A stretch of DNA of 64,000 nucleotides from Candidatus Colimorpha pelethequi (GTDB taxonomy: Bacteria; Bacteroidota; Bacteroidia; Bacteroidales; P3): positions 1 to 64,000 of the forward strand of contig JAGHVO010000030.1 of NCBI GenBank assembly GCA_018064245.1, given 5' to 3'. The notes under the pieces were generated by a model. That model saw nothing but the letters and a program-made list of their open reading frames with translations. It ran no database searches and was not told where the DNA came from. How positions within the stretch are numbered: the first letter of the stretch is position 1; every line of letters starts with the position of its first letter. Positions 1-64,000 of this stretch are shown piece by piece. Position numbers and translations under genes: made by a program.

Positions 1-125
1 TTTTTAAAATTACAGGGAAAATAAAAAAATATTAATCAAAAAAAAATAATAAAAAATACAAATTCCCCCCCCCCAAAAATTAAAAAACGCGGGGGGGTGC
101 TCCAAATTCCGCGCCGCCCCCGTAT
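1..125. other. Low-complexity, probably unreliable contig end
   Basis: This stretch is A/T-rich and holds a run of eleven C (about 64-74) and a run of seven G (about 91-97), unlike any other intergenic DNA in the window. Read on the minus strand downstream of iorB, a GC-rich arm, a C-run arm and a T-run could be a damaged rho-independent terminator. No gene is visible. The homopolymers suggest a low-coverage assembly end. Confidence 0.5.
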
Positions 126-140
126 TCAAGCTATTATTCA

Positions 141-704
141 TTATTTTGCATCGCGACCGGCGCGGATGGCAGCGATATTGGTGTTGACCACCTCTTCGCC
201 CTTGCGGCCGAAAATGCTCTGGATAGCCTTCTCGAGTTCGGCGAACTCAATCTCCAGATAAGGAGCGGCGGCACCGAGGAGCACCATGTTTCCACGTGCA
301 TGGAGTTGCTTGGCAATCTCGTTTGCGTTGAAGCTGACACAATGTTTGAGTTTCTTCAACTCAGCGTTGATCTTCTCAATTTCAGGATAGTTCTTGATAT
401 TGATGAAAGGATCGCTGTTGGTGATTACCCATCCTTCAGGAGCGAGGAACGGCAGGTAGCGCAAAGCTTCCATAGGTTCGGAGCTGAGGATGATGTCGGC
501 CTTACCTTCGGGGATGACATCGGCGAAGATAGGATCGCTGCTGATGCGGAGGTGCGAGAACACGCTACCACCACGCTGCGACATACCGTGGATTTCACTC
601 TGTTTTACGTACATACCCAAGTTGAGGGCTGCATCGCTGATGATTTTGGCTACGGAAACGATACCGTCACCGCCTACGCCACAAAGTATGATGTCTTTTT
701 TCAT
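141..704 (-). CDS. iorB: Indolepyruvate:ferredoxin oxidoreductase, beta subunit
   Basis: 187-aa protein of the pyruvate/ketoisovalerate oxidoreductase gamma-domain family. The N-terminus carries the glycine-rich GVGGDGI motif and the conserved HGMSQRGGSV segment (about residues 39-48). It is the small subunit of the enzyme that oxidatively decarboxylates aryl pyruvates (indolepyruvate, phenylpyruvate) to aryl acyl-CoA with reduction of ferredoxin, in the cytoplasm. It lies 107 bp downstream of iorA on the same strand, so the two are very likely co-transcribed. Length matches bacterial IorB. The ATG at 704 is the only sensible start. Confidence 0.93.
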   Translation of the reverse strand: MKKDIILCGVGGDGIVSVAKIISDAALNLGMYVKQSEIHGMSQRGGSVFSHLRISSDPIFADVIPEGKADIILSSEPMEALRYLPFLAPEGWVITNSDPFINIKNYPEIEKINAELKKLKHCVSFNANEIAKQLHARGNMVLLGAAAPYLEIEFAELEKAIQSIFGRKGEEVVNTNIAAIRAGRDAK

Positions 705-727
705 GATGATTCTATTTATCAGATTTA

Positions 728-803
728 CAGATTTGCAGATTATCAGATTTGCAGATTATCAGATTATCAGAGTCTGAACATCTAAATATCTGAACATCTG
801 AAT
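728..803. repeat. Tandem short repeats in the iorA-iorB spacer
   Basis: The 16-bp unit CAGATTTGCAGATTAT occurs twice head to tail (728-743 and 744-759), followed by a half unit (760-767). A related ATCTGAACATCTGAA-like pattern follows to about 803. The repeat fills nearly all of the 107-bp gap between the two subunit genes. There are no spacers, so it is not a CRISPR array. Confidence 0.8.
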
Positions 804-811
804 TGTTGAAA

Positions 812-2392
812 TTATTTCTTCAGATGTTTCTTGAGTTCAACAAGGCAGGTACGCTGCGGAATGATGACACTGACACCGTTGTAAGCGATTTCCTCTTCGA
901 GAATCTTGACAAATTCGTCGTGGTTCTTCTTCAAAGGCTCGATAGTACGGATGTGAGCGGGATCAACGCCAAGACCAATGCAGATATTATGGAGTTTCTT
1001 GTTGGCGCTAGAGGGCTGACCACCAGTCATTGCGGTGATGTCGTTGTCGAGAATCATGACAATGACATTAGCCTTCTCGTTTACGCAGTCCAAAAGACCA
1101 GTCATACCGCTGTGGCCGAAAGTACCATCACCGATAACAGCGATAGAGGGGAAGATGCCCATCTCGCTGGCACCCTTTGCCATAGTAATGGAAGCGCCCA
1201 TGCAGACGGTGGTGTTGATGGCACCCATATTGAAACCGAGGGTGTAGCATCCAATATCGCCGAACACGCGACCGTGCTCGTATTTCTTCATAACCTCAAC
1301 AACTGCTTCGTAGCTGTCAACGTGGGGACAACCCTGGCAGAGTGCGGGAGGACGGTTGGTGACAACTTCGGGAACGGCAGGACCATTCTCAACCTTAAGG
1401 CCGAGAGCCTTGGCAACCTTTTCAGCGTTCAACTCGCCATCGCGACGGATGGTCTCGTCCAAACGGCCCATGACTTTCTTGCCCTTGCCGAGGAAACCCT
1501 TAATCTGCTCTTCAACGAAAGGCTGACCATCTTCGAGTACGAGGATTTCGTCGCATTCGTCATAAAGCTTGTTGAGCATGTTGAAAGGCAGAGGATATTG
1601 GGTAATCTTGACGACAGGATAAGGGCACTTGCCACCTGCGAAGTTTTCGAGCAGGTAGTTGTAAGCGATACCCGTGGTGATGATACCGAGTTTCTTGTCG
1701 GTACCGTCGATATACTTGTTGTAGCCACTTTCCTCGCTGGCCTTGGTGAAAGCGGGCTGCTTGTCGATAAGGTCGCGATAGAGACGCTTAGCGTTGACGG
1801 GGAGCAATACGAAGCTCTTGGGGTCGGTAGGATAAGTGATAGGATTCTGAGGCAGAGCGGGTTTGCGCTCAACACCAGCACGGCTGTGAGCCAAACGGGT
1901 AGGAATACGATACAATACGGGGGTACCGAGTTTTTCGCTCAATTCGTAGCCGAAGAACACCATATCGTAAGCTTCCTGCTGGTTTGAAGGCTCAAGCATT
2001 GGGATCATAGCCCAGTGGCCGTAGAAGCGGCTGTCCTGCTCGTCCTGAGAGGAGAACATGGAAGGATCGTCAGCAACAACAATCAAAACGCCCTTGGTGC
2101 CGATAATGGCAGCATTCATGAAGGGGTCACCGCAGACATTGAGGCCGACATGCTTCATACAAGTCATGGCGCGTTTGCCGGTATAGGCAACGCCGATAGA
2201 AGCTTCAAGAGCGGTCTTCTCGTTGGCGCACCAGTTGGCGACAACACCTTTTTCCTTGGCTTCTTTGGATTTAATCACGTATTCAGTAATCTGAGTGGAA
2301 GGGGTTCCGGGATAGCTGTTGATAGCGCTACCACCTGCATCGATAAAAGCTTGTGCAATAGCTTCATCGCCCAGCAAAAGTAACTTTGACAT
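812..2392 (-). CDS. iorA: Indolepyruvate:ferredoxin oxidoreductase, alpha subunit (ThDP-binding)
   Basis: 526-aa large subunit. The N-terminal half is the pyrimidine-binding/POR domain (SYPGTPSTQITEY near residues 26-38). The C-terminal half is the thiamine-diphosphate domain with CQGCPH, GDIGCYTLGF and GDGTFGHSG...LDND. With IorB it converts aryl pyruvates to aryl acyl-CoA using ferredoxin. The protein stops at TCLVELKKHLKK, so the C-terminal two-[4Fe-4S] ferredoxin domain seen in longer archaeal IorA proteins is absent. A -7 box on the minus strand at 2490-2497 gives a leader of about 90 nt. First gene of the iorA-iorB unit. Confidence 0.93.
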   Translation of the reverse strand: MSKLLLLGDEAIAQAFIDAGGSAINSYPGTPSTQITEYVIKSKEAKEKGVVANWCANEKTALEASIGVAYTGKRAMTCMKHVGLNVCGDPFMNAAIIGTKGVLIVVADDPSMFSSQDEQDSRFYGHWAMIPMLEPSNQQEAYDMVFFGYELSEKLGTPVLYRIPTRLAHSRAGVERKPALPQNPITYPTDPKSFVLLPVNAKRLYRDLIDKQPAFTKASEESGYNKYIDGTDKKLGIITTGIAYNYLLENFAGGKCPYPVVKITQYPLPFNMLNKLYDECDEILVLEDGQPFVEEQIKGFLGKGKKVMGRLDETIRRDGELNAEKVAKALGLKVENGPAVPEVVTNRPPALCQGCPHVDSYEAVVEVMKKYEHGRVFGDIGCYTLGFNMGAINTTVCMGASITMAKGASEMGIFPSIAVIGDGTFGHSGMTGLLDCVNEKANVIVMILDNDITAMTGGQPSSANKKLHNICIGLGVDPAHIRTIEPLKKNHDEFVKILEEEIAYNGVSVIIPQRTCLVELKKHLKK

Positions 2393-2489
2393 AACTCTTT
2401 ATTTTGTTTATTTATTGATTTATAAATACATAAGAATGAGGTTCCTGACTCAAACAAGAGCACAAAAACCACACCTATCTTAGGAAATG

Positions 2490-2497
2490 CAAAGATA
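2490..2497 (-). promoter_or_regulatory. Bacteroidota -7 box (TATCTTTG) for iorAB
   Basis: Reads CAAAGATA on plus, TATCTTTG on minus, about 98 bp upstream of the iorA ATG. Matches the TAnnTTTG consensus exactly. Confidence 0.7.
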
Positions 2498-2572
2498 CGA
2501 AAAAAAAGTGATTTAGACGGGAGCAATTTACGATTTGACAAACGAAAATAACGAATTGTCAATTTCCAATCA

Positions 2573-3652
2573 TCAAATTCCCAAAATCCATTTTGTCATC
2601 AGTTCCAGCACATCGGGAGCGATATCTTCCGACAAAGTGGAATATTCCTCCACTGCGCCTGTGGTGCAAGTCTGGAAGAGGTGGTTTTTGTCGGGGAAGA
2701 GATGCGTGGTCAGCTTGGATTTCTTTGCAAGCCGCTTGATGGCATCGAGGTTGGGTTCGGCAATCACCTGACAGTCTTTATCTCCATTCAACGCGAGAAT
2801 GGGACATTTCACCTTAGGAAGATAATCGGCAGGATCCATCAAAATAAACGCGCGCCACCAAGGAGTTGTCCGAAACTGCTGCGCAAAAAGATAGGCATCG
2901 CCACCCAACACTCCGACAGTGCGACGTTGCTTTTTCGTGAGGTGTCCAGCATACGTATTGGCGATGGACTTGAACACGGAATCATATTGCTCCGGCGCAA
3001 TGCGCTTCATGGCATCAAAATAGGCTTCCATACAACGAATGCGCACATCTATCAAACTGTCCGCAATGCCTTTGAGCTGGAAAATGGCACGGTTTTGTTG
3101 CAACAACACTTCGGCACCTGTACAACCTTGTCCCGCCAGCATCACCACAAAAGAGACCTTCTTGTTGCGCGCCGCAATCATTGGCGCGATTGCGCCACCT
3201 TCGCTATGGCCTACAATTCCCACACGCTTGGGATCTATCTTGGGATGCTTGCGCAGCTCCATGAACATCGCCTCGGCATCATCGGCAAAGTCGTAGGTAG
3301 TAGCTGTCTCCAAATCCCCCTTTGAGCCGCCCACGCCACGATCGTCGTAGCGCAACGTAGCGATGCCCTGTTGGGCGAAATACTCGGCAATGGCGCGAAA
3401 AGGTTTGTGGCCCATCAGCGTCTCGTCGCGGTCCTGCTGACCACTGCCCGACACCAACACCACTGCGGGGAAACGCTTTTGCTTGGCAACAGTATTGTTC
3501 GGAATCGTCAACGTACCCGTCAGCGTAACATCATGACCTTCCTGACTATAATTTACCACAATTTCCTCCTCATCATAGGCGGCATTTTGCGCCACAGTCC
3601 AAAGAGGCATCAGCAAAAAAGATAAAAGCAGAACTTTAAAAACTCTATCCAT
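2573..3652 (-). CDS. Secreted alpha/beta hydrolase (serine esterase/peptidase-like)
   Basis: 359 aa when started at the ATG at 3652, which gives a clean Sec signal peptide (MDRVFKVLLLSFLLMPLWTVAQ). A longer in-frame start at 3706 adds an implausible leader overlapping gldD and was not chosen. The fold is alpha/beta hydrolase: VLVSGSG oxyanion region near 66-71, nucleophile elbow GHSEGG with Ser150, then an Asp in ALNGDKD and a His in DKNHLF near the C-terminus. Substrate unknown; related proteins act on esters or small peptides. It lies 44 bp after gldD and is probably co-transcribed with it. Confidence 0.85.
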   Translation of the reverse strand: MDRVFKVLLLSFLLMPLWTVAQNAAYDEEEIVVNYSQEGHDVTLTGTLTIPNNTVAKQKRFPAVVLVSGSGQQDRDETLMGHKPFRAIAEYFAQQGIATLRYDDRGVGGSKGDLETATTYDFADDAEAMFMELRKHPKIDPKRVGIVGHSEGGAIAPMIAARNKKVSFVVMLAGQGCTGAEVLLQQNRAIFQLKGIADSLIDVRIRCMEAYFDAMKRIAPEQYDSVFKSIANTYAGHLTKKQRRTVGVLGGDAYLFAQQFRTTPWWRAFILMDPADYLPKVKCPILALNGDKDCQVIAEPNLDAIKRLAKKSKLTTHLFPDKNHLFQTCTTGAVEEYSTLSEDIAPDVLELMTKWILGI

Positions 3653-3696
3653 ATTAGTGCTTAGTGACTGGGGGATGAGGATTGGGGGTTTCCACA

Positions 3697-4308
3697 TTAT
3701 TTCCATTCAAGTGTTTCAAGCAAATGGTTCACATCCTGCTGGAGATAGTCAATCAGTGGTGCAAGAGAGTCGTTGTTGGGCTTGCAGTTCAGATAGAGCG
3801 AGCCACGCAAGAAATGCGAAACGCTGTCGGTGGCCCAAAACTGATAGGTAGAAGCGACATTCTGTCCTTTGATGCTGTAAGTCGTCGCCGACACATGGCG
3901 ACCAGGAGCGAAGAACTGATTCTCGTCCATGCCCGACGCATAGTCGAAATGCAGTTTCAGCAATTGGTAAGAGGTGTCAACCTGACCCTTCAAATCATCC
4001 AAACCTTTTATTTTTTTGTAGCTAAGGAAGATGACGCCATTAAGCGAAGGATAGTTGATGTCAATCCATTTGTCACGGGCGGTGTTTTTCTTCCACACAA
4101 TATGCGCATCCTTGGCATATTCAAAAGAAAAGGGCAGTCCAGTAGTGTCGTATTGAACATAGTTTTTTTCAGGCAAAGCAATGCGAAGATAAGCGGCAGG
4201 CTTGGGCGTATAGTCGTTGCCGCCGCCACAAGCAACGAGCATCAAAACCATCATACAGCCTCCCAACAACCAGGAAACCAAAGCGCGACGAGAACAAGAA
4301 TTGACCAT
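3697..4308 (-). CDS. gldD: Gliding motility lipoprotein GldD
   Basis: 203-aa lipoprotein: a hydrophobic leader ends in the lipobox LVAC, followed by the family signature YTPKPAAYLRIALPEKNY. GldD is an envelope lipoprotein required for gliding and linked to the type IX secretion machinery in Flavobacterium. In non-gliding Bacteroidales it is a T9SS-associated lipoprotein. This fits with the T9SS-tailed protein at 9643-11037. A minus-strand -7 box at 4364-4371 lies about 55 bp upstream. First gene of a pair with the hydrolase. Confidence 0.85.
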   Translation of the reverse strand: MVNSCSRRALVSWLLGGCMMVLMLVACGGGNDYTPKPAAYLRIALPEKNYVQYDTTGLPFSFEYAKDAHIVWKKNTARDKWIDINYPSLNGVIFLSYKKIKGLDDLKGQVDTSYQLLKLHFDYASGMDENQFFAPGRHVSATTYSIKGQNVASTYQFWATDSVSHFLRGSLYLNCKPNNDSLAPLIDYLQQDVNHLLETLEWK

Positions 4309-4363
4309 GATAGTGAATTATGAAAAGTGAATAAAGTATATTTGCCTTGATAAAATAATGGTG

Positions 4364-4371
4364 CAAAAGTA
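4364..4371 (-). promoter_or_regulatory. -7 box (TACTTTTG) for gldD
   Basis: CAAAAGTA on plus equals TACTTTTG on minus. It is divergent from the plus-strand box at 4437-4444. Confidence 0.6.
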
Positions 4372-4436
4372 CGATTTTTCCTCCAAAATTAAAAAACAAA
4401 GAATAAAAAATAAAAAGTGCAATACAATATTTTATG

Positions 4437-4444
4437 TAACTTTG
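4437..4444 (+). promoter_or_regulatory. -7 box (TAACTTTG) for the 4460 gene
   Basis: TAACTTTG ends 15 nt before the ATG at 4460. It excludes the upstream in-frame ATG at 4358 as a start, because that ATG lies before the promoter. Confidence 0.6.
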
Positions 4445-4459
4445 CAAGTTGAATACCAC

Positions 4460-4885
4460 ATGTCATCCATGAACAGGATTACCTATCTGCTGAAAGCCAA
4501 GACTCAATACAACATCCACTCACCCTTTGTGTTTGAGATGTACAACAACGTGCTTGCCGCCAAGCTCAACAAAAAAGCAAAGGCACAAATCCCCCCCACC
4601 CCATACCCCAAAAGCAGTAGCCTGGTCTATAAATTGGCACACTACTACCACCTGCAATCCAAAACACTAAGTCCCACACAGACACTTCTTTTGCACGACT
4701 CAATGCGTATGATGGTGGTGGCAAAGCCACACCACAACAAAAGTTCCGAAAAAGAATGGGCAACACTGCAACAGCAATGGCCCGTCAGCATCGATCTTTT
4801 CGACTCAGGATTGCTTATTGACAATCCCCAACTGCACCCACAACAATTCTTGTTGCGGGTAAAACTTTCAGGAATAGGAATGTGA
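4460..4885 (+). CDS. Internally deleted remnant of a class I SAM-methyltransferase-like protein
   Basis: 141 aa from the ATG at 4460 (an ATG at 4469 is also possible). The N-terminus (LLKAKTQYNIHSPFVFEMYN) matches the start of a Bacteroidota family of class I methyltransferases (HSPFVF signature). The SLVYKLAHYYHL stretch matches the helix before their Rossmann core. The C-terminus (SIDLFDSGLLI...QQFLLRVKL) matches the last two strands of the same family. From memory those proteins are about 250 aa. The missing middle is the whole glycine-rich SAM-binding core, so the product should not be a working methyltransferase. The frame is still open and a promoter is present. Assignment rests on remembered family patterns. 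Confidence 0.5.
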   Translation: MSSMNRITYLLKAKTQYNIHSPFVFEMYNNVLAAKLNKKAKAQIPPTPYPKSSSLVYKLAHYYHLQSKTLSPTQTLLLHDSMRMMVVAKPHHNKSSEKEWATLQQQWPVSIDLFDSGLLIDNPQLHPQQFLLRVKLSGIGM

Positions 4886-4945
4886 CGCAATACATTGCAG
4901 ACACACTAAATAATACACGTTCTGAGCATTGCACCTTCAATGCAC

Positions 4946-5599
4946 TTAAAACTGTTTGCCGCTGAGCATAGGGACGAAACGGCAACCGCCAAAGCGCTCA
5001 ATCTTCCAGTCTCCACGGTTTTCACCCAATTTTTCTATTCGCAGCATTTCCTGCTGTTGCTCACCCACGGGAATGACCATAACACCACCCACCTTGAGCT
5101 GTTTCATCAATTCCTCGGGAATCATCGGTGCACCGCATGTGATGATGATACGGTCGAACGGAGCGTAATCCTTGCCAGTCGTTCCCACATAGCCGTCTCC
5201 TAAAAAACAATTGGCGCGGTAGTGCAGCTGATCCAACAATTTGCGAGTCTTGTCGAAAAGTCCTTTCTGACGTTCGATGGTAAACACTTTCACTCCCATA
5301 GAGCAAAGCACTGCGGTCTGGTAACCGCTGCCCGTACCCACCTCCAACACTTTCATTCCAGGCTGCAAGTTTAGCAACTGCGACTGCATGGCGACGGTGG
5401 AAGGTTGCGAGATGGTCTGGTCGCAGAGAATCGGCAACGCCCTGTCCTCATAGGCCATCGCATCCAAAGCGGCATCCAAAAAGAAATGACGCGGCACGGC
5501 TTCCATTGCCTGCAACACCCGTTCGTCGGTAATGCCTTTTTCGCGCAATGCCTTGCACATACGCATACGCCACCCTTTATGTTTGAAAGTATCTTCCAT
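4946..5599 (-). CDS. pcm: Protein-L-isoaspartate O-methyltransferase
   Basis: 217 aa from the ATG at 5599 (MEDTFKHKGWR); the upstream ATG at 5659 would run into thiL and adds no conserved sequence. It has the PCMT pattern VPRHFF, the SAM motif I VLEVGTGSGYQTAVL, the family hallmark ISQPSTVAMQ and DRIIITCGA. It repairs isoaspartyl residues in aged proteins using SAM. It follows thiL by 34 bp and is likely the third gene of a trmH-thiL-pcm operon. Confidence 0.92.
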   Translation of the reverse strand: MEDTFKHKGWRMRMCKALREKGITDERVLQAMEAVPRHFFLDAALDAMAYEDRALPILCDQTISQPSTVAMQSQLLNLQPGMKVLEVGTGSGYQTAVLCSMGVKVFTIERQKGLFDKTRKLLDQLHYRANCFLGDGYVGTTGKDYAPFDRIIITCGAPMIPEELMKQLKVGGVMVIPVGEQQQEMLRIEKLGENRGDWKIERFGGCRFVPMLSGKQF

Positions 5600-5633
5600 T
5601 GTGTGATGTGTGAACAATGAACTGACAAAAATA

Positions 5634-6683
5634 TTACTCTTGCTTCCAGCCTTGGGCACGCAACTCGATGGTAGAATTCTGCGGAGTAACCATCACGGCG
5701 GGAGAACCCTTTTCGGTAATATGTCCTATGATATGCACCTCCTCCGAGTCCTTGATTTTCTCATAATCAGACTGCGAGATGGTAAAAAGCAACTCATAAT
5801 CAGAACCACCGTTGAGGGCGTTGCTCACGGGCAACATATTCTGGCTCATTTCGGAGCACACACGCGAAGTCTGGTAGTCAATAGGCAGACGTTCCTCATA
5901 GACCTCGCAACCACATTGCGACTCCTTGCAGATATGCAGCAACTCGCTTGCCAAGCCGTCGCTGACGTCAATCATCGAGGTCGGAACAATATTCTTCTCT
6001 TTCAGCAATTTCACTATATCCATGCGGGGTTCGGGTTTCAAGAAACGCTCCAGCACATAGTCGTAGCCACCCAAATCGGGTTGGAAATTAGGGTTGGCCT
6101 GATAGGTCACCTTCTCACGTTCCAGCACCAACAAACCACTGTAAGCGCTACCCAAATCGCCGCTCACACAAATCAAGTCGTGCAACTTGGCGCCACTGCG
6201 ATAGGTTATCTTGTCCTCATCAACTTCACCCACAGCCGTAACCGTGATAGTCAAGCCGGCACGCGTGGTAGAGGTATCGCCGCCAACCAAATCCACATCG
6301 TAGCGTTCGCAGCAGAGGCGAATGCCAGCATAAAATTCCTCCATGGCCTCAACAGAATAGCGATTGCTCATGGCAACACTTACCAGCACCTGTCGCGGAA
6401 TACCGTTCATTGCGGCGATGTTCGAGAGACTGACAGCCACAGCCTTGTAACCCAGATGCTTGAGGGGGGTGTACATCATGTCGAAATTGACACCTTCCAC
6501 CAACGTATTGGTAGTCACCAACATTTTATTCTTTCCCGTACCCAGCACTGCACAATCGTCGCCCACACCTTTCACTGTTGACTTGTTATGGGTAGTGAAA
6601 CCTTCGGTCAGACGGTCAATCAAGGCAAACTCGCCAAATGACGACAATTCGGTTCTTCCTTCTTGATATTCCAATTTTTCCAT
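5634..6683 (-). CDS. thiL: Thiamine-monophosphate kinase
   Basis: 349 aa of the AIR-synthase-like fold. It carries VKGVGDDCAVLGTGKNKMLVTTNTL near the N-terminus, LVGGDTSTT in the middle and MIDVSDGLASEL, all typical of ThiL. It phosphorylates thiamine monophosphate to thiamine diphosphate with ATP. Together with the TPP-riboswitch operon at 58122-61677 (uptake plus pyrophosphokinase) it gives the cell two routes to TPP. Lies 55 bp downstream of trmH with no obvious promoter between. Confidence 0.92.
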   Translation of the reverse strand: MEKLEYQEGRTELSSFGEFALIDRLTEGFTTHNKSTVKGVGDDCAVLGTGKNKMLVTTNTLVEGVNFDMMYTPLKHLGYKAVAVSLSNIAAMNGIPRQVLVSVAMSNRYSVEAMEEFYAGIRLCCERYDVDLVGGDTSTTRAGLTITVTAVGEVDEDKITYRSGAKLHDLICVSGDLGSAYSGLLVLEREKVTYQANPNFQPDLGGYDYVLERFLKPEPRMDIVKLLKEKNIVPTSMIDVSDGLASELLHICKESQCGCEVYEERLPIDYQTSRVCSEMSQNMLPVSNALNGGSDYELLFTISQSDYEKIKDSEEVHIIGHITEKGSPAVMVTPQNSTIELRAQGWKQE

Positions 6684-6738
6684 GATGAATAAATTTTATT
6701 CAATAAAACGACAGTTCAACTCATAGAATTGTCGCTTT

Positions 6739-7485
6739 TCAATTATCAATTCTACAAAATTCGGCGCACAAGATTCCCGTAGCCACGGCGGCGTTAAGCG
6801 ATTCGCAGGTGCCTCCGTAGTTGGGAATCAGAATACGGTTTGTAAGGCACGAAGCCACAGTTTCGGAGATTCCTTTCGACTCGTTGCCAATTACCAAGGC
6901 GGCAGGTGTTTCCAACTTGGTTTCATAGACATTCTTGCCGTCGAGCATGGCGCCATAGACAGGCATTCCACATGATTTCAACCATGCCACAATATCGGTG
7001 TATTCCACACAAGTACGGAAAATTCCACCCATGGTAGCCTGCACCACTTTGGGATTGTAGCAACTAACCGTATCGTGCGAGCACACCAAATGTCGGATAC
7101 CAAACCAGTCAGCAATGCGGATAATAGTACCCATATTGCCTGGATCCTGAATTCGATCCAGCACCAAGGTCAATGGAGCGGAATCGGGATAGTGGCAGGA
7201 GATTCTACGAGTCAGCATCCACACCTGATTGGGCGCACGCATTCCGCTAAGACGCTCTAAATCAGACTCAGAAAGTTCAAACAATTCCAACAACTGCCGA
7301 CCTTGCAAGGTATCGCAATGAGAAGCATACCAATCGTGGGTGGCGCAAATGGCAAGAGCCTCCACACCCTCTTTCAACGCCTCTTCAACCAGTTTCACGC
7401 CTTCCACAACAAATACGTCTTCTTCGTCGCAACGTTTTTGCTGCTTATAAGCAACAAGTTCCCTAAGTTTGGTCTTCGAAATCAT
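6739..7485 (-). CDS. SPOUT-class RNA 2'-O-methyltransferase, TrmH/SpoU family
   Basis: 248 aa from the ATG at 7485. An in-frame extension to 7611 merely reads through the tRNA-His gene and is an artefact. The N-terminal substrate-binding domain (KTKLRELVAYKQQKR...FVVEGVKLVEEA) is followed by the SPOUT knot motifs DRIQDPGNMGTIIR, VIGNESKGIS and IPNYGGTCESLNAAVATGI. It probably methylates a ribose in 23S rRNA or tRNA with SAM; the exact target is not readable. The -7 box is only 4 nt upstream of the ATG, so the mRNA is probably leaderless. Likely first gene of an operon with thiL and pcm. Confidence 0.88.
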   Translation of the reverse strand: MISKTKLRELVAYKQQKRCDEEDVFVVEGVKLVEEALKEGVEALAICATHDWYASHCDTLQGRQLLELFELSESDLERLSGMRAPNQVWMLTRRISCHYPDSAPLTLVLDRIQDPGNMGTIIRIADWFGIRHLVCSHDTVSCYNPKVVQATMGGIFRTCVEYTDIVAWLKSCGMPVYGAMLDGKNVYETKLETPAALVIGNESKGISETVASCLTNRILIPNYGGTCESLNAAVATGILCAEFCRIDN

Positions 7486-7489
7486 GCTA

Positions 7490-7497
7490 CAAAGATA
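7490..7497 (-). promoter_or_regulatory. -7 box (TATCTTTG) for trmH-thiL-pcm, 4 nt from ATG
   Basis: TATCTTTG on minus is followed by four bases and then the ATG at 7485. Transcription should begin at or next to the start codon. Confidence 0.7.
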
Positions 7498-7568
7498 CGA
7501 TTTATTAGTGAATTGTGAATTGTGAATAATGAAAAAACAAAAAGAAGCAGAGAAATTCTGCTTCCTTT

Positions 7569-7646
7569 TGGGGTGGGAGGTGGGGTTCGAACCCACGACC
7601 TTCGGATCCACAATCCGGCACTCTAACCAGCTGAGCTACGCCCACC
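7569..7646 (-). tRNA. tRNA-His (GTG anticodon)
   Basis: Minus-strand cloverleaf with the extra 5' G(-1) of tRNA-His, acceptor GTGGGCG, D-arm GCTC...GAGT, anticodon GTG (plus-strand CAC at 7609-7611), T-arm GTGGG-TTCGAAC-CCCAC, discriminator C73 and an encoded CCA. Acceptor position 6-67 is a C-U mismatch. A TACTTTTG promoter lies about 32 bp upstream. Confidence 0.96.
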
Positions 7647-7677
7647 ATCTGTTTTTCCCCTCACGGGAAATGATTTG

Positions 7678-7685
7678 CAAAAGTA
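7678..7685 (-). promoter_or_regulatory. -7 box (TACTTTTG) for tRNA-His
   Basis: CAAAAGTA on plus; correct orientation and spacing for the tRNA ending at 7646. Confidence 0.6.
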
Positions 7686-7782
7686 CTACTTTTTTACGAA
7701 ATAGCAAAATTTATTTTTATCTTGCTGATAATAAACTTTTACAATTCTATTATTGCCGTGCGGAGACCCACAAAGACTTTTT

Positions 7783-9549
7783 TTACCTGACAATAACACC
7801 ACTCACGCTCCAATGGCTGAAACTGCCCTCTTGCGGCTCGCCCTGCGGAATGGCAATAGTCATTGTATGCTTTCCAGGTTCGAGTCCCGATAGGTCGAAA
7901 TAGACCGGTTGCGTGGCTGTTCCTGGACACCACCCGCTACGCGAGTAGTCGCTGCTTGAGGTCCCGTTCCAAAAGTTGCCGCTCACTGGATTCCATTCGC
8001 GGTAACGGCCGCAATCACAGCGCCAAGGGGTATAAACGAAGGCAGGCTTTCCGTCAATCAAGATGCTGTTGGACTTTGGGTTGAACTCGTCTCCACCGCC
8101 CCATCCTCCATGGCCCGTAGAGATGTAGCGTAAACGCTGATGCGCTCCCTCTTCAATCCAAAAATCTACATGTAGGCTGTCTGTGCCAAATAGTTTTCCG
8201 TAGTTCTGTCCTGCCATTTCCAGCACATTGCAAGTGTTGAAGAGCGGCTGGCACAGTTTGTCGTCACCCTCGGACGTAGGACCGTCAAAAATTTCTTCGC
8301 CTGGATACGACTTCAAGTCCAGCGTTACCCGATGGCCGCCTCCGTCGTAGTTGCCAATCCAGACACCTATCCACACCTCTCCCTGCAGGTACCCACTAAG
8401 GTCGGTAACCTCCTGCTTGTAGTAGTTCTCGTCTTCCCACTCCAGCCCTTCCAACTGTACACGGTCGTTGAAGTGTCCGATGCCGAAGGAGGTGAAAAAC
8501 CGCATCAGTTCTACAGGAGGCTGATAACGCCACACCTGCTCACCAACATCGCGTCGGACACCAACCATACCCTGATAGCGTTGTCCGTCACGTCCTGTGA
8601 AAGTGGGCAGCGAGTCGGGATGCGAAACGATGCCTTTGAGGAAATAGTCGCCTTGATAGCCTGTAGGGACGACAAATACCGACCCTGTGCGGTCGTAAGC
8701 ATCGCCGTTGCTGCGCTGATGCAGTTCAATGAAAGTTTGGTAATGCTTGGGCAATACAGGCAATCGCATACGTTTCAGCGCCAAGGTACCGCCGGCAAAG
8801 TGCAACACACTGTCGAACGGGGTGGTCTCAAATACATCGCCTTCAATATGGCTGTTTTCCTTTCCCCAGCTTAGCTGTACATTATCAAAGATGCGAGAGG
8901 AGATGACCATACGTTGCTGTTTCAAGGCGCTCAGTTGCCGCGGGGTGACCCGACGAATGGGTTTTTCTTCAATCCCGCTAATTTCCGATTGGCGCACTTC
9001 GGCTTTCCACAATTCCATCTGCAGCTGACCGTTGCGCCAGAATTCCACCAAAACGCCCTTGAGAAAACCATAACGCGTTAAAGGCGAAAAGTTTCTACCG
9101 CTTGTCTCATCCATCACAAACTCCAACTTGTTAGAGTTTACGCTACAAGTGTAGCGCACCCTGTTGCGTTCCAAATTTTCCACCTTCCACTCAATGTCGT
9201 TCCTGCTCAGCTTCATTCCGCAACAATAAACCGAGTCGGAATAGGCGAGATATTCCACCACCGTGTCGTTTTCGAAATCCACAAAAGTTGATTCCTTGCC
9301 GTAGCCAGGCACCAAGGTTCCTTGCGGCACTTGCGACTCAATCCAGTATGCACACGCTCCTGTTCCACCTTTCGTTTTCACTTTTTCATTTCTCACTTGA
9401 TACAGATACACTTTTGAGGTGTCTTTCGTATCGCCATATTCATACACATTATAAGTGAATGCGTTATGCTTTTGAGAAATTTTCACCGATTGTGCCGAAA
9501 GCGAGCCGCACAGCACCATGAGAGCACAAATAATCAAAGTCTTTTTCAT
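7783..9549 (-). CDS. Secreted PNGase F-like peptide-N-glycosidase
   Basis: 588 aa from the ATG at 9549, which starts a clear signal peptide (MKKTLIICALMVLCGSLSAQ). The C-terminal region has the PNGase F signature: STGHGGWGGGDEF (near residue 478), ILIDGKPAFVYTPWRCDC, and SGWCPGTATQPVYFDLSGL. The N-terminal ~290 residues are an extra domain, as in larger Bacteroidota PNGases. PNGase F cleaves the bond between N-glycans and asparagine on glycoproteins, so this protein probably deglycosylates host or dietary glycoproteins outside the cell. Alone after a terminator, with its own near-leaderless promoter. Confidence 0.85.
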   Translation of the reverse strand: MKKTLIICALMVLCGSLSAQSVKISQKHNAFTYNVYEYGDTKDTSKVYLYQVRNEKVKTKGGTGACAYWIESQVPQGTLVPGYGKESTFVDFENDTVVEYLAYSDSVYCCGMKLSRNDIEWKVENLERNRVRYTCSVNSNKLEFVMDETSGRNFSPLTRYGFLKGVLVEFWRNGQLQMELWKAEVRQSEISGIEEKPIRRVTPRQLSALKQQRMVISSRIFDNVQLSWGKENSHIEGDVFETTPFDSVLHFAGGTLALKRMRLPVLPKHYQTFIELHQRSNGDAYDRTGSVFVVPTGYQGDYFLKGIVSHPDSLPTFTGRDGQRYQGMVGVRRDVGEQVWRYQPPVELMRFFTSFGIGHFNDRVQLEGLEWEDENYYKQEVTDLSGYLQGEVWIGVWIGNYDGGGHRVTLDLKSYPGEEIFDGPTSEGDDKLCQPLFNTCNVLEMAGQNYGKLFGTDSLHVDFWIEEGAHQRLRYISTGHGGWGGGDEFNPKSNSILIDGKPAFVYTPWRCDCGRYREWNPVSGNFWNGTSSSDYSRSGWCPGTATQPVYFDLSGLEPGKHTMTIAIPQGEPQEGSFSHWSVSGVIVR

Positions 9550-9553
9550 AGTG

Positions 9554-9561
9554 CAAAGATA
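9554..9561 (-). promoter_or_regulatory. -7 box (TATCTTTG) for the PNGase gene, 4 nt from ATG
   Basis: TATCTTTG then four bases then ATG at 9549, the same geometry as trmH. Implies a leaderless transcript. Confidence 0.7.
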
Positions 9562-9570
9562 CGAAAAAAT

Positions 9571-9599
9571 AAGAGACCGCCTTTGACAGACGGTCTCTT
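9571..9599 (-). terminator. Terminator of the T9SS protein gene
   Basis: Inverted repeat AAGAGACCG/CGGTCTCTT (9571-9579 and 9591-9599), followed on minus by an AT-rich run ATTTTTT. It separates the 9643-11037 gene from the PNGase gene. Confidence 0.7.
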
Positions 9600-9642
9600 C
9601 GCAAACTTTATTAAAAACCAATTAGTGATTTTCCTTGTTCCA

Positions 9643-11037
9643 TCATCTCACCACCTCCAAGTGACGAGCCACGATGCCTTTGGCTGTGCGGATGCGCACG
9701 ATGTAGGAGCCGGCTGGATAACGCTGGAGGTTGATGGTTGCCACAGTGGAGCCGTCACGGGTGGAGTGTTCCATCAGTTCGCCCTTGAGGGAATAGACCT
9801 CAATGCCCTTGATGCCGAAGGAGGAGGTGACGGTGGCCTGGTCGCTGGCGGGGTTGGGGACGAGCGTTACAGAGTTTTCCGCAAGGGTGCTCACTCCGGC
9901 GTAGGGGCTGTCGGTGGGCTCGGTGTCGCCCAAGAAGAAGTACAGCGGTTGCGACCAGTCGCTGTAATAGACCGTGTCGTGGATGTCGCATTCGTGGTGG
10001 CAGCGCGTGCGCACGTAGCCAGCATAGTAGATGCCCTGCTGCAAGCCGTAGCCGATAAACGACTGATTGTTTGCCGTGGTGGTGCGGATAACGCCCGTAG
10101 AGGGGTCGTCGCGCCAAGGAACCACTACGGCATCATACGCCTCGGCGTAGGGAACAGACTGCCAATCCAGTGCCATATCGTAGTCTGTTCGGCTCCGCAT
10201 CGCCAAATAACTTGGTGTCCTACACCTCTCAATGGTATCGACATATTCCACTGTGTCAGTCGCAACGATGAGAAAGACTGTAGAAAAACAAGTTTGAACA
10301 GCATTATTGGGAACTACTGAGTGAGACCAAGAATTAGAATCATTACGGTCATAATAATCATATGGTCCATAAGAAAATAATCCGGCAGGGGACCATATTT
10401 CTCCATATAATATAGGCCAATGTGTTAATGCAGGATTGCCTCCTTCTTCGATTAATTTTGAATTATACCATGTATATCCAATATAGCAAGAGTCGTCAAC
10501 CGTAATGGGATTGTCGAACATTACTTCATAGACCAAGTGATTTTGCATTGCCATTTCATATTCTATACCATACGGTCCATAGCATGGGATAGCGTAAGGA
10601 ATTTGCATTACATGACTAGGCGATTCTGCATGGAACGTGCCTTCTGCCAACAAGTCCAATTGGTTGTTCCCCGTGGGTCTGTACAGCCGTAGGTACTCAA
10701 AGCAATCCGTTAATGAACTGTCCAGAATTCTTGAATTGGAATTGATGGTAATTCCCGTTGTGTCCCAATGCACAACGGCCGCCAATCCCAATACTTGAAT
10801 TCCTTTGTTGACATGGCAATACACGGCCCTCTCATTGGCACTACTGCCTTGCCACCAAAAGCCTGGCAAATCGTTATATTTGGCAAACAGTTGAAATGAA
10901 TTTACTGAGTCCAGCATAATCCATTCAGGATACATATAATAGTTTGGATGACCCCAATAAATGGTGTCGAGCACCTGTGCCCGCATCGGCAGGGCAAGAA
11001 ATATCACGGCAAAGAAAAACAAAAACAATTTCTTCAT
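9643..11037 (-). CDS. Secreted protein with type IX secretion sorting domain
   Basis: 464 aa. A Sec signal peptide (MKKLFLFFFAVIFLALPMRAQ) is followed by a large region I do not recognise. A fibronectin-like stretch (SRTDYDMALDWQSVPYAEAYDAVV) comes next, then a C-terminal T9SS type A sorting domain from about residue 385: VTLVPNPASDQATV, IEVYSLKGELM, LQRYPAGSYIVRI and RHLEVVR. The tail directs export through the outer membrane by the PorSS/T9SS and attachment to the surface. Function of the body unknown. Confidence 0.85.
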   Translation of the reverse strand: MKKLFLFFFAVIFLALPMRAQVLDTIYWGHPNYYMYPEWIMLDSVNSFQLFAKYNDLPGFWWQGSSANERAVYCHVNKGIQVLGLAAVVHWDTTGITINSNSRILDSSLTDCFEYLRLYRPTGNNQLDLLAEGTFHAESPSHVMQIPYAIPCYGPYGIEYEMAMQNHLVYEVMFDNPITVDDSCYIGYTWYNSKLIEEGGNPALTHWPILYGEIWSPAGLFSYGPYDYYDRNDSNSWSHSVVPNNAVQTCFSTVFLIVATDTVEYVDTIERCRTPSYLAMRSRTDYDMALDWQSVPYAEAYDAVVVPWRDDPSTGVIRTTTANNQSFIGYGLQQGIYYAGYVRTRCHHECDIHDTVYYSDWSQPLYFFLGDTEPTDSPYAGVSTLAENSVTLVPNPASDQATVTSSFGIKGIEVYSLKGELMEHSTRDGSTVATINLQRYPAGSYIVRIRTAKGIVARHLEVVR

Positions 11038-11079
11038 AGTATTTGGTATTAATTATTGATGACAAAATATTTTCACGCA

Positions 11080-11087
11080 CAAAATTA
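11080..11087 (-). promoter_or_regulatory. -7 box (TAATTTTG) for the T9SS protein gene
   Basis: CAAAATTA on plus at 11080-11087, 43 bp upstream of the ATG at 11037. Fits TAnnTTTG. Confidence 0.5.
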
Positions 11088-11208
11088 ACAATAATTTTGT
11101 TTGTTTTACTAGTTAGACAAAAAAAAAATCAAAAAAATCACAAGAGTCAAAAATTTAACTTTATTTAACACTTGTGCACTGTAATATCATACCAAACATC
11201 GGCTATGT

Positions 11209-11676
11209 CTAAAAATCCAAAGAAGGGACAACCTCGCCAGGTTGGTTGGGCTCTGCGATGGAGAAATACTTTTTATGGATCACACGCCACAGCTTCACGA
11301 ATTGATCTTCGGTCTGGACAAAGCAAAGCAACATCTCTTGATAGTCAAGAGCCATAAATACCGTACACGCATTCTCATAACTTCCAGGTTTTTTGATTGT
11401 TGGATCATCACGGTCGGCCTTGTACATAAAAATGCCATGCATACACAAACCACGAGAAATATCATCAAAAAAGAAATCCTCTAACAATTCGACCCACGCA
11501 CTGCTGTCTTTTGCCTTGATAAAGATGACATCCACCTGATTAATGCTATCCAACTGGTAGTCTTTTGCATAGGCCACATCCAAATTGCTGCGTGAGGCAA
11601 AACGGTCATAAACGGCACGCTGCCCTTCGGCAGAAAAGACACAGCACAACAAAAAGAGAAACAATAGCTTTTTCAT
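11209..11676 (-). CDS. Exported hypothetical protein, third gene of an ECF sigma operon
   Basis: 155 aa with an N-terminal signal peptide (MKKLLFLFLLCCVFSAEGQ). The rest is a small acidic and aromatic-rich domain without catalytic motifs I can name. It follows the membrane protein at 11690-12253 by 13 bp and belongs to the same transcription unit as the ECF sigma factor. In Bacteroidales, DUF4252 proteins often occupy this position; the sequence does not let me confirm that family here. Confidence 0.6.
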   Translation of the reverse strand: MKKLLFLFLLCCVFSAEGQRAVYDRFASRSNLDVAYAKDYQLDSINQVDVIFIKAKDSSAWVELLEDFFFDDISRGLCMHGIFMYKADRDDPTIKKPGSYENACTVFMALDYQEMLLCFVQTEDQFVKLWRVIHKKYFSIAEPNQPGEVVPSLDF

Positions 11677-11689
11677 ATTCTCGAAATGG

Positions 11690-12253
11690 TTATGACAAAG
11701 TATAAGCGGCTATTCGTTCCAAAACTTCCGACTCGATGCAGTCGTTGTTGCAGATCAACTCGCCACAAGTGCCAATAGGCCGCACCGGCGCAGGAGCGGC
11801 AACTGGCTCCGACGCAGAAGGCACCTCATTACGCGCAGTATCTACGCTGGTTTCTTGTGGCATTTCCTGTTTTTCGGTCATGGCAACAGAATGCAGCGCT
11901 GGTTTCGCCGACGGAGTGGTTTCGGCAAGCGGTTCAGGCACTTCGGCCGCAGGAGGCAACGGCCGGGTGGAAGAAGGCGTCGCCATACTGTAAACATGCT
12001 CTGCCGACTGACGTTTGGGCAAGAAAAACAACAAGCAACCAACCACCAACACAACACTTGCGGCAAACGCCCAGTAACGCATTGCCGAAGGCCGTTTCAG
12101 CTTGTCGGCAGGCGGCATAGGTTCCTTGGAACGGGTAATGCGCAGCAGCTCTTCTTCCGAAAGCGCCGGCAACGTGTCGAGAGCCTCGGAGAGACGTTCC
12201 CACGCCCGACGACATTCTTCCAAATCAAATTTGTTCGGATTCATGGCTTTCAT
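11690..12253 (-). CDS. Single-pass membrane protein, candidate anti-sigma factor
   Basis: 187 aa. A cytoplasmic N-terminal part of ~60 residues (LEECRRAWERLSEALDTLP) precedes one transmembrane segment (YWAFAASVVLVVGCLLFFLP, about 66-85). A Pro/Ala/Glu-rich periplasmic linker follows, then a short C-terminal part with cysteines (TCGELICNNDC). Its start overlaps the end of the sigma gene by 29 bp, which suggests translational coupling. This topology and position fit an anti-sigma factor, but no zinc-binding HxxxCxxC motif is present, so this is inference. Starts at 12253 or 12244 are both possible. Confidence 0.65.
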   Translation of the reverse strand: MKAMNPNKFDLEECRRAWERLSEALDTLPALSEEELLRITRSKEPMPPADKLKRPSAMRYWAFAASVVLVVGCLLFFLPKRQSAEHVYSMATPSSTRPLPPAAEVPEPLAETTPSAKPALHSVAMTEKQEMPQETSVDTARNEVPSASEPVAAPAPVRPIGTCGELICNNDCIESEVLERIAAYTLS

Positions 12254-12761
12254 TATTTTGAGGTTTAACCATTCGCTTTATTTTCCTAATCAGCCTAAAC
12301 ATCCTTCCTTGCACCAAAGGCACAGGAATGCCCTCGCAAGAAGCAACCTCCTTGTAAGGGATTTTCTCCATATAATAGACAAGGTAGCGCCGCTCGCGAT
12401 CATCCAACCGTTCCATTACCTCGTCAATCAAAGTAATGTCCTCCAGATTGGTTTCGGCAGGAAACCGATCCAACTGATGGATAGGCTGCAACTCATAGGA
12501 TTGCCGCCTATCGATATCGCGGTGATAGTTGCTCAAGGCATTTATCGACAACCTGAACACCCAAGTGGATTCGGCGCATTCGTGACGGAATCGACTCAAT
12601 CCATACTGCCGATATTCCACCCAAAACCTGAAAAAGACTTCCTGACGCAAATCATCAAAGCGGTCCTTGTCACCCTTGCAAAACAGCCAGCAAGCCTTGT
12701 TGATGACTTGGCTGTTCCGGTCGAGCAGCGACAGGAATTCTATTTCTTGTTGGGTCATCAT
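12225..12761 (-). CDS. ECF-type RNA polymerase sigma factor (sigma-70 family)
   Basis: 178 aa. Region 2 is visible as DRFDDLRQEVFFRFWVEYRQYG...STWVFRLSINALSNYHRD. Region 4 is LDDRERRYLVYYMEKIPYKEVASCEGIPVPLVQGRMFRLIRKIK. It should direct RNA polymerase to a small regulon, held in check by a membrane partner. Its 3' end overlaps the next gene by 29 bp. The -7 box at 12785-12792 and a perfect dyad at 12812-12828 lie upstream. Confidence 0.9.
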   Translation of the reverse strand: MMTQQEIEFLSLLDRNSQVINKACWLFCKGDKDRFDDLRQEVFFRFWVEYRQYGLSRFRHECAESTWVFRLSINALSNYHRDIDRRQSYELQPIHQLDRFPAETNLEDITLIDEVMERLDDRERRYLVYYMEKIPYKEVASCEGIPVPLVQGRMFRLIRKIKRMVKPQNNESHESEQI

Positions 12762-12784
12762 CCTATGATGTCATTCATTAAGTG

Positions 12785-12792
12785 CAAAGATA
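12785..12792 (-). promoter_or_regulatory. -7 box (TATCTTTG) for the ECF sigma operon
   Basis: CAAAGATA on plus, 24 bp upstream of the ATG at 12761. Confidence 0.65.
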
Positions 12793-12811
12793 CAATAAAT
12801 TGCTCATTTTA

Positions 12812-12828
12812 TTATGTTAGTAACATAA
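12812..12828. promoter_or_regulatory. Perfect dyad TTATGTTA-G-TAACATAA at the -33 region
   Basis: An 8-bp inverted repeat around a single central base, 19 bp upstream of the -7 box of the ECF operon, where the -33 element would be. No -33 TTTG is present. It looks like an operator for a dimeric regulator. Confidence 0.45.
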
Positions 12829-12947
12829 AATATGGGGAAAATTTCCATATCCTGGAATTTAACTTCTTTTAACAACAAGAAAAATGTGTTTTCAAACAGA
12901 CTTGACATTTGAAAGTCGAAAACTCAGCAACCCAATATTTTAAAAAC

Positions 12948-12975
12948 AAAGAGCCGCCCAGTCGGGCGGCTCTTT
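12948..12975 (-). terminator. Terminator of the DUF4419 gene
   Basis: Perfect stem AAAGAGCCGCCC/GGGCGGCTCTTT with loop AGTC, followed on minus by TTTGTTTTT. It sits just after the stop at 12991. Confidence 0.85.
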
Positions 12976-12990
12976 TATAAATTATAAATA

Positions 12991-14160
12991 CTATCTCTTA
13001 TTAAGGACACCATTGTGACTGACAAACCAACCTATCTCGGGCCGCACGGCAAAGGTCTCGTGGTCTTGGCTCAGACCCATCGCACCGGCCCAAAGTGTGA
13101 GCTTTATGTCATCCCCTCTCAGAGGCTTAAACGACAAGGGAGCCGTGGACATCTCCGACGGAAGGTTCTCAAAATCAGTATCCTCCATAGGGGAAAAGTC
13201 ATTGCGCAAGAAGTCCTCCTTATGGTATGTGAAATAGGGATAGAACTTGACAATCCAACCATCGACATTGTACTTGGCAGGAGTCTCTCCACACATATAT
13301 TCCTTTTTAGGATTGAGGTTGGTACGTTTGTACGCCGACATCCAGAAAGTCTTGTCCACCTCGCCTTTGGCTGCGGCTGCGAACTTTTCAAGCACGGGTT
13401 CCAACTCGTCCATCCACCAGTCGAGGTCGTACTGACGCAATGCGTGAGCCTTGTCCACCAAGTGCTGCCAATCCTCTGGAGTGCCTTCGAGAATGACCTG
13501 TGGAATACCACATATCTCAGTAACTATATATTCGAAATAAGACTGCATGGCAGACATGATGGAAATCTGCGAAGCCGTATAGGCCACCTTGTCGGTGGTG
13601 GAAAAGTCGCAACTGAGCAAATCCGTCAGCTCTTTGCCGGTGTAGGTCGCAATCTGACGGGTAAACTCAGGAAAGAACTTTTCCCACTCAGCCGCCGAGA
13701 TGAGCATGATGTCAGCATTTGACTCCACTTCCAACCTCTTCTTGCCATCAAAGTCGACAAACTTGTCGCGCAACGCTTCGGCATTTGCCTGGACATGGCA
13801 CGAGAAGCCCTGACAGATAACCAACCACACCGCATCGGGCGTAAGCACCAGCGGACGGTGTTCGGAATAGGCCAGCCGAACAGCGTCGAACAGCGGATGA
13901 GCCGACGGCACAATCTCGTTTTTTCCTTTGGAAGTCACGACTACAGACTCACCACTGTAATAGCCGACATACTCTTCGGCAGCTTTTGCAAACGACACCT
14001 CAGCGAGCAGCTCTTTCGGCGGCGTAAGCTCTTGGATGTCGATAACAGTCTGTTGGACATTCTTTTCCGCGGTTTTCTGTTCGGCTTTTGGAGTCTGCCC
14101 ATTACAAGACACCACCCCTACGGCCAAACCGAGAATCGTGATAAGGAACAATTTCTTCAT
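12991..14160 (-). CDS. DUF4419-domain lipoprotein
   Basis: 389 aa from the ATG at 14160; the longer frame to 14301 lacks a sensible leader. MKKLFLITILGLAVGVVSC is a lipoprotein signal with the acylated Cys at 19. The body carries DUF4419 hallmarks: LFDAVRLAYSEHRPLVLTPDAVWLVICQGFSCHV, and later the DWQHLVDKAHALRQYDL...WWMDELEPVLEKF segment. The biochemical role of DUF4419 is unknown. It is monocistronic, with its own promoter and terminator. Confidence 0.85.
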   Translation of the reverse strand: MKKLFLITILGLAVGVVSCNGQTPKAEQKTAEKNVQQTVIDIQELTPPKELLAEVSFAKAAEEYVGYYSGESVVVTSKGKNEIVPSAHPLFDAVRLAYSEHRPLVLTPDAVWLVICQGFSCHVQANAEALRDKFVDFDGKKRLEVESNADIMLISAAEWEKFFPEFTRQIATYTGKELTDLLSCDFSTTDKVAYTASQISIMSAMQSYFEYIVTEICGIPQVILEGTPEDWQHLVDKAHALRQYDLDWWMDELEPVLEKFAAAAKGEVDKTFWMSAYKRTNLNPKKEYMCGETPAKYNVDGWIVKFYPYFTYHKEDFLRNDFSPMEDTDFENLPSEMSTAPLSFKPLRGDDIKLTLWAGAMGLSQDHETFAVRPEIGWFVSHNGVLNKR

Positions 14161-14208
14161 ATCGGTAATATTGATGTTAGGTATTATTTTCGCACTTGAA
14201 TGCAACTG

Positions 14209-14216
14209 CAAAGATA
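14209..14216 (-). promoter_or_regulatory. -7 box (TATCTTTG) for the DUF4419 gene
   Basis: CAAAGATA on plus, about 48 bp upstream of the ATG at 14160. Confidence 0.65.
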
Positions 14217-14250
14217 CATTTTTTTTTGAACCAATCATCATTCTGATAAA

Positions 14251-14276
14251 AAAAGCCCCCGCAATGCGGAGGCTTT
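14251..14276 (-). terminator. Terminator of the EF-G paralogue
   Basis: AAAAGCC-CCGC/GCGG-GGCTTTT hairpin with one mismatch. On minus it is followed by a T-run (TTTTTTTATC). Begins 28 bp after the stop at 14304. Confidence 0.8.
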
Positions 14277-14303
14277 TGTAGGAAGTATAATATAAATACA
14301 ATA

Positions 14304-16436
14304 TTAATCTTCTTCGGTCTGTTCTTCTTCGTAAGCCTTGAGCAAAGCCTGCTGAACATCGGTAGGTACCTGCTGGTACTCGGCGTAGGTCATGGTGAAA
14401 GTACCACGGCCGCTGGTGAGAGAGCTCAAAGCGGTGCAGTAACGGTTCATCTCGGCGAGAGGAGCCTTGGCGCGGAGAGTGGTATATTTACCCTCAGCAT
14501 CCATACCCATCACGATAGCACGACGACCCTGGAGGTCAGTCATAACACCACCCATAGCCTCGGTAGGAACGGTAACGGCTACATCATAAACAGGTTCCAT
14601 GATCTTGGGGTTAGCATTCTTGAAGGCCTCGCGGAAAGCGGTACGACCAGCGATTTTGAATGCGGTTTCATTGGAGTCAACTGGGTGCATTTTACCATCG
14701 TAGATGTTAACCACGATGTCGCGTGCGTAGGAACCGGTAAGAGGACCTTGCTCCATCTTTTCCATGATACCCTTGAGGATGGCAGGCATAAAGCGAGCGT
14801 CGATGCTACCACCAACGATACAGTTGTTGAATACCAACTGACCACCCCAATCCAAAGGATAAACCTGAGTGTCGCGGATGGGATACTTGGTCTGGTTTGG
14901 CATACCCTCGAAATAAGGCTCAACGAGCATGTGGACTTCACCGAACTGACCGCTACCACCGGACTGTTTCTTGTGACGATACATAGCTTCGGCGCTCTTG
15001 GTGATGGTTTCGCGATAAGGAACGCGAGGAGCGGTAAAGTTGACTTCGAGTTTGTAGATATTTTCGAGATACCATTTTACGGTGTTGAGGTGAAGTTCGC
15101 CCTGGCATCCGAGAATGGTCTGACGGAGTTCGCGGCTGTTCTCGAGGGTCAAGGAACGATCCTGGTTGACAATTTCGTTCATTGCGGCACCTACCTTCTC
15201 GTCGTCGTTGCTGTTGGCAGCCTTAACGGCCAAAGTATGGATAGGAACGGGGAACTCGATAGCGGGAACCACGTCGTCGGTGTTCTTGGCACCAGTGATG
15301 GTGTGGTTGGTCTTCACGTCCTTGAGCTTGATTGTGCAGATGATATCACCAGCACAAGCCTTCTCAACGCGCTGACGGTTCTTGCCGGAGCATACGAGAA
15401 TCTGGGAAAGACGTTCCTTGCTCTGGTTGCAGCTGTTGATGACATCGAGCGATTCGGAAACTTCGCCGTCGTAGATACGCAAGTAAGCAATTTCACCGAG
15501 ATTCTTGTCCTTGGCGTTCTTGAAGCAGAACACAACGGGAGCGGCGGCGGAGTCGTTTTTCAACTCGCGACCGGCAACGGTCTTCTTGCATTCGCCAACC
15601 TCGTTGGGAGCGGGAACGTTGTCGTTGATGAACTCGAGCAAACGAGCCACACCAATGTTCTCCTTTGCGGAGGTGCACATAATGGGGTAAAGGTCACGCT
15701 TGTCGATAGCGAGTTTCAAAGCCTTGGTGAGGTCTTCGTGGTTGAGGTCGCCCTCTTCGAAGTATTTCTCCATCAAAGCGTCGTCAGCGGCGGCAGCCTC
15801 CTCAACGAGAGCCATACGCATCTCTTCAGCCTTGCCTGCGAGGTCGGCGGGAATGTCGCTCATTTCGCACTTGCCATCCTTGAAGGTAAGTTGCTTGTTG
15901 AGGACGATATCGATAACGCTGTTGAAACCCAGACCCTGGTTTACGGGGAACTGAAGCACGGTGCACTTTGCGCCGAAATATTCCTTCAACTGGTTGACAG
16001 CATCGTCAAAGTTGGCCTTCTCGGCATCGGTATGGTTGATGGCGAAAATCATGGGAGTGCCCAGCTTGTTGCTGTAGCGGTAAGCGATTTCGGTTCCGAC
16101 TTCGATACCGGCCTGAGCGTTGACTACAACGACGGCAGCCTCTACAACGTTGAAAGCGGCAACGACTTCACCTTGGAAATCGGCAAAACCGGGAACATCG
16201 AGAATATTGATCTTCTTGCCACCAAACTCGGTGTAAAGCAAAGAGGTATTCACGGAATTGCGACGGTCGATTTCGATTTCGCGATAGTCAGAAATGGTGT
16301 TTTTGTCTTCTACGGTGCCACGACGGTTGATAACGCCGCCATTGAAAGCCATAGCCTCGGCCATGGTGGTCTTACCCGATTTAGCTCCGCCAACAAGCGC
16401 GATGTTGCGGATCTCAGAGGTCTGGTAAATTTTCAT
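14304..16436 (-). CDS. Divergent elongation factor G paralogue (EF-G2 type)
   Basis: 710 aa with all EF-G domains: GTPase domain (1-~280), domain II, and domains III-V (RELRQTILGCQGELHL, AVTVPTEAMGGVMTDLQGRRA). The GTPase motifs are altered: P-loop GGAKSGKT (16-23), DVPGF (80-84) where canonical EF-G has DTPGH, and NHTD (134-137) in place of NKxD. Switch I has RRNSVNTS instead of RGITI. It therefore belongs to the EF-G2/FusA2-like branch. A Bacteroides EF-G2 is reported to work in translocation without GTP hydrolysis under starvation; whether this protein is its orthologue is inference. It has its own promoter with a ~130-nt leader. Confidence 0.85.
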   Translation of the reverse strand: MKIYQTSEIRNIALVGGAKSGKTTMAEAMAFNGGVINRRGTVEDKNTISDYREIEIDRRNSVNTSLLYTEFGGKKINILDVPGFADFQGEVVAAFNVVEAAVVVVNAQAGIEVGTEIAYRYSNKLGTPMIFAINHTDAEKANFDDAVNQLKEYFGAKCTVLQFPVNQGLGFNSVIDIVLNKQLTFKDGKCEMSDIPADLAGKAEEMRMALVEEAAAADDALMEKYFEEGDLNHEDLTKALKLAIDKRDLYPIMCTSAKENIGVARLLEFINDNVPAPNEVGECKKTVAGRELKNDSAAAPVVFCFKNAKDKNLGEIAYLRIYDGEVSESLDVINSCNQSKERLSQILVCSGKNRQRVEKACAGDIICTIKLKDVKTNHTITGAKNTDDVVPAIEFPVPIHTLAVKAANSNDDEKVGAAMNEIVNQDRSLTLENSRELRQTILGCQGELHLNTVKWYLENIYKLEVNFTAPRVPYRETITKSAEAMYRHKKQSGGSGQFGEVHMLVEPYFEGMPNQTKYPIRDTQVYPLDWGGQLVFNNCIVGGSIDARFMPAILKGIMEKMEQGPLTGSYARDIVVNIYDGKMHPVDSNETAFKIAGRTAFREAFKNANPKIMEPVYDVAVTVPTEAMGGVMTDLQGRRAIVMGMDAEGKYTTLRAKAPLAEMNRYCTALSSLTSGRGTFTMTYAEYQQVPTDVQQALLKAYEEEQTEED

Positions 16437-16569
16437 CGGTTTATATTATTAATATTAGAATTCTCATAAAAAAGCAGCGAAACAGAAATGGGCAAATATC
16501 ATATAAAACATTCGCCTGCAATAAATTGCATTCAAATCTGGTTTCTTCCCACCTTAATTTATAGAAAAG

Positions 16570-16577
16570 CAAAGATA
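16570..16577 (-). promoter_or_regulatory. -7 box (TATCTTTG) for the EF-G paralogue
   Basis: CAAAGATA on plus. The resulting 5' UTR is about 130 nt, long for this window. Confidence 0.6.
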
Positions 16578-16711
16578 CAAAAAATTTGTAAACTGTGAAC
16601 GGTAAATTGTGAATAGTGACAGAAAAGGCACCAGCAAGCCCTTTCAAAAGGCAAAGACGACAGCAAAACGCAAGTAGGCAACAAATATTTTTATAGTTGG
16701 AAAAAAAAACG

Positions 16712-16719
16712 TACTTTTG
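16712..16719 (+). promoter_or_regulatory. -7 box (TACTTTTG) for the TPR gene and secG
   Basis: Ends 16 nt before the ATG at 16736; divergent from the EF-G promoter. Confidence 0.6.
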
Positions 16720-16735
16720 CAACGCAATCGGAAAA

Positions 16736-17374
16736 ATGAACAAAGAGATTTTCAACGACATATTGAAACGCCCCTGCGCCATTTCCAACACAGAATGGCC
16801 CATTTTGCATAGGGATTTGAAAAGCTATCCCTACTGCGCATTGCTCCAAGTGCTCGACTTGCTGGGCGGCAAGGCTTGCGGCGCCATCTCCAACATCGGT
16901 GACGAAACAGATCGTGTGGCGCTCTACGCCATCGGTACCCATTCCCTGAACAAACTACTCAGCCAAACCACCTACAGAGAACCATCGCCCGCACCTGCGC
17001 CCATAGAGACCAAACCGCAAACCGCCGAAGCAAAACCCGCTTTCGACATCCTGCAAGAAATCAACTCCTTCCAAGAAGTATCCTTCAAGACTGCACCCAA
17101 AAACATCATCTTATCGAATTTTTTGAAATCTAACGATTACTTGTCATCCGAAATAGCCGAAGACGAAGTGGTGGAAGCTGTGGAAACCGACAAAAAAAGC
17201 ATCCGCGAAGACACTACAATATACACTGAAACTCTTGCAGTTATACTTGAGAAACAAGGTAAATTTGAAAAAGCCATTGAAGTATATAATCATTTAATTA
17301 CTAAATATCCCGAAAAAAATAGTACTTTTGCAAACCAAATTGAACTTCTCAAAGCGAAATTGGAACAGAAGTAA
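16736..17374 (+). CDS. Conserved Bacteroidota TPR-containing protein upstream of secG
   Basis: 212 aa from the ATG at 16736; the ATG at 16697 lies before the promoter. The N-terminal ~90 residues are a conserved domain of unknown function (SYPYCALLQVLDLLGGKA). A Pro/Ala linker follows. A C-terminal TPR hairpin (TETLAVILEKQGKFEKAIEVYNHLITKYPEKNSTFANQIELLKAKL) ends the protein. There is no signal peptide. It sits 45 bp before secG and is probably co-transcribed; the same order is common in Bacteroidales. Confidence 0.8.
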   Translation: MNKEIFNDILKRPCAISNTEWPILHRDLKSYPYCALLQVLDLLGGKACGAISNIGDETDRVALYAIGTHSLNKLLSQTTYREPSPAPAPIETKPQTAEAKPAFDILQEINSFQEVSFKTAPKNIILSNFLKSNDYLSSEIAEDEVVEAVETDKKSIREDTTIYTETLAVILEKQGKFEKAIEVYNHLITKYPEKNSTFANQIELLKAKLEQK

Positions 17375-17419
17375 ATTGCGTGAAAATAAATTGATTAAAA
17401 AAATCTAAATCATTTTAAT

Positions 17420-17755
17420 ATGTATCAGTTACTTGTTATACTTATTTTGGTAGTATGCGTTGCACTCGCCTTTATCGTATTGATTCAGAACTCCAAAGGA
17501 GGCGGATTGGCAGCAAATTTCTCAGCTCCAAATCAGATTATGGGCGTTCGCAAAACCACCGACTTCCTTGAAAAAGCCACTTGGTGGCTTGCCGCAATTT
17601 TGATTGTGCTGAGTTTGGCCGCTACAGTTGCCATTCCTCGTAATACAGACAATGGCGTCGCTGAATCGGAAGTGTCGGTTTTGGACAACCACAACAACGT
17701 TCCTGCAGCTCCTGTTGCAACACCCGCTGAGGCCGAAGCACCCGTGGCTGAATAA
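17420..17755 (+). CDS. secG: Preprotein translocase subunit SecG
   Basis: 111 aa with the SecG layout: a first transmembrane segment (LLVILILVVCVALAFIVLIQ), the conserved NSKGGGLAANFSAPNQIMGVRKTTDFLEKATWWLA loop, and a second transmembrane segment. The C-terminus is an Ala/Pro/Val-rich tail. SecG assists SecYE-mediated protein export at the inner membrane. A perfect terminator follows. Confidence 0.95.
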   Translation: MYQLLVILILVVCVALAFIVLIQNSKGGGLAANFSAPNQIMGVRKTTDFLEKATWWLAAILIVLSLAATVAIPRNTDNGVAESEVSVLDNHNNVPAAPVATPAEAEAPVAE

Positions 17756-17776
17756 TAAATTCAGTAGCAAACTATC

Positions 17777-17808
17777 AAAAGAGATTTGTCGTTGGACAAA
17801 TCTCTTTT
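17777..17808 (+). terminator. Rho-independent terminator after secG
   Basis: Perfect 14-bp stem AAAAGAGATTTGTC/GACAAATCTCTTTT with loop GTTG. Confidence 0.9.
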
Positions 17809-17959
17809 GTCGTAAAAGGAGAAATCTGAGAATAGCGACTGGTGATGAGCGACTTATTAATCCCCAAAGGGATGCGAGAACCACTTTGTCAAATTCGATG
17901 ATGACGAGCAACACCGCAGAATATTATCATCAAGTGATCAACTCTTAACTTTTAACTTC

Positions 17960-19405
17960 GTGTCGCTCCAGCAACAAGTACAACAGCTCATCCTTTCAAA
18001 CTTTCCCCACGATCCTACGCAAGGACAGCTGGAGGCTTGCGAAGCATTGGTGGATTTTCTGTACGATCCCGACCCCAACGCAGCCTTCCTGCTCAAAGGC
18101 TATGCAGGAACAGGCAAAACCTCCTTGATAGGCGCCCTCATCAAAACGGCGCCACTCATCCGCATCAAGACCGTACTGCTCGCCCCAACAGGCAGGGCCG
18201 CCAAAGTATTGGCAAACTACTCTGGCAAAAAGACTTACACCATCCACAAAAAAATCTACACCACCCTCACCGACAGCTCCGGGATGATGCATGTGGTTCG
18301 CGCCCAGAATAAGCACCGATACACGCTTTTCATCGTTGACGAGGCTTCCATGATTGGAACCGGAAGCACCGAAGAAGGCGACTTTGGACGACGCAACCTG
18401 CTGGAAGACTTGATAGAATATGTGGGCGAAGGCTATCACTGCCGACTGCTCTTTATGGGCGACACCGCGCAGCTGCCACCCGTCAACGCAACAGAGAGTC
18501 CCGCCTTGGACAGCAATTACTTGGAATCCATTTCTTCGCTTCACCTTCACGAATACGAGCTAACCGAAGTGGTTCGTCAGCAATTGGAATCGGGAATACT
18601 CCGCAATGCCACATCCTTGCGCGAAAAAATAGCGCAGTTGTCTGACTACGACGATATTGAACTACCAATTTTCAACCTTGAGCATTGCCCAGACCTAAAA
18701 AGACTGCCTGGCGAAGATCTGGAAGAAGTCCTAAACCAAGAATACGGTCAAAACGACTTGGAATCCATCGCCATTGTGTGCCGTTCCAACAAACGCGCCA
18801 ACCTTTTCAACCAATCCATTCGCAACCGAATCCTCTTCAAAGAAGAGTCCATCAATGCCGGCGACTATCTTATGGTTGTGAAAAACAATTACTTCTGGTT
18901 GGACAACGAGTCGGAGATTGGTTTCATCGCCAATGGCGACATCATAGAAATACTCTCCGCCCGCAACTTTCAGGAACTCTATGGGTTTCATTTTGCCGAC
19001 GCCACGATACGCTTCGTTGACTACCCCGACGCCCCTACCTTGGACTGTAAATTATTGTTGGAAACGCTGTACTCCGAATCACCGTCGCTGACCCGTGAAG
19101 AATCGCGCAAACTGTTCAACACCGTGATGGAAGACTACGCCGACCTGCCCACCAAGGCGGAGCGGATGATGGAACTGCAAAAAAATCCCTATTTCAACGC
19201 ACTGCAAATCAAGTTTTCCTACGCACTTACCTGCCACAAGACACAAGGTGGACAATGGAAAACCATTGTCATCGACCAAGGATACCTTACCGACGAGATG
19301 CTAAACAAAGAATACCTGCGTTGGCTCTACACAGCCCTCACACGAGCCACCGAGAAGGTCTATCTGCTCGGGTTTGAGGAAAAATTCTTTGAAGAGCAAC
19401 AGTGA
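17960..19405 (+). CDS. RecD-like ATP-dependent DNA helicase
   Basis: 481 aa superfamily 1 helicase. Walker A is GYAGTGKTS (47-55), Walker B is FIVDEASMIG (DEAS 127-130), followed by FMGDTAQLPPV. The C-terminal UvrD-like signature is TCHKTQGGQW...YLRWLYTALTRATEKVYLLGF. It lacks RecBC-type partners and the long RecD2 N-terminal domain, so it is a short RecD/Pif1-like helicase common in Bacteroidota. The chosen start is a GTG at 17960 (MSLQQQVQQLI), since no nearby in-frame ATG precedes the conserved region. Role in repair or replication is inferred. Confidence 0.88.
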   Translation: MSLQQQVQQLILSNFPHDPTQGQLEACEALVDFLYDPDPNAAFLLKGYAGTGKTSLIGALIKTAPLIRIKTVLLAPTGRAAKVLANYSGKKTYTIHKKIYTTLTDSSGMMHVVRAQNKHRYTLFIVDEASMIGTGSTEEGDFGRRNLLEDLIEYVGEGYHCRLLFMGDTAQLPPVNATESPALDSNYLESISSLHLHEYELTEVVRQQLESGILRNATSLREKIAQLSDYDDIELPIFNLEHCPDLKRLPGEDLEEVLNQEYGQNDLESIAIVCRSNKRANLFNQSIRNRILFKEESINAGDYLMVVKNNYFWLDNESEIGFIANGDIIEILSARNFQELYGFHFADATIRFVDYPDAPTLDCKLLLETLYSESPSLTREESRKLFNTVMEDYADLPTKAERMMELQKNPYFNALQIKFSYALTCHKTQGGQWKTIVIDQGYLTDEMLNKEYLRWLYTALTRATEKVYLLGFEEKFFEEQQ

Positions 19406-19414
19406 CAATAAAAC

Positions 19415-19444
19415 AAAAAGGAGGATGCTAGCATCCTCCTTTTT
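19415..19444. terminator. Bidirectional terminator between the helicase and HU genes
   Basis: Perfect palindrome with arms AAAAAGGAGGATGC and GCATCCTCCTTTTT. It serves the converging helicase and hup genes. Confidence 0.9.
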
Positions 19445-19465
19445 AATTCGAAACACAAAGAACGA

Positions 19466-19726
19466 TTAGAGAAGGTTCTTTGAAGCTTTGAACTTAGCTG
19501 ACTTCTTAGCAGCGATCTTGATGGGCTTTCTGGTTTTGGGGTTGATACCGGTTCTTGCTTTTCTTTCAGTAACACCGAAAGTACCGAAACCGATCAGAAC
19601 GACCTTCTTACCAGCTTTGAGTTCGCCTTTGGTAACTTCTGCGAAAGCGTCAACAGCTTTGCGAGCGTCAGTCTTGGTCAAACCAGCCTTTTCTGCTACA
19701 GCAGCAATAAATTCAGTCTTGTTCAT
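19466..19726 (-). CDS. hup: HU-family DNA-binding protein
   Basis: 86 aa. It has the HU/IHF pattern: MNKTEFIAAVAEKAGLTKTDARKAVDAF, then IGFGTFGVTERKARTGINPKTRKPI, which includes the DNA-intercalating arm GINPKT. It acts as a dimer that bends and packages DNA. Slightly shorter than the usual 90 residues. Monocistronic, with a -7 box at 19772-19779 and a shared terminator. Confidence 0.95.
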   Translation of the reverse strand: MNKTEFIAAVAEKAGLTKTDARKAVDAFAEVTKGELKAGKKVVLIGFGTFGVTERKARTGINPKTRKPIKIAAKKSAKFKASKNLL

Positions 19727-19771
19727 TTGTAATCAGTTTTAATGGTTAAACAATTATTATATTTCACGTTG

Positions 19772-19779
19772 CAAATATA
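19772..19779 (-). promoter_or_regulatory. -7 box (TATATTTG) for hup
   Basis: CAAATATA on plus, about 46 bp upstream of the ATG, in an AT-rich region. Confidence 0.55.
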
Positions 19780-19846
19780 TATATTTTTTATTGAAATATG
19801 CAAGAATTATTGTTTTTTTTTATCAAAAAAAAATCTATAATTCATT

Positions 19847-20797
19847 TTACACTAATTTCCAATTACTTACAAAATAACCTCTAAGAAATTCTTCGGTCGT
19901 AACTTTTCGTTTTCCGCTCATCTGCAAGCATTTTATTCGTACAAATCCGTCAATTACACTCACTTTCAACTCATTTTTTTGATTTGCCAGCAGCATTCCC
20001 GATGGCGTTTTTGCACCAGCGAAAGGTTCGTATTCAACATCGAATATTTTGAAAGAGTGGATTTCGTTCTGTGTATCTTCCAATTGCATGGTCGCAGCGG
20101 GATAGGGCGACAAACCACGCACAAAATTACAGATTTCCCTACCCGATTTCGTCCAATCAATGGCGCAGTCGGCCTTGAAGATTTTAGGCGCCGGCTTGAT
20201 TTGGGCAGGATCGACTGTCGGCTGAGGCATTGGGCGCAACGTTCCTTGCTCAAGACCCTCAATTGTTCTAAGCACCAAATTGCTACCCATTGAGGCAAGT
20301 CGGTCGTGCAACGACTCCACATTGTCATTATCCGCAATAGGAGTAGATTCTTGCATGAGGATGGCACCCTCGTCGATGTGCTCGTTCAGCAAGAAAGTTG
20401 TAACGCCAGTTTCCTGTTCACCGTTTATCAACGCCCAATTGATAGGTGCGGCGCCACGGTACTGTGGCAACAACGAAGCATGAAGGTTGAAGGTGCCCAT
20501 AGGCGGCATTGCCCACACCGATTGGGGCAGCATGCGGAACGCAACAACGACAAAAAGTTGGGCACCAAAAGCGCGCAAACGTTCTTGAAACGTTTCGTCA
20601 CGCAGCCGTTCGGGTTGAAGGACAGTCAGACCTTTCTCCAAAGCATATTGTTTTACAGCCGATTCAGTTATTTTCAATCCCCTACCCGTCTGTCGGTCAG
20701 GCACGGTAACGACTGCCGCCACTTCGTGGCCGGCCTCGCAGATGGCCCGCAACGACGCTACAGCGAAATCGGGGGTTCCCATGAATACTATTTTCAT
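19847..20797 (-). CDS. fmt: Methionyl-tRNA formyltransferase
   Basis: 316 aa. The N-terminal catalytic domain has MKIVFMGTPDFAVASL and HASLLPQYRGAAPINWALINGEQETGVT with the formyl-transfer residues of the family. The C-terminal ~100 residues form the tRNA-binding domain. It formylates initiator Met-tRNA using 10-formyl-THF. It lies 30 bp after ribH and is the last gene of the run acyltransferase-prfA-rpoN/M23-ribH-fmt. Confidence 0.95.
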   Translation of the reverse strand: MKIVFMGTPDFAVASLRAICEAGHEVAAVVTVPDRQTGRGLKITESAVKQYALEKGLTVLQPERLRDETFQERLRAFGAQLFVVVAFRMLPQSVWAMPPMGTFNLHASLLPQYRGAAPINWALINGEQETGVTTFLLNEHIDEGAILMQESTPIADNDNVESLHDRLASMGSNLVLRTIEGLEQGTLRPMPQPTVDPAQIKPAPKIFKADCAIDWTKSGREICNFVRGLSPYPAATMQLEDTQNEIHSFKIFDVEYEPFAGAKTPSGMLLANQKNELKVSVIDGFVRIKCLQMSGKRKVTTEEFLRGYFVSNWKLV

Positions 20798-20827
20798 AAT
20801 GTGTGAATGGTAACTCGAATTCTTAAC

Positions 20828-21307
20828 TTAACCATTGTTGCGGATCATCTTCAGCGCGGCAACAGCTCCCTCGATGCCTTTGTTGCCGTGTACGCCACCG
20901 CTACGGGCCTTGGCTTGTTCGAAAGTGTTGGTGGTAAGCACACTAAAAATGACAGGTTTTCCAGTCTGTAGCGAGAGGTTGGTGATACCGTGCGCCACAG
21001 CGCTACAGATAAAGTCAAAATGACGTGTCTCTCCCTGAATCACGCAGCCGATGCAGATGACAGCATCCATACGCTCACGCTTGGAAAGCAAGATATGGGC
21101 GCCAGTAGTCAGTTCGAAACTACCTGGAACATGCATCACTTCAATATTTTCGGCCTTTACGCCATGCTTCAGCAACGTAGTGTAGGCACCATCCAACAAT
21201 GCGTCGGTGATTTCGGGATTCCATTCCGCCACAACGATACCAATATGATAATTGCTTCCATCGGGAACGACAGAAGCATCGTAATCAGACAAATTTGTTT
21301 TTTTCAT
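20828..21307 (-). CDS. ribH: 6,7-dimethyl-8-ribityllumazine synthase
   Basis: 159 aa. It has VVAEWNPEIT, HVPGSFELTTGA, CIGCVIQGETRHFD and SVLTTNTFEQAKARSGG, which cover the substrate-binding and catalytic His motifs of lumazine synthase. It condenses the ribityl pyrimidine with dihydroxybutanone phosphate, the penultimate step of riboflavin synthesis. The stretch between it and the rpoN-M23 stop is only 30 bp, so co-transcription is likely. Confidence 0.95.
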   Translation of the reverse strand: MKKTNLSDYDASVVPDGSNYHIGIVVAEWNPEITDALLDGAYTTLLKHGVKAENIEVMHVPGSFELTTGAHILLSKRERMDAVICIGCVIQGETRHFDFICSAVAHGITNLSLQTGKPVIFSVLTTNTFEQAKARSGGVHGNKGIEGAVAALKMIRNNG

Positions 21308-21337
21308 AAATATATATAATGAAGGATTAAAAAATAT

Positions 21338-23749
21338 CTATCGTACTCTAATTTTCATTCCGGGCTTGTACTTCTTCACATCGGGATTGAGCGCCTTGAT
21401 ACTTTCCACAGTGGTCTTATAACGATCCGCAACAATGGCCAATTTGTCGCCATGCTTGATCGTATAGTAAACCTCGCGAGGCTTCTTGGGTTCCGCAACA
21501 GTCTCTTTCACATAACTCTTGTCGGCCTTATATGCACTCTTTTTCAAAGAAGAGGGCTGGGTGATGCCGAAATAGGACTTGTCGAGGTGCAATTTATGCG
21601 TACGCAACTTATAAGTCTGGAAATCCAAAATCCATTCCGGATCGAAACACTCATATTGGAAACGGACCTCGAAATGGAGATGCGGACCCGTGGAACGACC
21701 CGTACTTCCGCCATAACCCAGCACATGACCAGCCGATACGGTCTGGTGCGGACGGACATTGATCTTGGAAAGATGCCCATAGACTGTTTCCAATCCGTTG
21801 AAATGACGTACTACCACCAAATTTCCATAAGCGCCCATAGGACAGGCAATGCGGACCACGCCGGCAAAAGCGCACCTCACAGGATCGCCCATGTTCAGCA
21901 AAATGTCAACCCCACGGTGCGGCCGATTCCAACGCCATCCATAAGGAGAAGTAATACAATTTTTTACAGGAAAGCAAAATTCATCGTCGGACTTAACCAA
22001 ATTGATATTGATGGCATCGGGCAAGGAATCCAGCGAGACCTTTGCAGGACGCACTCTTCGTTGAGAAAAATTATTGCCATACCACATATAGGAAGGCAGG
22101 TCGCTGCCCGAAGAATAATATTGATCAATCATCTCGTCGGCTTTCAGCAACGAACTGTCGATAGTTTTGCCGTTCGGATTGGCGACTGGAGCGGCAGCCT
22201 TATTGACAGGCTTTGAGCCATGCTGTTTCTTATATACAATAGAGTCGTAGTAACTCATGGGAGCCTGCGCGCAAACTTGAGAAGCAGTCAAAAACAGCAT
22301 AACGCATGCAAAAGCCAAAAACAATATGGTTTTCAAACTTCTGCGCAAACGCGCCACAGGTATGTGCAATGCTTCTCGATATTTCGCCACAGTACGCCGT
22401 GCCAACGGGAAACCTTTTTCTTTGAGTGCTTTGCACAAAGCCTCATCGGTGATGGGATTTTGCTTGTCTTCCGCCTCAATGAGCTGTCGCAGGATATTTT
22501 TCACGCTCTCGGTAGCCACCGACTCACCCTCGCCGTTGGTGACGGATTTGGAGAAACATTCCTTCAAGGAAATGATGCCAAAATCAGTCTGGACATATTT
22601 GCTGTTCACCACACGCGAGACCGTCGATACGTCGAAACCCGTTGTATCGGAAATGTCCTTCTGCCGCAACGGACGCAAGTCGGCCACATCGCCCGACATA
22701 AAGTAAGCTCGCTGAACTTTGACAATGGCGCCAAAGATACGATTGATTGTATCGTGGCGTTGCCTCAATGTGCTGATGAGCTGTTGCGCGCTCTCCACTT
22801 TCTCGTTCAGGAAAGCAAGCGTCTCCGCCTGCTGTGAATCCATTTTCCGACTGTTGGAGAGTTCTTTGTGAAGATCCTGATAGAACACACTCAGCTGAAG
22901 TTCAGGCAGATTCTTGTCGTTGACGGCATATACCAAATTGCCCGAATGATGCGTAACGGTAATGTCGGGAATAATGCTATGATTACCCATCATTGAATTG
23001 CCCTCTGTGGTGCCTGGTTTGGGGTCAAGCGAGCGAATGACGGCAAGAGCCTTCTCAAAATCCGCTTTGGAAAGCGAAAGTCTCTCGCAGATAGACTCAA
23101 AACGATGCCTGGAGAAAAGGTCGAAATAATCATCAACGATGGCTGTTGCATTCAGCAAAGCGTGAGAACGGTCGCCTTTGCGGTGAAGCTGCAAAGAAAG
23201 GCACTCACGCAAATTTCTCGCACCCACTCCGGCAGGGTCGAGCGACTGAACCACCTGCAAGGCCTCCTGAACCTCCTCCTCACTGACTTCGATCCCTTGA
23301 TCGAAAGCCATATCGTTGGCAACCAATCGAATATCGCGACTCAAATAGCCCGAATCATCTAGGCAACCTATCAACTCGTAAGCGATAGTAAACTGACGTT
23401 CAGAAAGATCCTTCAAGTTCAGCTGTTCCACGAGATAGTCGATGAACGAAGCCTCCTCGGCAAGCACCTGCTCTCGCGAAGTATGGTTTTTATCAGACTC
23501 CATCCGTTCGCGGTAGCGGTAATCCTCGTCGTCCGAAAAAGGATTTGTCTCGTCATCTTCCACCACAGAGTCGATAGACTCCGTCAAAGGTTGGCTGCAA
23601 TTGTCAATCTCCAACAACGGATTCCTTTCAACCTCCTCCTTGATGAACTGCTCCAACTTGGTGACAGGTTGCTCAAGCATCCGCATCAACAAAAGTTGTT
23701 GGGGCGAAAGCCGCTGCTGTTGCTTTAGCTGTTGGGTCTGACGATTCAT
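21338..23749 (-). CDS. rpoN: Fusion ORF: sigma-54 factor (RpoN) joined to a secreted M23/LysM peptidase
   Basis: A single open frame of 803 aa. Residues 1-~470 are a complete sigma-54 factor: Gln-rich activator-interacting region (1-50), core-binding domain, HTH, and the RpoN box ARRTVAKYRE (450-459), ending HIPVARLRRSL as RpoN proteins do. Residues 473 onward look like a secreted protein: KTILFLAFACVMLFLTASQVCAQ is a signal peptide, then a linker, an M23 domain (HRGVD 611-615, HLHFEV 690-695) and a C-terminal LysM (760-803). No stop separates them. At the joint (22331-22339) the codons are AGT TTG AAA. One added A (TTATGAAA) would give a TTA-TGA stop overlapping an ATG. Natural fusion, recent mutation or sequence error cannot be told apart here. 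Confidence 0.8.
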   Translation of the reverse strand: MNRQTQQLKQQQRLSPQQLLLMRMLEQPVTKLEQFIKEEVERNPLLEIDNCSQPLTESIDSVVEDDETNPFSDDEDYRYRERMESDKNHTSREQVLAEEASFIDYLVEQLNLKDLSERQFTIAYELIGCLDDSGYLSRDIRLVANDMAFDQGIEVSEEEVQEALQVVQSLDPAGVGARNLRECLSLQLHRKGDRSHALLNATAIVDDYFDLFSRHRFESICERLSLSKADFEKALAVIRSLDPKPGTTEGNSMMGNHSIIPDITVTHHSGNLVYAVNDKNLPELQLSVFYQDLHKELSNSRKMDSQQAETLAFLNEKVESAQQLISTLRQRHDTINRIFGAIVKVQRAYFMSGDVADLRPLRQKDISDTTGFDVSTVSRVVNSKYVQTDFGIISLKECFSKSVTNGEGESVATESVKNILRQLIEAEDKQNPITDEALCKALKEKGFPLARRTVAKYREALHIPVARLRRSLKTILFLAFACVMLFLTASQVCAQAPMSYYDSIVYKKQHGSKPVNKAAAPVANPNGKTIDSSLLKADEMIDQYYSSGSDLPSYMWYGNNFSQRRVRPAKVSLDSLPDAININLVKSDDEFCFPVKNCITSPYGWRWNRPHRGVDILLNMGDPVRCAFAGVVRIACPMGAYGNLVVVRHFNGLETVYGHLSKINVRPHQTVSAGHVLGYGGSTGRSTGPHLHFEVRFQYECFDPEWILDFQTYKLRTHKLHLDKSYFGITQPSSLKKSAYKADKSYVKETVAEPKKPREVYYTIKHGDKLAIVADRYKTTVESIKALNPDVKKYKPGMKIRVR

Positions 23750-23841
23750 GATTTAGTGAACGGTAAGCTGTGGGAAGGATAGGAAATGTTGATTTGAGAA
23801 AACGCCCATTGAACGACAGGCGACGCGACATTCATCTAATA

Positions 23842-24912
23842 TCAACCGACGCTGGCTTTCAGTTTCTCGGCGTTCTCAGCCAACTGCAAAGCGTCGATCA
23901 AGTCCTCAATGTCGCCATCCATGAAAGCGGCAAGGTTGTACATTGTATAGCCGATTCGATGGTCGGTGACGCGACTTTGAGGATAATTGTAGGTACGCAC
24001 CTTTTCGCTGCGGTCGCCCGTAGCAACCATGGTCTTGCGTTTCGACGACATCTCTTCCATATATTTGTTGTACTCACGCTCGTAAAGTCGGGTACGCAGC
24101 ACAACCAAAGCCTTTTCAAGGTTCTTGATTTGAGACTTCTGGTCTTGACAAGAGACGACGATACCTGTAGGAATATGAGTCAGACGCACTGCCGAATAGG
24201 TGGTATTCACACACTGACCACCAGGGCCGCTGGCGCAGAAGGTATCCTTGCGCACATCTGACATGTTCAGTTCCACATCAAATTCTTCTGCTTCGGGCAA
24301 CACAACAACACCCGCCGCGGAAGTATGCACACGGCCCTGCGTCTCGGTAGCGGGAACACGCTGCACGCGATGCACGCCACTCTCGTATTTGAGCATGCCG
24401 TACACTTTCTCGCCAGTTACGTTAAAGGTGATGTCCTTGTAGCCGCCTGCTGTGCCTTCGTTGAAATCAACAATATCAATCTTCCAATGCTTTTTCTCGC
24501 AGTAGCGACTGTACATACGGAAAAGGTCGCCGGCAAAGATGCAGGCTTCGTCGCCACCCGTACCGCCACGTATTTCCACAACGGCATTCTTGCTGTCGGT
24601 AGGATCGGCGGGGATCAGCATCAAACGGATATCCTCTTCCATCTTGTCCTTGCGCTGCACGCTATCGTTCAATTCCTCCTTTGCCATCTCGCGCAATTCC
24701 TCGTCTTTCTCCGAAGTGAGCAATTCCTTGCACTCCGCAATAGTGTCCAACAAAGCCTTATAGTCGTGGTAAGCCTTGACCACGGGCTGAAGGTCCTTAT
24801 AGTCTTTGCTGAGCTTCACAAAACGTTTCATGTCCGCAGTAATCTGCGGGTCGTTCATCTGCTGCTCAATTTCCTCATAGCGTTTGTAAATGGCTTCAAG
24901 CTTGTCTAACAT
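23842..24912 (-). CDS. prfA: Peptide chain release factor 1
   Basis: 356 aa class I release factor. The catalytic GGQ is in ASGPGGQCVNTTYSAVRLTHIPTG (near residue 228), and the N-terminal coiled region and codon-recognition domain are present. It releases peptides at UAA/UAG. It lies 22 bp after the acyltransferase gene and 92 bp before the rpoN fusion, in the same direction. Confidence 0.95.
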   Translation of the reverse strand: MLDKLEAIYKRYEEIEQQMNDPQITADMKRFVKLSKDYKDLQPVVKAYHDYKALLDTIAECKELLTSEKDEELREMAKEELNDSVQRKDKMEEDIRLMLIPADPTDSKNAVVEIRGGTGGDEACIFAGDLFRMYSRYCEKKHWKIDIVDFNEGTAGGYKDITFNVTGEKVYGMLKYESGVHRVQRVPATETQGRVHTSAAGVVVLPEAEEFDVELNMSDVRKDTFCASGPGGQCVNTTYSAVRLTHIPTGIVVSCQDQKSQIKNLEKALVVLRTRLYEREYNKYMEEMSSKRKTMVATGDRSEKVRTYNYPQSRVTDHRIGYTMYNLAAFMDGDIEDLIDALQLAENAEKLKASVG

Positions 24913-24934
24913 AATAGTAGTAGTAAATAATAAT

Positions 24935-26023
24935 TTATTGATTAGAGATAGGGGCGGCGTAGATTTCCAGGAAATACCGACGCAGCACCTCTTGGTCGCA
25001 GTCCTCGTAATGTTTCAGCAACGCAATGCGTTCCTCGAACTGTTTTACAAATTCATCCTCTGGGATTTCACATCCTTCCAAGAGAGACTTCGCCAAACGG
25101 TTGGTATTCCAACATTTGTAGCCGCCGTTGATACGTTCATCCAACAATGTCGCTATACACTTGGGGTCACCATCCACCTGCGCTATGTCCTCACGACTGA
25201 GTGGTTCGTTGATGGCAAGATGGACTCCGCCTTTGGGAGAGAGCAGACCCGTAATGATACTGTTCAGATCCTCGCCCTCTGCCTTTTGATAGGCTCCCGA
25301 ACGCGAACGGTAACGTTCAACGGATTTCAAGATGTCGCAAGGTTCCCATTCATAAGAGATGGATACGGGAACGATATGCAGCGAGTCCAAAGCCTCCACC
25401 TTGTCGTGTTTGCCACTGATGGAGAACATCTTAATGACAGCAGGATCGGTATGGTCGCTGCCGTCCTTGGTTCTGCCATTGCGCTGGGCAATCCACACCG
25501 ACTCGCCTCGCTGGGTGATTTCGTAGCGGATATACTCCGACAGCTGGCTCAACTCGTTGTAGAACTCCCTACAACCTCCGCCACGCTTGATGCTCAAGGT
25601 CTTGTTGATAAGACCCAAGTCCTCAATCACAGGCATGCACAGCAGGTTGGCACCGATAACGATGCGAGTGCTAGGATACCCATGCTGCAACAATACATAT
25701 TGCAGCAGCATGGCATCCAAAGTGATGTCCCTATGGTTAGAGACAAAAAGGTAGTTTTGCTTAGGATCCAGCCTTTCCAAGCCAGACCATGTGAATTGTG
25801 TTACCGAACGACGCAGCACCTGCTCTACGGCAGCAAACATGGCGCCGCGCTGCACATCAGCAATTGAACGAAATCCATTGCAAAATCGTGCAGCCTCATC
25901 AACGCTCATGTCTGGGAATACGTACCGCGCAATGTTCCCGAAATGGGAATCACCCGTGATACGCTTCATCGCATCAGGTATTTCCTCGTCAGAAAGGTAT
26001 CTATATTTATCGTAAATGTCCAA
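24935..26023 (-). CDS. PlsC-like acyltransferase (LPLAT family)
   Basis: 362 aa. The acyltransferase block is VSNHRDITLDAMLLQYVL (H97, D103), with one more residue between His and Asp than the usual HX4D. AQRNGRTKDG follows where the EGTR motif usually lies. No transmembrane helix is obvious. It probably transfers an acyl chain to a glycerophosphate-type or lipid acceptor in membrane lipid synthesis. First gene of the run that continues with prfA. Confidence 0.8.
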   Translation of the reverse strand: MDIYDKYRYLSDEEIPDAMKRITGDSHFGNIARYVFPDMSVDEAARFCNGFRSIADVQRGAMFAAVEQVLRRSVTQFTWSGLERLDPKQNYLFVSNHRDITLDAMLLQYVLLQHGYPSTRIVIGANLLCMPVIEDLGLINKTLSIKRGGGCREFYNELSQLSEYIRYEITQRGESVWIAQRNGRTKDGSDHTDPAVIKMFSISGKHDKVEALDSLHIVPVSISYEWEPCDILKSVERYRSRSGAYQKAEGEDLNSIITGLLSPKGGVHLAINEPLSREDIAQVDGDPKCIATLLDERINGGYKCWNTNRLAKSLLEGCEIPEDEFVKQFEERIALLKHYEDCDQEVLRRYFLEIYAAPISNQ

Positions 26024-26095
26024 GGTAGTGTTCTCGACTTAATGAAAAAGTAAAAAGAAATAGCGGATGGACAAGGCTATTCCGTTGAAGAATAA

Positions 26096-26542
26096 TTATT
26101 TGGTTTTATTTGCAGTGATTGTAAGATCGGCTTCGCGGGTTTCGGAACCCTGAACCAGCTTGCAACGGGCCGTGCCACTCAGGATTTTCCCGTTGAGCTT
26201 CATTGTGCTGTTCTTTTCGGAAATGGTCATTCCCAAATAGTTGAAATCATTCAAATGGAATACGCCATCCTTATCGACCGTACCCTGGATAGAGGTGGGG
26301 AAGTTTTCCATCACGATAGTCAGCTTGTTGTCCGAAGGATTCGTAATCTGAATCATTCCATTGATTTCTTCTCCGTCGATGCGGGCGCCACTGGCATCAT
26401 AAAGCACTGTGGTTGCGACCATCGAATACTCTCCAACCATTTCGGCGGCATAATTTTTTGCATTTTCTTCGTCGTTGTCTTTTTTGCAGGCACCGAACAT
26501 CAGGCATACAGCCAGCAATCCAAATAAAAGTTTTGTTTTCAT
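26096..26542 (-). CDS. Small lipoprotein of unknown function
   Basis: 148 aa. MKTKLLFGLLAVCLMFGAC is a lipoprotein signal with the acylated Cys at 19 followed by KKDNDEE. The mature part is a small beta-rich domain (lipocalin-like DUF pattern: VGEYSMVATTVLYDASG, LTIVMENFPTSIQGTV) typical of Bacteroidales surface lipoproteins. Starts 19 bp after the flippase stop and may be co-transcribed with it. Confidence 0.75.
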   Translation of the reverse strand: MKTKLLFGLLAVCLMFGACKKDNDEENAKNYAAEMVGEYSMVATTVLYDASGARIDGEEINGMIQITNPSDNKLTIVMENFPTSIQGTVDKDGVFHLNDFNYLGMTISEKNSTMKLNGKILSGTARCKLVQGSETREADLTITANKTK

Positions 26543-26561
26543 AGTTTTGTTTTTTAAGTGT

Positions 26562-28064
26562 TTAATGTTTTATGATTTTTAAAATAAGATTATCAACCTC
26601 TTGCGACACATGCATTCGAAAGACCAGGAACAAGCCCAAGCCCATCAAACACAACGTCCGCACGCCAGACTCCACAATCAACATCGGCGTTCCATCGCCA
26701 AACAAAGGAGTCAGCCATCTGGTCCACAGCCAGTTCAGCGCCACCAACACTCCCATCAACGCCAGCACCTTGAGCTGACCTTTCGAGAAGAGCGCCACCC
26801 GCATCGAGAACCAGTTGAACAGCATCAATACCACAAAATAGATGATATAGGCGAAAAGCGTAGCGCCCGCAGCGCCATTGATGCCCCACCACGAAATCAA
26901 GATACCATTCAGCACGATGGCGGAAAGCGTAAGAAGAATGTTGAACACCAAAGTCATTGGATAATGCTTCGAATAGTTAAGCACATCGGCACTGATAGAA
27001 AATGAGGAGTTGACGATCTTGGCGAGACCCAACAAGAACACCACGCCTATTCCGCCAAGATATTCCGCGCCATGGGGAATGACTGCGAACAAAGCCTTCA
27101 AGTTGATGCAGATGAAAAAATAGATGAGCGAAGCCACCAACAGCTGGTGCAAGGAGACCTGTCGGCAAAGGTGGTTCACTTCTGACCAGTTCTTGTCTTT
27201 GACAGCCTGAGCCACCAAAGGACGGGAAATAGCGCCCAACGAACGATAGGGAACCTCCACGATATTGGCGATATAAAACGCAATGGTATAGACACCCGTC
27301 AACGCCAAACCCTCCTTGGCTCCCAAAAATAGCGAATTGATAAGCGGAATGTTGCCCGCCATCACGGCGATAGTCATGAAAAGCGTATAGCGCAACATGT
27401 CCTTCAGCATAGGCTTGCTGAGAAACTTCCAGTCGATACGGAAGGAAATCTTTCCCAACGAGAAAAGATAGCCCATGTTTAGCAACATCGCCACGCCGTA
27501 GCTTCCACAAAAAAGTCCCACAAACAAATCCAACGAAATGATGCCATTGCCATAAAGTAGATAGCAAATCAAGTTGAAAACCCTTATCACAACTTCTCTC
27601 ACCACACGCGGCACCGTAATGCGCATCAGCACGCTTGCATTGGTCTCGAAAACAGTCAAGTACAACGCAAAGAAAGTGAGTGGCAAGAGTAAATAACAAT
27701 AATCTACGAGTAACGGCGACTCCCCAGAATAGGCTTCAACTATCTCTTCCTTGAAAAGAAGAAAACCCACCAAAAAAAGCAAAAAGCCAATGAACGGTAT
27801 CAGCACCGACCAGCCGAAAATGCCGTGGTTACGTTCGTCGTTGGCAGACTTGAAATAAGGGAAGAACCTGATGATGGAAGCGTTTGTGCCCAACTGCGCC
27901 AAGCCCGAAAACAGCAGAGCGGCATCTACCATAACCCTTGTCAAGCCGATTTCCTCCTGGGAGAGACAGTCGGTAAGCACAAAGAAAGTGGTGACAAAGC
28001 CAATAGCGATACCCACATAATTGGCTATCGCCCCTCGAATGCTCTGTCGTGCCACTACGCCCAT
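26562..28064 (-). CDS. Polysaccharide flippase (MATE/Wzx-like, MVF superfamily)
   Basis: 500 aa with about 12-14 hydrophobic segments from GAIANYVGIAIGFVTTFFV to the C-terminus, the pattern of lipopolysaccharide/O-antigen flippases (Polysacc_synt). It moves undecaprenyl-linked oligosaccharides across the inner membrane. No glycosyltransferase genes adjoin it, so the substrate is unknown. The -7 box at 28278-28285 gives a leader of about 210 nt. Confidence 0.85.
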   Translation of the reverse strand: MGVVARQSIRGAIANYVGIAIGFVTTFFVLTDCLSQEEIGLTRVMVDAALLFSGLAQLGTNASIIRFFPYFKSANDERNHGIFGWSVLIPFIGFLLFLVGFLLFKEEIVEAYSGESPLLVDYCYLLLPLTFFALYLTVFETNASVLMRITVPRVVREVVIRVFNLICYLLYGNGIISLDLFVGLFCGSYGVAMLLNMGYLFSLGKISFRIDWKFLSKPMLKDMLRYTLFMTIAVMAGNIPLINSLFLGAKEGLALTGVYTIAFYIANIVEVPYRSLGAISRPLVAQAVKDKNWSEVNHLCRQVSLHQLLVASLIYFFICINLKALFAVIPHGAEYLGGIGVVFLLGLAKIVNSSFSISADVLNYSKHYPMTLVFNILLTLSAIVLNGILISWWGINGAAGATLFAYIIYFVVLMLFNWFSMRVALFSKGQLKVLALMGVLVALNWLWTRWLTPLFGDGTPMLIVESGVRTLCLMGLGLFLVFRMHVSQEVDNLILKIIKH

Positions 28065-28445
28065 AGTAAATCAGTTAATCTATTGTTTTTAAACTTTGTA
28101 CTTTAATTTTGAAGATTCAAAAGAAAGCGTTTCGTACAACAATCCGCCATCTATGGGCTTGAATTCTTGCAACAGACTCGCCTCTACAATTACGCATCTT
28201 CACACAGAAAAGCCTCCTCCCTAACCATCAAAATCTTAAAAACGTAAAATCCTTTTTTCAATATATTATATAAATTGCAAAGATACTAATTTTATTTCAT
28301 TCCCCGACTGCTTTTTTTACAAGGTTTCCACAATGAGACCTTGCTTTGACGAACCCGAAGAGCAACAAGGCATCAAAAACAATCCAAATTACGGGAAGAC
28401 AATCGTCTGAACGAAGAAAAATTTCTCTATATCAAATATTCTTTG
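28065..28445. other. Intergenic region between flippase and rimP
   Basis: 381 bp between divergent genes. It holds the flippase -7 box (28278-28285) and the start of the rimP promoter region. I see no ORF with coding character and no strong hairpin. Confidence 0.6.
28278..28285 (-). promoter_or_regulatory. -7 box (TATCTTTG) for the flippase gene
   Basis: CAAAGATA on plus; long leader to the ATG at 28064. Confidence 0.5.
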
Positions 28446-28453
28446 TATCTTTG
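28446..28453 (+). promoter_or_regulatory. -7 box (TATCTTTG) for rimP-nusA-infB
   Basis: TATCTTTG ends 51 nt before the rimP ATG and about 16 nt before the leader hairpin. Confidence 0.7.
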
Positions 28454-28469
28454 CAACGAAAATTGAAAC

Positions 28470-28489
28470 GAGGGGACGCAGGTCCCCTT
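28470..28489 (+). promoter_or_regulatory. Leader hairpin before rimP, attenuator-like
   Basis: Stem GAGGGGAC/GTCCCCTT (last pair G-T) with loop GCAG, followed by CTTTATT. It lies in the 5' UTR within the first ~30 transcribed nucleotides. The form is that of a weak intrinsic terminator. Since the operon encodes NusA, autoregulation by attenuation is an attractive inference. Confidence 0.6.
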
Positions 28490-28504
28490 CTTTATTGCAG
28501 ATTT

Positions 28505-28945
28505 ATGATTGACAAAATAAAAGTACTCGAGATTATTCAGGACGCCCTCAACGGCACCGACAAATTTCTTGTCAACCTAAAGATTACCAACGACAACCGC
28601 ATTTTTGTGGACATCGACGGTGATGAGGGAATCCTTATTGACGACTGCATCGAGCTCAGCCGCACCATCGAAAACAGCCTCGACAGAGATGTCGAAGACT
28701 TCGAACTCAACGTATCCTCCGCCGGAGCCGACAGCCCGCTCAAGTTGCCCCGTCAATACCGCCGCAACATCGGCCGCCAGCTGCAAGTGGAGACTCTCGA
28801 CGGAGAGAAGGTGACCGGACGCCTCGAAGAAGCCGACGACACGCAATGCTCCGTGAAGGTGCGCGGCACCAAAAACACCAACGGCGAAACCTTCACCTTC
28901 AAGTACGCCGACATCAAGGTCGCTCGCGTACTTATAGAATTCTAA
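28505..28945 (+). CDS. rimP: Ribosome maturation factor RimP
   Basis: 146 aa from the ATG at 28505; the longer frame to 28346 begins upstream of the promoter. It carries LEIIQDALNGTDKFLVNLKI, the conserved acidic stretch IDDCIELSRTIENSLDRD and VSSAGADSPLKLPRQYRRNIGR of RimP. It helps assemble the 30S subunit. First gene of the rimP-nusA-infB operon. Confidence 0.93.
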   Translation: MIDKIKVLEIIQDALNGTDKFLVNLKITNDNRIFVDIDGDEGILIDDCIELSRTIENSLDRDVEDFELNVSSAGADSPLKLPRQYRRNIGRQLQVETLDGEKVTGRLEEADDTQCSVKVRGTKNTNGETFTFKYADIKVARVLIEF

Positions 28946-29043
28946 AAGAGTACTTTGCAAATAAAGCGGACAACAATTTACACATTTTGTCTTGCTTTGC
29001 ATTTAACCGTCATTGAGATAAAAAATAATAACAATATAGTCAA

Positions 29044-30282
29044 ATGAAGACGTTAGACCTGATTGATTCCTTTTCGGAATTCAAAGAATTCAAAAACATT
29101 GACCGTGAGACATTGATGCACATTCTCGAAGAGATCTTCCGCTCCGCCCTCGCCAAACGATACGGCACCGAAGACAATTTCGACATCATCGTGAACATCG
29201 ACAAGGGCGACCTTGAAATCTTCCGCAATCGTCTCATTGTCGAAGACGGAAAGCTTACCGACGACAAGCGCGAGATTGAATACTCCGAAGCCATCAAGAT
29301 TGAATCCGACTTTGAAGTTGGCGAAGAGCTCTCAGAGCCCATCTACATGTCGGAATTCGGACGTCGCGAAATCCTCGCCATTCGCCAGAACCTCGTAGGC
29401 AAGATCCAAGACTACGAAAAGTCTCTCATCTTCCAAAAATACAAAGAGCGCGTAGGCGAAATCATCATCGGAGAAGTCTATCAGCCTTGGAACAAGGAGA
29501 TCCTCGTATTGGATGAAGAAAAGATGGAACTCGTGTTGCCCAAGAGCGAACAGATACCCACCGACCATTACCGCAAAGGCGACAACCTCAGAGCCGTGGT
29601 GCTGAAAGTAGAGATGCGCAACAACAACCCCGTCATCATCCTTTCCCGTACCTCCCCCATTTTCCTGGAACGACTCCTTGAATCGGAAGTACCCGAAATC
29701 TACGACGGCCTCATCACCATCAAGAACGTGGTACGCGTGCCCGGCGAACGTGCCAAGGTGACCGTTGAATCGTACGATGACCGCATCGATCCCGTAGGTT
29801 CTTGCGTAGGCGTCAAGGGTGGTCGTATCCACGGCATCGTGCGCGAACTTCGCAACGAGAGCATCGACGTAATCAACTACACCCCTCGCGTTGACGTAAT
29901 GATCCAGCGCGCACTCAGTCCCGCAAAGATTTCCTCCATCCGCATCGACGAGGAAAACAAAAAAGCCGAAGTGTTCATGGCACCCGACCAAGTATCCTTG
30001 GCCATCGGCAAGGGCGGCAGCAACATCAAGCTTGCCAGCAAACTCGTAGGATATGAGATTGAAGTATACCGCGACACCGATGAAGATTTCGACGATGTTG
30101 ACTTGCAAGAATTCAACGACGAAATCGAACAGTGGGTTATCGACGAACTTGTAAAGATTGGATGCGACACCGCGAAGAGCGTCCTCGCCCTCTCAAAGCA
30201 GGAACTCGTCAACCGCACCGACTTGGAAGAAGAAACCATCGACAACGTACTTCAGGTCCTGCAAGCCGAATTTGAAGAATGA
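29044..30282 (+). CDS. nusA: Transcription termination/antitermination factor NusA
   Basis: 412 aa. It has the N-terminal RNAP-binding domain (1-~125), an S1 domain (near 130-200), two KH domains (DRIDPVGSCVGVKGGRIHGIVRELRNESIDVI and SLAIGKGGSNIKLASKL) and a short C-terminal helical repeat. It modulates pausing and termination. It lies 98 bp after rimP and 64 bp before infB. Confidence 0.96.
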   Translation: MKTLDLIDSFSEFKEFKNIDRETLMHILEEIFRSALAKRYGTEDNFDIIVNIDKGDLEIFRNRLIVEDGKLTDDKREIEYSEAIKIESDFEVGEELSEPIYMSEFGRREILAIRQNLVGKIQDYEKSLIFQKYKERVGEIIIGEVYQPWNKEILVLDEEKMELVLPKSEQIPTDHYRKGDNLRAVVLKVEMRNNNPVIILSRTSPIFLERLLESEVPEIYDGLITIKNVVRVPGERAKVTVESYDDRIDPVGSCVGVKGGRIHGIVRELRNESIDVINYTPRVDVMIQRALSPAKISSIRIDEENKKAEVFMAPDQVSLAIGKGGSNIKLASKLVGYEIEVYRDTDEDFDDVDLQEFNDEIEQWVIDELVKIGCDTAKSVLALSKQELVNRTDLEEETIDNVLQVLQAEFEE

Positions 30283-30346
30283 GATAACGGAAGTTGTCAG
30301 ATCACAGATTACAATTCACAGTTCACCATAAATTAGGAGTGGCAAT

Positions 30347-33238
30347 ATGGCAGAAGAAATCAAAACAATCCGACTCAACAAAGCAGCCAAGGAATTTAAC
30401 GTAGGCATCCAGAACCTCGTTGACTTCCTGGCAAAGAAAGGGCATCAAGTTGACCTGAACCCCAACACCCGCATCAGCCCCGAGCAGTACAGTCTGCTCG
30501 CCGCCGAGTTTCAATCCGAACGCGAAGTGAAAGAAAACGCCGACAAGATTGAGATTAGTACCGCAACCAGCACCGTTGTCATCGAAGCCAACGAACCCAA
30601 CGAAGGGAACGCAAACAAAGAGGAAAACGAAGAAGTCATCATCAAGAACGTCTTCACCGCCCCCAAGGCCGAACCTGAAAAAGTGAAAGAGGAAGAGCCC
30701 GTAGAAGAAGCCATCCCCGAACCCACACCCGTTGAGCCGGAAGTTAAAGCGACCGTGGAAATCGAACCTGTAGTTATTGAGCCCAAGATTTCCGCCGACG
30801 AAAAGAGCGACAATGCAATAGCAGAGCCTCGTGTTATCGGGAAAATAGATTTGGATGCCATCAACTCCAAGACCAGCCCAGGAAAGAAAAGCAAAGCTTC
30901 CAAAGCAGCCAAGAAGACCGAAAAAGCCTCATCGGCAAAAGCAGCCACTCCCAAAGCAAATGCCGCTGAACAAGAAAGTCACAAGGCGAAAAAGGCAGAA
31001 CCTGCCCCAGCACCAGAACCCCAACCCAAAGTAGAGGAAACTGTCGCTCCACAACCGCAGGAAAAGACCGTTGAATTCATTCAAACTGAATATCAAAAAC
31101 TTGAAGGACTTAAGGTTGTCAGCAAGATTGACCTCACCCAGTTCAACAAACCCAAGTCGGAAGGCGAGAAAAAGAAACGCAAACGTATCAAGAAAGAGGG
31201 CGTTCGCGTCAACGAAAACGGAACAGAACCTACAAGCAACAAGAACGGCAAGCAAGGCAAGAACGGCAATCAAAATCAACCAGCCAAGGAGAAGAAAGCC
31301 AAAGTCAAGCAACCTAAGAAAGTCGAGATTGACGACAACGAAATCGAAAAGCAGATTCGCGACACCTTGGCTCGCCTGAGCCCGATGGGCAAGTCAAAAA
31401 CCTCGAAGCACAACCGCGAAAAACGTCAGAAAGTACATCAACGCATCGAAGAGGAGCAACTCAACGAAATGGAAAACTCAAAGACTTTGCAAGTAACGGA
31501 ATTCGTTACCGCAAACGAGTTGGCCACAATGATGAACGTTCCCGTAACGCAGATTATCTCCACCTGCATGTCGGTAGGCATCTTCGTCAGCATCAACCAG
31601 CGTCTTGACGCCGAAACCATCAAGTTGATTGCAGATGAATTTGGCTTTGAGATCAATTTTGCAAGTGCCGACGTTGTAGATACCATCAATAAGATCGAGG
31701 AAGAGGATCGTCCAGAAGACCTCGTACCCCGCAACCCCATCATCACTGTTATGGGCCATGTGGACCACGGTAAGACCTCTTTGCTAGACTACATCCGCAA
31801 AACCAACGTGATTGCCGGCGAAGCCGGTGGCATCACCCAGCACATCGGCGCTTACGAAGTATCCACCGCCGACGGACGCAAGATTACCTTCCTCGACACC
31901 CCTGGTCACGAAGCATTTACCGCAATGCGTGCCCGTGGTGCCAAAGTTACCGATATCGCAATCATCGTGATTGCAGCAGACGACAAGGTGATGCCGCAAA
32001 CCGTCGAAGCCATCAACCACGCACAAGCAGCGGGCGTACCTATCGTATTTGCAATCAACAAGATTGACCGTCCTGGCGCAGATCCCGACAAAATCAAGAC
32101 CGAACTTGCTCAGATGAACCTCCTCGTAGAGGAATGGGGTGGCAAATACCAAAGCCAAGACATTTCTGCCAAGAAAGGACTCAACGTTGAAGAGTTGCTT
32201 GAGAAAGTCATTCTCCAAGCCGATATCATGGAACTGAAAGGCAATCCCAACAAACGCGCCAAAGGTACTGTTTTGGAAAGTTCACTTGACAAAGGCCGTG
32301 GCTACGTGGCAAAACTGCTTGTCGAGGACGGAACCATCCGTAAAGGCGACCCCATCGTGGCAGGAGCCATCAGCGGCCGCGTGCGCGCCATGTACAACGA
32401 ACGAAACCAAGAGGTTATGTCGGCAGGTCCTTCGCAGCCAGTTCTGTTGCTCGGCTTGAACGGTGCTTGCCAGGCAGGCGACACTTTCAACGTAATGGAG
32501 AACGAAAAAGAGGCGAAAGACATTGCCAACAAACGTACCCAGTTGCAGCGTGAGCAAGGTTTGCGTACCCAGACCCACGTCACACTCGACGAAATTGGCC
32601 GTCGTATCGCCTTGGGCAACTTCAAGGAACTCAACATCATTGTAAAAGGTGACGTGGACGGTTCCGTTGAGGCACTCTCCGACTCCCTCATCAAGTTGGG
32701 CAACGAAGAGGTACAGGTCAACGTCATTCACAAGGCAGTAGGACAGATTACCGAAAGCGACGTTTTGCTTGCCGAATCTTCCGACGCTATCATCATCGGA
32801 TTCCAGGTGCGTCCTTCCGTGGGTGCCCGCAAGATGGCCGAAACCCAGCAGATCGACATCCGCCTATACTCAATCATCTACGATGCCATCAACGAGTTGA
32901 AAGACGCTATTGAAGGCATGTTGGCTCCCGAAAAGCAGGAAAAGATTGTCGCAAACCTCGAAATCCGCGAAACATTCAAAATCAGCAAGGTCGGCACTAT
33001 TGCCGGATGTATGTGTCTGGATGGCAAGATTAACCGCAACCACAACGTCCGCCTTATTCGCGACGGTATCGTGGTGTTTACCGGCAAATTGGCATCCCTC
33101 AAACGTTTCAAAGATGACGTCAAGGAAGTTGTGAGCGGACAAGATTGCGGTTTGAACATCGAGAACTTCAACGACATCAAGGTCGGCGACATCGTCGAGG
33201 CCTACGAAGAAATCGAGATCAAACGTACATTAAAATAA
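30347..33238 (+). CDS. infB: Translation initiation factor IF-2
   Basis: 963 aa. An N-terminal IF2_N domain (about 5-55) is followed by a long charged Glu/Lys/Pro/Ala-rich linker (~90-380), a second IF2_N-like region, and the GTPase domain with GHVDHGKT (near 469), DTPGHEAF and NKIDR. Domains II-IV follow, including the C-terminal fMet-tRNA-binding part. It delivers initiator tRNA to the 30S subunit. Long N-terminal linkers are usual in Bacteroidota IF-2. Confidence 0.97.
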
Positions 33239-33257
33239 AAGAAACAGGTGCAAAAAC

Positions 33258-33278
33258 AGCATCAAATTTCTTGATGCT
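33258..33278 (+). repeat. Inverted repeat overlapping the 5' end of tRNA-Arg
   Basis: AGCATCAA/TTGATGCT with loop ATTTC. The 3' arm covers the first three bases of the tRNA. It lies 19 bp after the infB stop and has no T-run. Confidence 0.6.
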
Positions 33279-33347
33279 CTGATAGTTCAATGGATAGAAT
33301 AACTCTCTCCTAAAGAGTAGATCCGGGTTCGATTCCCGGTCGGAGTA
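33276..33347 (+). tRNA. tRNA-Arg (CCT anticodon)
   Basis: Cloverleaf with acceptor GCTCTGA/TCGGAGT (two G-U pairs), D-arm GTTC..GAAT, anticodon stem ACTCT/AGAGT with loop CTCCTAA (anticodon CCT, reads AGG), T-arm CCGGG-TTCGATT-CCCGG and discriminator A. CCA is not encoded. It lies 37 bp after infB and 23 bp before a small lipoprotein gene. Confidence 0.93.
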
Positions 33348-33370
33348 CTAAACCAACAAACTATAACGCA

Positions 33371-33541
33371 ATGAAAAAACTGATTTCAATCCTGTTCATC
33401 ATCGCTCTTGTTGTTGTAAGTTCATGCTCCTCTAGCGACACAATGTACGAGCGGAAAAGCAAAAAGACCAACAAGATCAATACAAACTATAAGGTACGCG
33501 GCAATACCAAAAGCAACGGTTCCACTTATCGCACATACTAA
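33371..33541 (+). CDS. Very small lipoprotein (56 aa)
   Basis: ATG at 33371 to TAA at 33539-33541. MKKLISILFIIALVVVSSC is a lipoprotein signal with Cys19. The 37-residue mature part is Lys/Asn/Thr-rich (MYERKSKKTNKINTNYKVRGN) and ends TYRTY. I do not recognise a family. It follows tRNA-Arg and is 10 bp before the next gene. Signal plus lipobox makes it a credible gene. Confidence 0.6.
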   Translation: MKKLISILFIIALVVVSSCSSSDTMYERKSKKTNKINTNYKVRGNTKSNGSTYRTY

Positions 33542-33551
33542 GCGTCTGCTT

Positions 33552-34445
33552 TTGTTGCTGTTGACTTGTGCATGTAACCTTTTCACGCTCCATGCACAAG
33601 GGTTTGTTGTTTATGGCAATTGCGCCTCCCTCAAAGGGAAAGTGGAGCTGATTGTTCACGACAATTCAGACATTCGCTACTCCACCTCCATCAAGAATGG
33701 AACTTTCTCTTTTGAAGGAACCGTAAAAAAGCCTGTGGTTGCGGAAATTAGGCATCGCAGATTGGCGCAGCCACTTTTTTTCTATCTGGAAAACAACAAC
33801 ATAAAGATCAACCTCAACGCAGAAAATCCACCGAGTTCCCCTATCACGGGTTCGCGTACAAATTCTGAATACCGTATTGTAGGCGAAACAATTACGCAAC
33901 TCCTCAAACGAAATGGCGACATCAGCGGTGTTCTTGATGTCTCTTCCGCCCGATTTCTGCCACACATACTCTACGATTACGCACCTCAGCTGGACTTCGA
34001 CAGGCTCGCCTCGCTTTACGCACTCATCGACAGCAGCGCTTTCGATACCTATCACTACAAACTGCTGACGCAACACATAGCAAAGGTTCAAGCTGTAAGC
34101 GAAGGAGCAAAAATGGCGGACTTTGTATTTTACGAGCAACCAAAAAAGACGCAACATTTCGACTCCATACCCTTAACGAAAGACTACCGAGTGGTATGTT
34201 TCGGAGCCAAATGGTGCGACAAATGCAAGGATGTGGAGCAGGCCGGAAGCGCCATAGATGGAACAGAATGGATTAACATAATGATAGACAACGACCCGAA
34301 AGGATGGGACGCCGACTATCTGGAACTATTTGCCATCGACCACATTCCGTTCTTGATACTTCTTGACAAAGAAAACAAAATCATAGCCCGCGATGTAAGA
34401 GTCTGGCAATTACCCAAGCTCATTAAAGAAAACATTGTACGTTAG
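33552..34445 (+). CDS. Exported DUF4369/thioredoxin-fold protein
   Basis: 297 aa from a TTG at 33552. In-frame codons before it read K-R-L-L, so the true signal peptide probably starts a few codons earlier, but there is no ATG or GTG in that frame; the start is uncertain. An N-terminal DUF4369 domain (GNCASLKGKVELIVHD...NGTFSFEGTV) is followed by a helical linker and a C-terminal thioredoxin fold with WCDKC (CxxC) in VVCFGAKWCDKCKDVEQ. It is likely a periplasmic thiol-disulfide protein of the TlpA/ResA kind. Confidence 0.75.
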   Translation: MLLLTCACNLFTLHAQGFVVYGNCASLKGKVELIVHDNSDIRYSTSIKNGTFSFEGTVKKPVVAEIRHRRLAQPLFFYLENNNIKINLNAENPPSSPITGSRTNSEYRIVGETITQLLKRNGDISGVLDVSSARFLPHILYDYAPQLDFDRLASLYALIDSSAFDTYHYKLLTQHIAKVQAVSEGAKMADFVFYEQPKKTQHFDSIPLTKDYRVVCFGAKWCDKCKDVEQAGSAIDGTEWINIMIDNDPKGWDADYLELFAIDHIPFLILLDKENKIIARDVRVWQLPKLIKENIVR

Positions 34446-34490
34446 CCGTCTGAAACCCTGAACACGACTTAATCATTAATCATCAATTCA

Positions 34491-35564
34491 ATGGAAACTG
34501 CACTTTACCCCATGAAATTCATGCCCCTCTTCAAAAACAAAGTATGGGGAGGCAACAAAATAAAGACTCTCGGATTTGACTACGATCCACTTCCAAACTG
34601 TGGTGAATTGTGGGCACTTTCCAGCGTGGAAGGCAATGAATCCATTGTCAGCAATGGTTTTTTGGCCGAAAACACCATCAACGAAGTGTTGGAAATCTAT
34701 ATGGGCGACATTGTTGGAGAACGCAACTATGCCCGTTTCGGCAACCAATTCCCGCTGCTTATCAAGCTTATCGACACCTGCGACAAGCTCTCTATCCAAG
34801 TGCATCCCGACGACGCTTTGGCACAACAGCGCGGCATGGACAACGGCAAGACCGAGATGTGGTATATTATCGAGGCTGAAAAAGGAGCCACCATTGTAGA
34901 TGGATTCCAAGCAGATACCACTCCCGAAAAATACCAAGAACAGCTCCAGCAAGGCAAACTCGAATCGCTGCTCCACGAAGAGCAGGCCCAGAACGGCGAC
35001 GTCTTCTTCATTCCCGCAGGACGCGTACACGCTTTGGGCAAAGGACTGCTTTTGGCAGAGATTCAGCAGACTTCAGACTGCACTTACCGCATCTACGACT
35101 ACAACCGCCCCGACACCAACGGCAAGTTGCGCGAGCTGCACACAGAACAAGCTCTTGACGCAATTGATTTCAGCGCTTTGAGGGACGGAAAGACACATTA
35201 CACCTACCAGCCCAACCGCACCATTCTACTGGAAGAATGTCCATATTTCAGTACAAACCTCATCACATTGCAACCCGAAAACGGGGAACGCACCAAAGCC
35301 ATCAGAAAAGACTTCCACACCCTCGACAGTTTTGTGGTCTATCTCTGCGTAGAAGGGTTGGCAGCCGTAAAGACTTTGGAAAACGTATGTCCCATCCATG
35401 CCGGCGAATGCGTGTTGGTTCCCGCCGTGGCGGATGAAGTTGAACTCTTCTCCGAAGGTCCTGCCAAACTTCTGGAAATCTACCTCGACCCTGCAACCTA
35501 CAAAGACATGAAACTTCCCGAAAGGAACGAAATGGACTGGATTGCAGAATTTGTAAAAGAATAG
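34491..35564 (+). CDS. manA: Mannose-6-phosphate isomerase, class I
   Basis: 357 aa cupin-fold protein. It carries FKNKVWGGNKIKTLGF, the zinc-site segment IDTCDKLSIQVHPDD, KTEMWYIIEAEKGA, and FIPAGRVHALGKGLLLAEIQQTSDCTYRIYDYNR. It interconverts mannose-6-P and fructose-6-P with zinc. A strong bidirectional terminator follows. Confidence 0.92.
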   Translation: METALYPMKFMPLFKNKVWGGNKIKTLGFDYDPLPNCGELWALSSVEGNESIVSNGFLAENTINEVLEIYMGDIVGERNYARFGNQFPLLIKLIDTCDKLSIQVHPDDALAQQRGMDNGKTEMWYIIEAEKGATIVDGFQADTTPEKYQEQLQQGKLESLLHEEQAQNGDVFFIPAGRVHALGKGLLLAEIQQTSDCTYRIYDYNRPDTNGKLRELHTEQALDAIDFSALRDGKTHYTYQPNRTILLEECPYFSTNLITLQPENGERTKAIRKDFHTLDSFVVYLCVEGLAAVKTLENVCPIHAGECVLVPAVADEVELFSEGPAKLLEIYLDPATYKDMKLPERNEMDWIAEFVKE

Positions 35565-35584
35565 TTTCAAACCAACTAACAAAT

Positions 35585-35619
35585 AAAAGGGGAGGGTGCC
35601 GGTGGCGCCCTCCCCTTTT
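35585..35619. terminator. Bidirectional terminator between manA and cysS
   Basis: Stem AAAAGGGGAGGG-GCC/GGC-GCCCTCCCCTTTT. It is flanked by A-run and T-run, so it works for both converging genes. Confidence 0.9.
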
Positions 35620-35635
35620 ATTTAAGAAAATAGAA

Positions 35636-37102
35636 TTATTTCAATTCCCAAGTGGCACCATCTTTGCCGTCCTTTACGGAAATGCCAACGGCGGCGAGAT
35701 TGTCGCGAATCTTGTCGCTCGTAGCCCAATCCTTGTTGGCCTTGGCTGTAGCTCTCACTTCGAGAATCATCTGCATCAAACCGTCGATAAGAGCGGTGTT
35801 GTCGGTGGTGGATTCATTCTTCAAACCCAAAACCTCAAACAAGAACACGTCGAAAAGACCCTTCAGCTCGTCGATGTCGGCCTGCGTGAGCGTAGCTTTG
35901 TGGTCGTTGACGGTGTTGATGAGCTTGGCGATGTCAAAGAAATGACTGATTACGATAGGCGTGTTGAGGTCGTCGTTCATAGCATCGTAGCACTGCTGCC
36001 TAAACTCCGCAACTGAAACAGAAGAAGTCTTGGAGGCTTGCAACGATCCAAGAGTCTTATAAGCCTGCATCAAACGGGTGTAGCCCTTTTCTGCCGCCTG
36101 GAGCGCCTCGTTACTGAAATCAACGGTGCTGCGATAGTGCGCCTGAAGGATGAAGAAGCGGATAGTCATTGGGCTGTAGGCCTGCTGCAAGAGTTTGTGG
36201 CTGCCCGTGAAGAATTCGTCGAGGGTGATGAAATTACCTAACGACTTGCCCATTTTCTGGCCATTGATGGTAATCATGTTGTTGTGCATCCAGTATTTGC
36301 AAGGACCATGACCGCAAACGGCAGTCTGCTGGGCGATCTCGCTTTCGTGGTGCGGGAAGATAAGGTCCATTCCGCCACCGTGGATGTCGAAAGTCTCGCC
36401 GAGATACTTGGTACCCATAGCGGTACACTCAGTGTGCCAACCAGGAAAACCGACACTCCAAGGAGAGTTCCAACGCATGATATGTTCCGGAGCCGCCTTC
36501 TTCCAAAGGGCAAAATCACCCGTAAAATGCTTTTCCTCCTGACCGTCAAGTGCGCGGGTGGTAGAAAGCATCTCGTCAATCACGCGGCCACTCAAACAGC
36601 CATATTTACCAGTAGCTTCTTGGTATTTTCGAACGTCGAAATAGACACTGCCATTGCTCTCGTAGGCAAAACCGGCATCCAAAATCTTTTGCACCAGTTC
36701 AATCTGCTCAATGATATGGCCACTGGCATGAGGCTCGATGCTAGGACGCAACACATTGAGGGCATCCATAGCGGTATGGTAGCGGTTGGTGTAATACTGC
36801 GCCACCTCCATAGGCTCGAGCTGTTCAAGACGAGCCTTCTTGGCGATTTTGTCCTCGCCTTCGTCGGCATCGTGCTCCAAATGTCCCACATCAGTAATGT
36901 TGCGCACATAACGCACCTTATAGCCAATGTGAGAAAGATAACGGAATACCACGTCGAAAGTGATGGCAGGACGTGCATGTCCGAGATGTCCGTCGCCATA
37001 GACTGTAGGACCGCAAACATACATGCCTACATGGTCGGGCGTGATAGGCGTAAACAATTCCTTTTGGTGAGAAAGCGTATTGTATATCAGTAAAGGTTGC
37101 AT
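35636..37102 (-). CDS. cysS: Cysteinyl-tRNA synthetase
   Basis: 488 aa class I synthetase. It has the zinc-ligand Cys in MYVCGPTVY, the HIGH-type motif [39 protein letters not shown] and the KMSKS-type KMGKSLGN. It charges tRNA-Cys. Has its own minus-strand promoter and shares the terminator with manA. Confidence 0.96.
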
Positions 37103-37138
37103 AATTTTGAAATTGTGGATTTCGTTGGATTAGAATTG

Positions 37139-37146
37139 CAAAAATA
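37139..37146 (-). promoter_or_regulatory. -7 box (TATTTTTG) for cysS
   Basis: CAAAAATA on plus, 37 bp upstream of the ATG at 37102. Confidence 0.5.
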
Positions 37147-37248
37147 CGAAAAATCTACGAAAGTATAAACTTTTGACCGCTCATCATTCAAAAACTTCGC
37201 GCGGCAATAGCCTTTTTCAAGCGACATCGCCATCTAAAAATCTTTTTG

Positions 37249-37256
37249 TAATTTTG
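37249..37256 (+). promoter_or_regulatory. -7 box (TAATTTTG) for the DMT transporter
   Basis: TAATTTTG, 54 bp before the ATG at 37311. Confidence 0.5.
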
Positions 37257-37310
37257 CGAAGACATTCGTCATAATACAAACGCAAATAGATAGGCTGTAT
37301 TATATTGTTT

Positions 37311-38222
37311 ATGAATATTTTGATTAGCAAAGACCAACTAATAGGCCATCTGGCGAGTTTCGGCGCCTATGCTATTTTTGGATTGAATATCATCTTTTGC
37401 AAGGATATAGCCAACGAAGGAGAGTTGACACCCATTGTGCTTTTCACCCTTCGCGCCATCTGCGCGACCGCGATGTTCTGGATTGCAGGATTTTTCACAC
37501 GCAAAGAGCATGTCCCCCCTATCGACCTGCTGAAAATGTGCGGTGCCGCCACCTTAGGACTGGTAATTCCTCAGTTAACATTCCTGACAGCCATCACCAT
37601 GACAGCTCCCATCGACCTCTCCGTAGTGCAATCCATGACTCCCATCATGACCATGTTTGTGGCCGCCATCTTCCTCAAGGAGCCCATTACCTGGAAAAAA
37701 GCCGGTGGCGTAGCATTGAGCTTTGCAGGAGTGTTATGGCTAATCTATCAGTCCAGCCATGCTGCTGTGGTACAGACTCGCCCATTGGGAATTGCACTTA
37801 CCATCCTCAACGCACTAAGTTTTGCGCTCTATTTAGGTATATGTCGACCCATTATCTCACGCTACAGCGTAATAACTCTCATGAAATGGATGTTCCTCTT
37901 CTCGATTGTTGTCTCTTTACCCTTCTCGTGGAAAGGATTGCTGACGATGAACTATGCCGACGTGCCGGCCGACGTGTGGTGGGAGGTTGGCTATCTTATT
38001 GTTTTTGCCACATTTATCGCATACTTTCTCATTCCAATCGGACAGCAACGCATACGTCCCACTTTGGTGAGCATGTATGGTTACCTCCAACCCATCATAG
38101 CAGCCATTGTAAGCATCTGTCTGGGCATGGACAAACTGACTTGGATGAAAGTCGTGGCGGCATTATGCGTCTTTGCCGGTGTCGCCATCGTGAACAAAAG
38201 TCGCGCCAAGCAGGAAGGATAA
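37311..38222 (+). CDS. DMT-superfamily (EamA) transporter
   Basis: 303 aa from the ATG at 37311; a TTG two codons upstream is less likely. Ten hydrophobic helices in two EamA repeats are visible: first half up to WLIYQSSH, second from PLGIALTILNALSFALYLGI. The end is a short positive tail (NKSRAKQEG). It exports or imports a small metabolite; the substrate cannot be read from sequence. Confidence 0.88.
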   Translation: MNILISKDQLIGHLASFGAYAIFGLNIIFCKDIANEGELTPIVLFTLRAICATAMFWIAGFFTRKEHVPPIDLLKMCGAATLGLVIPQLTFLTAITMTAPIDLSVVQSMTPIMTMFVAAIFLKEPITWKKAGGVALSFAGVLWLIYQSSHAAVVQTRPLGIALTILNALSFALYLGICRPIISRYSVITLMKWMFLFSIVVSLPFSWKGLLTMNYADVPADVWWEVGYLIVFATFIAYFLIPIGQQRIRPTLVSMYGYLQPIIAAIVSICLGMDKLTWMKVVAALCVFAGVAIVNKSRAKQEG

Positions 38223-38329
38223 ACCACCAATGGCCACAAATTATTTTGCTTTGTGACATTGTTTTTAATCATCATTATACCTTGAATCTAGGCTAATAAG
38301 ATGTATTACAATATATAAAATTGAAAAAT

Positions 38330-38360
38330 TTTGTCAAATGGAATAATTTTTGTATCTTTG
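38330..38360 (+). promoter_or_regulatory. Promoter of ackA (-33 TTTG, 19 nt, -7 TATCTTTG)
   Basis: TTTG at 38330-38333 and TATCTTTG at 38353-38360, a near-ideal Bacteroidota promoter. The 5' UTR is about 90 nt. Confidence 0.75.
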
Positions 38361-38456
38361 AAAATTGAACAAGAACGGAGTCGCTTGTTAAAAATATTTC
38401 GTTCACAGCATATAACGATTCAAAAGACAAACAAATAATAAAAAAATAAATACAAT

Positions 38457-39665
38457 ATGAAGATTTTAGTCTTAAATTGCGGAAGTTCTTCCATCAAGTA
38501 TCAATTGATTGACATGGACAACAATGCCGAAGTAATGGCAAAAGGTCTGTTGGAACGTATCGGCTTGGAAATGGGAGAATTCACCCACAAATATCATGGC
38601 GAGAAGCACTACGAGCAAATTCCCATTCCCGACCATACGGCAGGTATCAAAATGGTGCTCAAAGCCCTTACCGACGAGAAAATGGGTGTCATCAAAGACC
38701 TCAAGGAAATCGGAGCGGTCGGCAACCGTGTTGCCCATGGTGGTGAAGTCTTCACCGAAAGTTGCCTCGTGAACGACGACGTCATCGAGAAAATCAAGTC
38801 ACTCACCGACCTCGCGCCGCTCCACACTCCAGGAAACCTCGCCGGCATCTATGCAATGCGCGAAGTATTGCCCAACGTGCCTCAAGTGGTAGTATTTGAT
38901 ACTTCCTTCCACGCCACAATGCCCGCCAAGAGTTATCTCACCGGCCTGCCTTACGAATATTATGAGAAATACCGCATCCGCAACTACGGCTTCCACGGCA
39001 CCAGCCACAAATTCGTCGCAGAAAAGGCCGCTAAAATGATTGGCAAAGACTGGAACGATCTCAAAATCGTCAGCTGCCACTTGGGAAGCGGCGCTTCCAT
39101 CTGCGCCATCGACCACGGCAAATCGTTCGACACCACAATGGGCATGACTCCCCTTTCGGGCTTGATTATGGGCAGCCGTCCCGGCGACGTTGACCCCGGC
39201 ATCATCCAGTTCGTCATCGAGAAAGAACTTGCAGCCGGCAAGCAGATGAAAGACATCGTAAAGATGCTCAACAAGCAATGCGGCCTCGTTGGCATCAGCG
39301 GCGGCAAGCAGGATATGCGTGACATCCGCGCAGGACGCGACGCCGGCGACGAACGTTGCACCTACGCTTTCGACATGTTCGCACAACGCGTAAAACGCTA
39401 CATTGGCGGTTTTATCGCTGAAATGGGAGGTTGCGATCTGTTGCTCTTCACGGGCGGCATTGGCGAGAACGCATGGTTTATGCGTCACCCCATCCTCGAA
39501 AACATGGAATGCCTCGGCATCAAGGTTGACATGGAACTCAACGACAAAATCATGGGCGAAGACTGCATCATCAGTACTCCCGACTCCAAGATTGCTACCG
39601 TTGTGGTTACCACCGACGAGGAATTCGTTATCGCAAGCGACACCTACCGACTGGTTACCAAATAA
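38457..39665 (+). CDS. ackA: Acetate kinase
   Basis: 402 aa. It has the ASKHA start LVLNCGSSSIKYQLID, the acetate kinase signature NYGFHGTSHKFVAEKAA, HLGSGASICAIDHGKSFDTTMGMTPLSGLIMG and FTGGIGENAW. It makes ATP and acetate from acetyl phosphate. The usual partner pta is not in this window; the gene is alone with its own promoter and terminator. Confidence 0.96.
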   Translation: MKILVLNCGSSSIKYQLIDMDNNAEVMAKGLLERIGLEMGEFTHKYHGEKHYEQIPIPDHTAGIKMVLKALTDEKMGVIKDLKEIGAVGNRVAHGGEVFTESCLVNDDVIEKIKSLTDLAPLHTPGNLAGIYAMREVLPNVPQVVVFDTSFHATMPAKSYLTGLPYEYYEKYRIRNYGFHGTSHKFVAEKAAKMIGKDWNDLKIVSCHLGSGASICAIDHGKSFDTTMGMTPLSGLIMGSRPGDVDPGIIQFVIEKELAAGKQMKDIVKMLNKQCGLVGISGGKQDMRDIRAGRDAGDERCTYAFDMFAQRVKRYIGGFIAEMGGCDLLLFTGGIGENAWFMRHPILENMECLGIKVDMELNDKIMGEDCIISTPDSKIATVVVTTDEEFVIASDTYRLVTK

Positions 39666-39683
39666 CCAATATCACCATACAAA

Positions 39684-39712
39684 AAGAGCGGAAGCCCCAA
39701 GTTTCCGCTCTT
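39684..39712 (+). terminator. Rho-independent terminator after ackA
   Basis: AAGAGCGGAA/TTCCGCTCTT stem followed by TTTTGTTTTA. Confidence 0.85.
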
Positions 39713-39888
39713 TTGTTTTACATAAGTGACTGGTGATTCGAATTCAGTGACTTTTGTTGGATAGTGTATGGAGAATTGGGATTGGTGGATAAAATTCAAA
39801 GCTCAATCAGCATAAAAATCAATGCCTGCAACTTAAATCTTTTCTAATTAGGACAATAGCAACAGCCAATCTTCGTTTATATTAGACT

Positions 39889-41544
39889 ATGAAAAGAATT
39901 CTGATATATTGTTTCATCGTTTTGGTCGCTTCGGCATGTTCCAGCACATCCAAAAGCGCATCGGAAAAACGAGCCAATACCTACATCAACGAAGAGCAAC
40001 TACTTCTTGACGCCGAAATGCTCGAAGCCAAAACCCTTCAGGAAAACGGCAAGAAGTTCGAGGCGATGAAACGCTATGACGCTCTCATAAAAAAAGCCCC
40101 CCAATACGCACCCGCCTACTACGAGATGAGTGGCGTACTGCTCGGCATCGGAATGAACGACAGCGCACAGGCTTGCGCCGAAAAAGCCGCAAAACTGAAC
40201 GAGCACAACGAATGGTATCTGATGCGCCTTGCGCAAGTTTACGAAGCGCAGCGCGACGGGAAATCGCAGGCTCAAGTGTGGGAGAAACTGGTAAAGCAAC
40301 ACCCCGACAAGATTGAATATTACTATCAACTCTCCGATGCCTACATCCTCGCCAACGACATTCCCTCCGCCATTGAGGTCTTGGACCGACTGGAAAAGCG
40401 TATCGGCATTCAAGAAGCCACCTCACTGCAAAAACAACGCTTGTGGGCAGCCTTAGGCAAGGCAGACCAAGCCAAGAAAGAGATAGAACGCCTTGCGGAG
40501 ACCATTCCCCAAGAACAAAAATACAACGCCATCCTCGCCGAAATGTGCATGAAAGAGCACAACTACAAGCAAGCCAAGCAATACTACGACAATATCCTTA
40601 AATATCACCCCAACGACGAATACATCTACTTCTCGCTGGCGGAATACTACAAACAGACTGGCGACAACAAAAACGCTTTCGAATCACTCAAGACAGGATT
40701 GCAGCAGTCCACAATGGAATGTCGCAGCAAACTCCAAATTCTTGCCGCCTCCTACTCCACCGAAGAATTCTACCATAGCAAGTCAAAAGAGGCCTTTGAA
40801 CTGATGGACATCGTCATGCAGACTTGTGATGGAGACCCCGCAGCCGCATTGTTCTACGGCGACGTGCTGATGCGTCAGGAAAAATACAAAGAGGCCGTCG
40901 AACAGTTCCGCATCCACCTTGCCACCGATAGCAGCGAATATGAAGTGTGGGAAGCGTTGCTGGTATGCGAAAATTCAGCCGAAGGCATGGCAAAAGAGAC
41001 CCAACGTGACGCCCAAAGAGCCGCAGAGCTCTTCCCACTGCACCCACTACCACACTATCTGCAAGGATTCTACGCTTACGAAGACAAAAACTTTGCGCAA
41101 GCCATCACTTTTCTGGAGCAATGCGAACAACTCGGATTTACGAACGGCTATCTTGAAGGAGAGACCATGTCGCTTTTGGCAGAATGTCACTACCGTCTGG
41201 CTGAGTACGAGCAAGCCTGGAACTATTTCGAAAAATGTCTCCAACTCGACGGCAAGGACTACTACAATATGAACAACTATGCCTACTACCTCGCACAGCA
41301 ACAAGAGCGACTGGACTATGCCGAGAGTCTTTCTCGCAAAACCATAGAGCACGACCCAAACAACGACACCTTCCTCGACACCTACGCATGGGTGTTGCAC
41401 CAGTTGGGGCGCGACTGCGAAGCCTTGGAATACATCAAAAAAGCCGTCAAAATCGAGCAAAGCACCCCAAAAGATGCCGAAGACTCCAACAATACACTCT
41501 CCGATCATTTGAATATCATACAACAAGGGTGTCAAAACCACTAA
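39889..41544 (+). CDS. TPR-repeat lipoprotein
   Basis: 551 aa. MKRILIYCFIVLVASAC is a lipoprotein signal with Cys17. The rest is a long array of TPR helices (for example PAYYEMSGVLLGIGMNDSAQACAEKAAKLN and DDYYNMNNYAYYLAQQQERLDYAESL-type repeats through residue ~530). Such lipoproteins sit in the periplasm or on the outer membrane and scaffold complexes. It is 17 bp before a DUF4292 lipoprotein gene; the pair is common in Bacteroidota and suggests an envelope role. Confidence 0.85.
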   Translation: MKRILIYCFIVLVASACSSTSKSASEKRANTYINEEQLLLDAEMLEAKTLQENGKKFEAMKRYDALIKKAPQYAPAYYEMSGVLLGIGMNDSAQACAEKAAKLNEHNEWYLMRLAQVYEAQRDGKSQAQVWEKLVKQHPDKIEYYYQLSDAYILANDIPSAIEVLDRLEKRIGIQEATSLQKQRLWAALGKADQAKKEIERLAETIPQEQKYNAILAEMCMKEHNYKQAKQYYDNILKYHPNDEYIYFSLAEYYKQTGDNKNAFESLKTGLQQSTMECRSKLQILAASYSTEEFYHSKSKEAFELMDIVMQTCDGDPAAALFYGDVLMRQEKYKEAVEQFRIHLATDSSEYEVWEALLVCENSAEGMAKETQRDAQRAAELFPLHPLPHYLQGFYAYEDKNFAQAITFLEQCEQLGFTNGYLEGETMSLLAECHYRLAEYEQAWNYFEKCLQLDGKDYYNMNNYAYYLAQQQERLDYAESLSRKTIEHDPNNDTFLDTYAWVLHQLGRDCEALEYIKKAVKIEQSTPKDAEDSNNTLSDHLNIIQQGCQNH

Positions 41545-41561
41545 CAAACAATCGCAAATCC

Positions 41562-42143
41562 ATGTCAAGACGAATCTTTATCCCACTGATATGCATCGTT
41601 CTGCTGGTAGCAGGATGTAAAAGTCATTCCAAGATAACGAAACCCGCAACGCCACCCGTAACGCAAGAACAGCAGCAAGGGCAACCCCGCCAGCAAGAGC
41701 CACAGAAGCCTGTGGAGGAGCCAAAGCCAAACTGTCCATTTGAATATCTCAGCGGCAACTTCAACTGCGAAGTGGCGGGATTCAACGTTAAGGGACAGTT
41801 GCGTATGCAGTGCGACAGCGTGATATGGGTTACCGGCACCAAAATCATTGAACTGGGGCGCGCCAAATGCACTCCCGACTCAGTGTTTGTATATGTGAAA
41901 CTGCGCAACATCTATTTCAAAGGCACTTATGCCGACATCAAAAAAAAGACAGGCTACGAAACCGATTTCGCCACCTTGCAGCAAATGGTATGCGACGCCT
42001 ACCTATCTGAGAAAAAACAACTTGCGTTAACCATCAAAAGCAGGGTCTATAACGGACGCATATCAGCAGCATTCAACAAACTGGACACCAGCCAAAAGTT
42101 GACCTTTCCCATCGCCATTCCATCCAACGCCAAACCATTATAA
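41562..42143 (+). CDS. DUF4292-family lipoprotein
   Basis: 193 aa from the ATG at 41562; the much longer in-frame extension back to 41235 is an antiparallel artefact inside the TPR gene. MSRRIFIPLICIVLLVAGC is a lipoprotein signal. A Pro/Gln-rich linker follows. The mature domain (FNCEVAGFNVKGQLRMQCDSVIWVTGTKIIELGRAKCTPDSVFVYVKLRNIYF) fits DUF4292, a LolA/LolB-like fold. Likely translationally linked to the neighbours. Confidence 0.8.
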   Translation: MSRRIFIPLICIVLLVAGCKSHSKITKPATPPVTQEQQQGQPRQQEPQKPVEEPKPNCPFEYLSGNFNCEVAGFNVKGQLRMQCDSVIWVTGTKIIELGRAKCTPDSVFVYVKLRNIYFKGTYADIKKKTGYETDFATLQQMVCDAYLSEKKQLALTIKSRVYNGRISAAFNKLDTSQKLTFPIAIPSNAKPL

Positions 42144-42149
42144 TACGCC

Positions 42150-42908
42150 ATGAAAACCTTGTACAAATGCCTCTTGGGAGTCATCCTCATTATGGCACAG
42201 CAAAGCTGGGCGCAATCGCCTATAAAAGACAGTGCCGCAATCATTGTGGACAAGTACCTTGACATGATAAATTACAACGGCATTCGCAGCGACAGCATCC
42301 TATATATCGAGACAACCATCGTAATCGACAATCAGTTGGAAGACACACTTGTCATGAAAAGGTGGTTCTTTCCGAAAGGCAACAGCAGAATAGAATTCTG
42401 GCAATCTGGCAAACGACAGACCTGTTTTCACAGCAACGACGACAAAATCTTTCGCAAATACGATACCATCGCACACGCCTGGACGTCGGAAACGAAAGAC
42501 ACCTACCACGCCGAATGCGACCGATACAACTACTACGGTCCCTTGTACAAGTGGGAAATCAGCGGTGTAGAACTGATTTACAGAGGAGTATCCTCTTTCG
42601 AAGGCTCCCCTATTTATGTAATCCACGTTGAATGTCCCGAACACTACGACCGCAACTATTTCTTTGAACAGAACTCTGGAGTGCTATTCTTTGTGCAGGA
42701 ATTTCCCACCATCGAAGGCAAACCCATGACCAAATACGACAGCCAAGTTGATTGGCGCGCCATACACGAATACAAACCCTTCGGAGAATCCCTGCTACCT
42801 TCGGTAGAAAGCTACCAATACCATGGAGTTATTTCCATATTGAGACATACCTATAAATATGTCGCGTACAACAAAGACATCTTCGAAAAAGACTATCCAA
42901 AGTTTTAG
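42150..42908 (+). CDS. Exported hypothetical protein in the envelope cluster
   Basis: 252 aa with a signal peptide (MKTLYKCLLGVILIMAQQSWAQ). The mature part has a LolA-like beta character (SILYIETTIVIDNQLEDTLVMKRWFFPKGNSRIEFWQSGKRQTCF). No catalytic motif. It starts 6 bp after the DUF4292 stop, so it is co-transcribed and probably acts in the same envelope pathway. Family not recognised with certainty. Confidence 0.7.
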   Translation: MKTLYKCLLGVILIMAQQSWAQSPIKDSAAIIVDKYLDMINYNGIRSDSILYIETTIVIDNQLEDTLVMKRWFFPKGNSRIEFWQSGKRQTCFHSNDDKIFRKYDTIAHAWTSETKDTYHAECDRYNYYGPLYKWEISGVELIYRGVSSFEGSPIYVIHVECPEHYDRNYFFEQNSGVLFFVQEFPTIEGKPMTKYDSQVDWRAIHEYKPFGESLLPSVESYQYHGVISILRHTYKYVAYNKDIFEKDYPKF

Positions 42909-42946
42909 TTTACCTCACACAAAATCTTTCCTATTTTCTTTTGCCA

Positions 42947-43393
42947 ATGTCCATCTTCGACAATCCAGACGAATACTATATGCAGCAAGCCCTTCGAGAG
43001 GCGAAGGCGGCCTATGAGGAAGGAGAAATCCCCATTGGTGCCGTAATCGTGAGCAACGACACCATCATCGCCCGCACCCACAACCTCACGGAACGACTCA
43101 ACGACGTGACCGCCCATGCAGAGATGCTTGCCTTCACAGCCGCCGCCGAAATGCTCGGCGCCAAGTATCTCACAGGGTGCACGCTATATGTCACTTTAGA
43201 GCCCTGCGTAATGTGTGCCGGCGCCGCGGGATGGAGTCAGATAAGCCGCATCGTCTATGGCGCTTCCGACCCAAAACGCGGTTTCGAACGTCTCGGACAC
43301 GATATGCTGCACCCCAAAACCATCGTCGAGAAAGGCGTGCTGGAAACAGAATGCGCCGAATTGGTAAAGAAATTCTTCAAAGACAAAAGATAA
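42947..43393 (+). CDS. tadA: tRNA-specific adenosine deaminase
   Basis: 148 aa from the ATG at 42947 (a TTG two codons upstream is less likely). Zinc-deaminase motifs are HAE in NDVTAHAEMLA and PCVMC in LEPCVMCAGA. SQISRIVYGASDPKRG is the tRNA-editing subfamily signature. It converts A34 to inosine in tRNA-Arg(ACG). Confidence 0.92.
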   Translation: MSIFDNPDEYYMQQALREAKAAYEEGEIPIGAVIVSNDTIIARTHNLTERLNDVTAHAEMLAFTAAAEMLGAKYLTGCTLYVTLEPCVMCAGAAGWSQISRIVYGASDPKRGFERLGHDMLHPKTIVEKGVLETECAELVKKFFKDKR

Positions 43394-43450
43394 CATCACA
43401 CTTAAACCACTAATACACACTTCATTTAAAATTCCAAATTCTTAAATAAT

Positions 43451-44341
43451 ATGAAACCTACTTTACTTGTTTTGGCTGCCGGCATGGGCAGTCGCTATGG
43501 TGGACTCAAGCAGATGGACGGCGTAGGTCCCAATGGTGAAATCATCATGGACTACTCCATCACCGACGCCATCCGCGCCGGATTCGGCAAGGTCGTCTTC
43601 GTAATCCGCCACAGTTTTGAGAACGAATTCAAGGCAAAAATCAACGCCGAGCATTTCCACAACCAAATTGAGGTAGAATATGTATTTCAGGAGCTTGACT
43701 ATCTTCCCGTAGGATTTACCGTTCCCGAAGGCCGCGAAAAACCCTGGGGCACCAACCATGCCATTCTCATGGCTAAGGACGTCATCCAAGAACCATTCGC
43801 AATCATCAACGCCGACGACTTCTACGGCCGCGACGCATTCCAAGTAATGGCAGACTACCTCAAGACCCTCGGCGACACCAAAGGTCAATACTGCATGGTA
43901 GGCTACAAACTTGAAAATACACTCTCCGAAAACGGCACCGTATCGCGCGGCGTTTGCGAGACCAACGCCGAAGGTCTGCTCGTAGGAATGACCGAACGCA
44001 CTTCCATCGGACGCACCTCCAACGGAATTGAATACAAGGACGCTGACGGCAGCATGCATCCCCTATCGGCCGACGCCACCGTTTCCATGAACCTCTTCGG
44101 CTTCACGCCCGACTATTTTGGCGAAAGCGAAAAGCTCTTCGTGGACTTTCTAAAAGAGCACGGCACCGAGATGAAATCGGAATACTACATTCCTTTCGCC
44201 GTCAACACATTCATCAACAGCGGCTACGCCACCATGAGAGTTTTGAGGACCTCCGCACAGTGGTTTGGCGTCACCTACAAGGAAGACCGTCCCATGGTAG
44301 TAGAACGTCTCAAGAAACTCCACGACCAAGGTGTTTACTAA
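43451..44341 (+). CDS. Sugar-phosphate nucleotidyltransferase-like protein
   Basis: 296 aa. It has the nucleotidyltransferase start LLVLAAGMGSRYGGLKQMDGVGPNGE, with the GxGxR nucleotide loop, and INADDFYGRDAF for the metal-binding Asp. It resembles the NTP_transferase family that makes NDP-sugars; the exact sugar is unknown. Overlaps the next gene by 11 bp. Confidence 0.85.
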   Translation: MKPTLLVLAAGMGSRYGGLKQMDGVGPNGEIIMDYSITDAIRAGFGKVVFVIRHSFENEFKAKINAEHFHNQIEVEYVFQELDYLPVGFTVPEGREKPWGTNHAILMAKDVIQEPFAIINADDFYGRDAFQVMADYLKTLGDTKGQYCMVGYKLENTLSENGTVSRGVCETNAEGLLVGMTERTSIGRTSNGIEYKDADGSMHPLSADATVSMNLFGFTPDYFGESEKLFVDFLKEHGTEMKSEYYIPFAVNTFINSGYATMRVLRTSAQWFGVTYKEDRPMVVERLKKLHDQGVY

Positions 44342-45533
44342 TCTCGAATCTTTCTGGGATTTCGTCCGTCAACATCAAACCGACGACCCCATAAAACTCT
44401 TGTTGCAACAAAGCAAATATCCCAATGTGGATATGCGTCTTGTCGCGCAACAAATAGAAGGAAAGCGGCAAGCGTTGGCAAAATGGCCAACGCTTGCCTC
44501 GTATGAGCATGTGCTCTACCCACCAAAGCTCAACCGCGAGCAAAGTTCATCCGAATACACCGCTCGCTACAAAGCCGAGACATTCATTTTGCCCAATTGG
44601 CACGTTGCCGACCTGACAGGCGGCATGGGAGTAGACAGTATGGCATTTGCCAATGCGGCAAATTCGGTTGACTATTTTGAAGTCGACGAATCGCTATGCC
44701 AGAATATGCAGCACAACTGCGAAGCCATGAGCCTTGCCAACGTAACCTGTCACAACACCGACAGCATGGAATGGCTGCAACATAGCGACCCGCATTTCGA
44801 CCTCATTTTCATCGATCCCGCCCGACGCAACCCACAAGGCAAAAAAGTCTCCGCTTTTGAGGACTGCACACCCAATCTGCTCGACAACCTTGACTTGATA
44901 TACGCACACACCGACCGACTGCTTGTGAAGGCCTCACCCATGATTGACCTCTCGCTGGGAACGCAGCAACTGAATCACGTCGAAGACGTGCACCTGCTCG
45001 CCATAGACGGGGAGTGCAAAGAAGTGTTGTTTTTCTGCGAATCCACCCCAACAAGCGAAACAACAATTCATTGCATAGACCACCATCCCAAAACAGGCCA
45101 CACCAACACCTTTCATTTCACCCGACAGGAAGAAAGCGAAGCCAAAGTCACCTATTGCCAACAAGCGCACAAATATCTCTACGAACCCAATGCAACCTTG
45201 ATGAAAGGAGCCCCTTTCGCACTCATCAGCCAGCGATACAATTTGGATCAACTGGCCCGCAATACCCATCTGTACACTAGCGACGTACTCGTGGAACATT
45301 TTCCAGGTCGCACATTTATTATATTGGAAGAAATCCAACTCAATAAGAAAAGCGTTGCCAAGGCATTTCCAGACAAGAAAGCCCATGTAATAAGCCGCAA
45401 CTATCCCGTAAACGCCACTGAACTACAAAAACAACTCGGACTGCAAGAAGGCGGAAGCGATTTCTTGATAGCCACAACCATCGGCAACAGAAAAACAGGA
45501 CTTGTGTGCAGCAAAATAACGAACGACAATTAA
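44331..45533 (+). CDS. Class I SAM methyltransferase with THUMP-like C-terminal domain
   Basis: 400 aa. An N-terminal helical region (PIKLLLQQSKYPNVDMRLVAQQIEG) is followed by a Rossmann core with VADLTGGMGVDSMAFA (SAM motif I), FIDPARR (DPPY-like motif IV) and KASPMIDLS. The C-terminal ~100 residues fit the THUMP-like domain of this Bacteroidota family. Probably an RNA methyltransferase; target unknown. Its start overlaps the previous gene by 11 bp. Confidence 0.8.
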   Translation: MFTNLESFWDFVRQHQTDDPIKLLLQQSKYPNVDMRLVAQQIEGKRQALAKWPTLASYEHVLYPPKLNREQSSSEYTARYKAETFILPNWHVADLTGGMGVDSMAFANAANSVDYFEVDESLCQNMQHNCEAMSLANVTCHNTDSMEWLQHSDPHFDLIFIDPARRNPQGKKVSAFEDCTPNLLDNLDLIYAHTDRLLVKASPMIDLSLGTQQLNHVEDVHLLAIDGECKEVLFFCESTPTSETTIHCIDHHPKTGHTNTFHFTRQEESEAKVTYCQQAHKYLYEPNATLMKGAPFALISQRYNLDQLARNTHLYTSDVLVEHFPGRTFIILEEIQLNKKSVAKAFPDKKAHVISRNYPVNATELQKQLGLQEGGSDFLIATTIGNRKTGLVCSKITNDN

Positions 45534-45571
45534 AATTATCAACAATTTTATCAAGAAATAAACAAATAAAT

Positions 45572-45602
45572 TTTGCCATTACAAAAATATATTGTAATTT
45601 TG
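45572..45602 (+). promoter_or_regulatory. Promoter of the rplM operon (-33 TTTG, 19 nt, -7 TAATTTTG)
   Basis: TTTG at 45572-45575, 19-nt spacer, TAATTTTG at 45595-45602. Transcription would start near 45609. Confidence 0.75.
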
Positions 45603-45608
45603 CACCCT

Positions 45609-45921
45609 CATAAAATAGTGGAGAAAGGTCTGATTTACCCGTTCAAAACCTTAACCATTAAGCAACTACGAATAGCGATGGGGTCCGTCACCCAACGATA
45701 GAAGCAGTTGCAAGAGATGTAAATGACACCTTCTGATGTCATTACATATTATAGAATAGAGCGTTAGCCACGCACAATTCATCGCAGCCTTACAGGGCGA
45801 TGGACAAGCAAGGCCGACAATCAAATTGAAATCAAACGTTTTCAACGCCGATAGAAAGTCCAATTAGTTGACTTGAGGCAAGAAAACAACGGAGTTTAAT
45901 CGAACATTAGAGTAACAAAAA
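45609..45921 (+). promoter_or_regulatory. Long structured leader of rplM-rpsI, candidate r-protein autoregulatory RNA
   Basis: About 310 nt of untranslated leader without an ORF of note. It holds a long hairpin at 45717-45747 (ATGTAAATGACA/TGTCATTACAT, one bulged A), a second at 45780-45802 (CATCGC/GCGATG) and a small stem near 45680-45693. Position before L13/S9 genes suggests feedback control by L13 or S9. Confidence 0.6.
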
Positions 45922-46377
45922 ATGAATACATTAAGCTACAAAACTGTATCAGCAAACAAGAACACCGTTAAGAAAGAATGGGTGCTCGTCGATGCAGAAA
46001 ATCAGACCGTAGGACGTCTCGCAACCAGAGTTGCCAACATCCTCAGAGGCAAGACCAAACCTTGCTACACTCCACATGTTGATTGCGGAGACAACGTCAT
46101 CATCATCAATGCCGAGAAGATCGTCTTCACCGGCAAGAAAATGACCGACAAGATCTACCAGCGCTATACCGGTTACCCCGGTGGTCAGCGCGAAACCACA
46201 CCTCGTCAGGTTCTCGCAAGCCACCCCGAGCGCATTCTCGAACACGCCATCCGCGGCATGCTCCCCAAGAACCGTCTCGGTGATGCTCTCTATCGCAACC
46301 TCTACGTTTACGCAGGTTCCGAGCATCCTCATCAGGGTCAGAACCCCAAAGCCATCAATATTAACGACATTAGATAA
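45922..46377 (+). CDS. rplM: 50S ribosomal protein L13
   Basis: 151 aa. It carries KEWVLVDAENQTVGRLATRVANILRGK, HVDCGDNVIIINAEKIVFTGKK and HAIRGMLPKNRLG, all L13 hallmarks. Eight bases separate it from rpsI. Confidence 0.97.
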   Translation: MNTLSYKTVSANKNTVKKEWVLVDAENQTVGRLATRVANILRGKTKPCYTPHVDCGDNVIIINAEKIVFTGKKMTDKIYQRYTGYPGGQRETTPRQVLASHPERILEHAIRGMLPKNRLGDALYRNLYVYAGSEHPHQGQNPKAININDIR

Positions 46378-46385
46378 GACAAGAT

Positions 46386-46772
46386 ATGGAAGTTATCAAT
46401 ACCATCGGTAGAAGAAAAACCGCTGTTGCCCGCGTCTATATGACCCCCGGTACCGGTAAAATCGTTGTCAACAACAGAGACTACAAAGAATATTTCCCCA
46501 CTGGTCCACTACAGTTCATCGTCAACCAGGCTTTCCAGACCGTTGACGCTGAAGGCAAATGGGATGTAAAGGCCAACCTCGACGGCGGTGGATTCACCGG
46601 CCAGGCTCAGGCTCTGCGTATGGCTATCGCTCGCGCACTTTGCGAAAGCAACGCCGAAGACCGCACCGCTCTGAAGAAGGAAGGTTTCCTCATGCGCGAT
46701 CCTCGTATGGTTGAGCGTAAGAAACCCGGTCAGCCCAAAGCACGTAAACGCTTCCAGTTCAGCAAGCGTTAG
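46386..46772 (+). CDS. rpsI: 30S ribosomal protein S9
   Basis: 128 aa. NTIGRRKTAVARVYMTPGTGKIVVN, GGGFTGQAQALRMAIARAL and the basic tail KKPGQPKARKRFQFSKR that reaches the P site are present. Confidence 0.97.
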   Translation: MEVINTIGRRKTAVARVYMTPGTGKIVVNNRDYKEYFPTGPLQFIVNQAFQTVDAEGKWDVKANLDGGGFTGQAQALRMAIARALCESNAEDRTALKKEGFLMRDPRMVERKKPGQPKARKRFQFSKR

Positions 46773-46792
46773 TATTGGACTGCGTGGAATGC

Positions 46793-46832
46793 AGATTGTA
46801 GCGCATCCTTTATGGAAAACACGCTACAATCT
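46793..46832 (+). promoter_or_regulatory. Perfect 11-bp leader hairpin upstream of rpsB
   Basis: AGATTGTAGCG (46793-46803) pairs with CGCTACAATCT (46822-46832) around an 18-nt loop. It lies in the 205-bp gap between rpsI and rpsB and lacks a T-run. A site for feedback by S2 is possible. Confidence 0.5.
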
Positions 46833-46977
46833 ACATCCTCCAATCGAAAGTTTAGTATCCAAATTGCAAAGACGCTCCGTCGAGTTGCCAGTTTGGTTTG
46901 CCCAAAACCAAAAAACCCGACACTTATGGACTACTTTGCAATTGGCAATTTAGGAACGTAAACAAATACAAAAAACA

Positions 46978-47790
46978 ATGACAGAATTAAAATTCGAAGA
47001 ATTGCTCGAAGCAGGTTGTCATTTCGGACACCTCAAAAGAAAGTGGAATCCCAAAATGGCTCCTTACATCTTCAAGGAGCACAATGGCATTCATGTAATT
47101 GACTTGCAGAAGACCATCGCTAAGGCTGACGAAGCTGCAACAGCTCTCAAACAGATTGCAAAGTCTGGCAAGAAAGTTCTTTTCGTTGCCACCAAAAAGC
47201 AGGCAAAAGACGTCGTAGCCGAAATGGTAAAGACCGTTGACATGCCTTTCGTTACCGAGCGTTGGCCTGGTGGTATGCTCACCAACTTCACCACCATCCG
47301 CAAGGCTGTGAAAAAGATGAACTCTTTGGATCAGTTGATGCGCGACAAAGACTTCAACAACATCTCCAAACGCGAACGCCTTCAGGTCGCTCGTGAGCGC
47401 GCAAAACTCGACAAGAACCTTGGCAGCATCGCCGACCTTACCCGTCTGCCCAGCGCATTGTTCATCATCGATATCAACAAGGAGCACATTGCCGTTGCTG
47501 AAGCACGCCGCTTGAACATCCCCACTTTCGCATTGGTTGACACCAACTGCAACCCCGACCTCATCGACTTCCCCATCCCCGCAAACGATGACGCATCGAA
47601 ATCCATCGAAGCCATCCTCAAGCACATGGTAGAGGCCATCCAGGAAGGTTTGAACGAGCGTATGCTTGACAAGGACGCACAGAACGAAGAGAACGGCGAA
47701 GAAGCTGCTCCCGTAGAGAAGAAGACCCGTCCCAGAAAGGCAAAGGCAGAAGCAGCTGAAGCTACCGAAGAGCCCAAGTCTGAAGAATAA
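46978..47790 (+). CDS. rpsB: 30S ribosomal protein S2
   Basis: 270 aa. It has ELLEAGCHFGHLKRKWNPKMAPYIF, TERWPGGMLTNF and PTFALVDTNCNPDLIDFPIPANDDASKSI. The C-terminal ~40 residues are a Glu/Lys/Ala-rich extension often seen in Bacteroidota S2. Followed by tsf after 25 bp. Confidence 0.97.
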   Translation: MTELKFEELLEAGCHFGHLKRKWNPKMAPYIFKEHNGIHVIDLQKTIAKADEAATALKQIAKSGKKVLFVATKKQAKDVVAEMVKTVDMPFVTERWPGGMLTNFTTIRKAVKKMNSLDQLMRDKDFNNISKRERLQVARERAKLDKNLGSIADLTRLPSALFIIDINKEHIAVAEARRLNIPTFALVDTNCNPDLIDFPIPANDDASKSIEAILKHMVEAIQEGLNERMLDKDAQNEENGEEAAPVEKKTRPRKAKAEAAEATEEPKSEE

Positions 47791-47815
47791 TTCTTAACTC
47801 TAAACAAGACACACA

Positions 47816-48805
47816 ATGGCAAATATAACCGCTAAACAAGTAAACGAACTCCGCCAAATCACCGGCGTAGGTATGATGGACTGCAAAAAAGCGCTCGTAG
47901 AATGCGACGGCGATTTAGAAAAAGCTATTGACTTCCTGCGTCAGAAAGGTCAGAAAATGGCCGCTAAGCGCGCTGATCGTGATGCCAACGAAGGTTGTGT
48001 ATTGGCTAAGAGCGACGGCAAGTTTGGTGCCGTTGTAATGCTCAGCTGCGAGACCGACTTCGTAGCCACCAATGCTGATTTTGTAGCTTTCACCAACTCC
48101 ATCATCGATGGTGCCATGGCAAAACACCTTACCACCAAGGATGAGGTTATGGCTATGGATTTGAACGGTCGTTGCGTAAGCGACTGCATCACCGACCAGA
48201 TTGCCAAGATTGGCGAGAAAATCGAATTGGCTCACTACGAAACCATCCAGGCTGAAGCAGTTTATGCTTACATCCACCCGGGCAACCGTATGGCATCCAT
48301 CGCAGGCATGAACAAGGCTGGCTACGACGAAGTAGGTCACAACGTAGCTATGCAGGTTGTAGCTATGCGTCCCGTGGCTCTCGACGAGACAAGCGTTCCT
48401 CAGAACGTTATCGACAGCGAACTGAACGTTTACCGCGAGAAGACCAAGGAAGAACTCGTACAGAAAGCCGTTGAAGGCGCTCTGAAGAAAGTTGGCATCA
48501 ACCCCGCACACGTTGACTCAGACGATCACATCAACTCCAACATTGGCAAGGGTTGGATCACCGAGGAACAGGGCAATATGGCTCGCGAAATCAAGGCAAA
48601 AGTTGCCGAAGAAACCGCAGCTTCCCTCCCCGAGGCTAAGATCGAAGCCATCGCCAAGGGTCGTTTGAACAAGTTCTTCCAGGAAAGCACCTTGATGAAC
48701 CAAGAGTACATCATGGAAGGCAAGGTTAGCGTTAAGGACTTTATCGCTCGCACCGACAAGGACCTCAAATGCACCGGTTTCCAACGTCTCGAACTTGGCG
48801 CTTAA
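47816..48805 (+). CDS. tsf: Elongation factor Ts
   Basis: 329 aa. The UBA-like N-terminus (LRQITGVGMMDCKKALVECDGDLEKAIDFLR) is followed by the core with SCETDFVATNADF and the nucleotide-exchange helices. It recycles EF-Tu-GDP. Ends at a clear terminator. Confidence 0.97.
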   Translation: MANITAKQVNELRQITGVGMMDCKKALVECDGDLEKAIDFLRQKGQKMAAKRADRDANEGCVLAKSDGKFGAVVMLSCETDFVATNADFVAFTNSIIDGAMAKHLTTKDEVMAMDLNGRCVSDCITDQIAKIGEKIELAHYETIQAEAVYAYIHPGNRMASIAGMNKAGYDEVGHNVAMQVVAMRPVALDETSVPQNVIDSELNVYREKTKEELVQKAVEGALKKVGINPAHVDSDDHINSNIGKGWITEEQGNMAREIKAKVAEETAASLPEAKIEAIAKGRLNKFFQESTLMNQEYIMEGKVSVKDFIARTDKDLKCTGFQRLELGA

Positions 48806-48835
48806 TCCTTTCACAAGGAAAAGCTCATCAATAAA

Positions 48836-48867
48836 AAAGTGGTTACAACTTTGTGACCACTTTTTTT
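48836..48867 (+). terminator. Rho-independent terminator after tsf
   Basis: AAAGTGGTTAC/GTGACCACTTT hairpin (one T-G pair, loop AACTTT) followed by a T-run. Confidence 0.9.
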
Positions 48868-48939
48868 ATAGCAATATTAGTGATCAGTAAATGGTAACAA
48901 GCGATTAGAAGACCATATTCTTAATTCTCAAATACTAAC

Positions 48940-49593
48940 ATGGGCAAGAAATTCTACGTTGTCTGGCAAGGAGTAAAACCAGGAATCTACACCACTTGGG
49001 CGGAATGTGCAGCACAAGTGAAAGGCGTTGCAGGCGCACAATACAAAGGTTTTGAGAGTCGCGAAGCCGCCGAACAAGCCTTCAAGCAATCCTACAACGA
49101 CGTCAAAGGGCAGAAAGAGGCCAAACACAGCGTGCTATCGGTTGATAACGACGGTATGACCGTGCTGAAAGAAGGCACCATTGACGGTCCCGAACTGAAC
49201 AGTCTTGCCGTTGATGCCGCCTGCAGCGGCAATCCAGGCGTGATGGAATACCAAGGAGTCTATGTGGCAAGTCGCACACAGATATTCCATTACAAGACAC
49301 CCGTAGGCACAAACAACATCGGGGAGTTTTTGGGTATTGTACATGGTCTTTCCTACTTGAAAAAGAACAATCTCAACCAAATCCTATACAGCGACTCCGC
49401 CAACGCTATCAGCTGGGTAAAACAAAAACTCTGCAAAAGCAAACTGCCCCTCACACCACAAACTGCCGAATTGTGGGACTATGTTCATCGTGCCGAAGCA
49501 TGGCTACGCAACAACACCTACACCACCGAAATACGCAAATGGGACACTGCCCGTTGGGGTGAAATTCCAGCCGACTTCAACAGAAAACACTGA
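48940..49593 (+). CDS. rnhA: Ribonuclease H with N-terminal viroplasmin domain
   Basis: 217 aa. The N-terminal RNA/DNA hybrid-binding viroplasmin (HBD) domain is FYVVWQGVKPGIYTTWAEC...KGFESREAAEQAF (about 4-50). The RNase HI fold follows, with catalytic D92 (AVDAACSGNPG), E129 (NNIGEF) and D152 (LYSDSANAI). It removes RNA from RNA/DNA hybrids. Confidence 0.92.
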   Translation: MGKKFYVVWQGVKPGIYTTWAECAAQVKGVAGAQYKGFESREAAEQAFKQSYNDVKGQKEAKHSVLSVDNDGMTVLKEGTIDGPELNSLAVDAACSGNPGVMEYQGVYVASRTQIFHYKTPVGTNNIGEFLGIVHGLSYLKKNNLNQILYSDSANAISWVKQKLCKSKLPLTPQTAELWDYVHRAEAWLRNNTYTTEIRKWDTARWGEIPADFNRKH

Positions 49594-49641
49594 CATATAC
49601 AGCCGTATCGCTTTTGTGAATTGCGGCATTCAACAATTCGG

Positions 49642-49673
49642 TTTGCGAGGTTTTGGAAAGCGATGTACTTTTG
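49642..49673 (+). promoter_or_regulatory. Promoter of the peroxiredoxin gene
   Basis: TTTG at 49642-49645 and TACTTTTG at 49666-49673, 20 nt apart. The leader is about 20 nt. Confidence 0.65.
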
Positions 49674-49700
49674 CATCGTCTTAACCAAAACCAAACAACC

Positions 49701-50483
49701 ATGAAAAACACAAAACAAACCGTAGAAATGGCAAAAGACGACCATGGAAACATCGTCATCACGTTGCCACAAACCAATTGTCAGGAACAGGTTCATAACA
49801 TGCCACGCATCGGCGACCACGCTCCTGAATTCACCGCCAACTCCACCCAAGGGGAGATCCACTTCCCTTCCGCCTTCCGTGGCAAATGGAAAATCCTTTT
49901 CAGCCATCCCGCCGACTTCACGCCTGTCTGCACCTCCGAATTCATCACCTTTGGAAACATGATGAAGGAGTTCGAGGCGCTGAACTGTCAGCTGGTAGGA
50001 CTTTCTATTGATGGCCTCTACAGCCATATCGCATGGTTGCGCACCATAAAAGAGCGCATCGAATACAATGGTATGAAAGATGTCGAGGTTCTCTTCCCTT
50101 TGGTGGATGACGTGAGCATGAAAGTGGCAAACAAATACGGCATGGTACAGCCGGGCGAAAGCGCCACGCAAGCAGTGAGGGCAGTGTTCTTCATCGACCT
50201 TGCCAACGTCATCCGCGCCATTATCTACTACCCTCTTGCCTTGGGGAGGAATTTTGACGAAATCAAGCGCGTACTTGTCGGGCTCCAGACTATCGACCAC
50301 TTTGGAGTAGCGTTGCCCGCCGACTGGCATCCAGGCGACGACGTCATCGTACCCACTGCAGGTTCGTGCGGCGCAGCCAAAGAGCGCATGACGGACAACA
50401 GCGGCAAAATCCATTGCTACGACTGGTTTTTCTGCACCCGTCCCCTCCCCTACGAAGACATCGAAGAGGCACTTGTACGATGA
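49701..50483 (+). CDS. Peroxiredoxin (Prx6 type)
   Basis: 260 aa from the ATG at 49701; the ATG at 49653 lies before the -7 box. The active-site segment is HPADFTPVCTSEF with peroxidatic Cys77. The long C-terminal arm (GVALPADWHPGDDVIVPT) is typical of the Prx6/1-Cys class. It reduces peroxides with an external thiol donor. The first 30 residues are an extension before the core. Followed by a palindromic terminator. Confidence 0.9.
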   Translation: MKNTKQTVEMAKDDHGNIVITLPQTNCQEQVHNMPRIGDHAPEFTANSTQGEIHFPSAFRGKWKILFSHPADFTPVCTSEFITFGNMMKEFEALNCQLVGLSIDGLYSHIAWLRTIKERIEYNGMKDVEVLFPLVDDVSMKVANKYGMVQPGESATQAVRAVFFIDLANVIRAIIYYPLALGRNFDEIKRVLVGLQTIDHFGVALPADWHPGDDVIVPTAGSCGAAKERMTDNSGKIHCYDWFFCTRPLPYEDIEEALVR

Positions 50484-50511
50484 AACAATTACAGATTCTT
50501 TTTCATGTGGC

Positions 50512-50547
50512 AGGGTTGTCGGACAGTTGTCCGACAACCCTATTTTT
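50512..50547 (+). terminator. Palindromic terminator after the peroxiredoxin gene
   Basis: AGGGTTGTCGGACA/TGTCCGACAACCCT, a perfect 14-bp inverted repeat around two bases, then ATTTTTT. Confidence 0.85.
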
Positions 50548-50549
50548 TC

Positions 50550-50587
50550 GTAACAAAAACGTAACCGAAATGTAACGGGAATGTAAC
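50550..50587 (+). promoter_or_regulatory. Four GTAAC direct repeats with 11-bp period (PHO-box-like operator)
   Basis: GTAAC starts at 50550, 50561, 50572 and 50583, each exactly 11 bp from the last. The extended unit is YGTAAC-N5. PhoB/PhoP boxes in other phyla have the same 11-bp direct-repeat layout. The last copy lies about 22 bp before the -7 box at 50609, where an activator would contact RNA polymerase. The downstream gene is a phosphate transporter. Confidence 0.6.
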
Positions 50588-50608
50588 AGCTTTTTCATTT
50601 ATTCATGG

Positions 50609-50616
50609 TATTTTTG
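50609..50616 (+). promoter_or_regulatory. -7 box (TATTTTTG) for the Na/Pi transporter
   Basis: TATTTTTG, about 95 bp before the ATG at 50711. No good -33 element, as expected for an activated promoter. Confidence 0.55.
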
Positions 50617-50710
50617 TAATATGGAAAACTGATAGTTCGGATTGAAATTAAAACTTAAGAATCAGAAATTTAAAACCATTTCGCTTAAAATCAATAACCA
50701 ACTTTCCACT

Positions 50711-52435
50711 ATGAATATACTAATTATTCTTTTGAATTTCGCAGGAGCCTTGGCGCTCTTCCTTTTCGGTATGAAACTGATGAGCGAAGGCCTTCAAAAG
50801 GTTGCCGGCAACAAGATGCGCGACATCTTGGGCAAGATAACGAACAATCCTTTCCGAGGCATCCTCACGGGTACGGGCGTGACCGTAGCCATTCAGTCCT
50901 CCTCAGCCACAACGGTGATGGTTGTGAGTTTCGTAAATGCAGGCCTGCTTACGCTGGCAGGTGCCGTGGCAGTCATCATGGGCGCCAACATCGGAACAAC
51001 CGTTACAGCATGGATTATCACATTGTTTGGATTGGGCGAAAGCAGCGGAGCCTTCAGCCTACCCATGCTATTGGGTGCCATCTCACTCATTTTCATGTTT
51101 TCCAGCAAGAGCAAACTAAAATCGTTGGGCGAGTTCATCATTGGTCTGGCATTGTTGCTGGTAGGCATGGAATTTCTGCAATCCGCCATGCCAAACCTCG
51201 AAGAATATCCCCGATTCTTGGAAGCCTTGGGCAATATGTCGGATTGGGGTTTCTGGTCCATCCTATTATTCGTCTTGATAGGCGCAGGACTCACCTGCCT
51301 GGTGCAGGCATCCGCCGCCATGATGGCGATCACATTAGTGATGTGTTACAAAGGCTGGATAGGTCTTGACGTGGCAGTGGCCTTGGTCATGGGGCAGAAC
51401 ATCGGAACCACCATTACCGCCAATCTCGCCGCCATGGTAGCCAACGCCGCAGGCAAAAAAGCGGCAAGGGCGCACTTGGTATTCAACGTAGTAGGCGTGA
51501 TTATCACACTGATTGTCTTTCGCCCCGTAATGAACCTGATTGCCACAGTAACAACCAGCATGGTCGGTGCCGATCCCTATGTTGCTGTAGGTGCCGAAGG
51601 CTATTCACCCGAAGCCATTCCCATGGCATTGTCGTTCTTCCACACCTTCTTCAACGTAGTGAACACATTGATTTTGGTATGGTTCATACCTGTCATCATC
51701 AAAATCGTGGAATGGATGGTGCCCACCAAGGCAGAAGATCCCGACGACGACTTCCAGCTGACCTACATCAAGGGCAACTTCATGGACACCGCTGAGTTGA
51801 ACATCCAATCGGCGCAAAGGGAAATTATCAATTTCTCGAAACGCGTGCTGCGCATGTATAGTTTCCTGCCATCGCTGCGCACGGCAAAGAGCGAAGAGGA
51901 GTTTGACGAAACCATGGAACGGATCGAGAAATACGAGCGCATCACCGACCACATGGAGCTGGAAATCACACAATTTCTGTCGAAAGTGGGTACTGGCGAA
52001 ATTTCTCCCGAAGGCTCGCAACGCATCAGCGGCATGCTGCGCATAGTCGATAATTTGGAAAGCATCGGCGATGCCATCTACCAGATTGCCATGCTGCGGA
52101 AGAACAAACGTAGCGATGCGGTGCATTTTGCCCAAAACCTGAACGACAACCTCGAACAGATGACCTCCTTGGTACAGAATACCTTGGAAGTGATGGACGA
52201 GAACCTGAAGGGTGACTACAGCAAGGCCGACCTCGACAAGGCCTACGAAGCCGAAAAAGCCGTGAACCAATACCGCGACCTTCTGCGCCACCAGCACTTG
52301 GACGCCTTGAAAAACAGCACCTACGACTACGCCATTGGTTCCGCCTACAGCGGACTCTATGCCCTGTACGAGAAACTTGCCGACTACGTCATCAACGTTT
52401 CCGAAGCCGCTTGCGGCAAGAAACTCGAAGACTAA
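50711..52435 (+). CDS. Na+/phosphate cotransporter with PhoU-like tail
   Basis: 574 aa from the ATG at 50711; an earlier TTG at 50642 adds a non-conserved leader. The NptA/PNaS-type membrane domain has repeated glutamine-rich signatures, GVTVAIQSSSATT (near 56-68) and VQASAAMMAITLVMCYKGWIG (near 198). The C-terminal ~190 residues are a PhoU-like helical domain. It imports inorganic phosphate with sodium. The GTAAC repeats upstream support control by phosphate. Confidence 0.92.
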   Translation: MNILIILLNFAGALALFLFGMKLMSEGLQKVAGNKMRDILGKITNNPFRGILTGTGVTVAIQSSSATTVMVVSFVNAGLLTLAGAVAVIMGANIGTTVTAWIITLFGLGESSGAFSLPMLLGAISLIFMFSSKSKLKSLGEFIIGLALLLVGMEFLQSAMPNLEEYPRFLEALGNMSDWGFWSILLFVLIGAGLTCLVQASAAMMAITLVMCYKGWIGLDVAVALVMGQNIGTTITANLAAMVANAAGKKAARAHLVFNVVGVIITLIVFRPVMNLIATVTTSMVGADPYVAVGAEGYSPEAIPMALSFFHTFFNVVNTLILVWFIPVIIKIVEWMVPTKAEDPDDDFQLTYIKGNFMDTAELNIQSAQREIINFSKRVLRMYSFLPSLRTAKSEEEFDETMERIEKYERITDHMELEITQFLSKVGTGEISPEGSQRISGMLRIVDNLESIGDAIYQIAMLRKNKRSDAVHFAQNLNDNLEQMTSLVQNTLEVMDENLKGDYSKADLDKAYEAEKAVNQYRDLLRHQHLDALKNSTYDYAIGSAYSGLYALYEKLADYVINVSEAACGKKLED

Positions 52436-52466
52436 TTGTTTTAGAGTGTAACGAATACGACTTGGT

Positions 52467-52490
52467 GGAGACGCGATCAATTGCGTCTCT
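52467..52490. repeat. Palindromic GAGACGC...GCGTCTC repeat
   Basis: GAGACGC and GCGTCTC flank the loop GATCAATT. The pattern resembles short intergenic REP-like palindromes (GTAGAGACGC type) known from several phyla. It may also end the transporter transcript. Only one copy is seen in the window. Confidence 0.55.
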
Positions 52491-52527
52491 ACTATTATTA
52501 TCCCATTCCTCAACCGAAAATAATCCG

Positions 52528-52535
52528 TATCTTTG
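52528..52535 (+). promoter_or_regulatory. -7 box (TATCTTTG) of the split AlkD-like gene
   Basis: TATCTTTG, 41 bp before the truncated start at 52577. This is the only promoter-like site before the Sir2/DUF262 genes. Confidence 0.65.
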
Positions 52536-52576
52536 CATCCTAAAGACTTCTTAAATATTAACTCATAACTTAATAG

Positions 52577-52681
52577 ATGCAAGATTCAATCCAAGCAAAG
52601 CTCTTCGCATTGCAAGACTTACAATATCGCGATTTCCAATGCAAACTCATGCCCACCATCAGTCTCTTGTCAACGAGATAG
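52577..52681 (+). pseudogene. 5' fragment of the AlkD-like gene, left of the island
   Basis: 34 codons (MQDSIQAKLFALQDLQYRD...) then a stop at 52679. The first 29 codons are the start of a DNA alkylation repair gene. From 52665 the sequence departs from the gene and ends after five foreign codons. The intact gene resumes at 57338-58051. The fragment is still behind its native promoter. Confidence 0.8.
52598..52664 (+). repeat. 67-bp direct repeat, left copy
   Basis: Identical over 67 bp to 57359-57425. It begins at codon 8 (AAG) of the AlkD-like gene. The 21 bp before it are also alike in the two copies (about six mismatches), the bases after it are not. Confidence 0.9.
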
Positions 52682-52765
52682 CCCCAAATACTCCAAGAAA
52701 TGGGGAAAAACCGAAATTTGCACCATATAGCACCCACATAATAAGAAAACAAAACGAAATAAAAA

Positions 52766-53464
52766 ATGACAAAACAACATATAGTTTTCTTGACAGGTGC
52801 TGGCATAAGCGCAGAAAGTGGATTAAGCACTTTTCGTGGCAAGGATGGACTTTGGAATAAAGAGGAATTTAAATACCTATCCAGTGCAGATTGCCTGTAT
52901 AATCATACCCAACAGTGTCTTGATTTCTTCAACACAATAAGAAAGACCCTTGCCGGGGCCGAACCTAATGATGCACATAGACTTATTGCGGAACTTGAGA
53001 ATGAACACGAAGTTACGATAATAACCCAGAATATTGACGACCTCCATGAGCGAGCCGGTTCATCTCGAGTCATTCATCTTCACGGCGAACTGACCAAGGT
53101 TTGTTCTATGGATAATCGTATAACCTGCGTCAAAGAATATCCTTTGACCACCCCGATTATGGTAGGCGACAAAGCCGAAGATGGTGCTCAATTACGTCCC
53201 TATGTTGTTTTATTCGGCGAGTATGTTGATAGTAGGAATGTAGTCAACGATTATGTGAGTAAAGCTGACATCTTTGTTGTGATTGGAACTTCTTTACAGG
53301 TTTATCCCGCTGCTGGATTAATAAACTATGCCCATCATCTTGTACCTAAATTTGTCATCAATCCTTGTGAGATGGAACGGTGCAAGCAACTGGGGTTTAC
53401 TCATTTCAAGACAGATGCAACAAAAGGAATGAAAATGCTAATTGAAGCTTTTAAAGAATTGTAA
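52766..53464 (+). CDS. Sir2-family NAD-dependent deacylase/NADase-fold protein
   Basis: 232 aa. NAD-binding signatures: LTGAGISAESGLSTFRG (9-25), TQNIDDLHERAG (87-98), catalytic H106 in HLHGEL, and VVIGTSLQVYPAAG (171-184). The zinc ribbon is degenerate: only Cys113 and Cys121 are present instead of two CxxC pairs, as in a zinc-less branch known from Bacteroidota. No extra effector domain. It may be a CobB-like deacylase or, in this context, an NAD-consuming effector. 57 bp separate it from DUF262-a. Confidence 0.85.
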   Translation: MTKQHIVFLTGAGISAESGLSTFRGKDGLWNKEEFKYLSSADCLYNHTQQCLDFFNTIRKTLAGAEPNDAHRLIAELENEHEVTIITQNIDDLHERAGSSRVIHLHGELTKVCSMDNRITCVKEYPLTTPIMVGDKAEDGAQLRPYVVLFGEYVDSRNVVNDYVSKADIFVVIGTSLQVYPAAGLINYAHHLVPKFVINPCEMERCKQLGFTHFKTDATKGMKMLIEAFKEL

Positions 53465-53521
53465 TTATGTTGTAAAACTTGAATTCAGCAATATACCAAC
53501 ATCAATAGCAATATTAAAAAT

Positions 53522-55225
53522 ATGAGTACCATTAATTTAACGACAAAAAAAGTTGGAGAAATCACCGGTGATTTCATCATTCCTTCATATCAGCGTGGAT
53601 ACAGATGGCAAGAAGAGGTGAAAATTCTTCTTGACGACATCAACGAAGTTCCTGAAGGTGCGAATTATTGCCTTCAGCCAATAGTCGTAAAAAAGATAGA
53701 TGATAACAAGTATGAATTGATTGACGGGCAGCAGCGATTGACCACCTTGTTCTTGATCTTAGGCTACATTCGTACTTTTAGGCCAAAACTACAACAGAAA
53801 TACACGATAGATTATGAAATAAGAGAGAAAAGCAAGGAATTTTTATCAAATATTGATTTTGACAACATCAATGACGATGCGGAAAACATTGACGAATATT
53901 TTATAAAAGAAGCTGCAAAAACAATCAAAAACTGGTTTGACAGTAGCACTGATGCTGACAATACGGCCAGTTTGATTGCAAATAAACTGAACAACAAAGT
54001 AAATGTCATTTGGTATGAGATAAACGGCACGGAAGATGCCATATCACTTTTTACACGCCTTAACATAGGAAAGATTCCATTGACGAACGCCGAACTGGTA
54101 AAAGCTATTTTCCTAAGCAGGAACAACGGCATTGACGAGCGTTATCAACTTGAAATTTCAACACAATGGGACGATATTGAGAAAGAACTCCACGATGAGA
54201 AACTTTGGTATTTTATTACAAACAAAAGAGCCGAAGATTTTTCTACACGTATTGAATTATTGTTTGATTTGATGGCCAATAAGACAGACGGAGATAAAGA
54301 ACGCTACAGAACATTCTTTTGGTTTATGGAACGTTCAAAATCAAACGATTACAAAGAAAACAAGATTGAACTTTGGAAAAAGGTTGTTGAAACCTTCCAA
54401 CGGATTAAAGAATGGTATAACGATTCGGAATTGTATCATAAGATTGGTTATCTAATTTCGGTTGACCAATGTTCCCTGCAAACTATGATCGAAGAATCCT
54501 CCCAGAAAGGCAAATCCGATTTTAAGTCGACACTCAACGAATATATTGCCAATAGTATCAACTTCAATAAAGAGTATCATGATTTGTCACACGACAACAA
54601 AAGCGACTACCCAAGCATCGAAAAACTTTTGCTTCTTTTCAATGTGGAAAGCGTTTTCCAAAATGGTGACAAATCCATGAGATTCCCTTTTGACAAACAC
54701 AAAAACAAAAACGGAGGTTGGTCTCTTGAGCACATCCATGCGCAACAGTCGGAAGGTTTGAACACAAAAGCATTGTGGAACGAATGGCTTGACCTGCATG
54801 TGCAATCTTTGAGAAACATTGACCTGACAAAAAATGCAACACTAATTGAGGAAATTGAAAGTCGCGACAAAGAAAATACCACCGAAGAACAATTTAACAC
54901 ATGGTTTGAAAAGGTGATTCAAGCATTGAATTTGGAGCAGAACATTGATTATATTCACATGCTCTCAAACATGGCTTTACTCGGAACATTTGACAATTCG
55001 GCATTGAATAATTCAACGTTTGACGTTAAACGGGATAAAATTATAGAAATGGACAAAAATGGCGACTACATTCCGATTTGCACACGTCGTGTTTTCTTGA
55101 AGTATTATACTCCTTCAGACAAAAACCAGCTTCATTTTTGGGGTAAAGCCGACCGTGATGCCTATGTAGATGCAATGAACGCTACATTAAAGCCATATTT
55201 ATCAATCATCGACAAACAAATCTAA
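53522..55225 (+). CDS. DUF262/DUF1524 protein (GmrSD-like, with nuclease motif)
   Basis: 567 aa. The N-terminal DUF262 (ParB/Srx-like NTPase) has IPSYQRGYRW (20-29) and the signature LIDGQQRLTT (66-75). The C-terminal half is DUF1524-like, with the His-Me finger candidate WSLEHIHAQQ (His404, His406). GmrSD-type proteins use the first domain to bind/hydrolyse nucleotides and the second to cut modified DNA. The stop is one base before the next ATG, so the two DUF262 genes are tightly coupled. Confidence 0.85.
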   Translation: MSTINLTTKKVGEITGDFIIPSYQRGYRWQEEVKILLDDINEVPEGANYCLQPIVVKKIDDNKYELIDGQQRLTTLFLILGYIRTFRPKLQQKYTIDYEIREKSKEFLSNIDFDNINDDAENIDEYFIKEAAKTIKNWFDSSTDADNTASLIANKLNNKVNVIWYEINGTEDAISLFTRLNIGKIPLTNAELVKAIFLSRNNGIDERYQLEISTQWDDIEKELHDEKLWYFITNKRAEDFSTRIELLFDLMANKTDGDKERYRTFFWFMERSKSNDYKENKIELWKKVVETFQRIKEWYNDSELYHKIGYLISVDQCSLQTMIEESSQKGKSDFKSTLNEYIANSINFNKEYHDLSHDNKSDYPSIEKLLLLFNVESVFQNGDKSMRFPFDKHKNKNGGWSLEHIHAQQSEGLNTKALWNEWLDLHVQSLRNIDLTKNATLIEEIESRDKENTTEEQFNTWFEKVIQALNLEQNIDYIHMLSNMALLGTFDNSALNNSTFDVKRDKIIEMDKNGDYIPICTRRVFLKYYTPSDKNQLHFWGKADRDAYVDAMNATLKPYLSIIDKQI

Positions 55226-55226
55226 G

Positions 55227-57359
55227 ATGGAGACAAACCAATATACATTTCGAAGCTTATTCCAAGAAATAAAGGAAATAGAAATACCAATTATTCAGCG
55301 CGACTATGCGCAAGGGCGAGAAAATGACAAAGTCAAACGTGTCAGGGAGCGTTTTTTGGATGCAATTTTCGATGCTTTAAACAATAAAAGGCCGCTTACA
55401 CTCGACTTCGTTTATGGCGAAGTTGAAAATGGCAAACTCATTCCTCTCGACGGACAACAACGTCTGACCACGTTGTTCTTGTTGCATTGGTTTGTTGCAA
55501 AAAAGGAAAACATTGAAGAAGATGATTATGAATTTTTAAATCATTTTTCCTATTTCACCCGTCCGAGTTCACGAGATTTTTGCAAGAAATTGGTAACTCA
55601 CACACCTACTTTCAGCACAACCATTTCTGAAAAGTTGCAAGACCAATCGTGGTTCCAATACCAGTGGCACAATGATCCGACAATCAATGGAATGTTGGTA
55701 ATGATTGATGCAATCAACCAGAAATATGGCACTTCCTCTAATTTATGGGGACAATTAGACAACATAACCTTCTACTTTTTGCCAATTTCTGATATGGGAC
55801 TTACCGATGAACTGTATATTAAAATGAACTCCCGAGGCAAACCGTTGACTGAATTTGAACATTTCAAGGCTGAATTTGAGGGAATGATAAAGGAATATGA
55901 TGAAGAAATGTCAAAAGAATTCAATCGAAAATTCGATTTAGACTGGACGGACATGCTTTTCCCATATCGCGGTGAAAACAGGATAATAGATGATGAATTT
56001 ATGCGCTATTTCTTCTTTATCAGCGATATAATCTGCTATCAAAAGCAAATACCGTTGGAGAAAGACGCATTTAAACTGTCGAAACTGCTTTATGGAAAAG
56101 ATAATCCCGAATCAAAAGCAAATCTTGATTTCCTGAAATCATCATTTGACTGCTGGTGTGGATTCGATATTGATGTGTTTTTCAATTCGATTTTCGCCAA
56201 CAACACATACGAATCGGGTAAGGTGAAAATCTATCAGGAAAATCTGAATATATTCAAACAATGCTGCGATGATTATGGTGACGACAATGGAAGAAACCGT
56301 AAATTTCCATTGAACCTGACTTTGCTGTTATATGCAGTCGTCGTTTACTTACAAAACAGACAAAATGTTTATGAAAATGATTTCAAGCATCGCATACGAA
56401 TTGTAAGGAACTTGATATGGAATTCTCGTGACGAAATCCGTGCTGATGGACAGAGAAATAACATGCCGCAATTGTTGGCTGAAACAAAGGAAATAATTCT
56501 GAAAGGGACAATTCCAACAGGCACTGGCTATAATAAACGTCAAAAAGAAGAAGAGCAAGCTAAAATAGATTGGTTACTTACTAATTTGGACAAGCAAGAT
56601 GCTTTGTTCCATTTGGAAGATCATTCACTTTTGTATGGCTGCATTGCTGTTGTCGGATTGGATAATTTCGCCAATTTTGATAAGTTTAGAGAACTTTTCA
56701 ATAACTGTAATTGGGATTTGGTTTCACAAGCGTTACTTGCAAAAGGGGATTATTCTCAAGTAGTTGGTTGGCGCTGGCAATTAGGAACAGAGAACAATTC
56801 AACTTGGGAAGATTTATTACATCCGTCTAATCAGCGTACAGGATTTGAAGGACAAACCAAAACAACATTAAATGCCTTGTTATCATCATTGACAAAAGTT
56901 GATAAATCTAATCTTCAACAAATAATTGACAATTTTTTAAACGATGAAAACACGCAAAAAGATTGGCGTTATTATTTTGTAAAGTACAATGACACAATGT
57001 TGTCAAACACATTCGGTTATTATTATACTTATGATGATGGAGATTATCATACTTTGAGAATGCATACTAAAGAACGTCTTAGCGGAAGGAACTGGAATGT
57101 GTTTATTTTGACTTTGTATTACCAAATGAATGAGAAATATGATCTTGGAGATTATGCATATCAAGATGATTGTCTGATGCTATCGGACACTTTGGCTTTA
57201 GATTGTGAAAATGATAAGTATATCTTGTACGAAAAGTATGAGGACAAATGGAAAGTGAAACAAGAGTTTCCTATTCCGCAAAAGGATGGCATTGATACAG
57301 AAGACAGAGTTGAATGGATAAAAAACAAATTGGAAGAATGGAAGATACAATTCAAATGA
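55227..57359 (+). CDS. DUF262 protein lacking a visible nuclease motif
   Basis: 710 aa. DUF262 signatures are EIPIIQRDYAQGR (19-31) and PLDGQQRLTTLFLLHWF (73-89). The middle (~100-420) has conserved-looking helical segments, and the C-terminal ~250 residues (SGRNWNVFILTLYYQMNEKYD) are unfamiliar. No EHIxxQ/HNH motif is visible. It starts one base after DUF262-a and likely forms a complex with it. Its last 22 bp overlap the start of the rebuilt AlkD-like gene in another frame. Confidence 0.85.
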   Translation: METNQYTFRSLFQEIKEIEIPIIQRDYAQGRENDKVKRVRERFLDAIFDALNNKRPLTLDFVYGEVENGKLIPLDGQQRLTTLFLLHWFVAKKENIEEDDYEFLNHFSYFTRPSSRDFCKKLVTHTPTFSTTISEKLQDQSWFQYQWHNDPTINGMLVMIDAINQKYGTSSNLWGQLDNITFYFLPISDMGLTDELYIKMNSRGKPLTEFEHFKAEFEGMIKEYDEEMSKEFNRKFDLDWTDMLFPYRGENRIIDDEFMRYFFFISDIICYQKQIPLEKDAFKLSKLLYGKDNPESKANLDFLKSSFDCWCGFDIDVFFNSIFANNTYESGKVKIYQENLNIFKQCCDDYGDDNGRNRKFPLNLTLLLYAVVVYLQNRQNVYENDFKHRIRIVRNLIWNSRDEIRADGQRNNMPQLLAETKEIILKGTIPTGTGYNKRQKEEEQAKIDWLLTNLDKQDALFHLEDHSLLYGCIAVVGLDNFANFDKFRELFNNCNWDLVSQALLAKGDYSQVVGWRWQLGTENNSTWEDLLHPSNQRTGFEGQTKTTLNALLSSLTKVDKSNLQQIIDNFLNDENTQKDWRYYFVKYNDTMLSNTFGYYYTYDDGDYHTLRMHTKERLSGRNWNVFILTLYYQMNEKYDLGDYAYQDDCLMLSDTLALDCENDKYILYEKYEDKWKVKQEFPIPQKDGIDTEDRVEWIKNKLEEWKIQFK

Positions 57360-58051
57360 AGCTCTTCGCATTGCAAGACTTACAATATCGCGATTTCCAA
57401 TGCAAACTCATGCCCACCATCAGTCCCGACCGAGTGATTGGAGTGCGGACACCGCTGTTGCGTGCGCTGGCGAAGGAACTGAAGGGGACTGCCGAGGCGG
57501 AGCGGTTTATGGCGAAGCTGCCTCACCAATACTACGAAGAAAACAACCTTCACGCTTTCTTGCTGGAACAAATCAAGGACTTTGACCAATGTATTGCCGC
57601 ATTGCAGCGATTCCTACCCTATGTCGATAACTGGGCCACTTGCGATTCCATGTCGCCAAAAGTATTCAAAAAGCATCACGCCGAACTCCTGCAGCAAATT
57701 CCCAAGTGGCTTGCGTCCAAGCAGACATACACCATCCGTTTCGGAATAGGGATGCTGATGGGACATTTCCTGGACGAAGATTTCGACGCATCGTATCTTG
57801 AGATGGTGGCAAACGTGACCGAAGAAGACTATTACGTGCGAATGATGGCGGCATGGTATTTCGCCACAGCTTTGACAAAACAATACGAAACAACAATTCC
57901 CATCCTCGAGCAAAAGCGTTTGGCACCATGGGTACACAACAAAACCATCCAAAAAGCATGCGAAAGCTACCGCATCAGTCCTGAGATAAAGACCTATCTG
58001 AAAGAATTAAAATTATTGATGTCCAATAAAATCAATACTAATAAAATGTGA
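57338..58051 (+). CDS. DNA alkylation repair protein (AlkD-like HEAT-repeat), rebuilt after the island
   Basis: 237 aa. The family pattern is YRDFQCKLMPTISPDRVIGVRTPLLRALAKEL at the N-terminus, then HEAT-like helices (FLPYVDNWATCDSMSPKVF, YVRMMAAWYFATALTKQYE). AlkD-type enzymes excise alkylated purines without base flipping. The start ATG at 57338 and the first seven codons (MEDTIQM) lie in the end of DUF262-b. The original start was MQDSIQA at 52577. The gene has no promoter of its own here and should depend on island transcription. Confidence 0.85.
   Translation: MEDTIQMKLFALQDLQYRDFQCKLMPTISPDRVIGVRTPLLRALAKELKGTAEAERFMAKLPHQYYEENNLHAFLLEQIKDFDQCIAALQRFLPYVDNWATCDSMSPKVFKKHHAELLQQIPKWLASKQTYTIRFGIGMLMGHFLDEDFDASYLEMVANVTEEDYYVRMMAAWYFATALTKQYETTIPILEQKRLAPWVHNKTIQKACESYRISPEIKTYLKELKLLMSNKINTNKM
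57359..57425 (+). repeat. 67-bp direct repeat, right copy
   Basis: Identical to 52598-52664. Its first base is the last base of the DUF262-b stop codon; beyond 57425 the AlkD-like gene continues. Confidence 0.9.
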
Positions 58052-58090
58052 AGATACAAATTTCAGGACGCTCTATTTGTAAAAAATTCG

Positions 58091-58098
58091 TATCTTTG
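58091..58098 (+). promoter_or_regulatory. -7 box (TATCTTTG) of the thiamine operon
   Basis: TATCTTTG, about 30 bp before the TPP aptamer. Confidence 0.65.
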
Positions 58099-58121
58099 CA
58101 AACGATTTCACGACAGCAGTG

Positions 58122-58199
58122 AAACCTGCAGGGGGTGCCTAACCTATGGAGGCTGAGAACATACCCCAGAACCTGATCCGGATAATGCCGGCGGAGGAA
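58122..58199 (+). promoter_or_regulatory. TPP riboswitch (THI element)
   Basis: Conserved aptamer parts in order: GGGGGTGCC (from 58131), GGCTGAGA, ACCCCAGAACCTGATCCGG, ATAATGCCGGCGGAGGAA. It binds thiamine diphosphate. Its 3' end runs directly into the receptor start (ATG at 58199 or 58205), so control is probably at translation; outer boundaries are approximate. Confidence 0.93.
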
Positions 58200-58204
58200 T
58201 GACT

Positions 58205-60418
58205 ATGAAAACAAAAAAAACAATCGCACTCTGTGTGCTCTTTGCAGCACTTTTTCAAGTAAATCTTTGTTGGAGCCAAACAGATTCGTTGCATCTGCTC
58301 GACGAAGTGTTGGTGGTGGATTCGCGAGCGAGCGAGCGCACCCCACTCACGGTCTCAAATTTGAGCAAAGAAGAGATAGATTCTCGCAAAGGTGAAACCT
58401 CCATGTCATATATCGTTGAAATGGAGCCATCCATTGTCTCTTCTGGCGAAAATGGGAAAATCGGCAACACATCTTTTCGATTGCGAGGCATCGATGCCAC
58501 CCGTATCAACGTGAACATCAACGGCATCACGCTCAACGACGCGGAGAGTCAGACAGTATATTGGGTGAACATCCCCAATTTGGCAGGAATGGCACAGAGC
58601 ATGCAACTTCAACGAGGCATAGGCTCGTCCAATGGCGGGACAGCGGCCTTTGGCGGCGCGCTGAACATTCAAACACTCAACGCACCCTCCATTCCTCACG
58701 TTCAAGCCGACATGAGTCTGGGTTCGTGGAATACGAGACAATTTGGATTCTCAGCAAGCACTGGGATTTCATCCAAAGGATGGGCCGCAGACATCGCCTA
58801 CAATAGTCTTGCTTCCGATGGTTACGTCAGGAATGGCTTTTGTGACCATCAGTCGCTTTTCTCCACCGTAAGTCATTATGGCACATGGTCGTTACTGAAA
58901 GCCATCGCCATCATAGGAAAGCAACACACCGGAATAACATGGGACGGCGCCATGGCGGAAGAACTAGACCTCGACCCCAGATACAACGGAGCAGGAGCCT
59001 TTCACGACAGCTTTGGAAACACCTATTACTACGACAACCAAAGCGACAACTATAACCAACGGCACTATCAAATCTACTATTCGCTGGCAATTTCCGACGA
59101 ATGGTCATTGAAATCCGCGATAGATTTTACGCATGGCGACGGGTATTATGAAGAATACCACGAAGAAAACACAATGAAGAAAGGAATTCCCGAAAGCGGA
59201 GATTTCATCACGCAAAAAAAGATGGACAATAACGCATACACGGCCTTTCTTTCAGCACATTACAGTCACAAAAAGATTGAATTCTCGTTGGGAGAAACAT
59301 TCCTTCACTACCATGGAGACCATTTCGGGGAAGTAATATGGAAGCAAGCACCAACAAAACAGTTTTTCGACTCAAACAACACATTGCACGACGAATGGTA
59401 TCGAAATGAAGGCGTAAAAAACGACGCAACCTCGTTTTTGAGAGCCAGCTATGCCTGGAACGACAAACTCAGCACCTACGGAGATTTGCAATACCGCCTT
59501 GTGGATTATTCCATCGTCGGTCCCGATGAGGATTTGACTCCGATGGATTTCCACGAACAATACCATTTCTTCAACCCAAAAGCCGGACTTTCTTTCCTGC
59601 CGCAAGGCAGCGAAGGCAAGCACCACCTCTTTGCCGTAGCAGGAATCTCACACCGCGAACCTGCGCGCGCCGACATCAAAGACGCCATAGGAATGCACGA
59701 TACCGTAAAGGCGGAAGCATTGCTCGACCTAGAGACTGGATATAGTTTCAACAGTTTAAAAAACAAAGGAATCCAACTCAGCGTCAACGGATATGCAATG
59801 CTCTACGAAGACCAGCTTACCGCTTCGGGGCGCCTAAGTCCGAGTGGTTACGCACTGATGGAAAACGTTGACAAAAGCTATCGCATTGGACTGGAATTAT
59901 CAGCCAACTGGAATCCCAAGTTCTTGCGCAACCACCTCTCGCTGAACGGGAACCTGACGGCAAGCAGCAACCGCATTCTGGACTACAATTATCACTATAC
60001 CGATTATTTTGGCAACAGCCAGACACAGTCTCTCGGAAATACAAATCTCTCCTACTCACCATCTTTCGTTGCCGCAGTCACCGCTACGGGCCGCATCCCG
60101 ATAAGAGAAAAAAAACCGATAGAAATCCAACTAATGGGCAAATATGTAGGTGAAATGTACTGCGACAATACCTCACGCGCAGAGACCCTCCAACCCGCAT
60201 ACTTTACGCTAAACGGAAAAATTTCCTATCAATGGAATATTGGAGAAGCTCGAAGTATCAGAGCCGAAATCATCGTAAACAACCTACTCAACAACCATTA
60301 CAGACTTCCAGCCTGGACAAGCGACTACTATGACCTTGACGGATCTTGCACGGTCTATAGGGGCTTCTACCAACAGCCCGGCACTAATTTCATGGTCAGA
60401 ATTGTTCTGGACTGCTAA
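58205..60418 (+). CDS. TonB-dependent outer-membrane receptor, thiamine uptake
   Basis: 737 aa. A signal peptide (MKTKKTIALCVLFAALFQVNLCWSQ) is followed by a plug domain (LDEVLVVDSRASERTPLTVSNLSKEEIDSRKG, ...TSFRLRGIDATRINVNINGITLNDAE) and a ~22-strand beta-barrel. Substrate assignment rests on the TPP riboswitch and pnuT/thiN partners. ATG at 58205 is preferred because the one at 58199 lies in the aptamer's conserved end. Confidence 0.88.
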   Translation: MKTKKTIALCVLFAALFQVNLCWSQTDSLHLLDEVLVVDSRASERTPLTVSNLSKEEIDSRKGETSMSYIVEMEPSIVSSGENGKIGNTSFRLRGIDATRINVNINGITLNDAESQTVYWVNIPNLAGMAQSMQLQRGIGSSNGGTAAFGGALNIQTLNAPSIPHVQADMSLGSWNTRQFGFSASTGISSKGWAADIAYNSLASDGYVRNGFCDHQSLFSTVSHYGTWSLLKAIAIIGKQHTGITWDGAMAEELDLDPRYNGAGAFHDSFGNTYYYDNQSDNYNQRHYQIYYSLAISDEWSLKSAIDFTHGDGYYEEYHEENTMKKGIPESGDFITQKKMDNNAYTAFLSAHYSHKKIEFSLGETFLHYHGDHFGEVIWKQAPTKQFFDSNNTLHDEWYRNEGVKNDATSFLRASYAWNDKLSTYGDLQYRLVDYSIVGPDEDLTPMDFHEQYHFFNPKAGLSFLPQGSEGKHHLFAVAGISHREPARADIKDAIGMHDTVKAEALLDLETGYSFNSLKNKGIQLSVNGYAMLYEDQLTASGRLSPSGYALMENVDKSYRIGLELSANWNPKFLRNHLSLNGNLTASSNRILDYNYHYTDYFGNSQTQSLGNTNLSYSPSFVAAVTATGRIPIREKKPIEIQLMGKYVGEMYCDNTSRAETLQPAYFTLNGKISYQWNIGEARSIRAEIIVNNLLNNHYRLPAWTSDYYDLDGSCTVYRGFYQQPGTNFMVRIVLDC

Positions 60419-60454
60419 TAAAAAAAATTATCCAACCGCCAACACCCAGTTACC

Positions 60455-61048
60455 TTGATCGAAATCATCGCCGCCATAATAGGACTCATCTACCTCTACT
60501 TTGAATACCACGCCAACGCCTGGATGTGGGTGTTCGGATTGATAATGCAAGCACTTTACATCTACCTGTTTTACGTCAACGGCGTTTTCGCAAATGCCGC
60601 CATCAACTTACTTTATGGAGTAATGTCCATCTACGGTCTTTTGGAATGGAAAGGATTGCTGCACCAAAGCGCCCACCGCGAAGAAAAACGCATAGAAAGT
60701 ATGCCCAAAAAGCAATGGTGGGTGGTGATAGCCATCGTTGCCCTGCTCACCATTCCCGTCGCACTGTTGCTTGGGAACCTTGAAGAGAGTCAAGTGCCTT
60801 GGCTCGACAGCCTTAGCACCACGTTGAGTATCGCCGCAACATGGATGCTGATACACAAATACTATCAAGAATGGATTCTGTGGATGATTGTTGAACCACT
60901 GATGATTGCCGTGGGAATATTAACCGGAATGTACGCAACGGCCTTGCTATACGCAGTCAATCTCGTCGTTGTGCTTCTGGGATACCGAAAATGGAAAAAA
61001 CTTTTCGAAAATCAGAAAACCACACAATCGCATCTTTCAAACTACTGA
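60455..61048 (+). CDS. pnuT: Thiamine transporter PnuT (PnuC family)
   Basis: 197 aa starting with a TTG (no in-frame ATG before the first helix). About seven transmembrane helices with the PnuC-like MWVFGLIMQALYIYLFYVNGVFANAAINLLYGVMSIYGLLEW pattern. In the Bacteroidota TPP operons the PnuC homologue moves thiamine across the inner membrane. Ends 5 bp before the thiN start. Confidence 0.88.
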   Translation: MIEIIAAIIGLIYLYFEYHANAWMWVFGLIMQALYIYLFYVNGVFANAAINLLYGVMSIYGLLEWKGLLHQSAHREEKRIESMPKKQWWVVIAIVALLTIPVALLLGNLEESQVPWLDSLSTTLSIAATWMLIHKYYQEWILWMIVEPLMIAVGILTGMYATALLYAVNLVVVLLGYRKWKKLFENQKTTQSHLSNY

Positions 61049-61053
61049 AAATC

Positions 61054-61677
61054 ATGAATACCGTCATACTTTGCAATGGAGAAACGCCCAATCACGACAT
61101 CGCGCTCAAAGCACTTCGTGAGGCCGACCATATAGTCTGCTGCGACGGAGCCATAGACCATCTCGCGCAATATGGAACGCTTAAAGCCGACATCCATCTT
61201 GTAGGAGACGGCGACTCCTATCATGGTGGACTCAATGAGATTCAATTCCATCCCGACCCCGACCAAGAGACCAACGATTTAACCAAAGCAGTGAAATACT
61301 GTTTATTGAATGGATGGAAAACACTTTCCATTTTAGGAGCCACTGGATTGCGGGAAGACCACACCCTCGGAAACATCAGCCTGCTAGGCCAATACGCACA
61401 AATGGGAGTGGAAGCAACCATGATTACCAATTACGGGACCTTCACCACCCTTACGCACAGCGCATCGCTCAAGAGTTTCGCCCGACAGCAAGTATCCATT
61501 TTTTCACTCACACCCGACACCCCCATATCGGTATCCGGACTTCGGTTTCCCATCGAAAACCGCCCATTGCGTCAATGGTGGGAAGGCACCTTGAACGAAG
61601 CCGAAACAGACACCTTCAAGGTCACTTTTACGCAAGGCACGATACTCATATTTCAAACCCACGACCCCAAGGCATAA
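61054..61677 (+). CDS. thiN: Thiamine pyrophosphokinase
   Basis: 207 aa from the ATG at 61054; the longer frame to 60991 overlaps pnuT. It has CNGETPNHDIALKALREADHIVCCDGAIDHL, DIHLVGDGDSY, DQETNDLTKAVKYC and LGATGLREDHTLGNISLL, typical of TPK. It makes TPP directly from imported thiamine and ATP. Last gene of the riboswitch operon. Confidence 0.9.
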   Translation: MNTVILCNGETPNHDIALKALREADHIVCCDGAIDHLAQYGTLKADIHLVGDGDSYHGGLNEIQFHPDPDQETNDLTKAVKYCLLNGWKTLSILGATGLREDHTLGNISLLGQYAQMGVEATMITNYGTFTTLTHSASLKSFARQQVSIFSLTPDTPISVSGLRFPIENRPLRQWWEGTLNEAETDTFKVTFTQGTILIFQTHDPKA

Positions 61678-61757
61678 GAAAAAGAACTGGATGTCGGACG
61701 TTACTTTTTAATTTCCAAACCCATATAAAATCATCATCCAGTATTTCATTTATTTCG

Positions 61758-61765
61758 TATCTTTG
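61758..61765 (+). promoter_or_regulatory. -7 box (TATCTTTG) for the metallopeptidase gene
   Basis: 44 bp before the ATG at 61809. Confidence 0.65.
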
Positions 61766-61808
61766 CATTTTAAATCAAACATTATTTTTAACCTTAAGCA
61801 ATAATATT

Positions 61809-62666
61809 ATGGAATGGAAAGGCAGAAGACAAAGCGATAACGTACAAGACAAACGTGGTTCCACCGCAAAGAAAGCCGTAGCAGGTGGTGGTATTGGAGC
61901 CGTTCTCATTGCTGCCGTAATGATGCTCCTCAACGGAGGCAACCTCGACCTCTCCCAACTCATTAATGCAGCCCAGCAAGGTTCCACACAAACCGTCAAC
62001 TACAAAAGTCCTTACACTCCTGAAAAAGAAGCTGAACTTGTCGAATTTGTAGGCGTAATCCTCGCCGAGACCGAAGATGTTTGGAACGATTATTTCAGAC
62101 AGCAAGGCTCCAATTATGTTGAGCCAGCCCTCGAAATCTTCGCAGGACAGACCCAGTCGGGATGCGGCGCCGCCACTTACCAAAGCGGTCCTTTCTATTG
62201 CTCCGCCGACCAGAAAGTCTATCTCGACCTGGAATTCTTCTACGAACTGGATACAAAGTACGCCAAAGGCGAATTTCCAAGAGCATACGTAATCGCGCAT
62301 GAAATCGGCCACCATGTCCAAAACCTCACGGGTACGCTCGAAAAAGTCCACTCTTACTACGGTACAAAACAATACAACCAAATGTCGGTACGCCTTGAAC
62401 TCCATGCCGACTTCCTCGCCGGCGTTTGGGCCAACAAGTCGAAGAGCAACCTCAAACTCACCGATGCCGACATCCGCGACGCCCTCAACGCCGCTAGCGC
62501 CATTGGCGACGACAAGTTGCAAAAACAGGCACAAGGCTATGCCGTTCCCGACTCCTTCACACACGGCACTTCCGAGCAACGTATGCGCTGGTTCAAGAAA
62601 GGCTACGACACTGGCGACGTAAGTGTAGGAAATGCCCTCTTTACAATGGACTATAGCAAGTTATAA
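61809..62666 (+). CDS. Neutral zinc metallopeptidase (YpfJ family)
   Basis: 285 aa from the ATG at 61809; the 450-residue in-frame extension overlaps thiN and is not real. MEWKGRRQSDNVQDKRG and one transmembrane segment (GGIGAVLIAAVMMLLNGG) form the N-terminus. The catalytic zinc site is AYVIAHEIGHHVQ, with LELHADFLAGVWAN downstream. Family function is unknown; it is probably a membrane-anchored peptidase. Confidence 0.9.
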   Translation: MEWKGRRQSDNVQDKRGSTAKKAVAGGGIGAVLIAAVMMLLNGGNLDLSQLINAAQQGSTQTVNYKSPYTPEKEAELVEFVGVILAETEDVWNDYFRQQGSNYVEPALEIFAGQTQSGCGAATYQSGPFYCSADQKVYLDLEFFYELDTKYAKGEFPRAYVIAHEIGHHVQNLTGTLEKVHSYYGTKQYNQMSVRLELHADFLAGVWANKSKSNLKLTDADIRDALNAASAIGDDKLQKQAQGYAVPDSFTHGTSEQRMRWFKKGYDTGDVSVGNALFTMDYSKL

Positions 62667-62739
62667 TCCAAATTTTCAAAGAGGAACAACTCACAAATGA
62701 AAATTGCAAGAAGTGTCTCCAACGCTTCTGTACAAACAA

Positions 62740-62772
62740 AAGTCCGGCATTCTCGTTGAGAATGCCGGACTT
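62740..62772. terminator. Bidirectional terminator between ypfJ-like gene and purD
   Basis: AAGTCCGGCATTCTC/GAGAATGCCGGACTT perfect stem with loop GTT, A-run before and TTGTTT after. Confidence 0.9.
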
Positions 62773-62799
62773 GTTTATTATATCAGCATTTTTGAAAAG

Positions 62800-64000
62800 T
62801 TACAAAGCCAACAAATCCTGTCCGATATCTTTACGGCAATACTTTCCGTTCCACTGGATTTTTTCAGCCTCTTGATAGCACTGCAACAATGCCTGGGGTA
62901 GTGTTTCAGCGAGAGAAGTGACGCAAAGCACACGACCGCCGTTTGTCACAACATTGAAATTCTGGTTGCGAGCGGTACCAGCGTGAAAAACAAGGCTACC
63001 CTTTACTGCGTCAAGACCGGTAATAATGTCGCCTTTCTTGTATTTTTCGGGATAACCATGCGCCGTAAGCATCACCGTGGCGGCCGTACGACTGTCGATA
63101 GAAAGGTTTGCCTGATCGAGGGTTTTGTTACATGCGTGCTCAAATAGTTCCACCACATCACTCTTAATGCGCGGGAATACACTCTCCGTTTCAGGATCGC
63201 CCATACGAACATTGTATTCAATGACGTAAGGATCGCCCTTGACATTCATCAAACCAATGAATATAAACCCTTTGTAATCAATTTTATCTTTACGAAGGCC
63301 CTTGACGGTAGGAATAACTATGCGTTGTTCCACCTTTTGCATAAAATCTTTGTCGGCAAACGACACCGGACTTACTGAGCCCATTCCACCCGTGTTAAGG
63401 CCTGTATCATGCTCTCCAACACGCTTGTAATCCTTGGCAGAGGGAAGAATCTTGTAGTGATGTCCATCGGTGAGAACGAAAACCGACAACTCAATTCCTG
63501 AGAGAAACTCCTCAATAACAACTTTTGCAGAAGCATCTCCAAACTTCCCGTCGAGCATCAGTTTCAACTCATCCTGAGCCTGCTCCAACGAATCCAAGAT
63601 AAGAACGCCCTTGCCAGCCGCCAATCCATCGGCCTTGAGCACATAAGGCGCAGGCATAGTCTTCAGGAATTCGAGGCCCTCTTGCAACGTCGCCGAAGTA
63701 AAAGTCTGGTGACGAGCGGTGGGGATATTGTGACGCAACATAAAATCCTTTGCAAAGTCCTTGCTGCCTTCAAGCATAGCACCCGCCTTGCTGGGGCCAA
63801 GCAACATCACGTTGCAGAGATTGGAATCATTGGCAAAAAAGTCAGCTATGCCGGCAACCAAAGGAGCTTCAGGACCAACAACGACCATTTCCACATCCTT
63901 TTCAATTACAAACTGACGAATAGCCTCAAAATCATCTACTTTTACATCCACATTGATGCCATTTTGAAGCGTTCCCGCATTACCGGGTGCAATGTAGAGA
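62800..64000 (-). CDS. purD: Phosphoribosylamine--glycine ligase, 5' part outside window
   Basis: About 400 C-terminal residues of PurD; the gene continues past 64000 on the right. Visible motifs are LYIAPGNAGT, VVVGPEAPLVAGI, LLGPSKAGAMLEGSKDFAKDFM, YVLKADGLAAGKGVLI, NTGGMGSVSP and VIEYNVRMGDPETE. It adds glycine to phosphoribosylamine in purine synthesis. Confidence 0.95.
   Translation of the reverse strand, partial: LYIAPGNAGTLQNGINVDVKVDDFEAIRQFVIEKDVEMVVVGPEAPLVAGIADFFANDSNLCNVMLLGPSKAGAMLEGSKDFAKDFMLRHNIPTARHQTFTSATLQEGLEFLKTMPAPYVLKADGLAAGKGVLILDSLEQAQDELKLMLDGKFGDASAKVVIEEFLSGIELSVFVLTDGHHYKILPSAKDYKRVGEHDTGLNTGGMGSVSPVSFADKDFMQKVEQRIVIPTVKGLRKDKIDYKGFIFIGLMNVKGDPYVIEYNVRMGDPETESVFPRIKSDVVELFEHACNKTLDQANLSIDSRTAATVMLTAHGYPEKYKKGDIITGLDAVKGSLVFHAGTARNQNFNVVTNGGRVLCVTSLAETLPQALLQCYQEAEKIQWNGKYCRKDIGQDLLAL

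Follow-up and report, generated by a model that had tools for sequence, protein, structure and literature searches.

The pentamer GTAAC is repeated four times with an exact 11-bp period upstream of a Na/Pi cotransporter gene in the 64-kb stretch of Bacteroidales DNA analysed here (the window). The question raised by this array is whether it is the Bacteroidales counterpart of the PHO boxes known from other phyla, as suggested in an earlier note made from the sequence. That note placed the GTAAC copies at 50550, 50561, 50572 and 50583, with about 22 bp between the array end and a −7 box and a phosphate transporter as the gene that follows. All four copies were read directly at these positions, without slippage of the period. 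The distance to the −7 box (TATTTTTG) was measured as 21 nt and the next gene encodes a Na/Pi cotransporter (TIGR00704) whose start codon is found at 50711 (Table 1). A strong terminator lies directly 5′ of the repeats, so that the array stands at the start of the intergenic promoter region before the cotransporter gene. No TTTG −33 box is present at the usual distance from the −7 box of the window and no sigma-70-type promoter was found in the array/promoter region.

Table 1. Coordinates of the array, its promoter and gene context in the window, and of the two-component genes encoded elsewhere in the host genome.
Feature	Position	Strand	Description
Putative PHO-box unit 1	50550..50554	+	GTAAC, then spacer AAAAAC; read from sequence
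Putative PHO-box unit 2	50561..50565	+	GTAAC, then spacer CGAAAT; read from sequence
Putative PHO-box unit 3	50572..50576	+	GTAAC, then spacer GGGAAT; read from sequence
Putative PHO-box unit 4	50583..50587	+	GTAAC; at expected site of Bacteroidetes −33 element
−7 box TATTTTTG	50609..50616	+	Matches Bacteroidetes TAnnTTTG; 21 nt 3′ of unit 4
Intrinsic terminator of peroxiredoxin gene	50512..50541	+	13-bp stem, T run; just 5′ of array
Na/Pi cotransporter with PhoU-like C-terminal domain	50711..52435	+	TIGR00704, PF02690 + PF01895; predicted target gene; 100% self match in homologue search
PhoB homologue	G000:C42:80777-81373 (L035:1123-1722)		Best match Bacteroidetes PhoB model
PhoR-like kinase	L035:1781-2611		276 aa; HisKA + HATPase only

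The arrangement found in the window is conserved in the family of the host, as seen in the upstream regions of 89 distinct Na/Pi cotransporter homologues. Of these 89 regions, 63 have two or more exact KTAAC units with 11-bp period and 39 have three or more, counts that are not independent because related species share ancestry. Dinucleotide shuffles of the same regions yielded on average 0.28 with at least two units (maximum 2), and periods of 8–10 and 12–14 bp gave 0 or 1; the double period of 22 bp was found in 35, as expected. The last unit is spaced from TAnnTTTG by 10/11 bp in 20 promoters, by 21/22 bp in 34 and by 32/33 bp in 9, which accounts for all 63. These offsets vary by whole 11-bp steps and never by a fraction of a helical turn, as is characteristic of a protein that has to bind on a fixed side of the helix with respect to RNA polymerase. 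The promoter of the window falls in the 21-nt class, where the −33 site is taken up by the last unit. A TTTG −33 box is absent from every promoter with 10/11- or 21/22-bp spacing (54 in total), an absence that is weak evidence when taken alone because the promoters of homologues lacking the box seldom have a −33 element either. In the 32/33-bp class the last unit is upstream of −33, and some members show TTTG or TTG near this position. The matrix derived from 217 units reads A/T, A/T, C/T, G (65%) or T (33%), T, A, A, C, A (63%) or C (20%), A (55%) or G (33%), A/T; the box consensus is [C/T][G/T]TAAC[A/C]AA at 11-bp spacing.

An unbiased scan of 190 genomes of the family for three exact units separated the matches in two classes, satellites and arrays with unlike spacers. 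The satellites are dispersed, species-specific 11-bp tandem repeats with a TTAAC/GTAAC core and near-constant spacers, found in many places (genomes G025, G045, G053, G055, G026 and G089). Nearly all unlike-spacer arrays among the matches listed and inspected are positioned upstream of Na/Pi cotransporters. The exceptions among the matches listed adjoin a small PepSY-like lipoprotein gene (PF11396) in three genomes, and one of these arrays sits just behind a damaged Na/Pi gene. The lipoprotein has 149 aa (loci L259, L260 and L261, the last with the array in reverse orientation) and is a possible additional member of the regulon. The enrichment near phosphate genes for which the earlier note proposed to look is observed across the relatives, non-satellite arrays being almost only upstream of Na/Pi cotransporters (matches listed). 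In the host genome the scan hits one promoter, that of the Na/Pi cotransporter. Targeting of pst, phoA and pho genes, about which the note asked, cannot be shown in the host since the motif is found at a single promoter and neither PstC nor PstB was found (see below).

The same matrix, trained only on arrays of the host family, was run on the pstC regions of other Bacteroidales families (~200 kb). At a score of at least 14 it identified 11 distinct arrays, ten of them directly upstream of phosphate-type genes; as pst loci are chosen loci, this enrichment describes position inside them and not a whole-genome rate. The ten precede genes for PstS (six; L288, L297 and L304 assigned by NCBIfam and the other three by sequence likeness), PstC (one), phosphate-porin-like proteins (two; one weak PF07396 match and one by likeness only) and a PhoB-like regulator (one; its best NCBIfam match is PhoB, below cut-off). 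Among the control loci, 103 kb were free of arrays and 121 kb had 1 (counted twice, as two loci overlap); distant Na/Pi loci had 4 arrays in 321 kb, three of which are upstream of the transporter. The last unit is again found 10 bp before TAnnTTTG in L304, L306 and L317. A strict search directly upstream of pstC returned one match only because many operons begin with pstS, a difficulty solved by longer upstream regions and the matrix. No clear box upstream of pstC was found by the matrix in the two f24-family genomes examined. In L306 a second, weaker array (− strand, at 2313) precedes a phosphate-porin-like gene in the locus that also carries a pstS box.

The host genome codes for two OmpR-type (PF00486) regulators only, a PhoB homologue and an RprY homologue. 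The PhoB homologue scores 251.8 bits on the Bacteroidetes PhoB model, under the curated cut-off of 270 bits, and its gene is adjacent to that of a PhoR-like kinase. A kinase of similar length (276–300 aa) is encoded beside PhoB in 23 of 26 family loci (L328-L352 range) and no kinase neighbour was found in the other three; the PhoR-like kinases of other families are longer. According to alignment, the host PhoB misses ~20 residues between its receiver and DNA-binding parts, at the place expected for the N-terminal strands of the effector. Orthologues of ~200 aa devoid of this inter-domain stretch are also found in relatives (L328-L342) and in many species of the genus, others being full length.

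The box follows the presence of PhoB. It is found before at least one Na/Pi gene in 23 of the 25 family genomes with a PhoB orthologue and in none of the nine without it (Fisher p ~1e-6 for 34 scorable genomes, with kinship ignored and several PhoB-less genomes being incomplete MAGs). The two remaining PhoB-bearing genomes showed no box at the transporter promoters examined. Several of the nine orthologue-less genomes carry another PhoB-like regulator, whose recognition helix is of the DVNI type. PhoBs of other families are also of the DVNI type, among them that of G191, which has a box at pstC; the helix type alone therefore fails to explain the distribution of the box. No box was detected by the matrix upstream of phoB in the host genome or its family.

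PHO boxes consist of direct repeats of 11 nt that are occupied in tandem, with a consensus that differs between species (PMC4415409), and in the structural model from E. coli PhoB overlaps the −35 region (PMC3348028). The E. coli box (core CTGTCAT, at least two 11-nt repeats) and the arrays described here have in common direct 11-bp repeats in several units, phased with the core promoter over the −35/−33 region, enrichment upstream of phosphate-uptake genes and a PhoB-type regulator of the OmpR family in the genome. The PHO-box-like layout recognized by the earlier note thus holds for every feature compared but the E. coli core. The note had also pointed out that the pentamer differs from the PHO boxes of other phyla, in agreement with the core [GT]TAAC[A/C] found here instead of TGTCAT. 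Further differences to E. coli are the partner element, here the Bacteroidetes TAnnTTTG −7 box, and an array length and offset that vary by whole 11-bp steps. The PhoP box of B. subtilis is an 11-bp tandem of TT[ACT]ACA. It shares the 11-bp tandem organization with the cyanobacterial and Streptomyces PHO boxes and with the present arrays, and the TTAACA form of the unit in relatives of the host resembles the PhoP unit. The boxes of these three groups differ from the arrays by phylum and promoter and by the dominance of GTAAC in the latter (the first core position is G in 65%). Another close known system is the PhoRB regulon of B. fragilis, a Bacteroidales in which induction of pstC by low phosphate requires PhoB and in which EMSA showed PhoB to bind this promoter directly (PMC3547664); the host, in contrast, has a Na/Pi cotransporter in place of detectable PstC/PstB. 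The words “consensus” and “binding site” were not found in the text of that study, and our search of the literature, mostly open papers, retrieved no described Bacteroidetes PHO box and no rule for recognizing PhoB sites in Bacteroidales.

The array in the window is thus very probably a Bacteroidales-type PHO box at which PhoB, bound head-to-tail to the four 11-bp repeats, replaces the −33 element and activates the Na/Pi cotransporter gene. The suggestion of a Bacteroidales PHO box in the earlier note is supported by arrays conserved and phased at Na/Pi genes, by arrays before pstS, pstC, porin-like and PhoB-like genes in other families and by the co-occurrence of the box with PhoB; PhoB binding, activation rather than repression and the response to phosphate are predictions drawn from this pattern. 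When phosphate is scarce, the neighbouring PhoR-like kinase would phosphorylate PhoB, which would then occupy the direct repeats on one DNA face. As the −33 position is taken up by the last unit, we propose that PhoB makes up for the contact missing there. It would hold the primary sigma factor over the −7 box and so turn on the cotransporter gene.

Other readings of the array have to be weighed against this activator role of PhoB. The repeats could in principle be a chance or satellite tandem repeat devoid of regulatory role, considering that satellites with the same core are dispersed in several genomes of the genus. The satellites of the family (TTAACTTCCCT, GTAACTTGACA and others) have near-identical spacers and many copies, whereas the three spacers in the window are unlike, which excludes a simple satellite. 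Pattern searches of the host genome (G000, 2.38 Mb) with three GTAAC or KTAAC units and 0–1 mismatch found the window array as the only match; in the 64-kb window it is the sole three-unit match even when up to 2 mismatches are allowed, against a mean of 0.06 expected by chance. Exact two-unit KTAAC matches occur in 9 places of the genome, 3 of which are within the array, and the remaining six are not followed by an in-register −7 box. This uniqueness, together with the placement of the array with respect to −7 box and gene, which is conserved among relatives, speaks against a fortuitous repeat, and we consider an array without function hardly credible.

It is also unlikely that the array is an operator of RprY or another factor, with an indirect link to phosphate. 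Apart from PhoB, RprY is the sole PF00486 protein of the host, and OmpR-family regulators often use tandem sites of 10–11 bp. Against this assignment, other families have this code in front of pstS, pstC, porin and PhoB-like genes, and the box is absent from the 9 genomes without a PhoB orthologue. Several of these nine keep best matches of the RprY kind (residues 4–120, ~40–46% identical), which suggests that RprY is present there without the box. A further reading keeps the PHO box but lets PhoB repress or act in another mode, for example from a class I site requiring an intact −33 element, as could fit the 9 of 63 family promoters with the 32/33-bp spacing and the TTTG or TTG seen in some of them. 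The window promoter and 54 of the 63 family promoters have a unit overlapping or inside a core promoter that lacks a TTTG −33 element, an organization like that of class II promoters activated by PhoB. High-affinity uptake genes are, moreover, normally induced by low phosphate, and repression or a class I mode appears quite improbable, even more so than RprY.

With activation by PhoB as the preferred reading, the composition of the host regulon raises the question of how phosphate is sensed. In the 95% complete host genome PstC was not found, no PstB candidate scored over cut-off (the top candidate resembles an ABC ATPase for polar amino acids) and a stand-alone PhoU was not detected. The pstSCAB and phoU set by which a Pst-PhoU controlled Pho system is recognized is accordingly not complete. 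PhoU domains were found only inside two Na/Pi cotransporters. Among these two copies, only that of the window has the box; the paralogous gene on contig C67 has no array upstream. In the absence of Pst and PhoU, phosphate might be sensed by the PhoU-like domain of the transporter. More tentatively, and with the odds rather against it, the phosphate regulon might have been cut to nearly a single-gene loop: Pst and stand-alone PhoU would have been lost, PhoR would have lost the N-terminal region used for sensing, and the Na/Pi cotransporter would be both the main PhoB target and the sensor setting PhoR activity. The host is a gut/rumen-type Bacteroidales and belongs to a lineage where PhoB-PhoR apparently does without Pst and PhoU, so that the question of phosphate sensing can be asked there.

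The occurrence of the same code before phosphate-uptake genes across Bacteroidales would provide a first workable rule for recognizing their Pho regulon. The motif and its 10/21/32-bp register to the −7 box could serve to predict Pho regulons in this dominant gut order, in which PhoB of Bacteroides fragilis matters for growth at low phosphate and for survival in abscesses. Elsewhere in the window, the segment 53522-57359 codes for two adjacent GmrSD/DUF262-type proteins (PF03235), preceded by a Sir2 gene and followed by a DNA alkylation repair gene, and is a possible defence locus.
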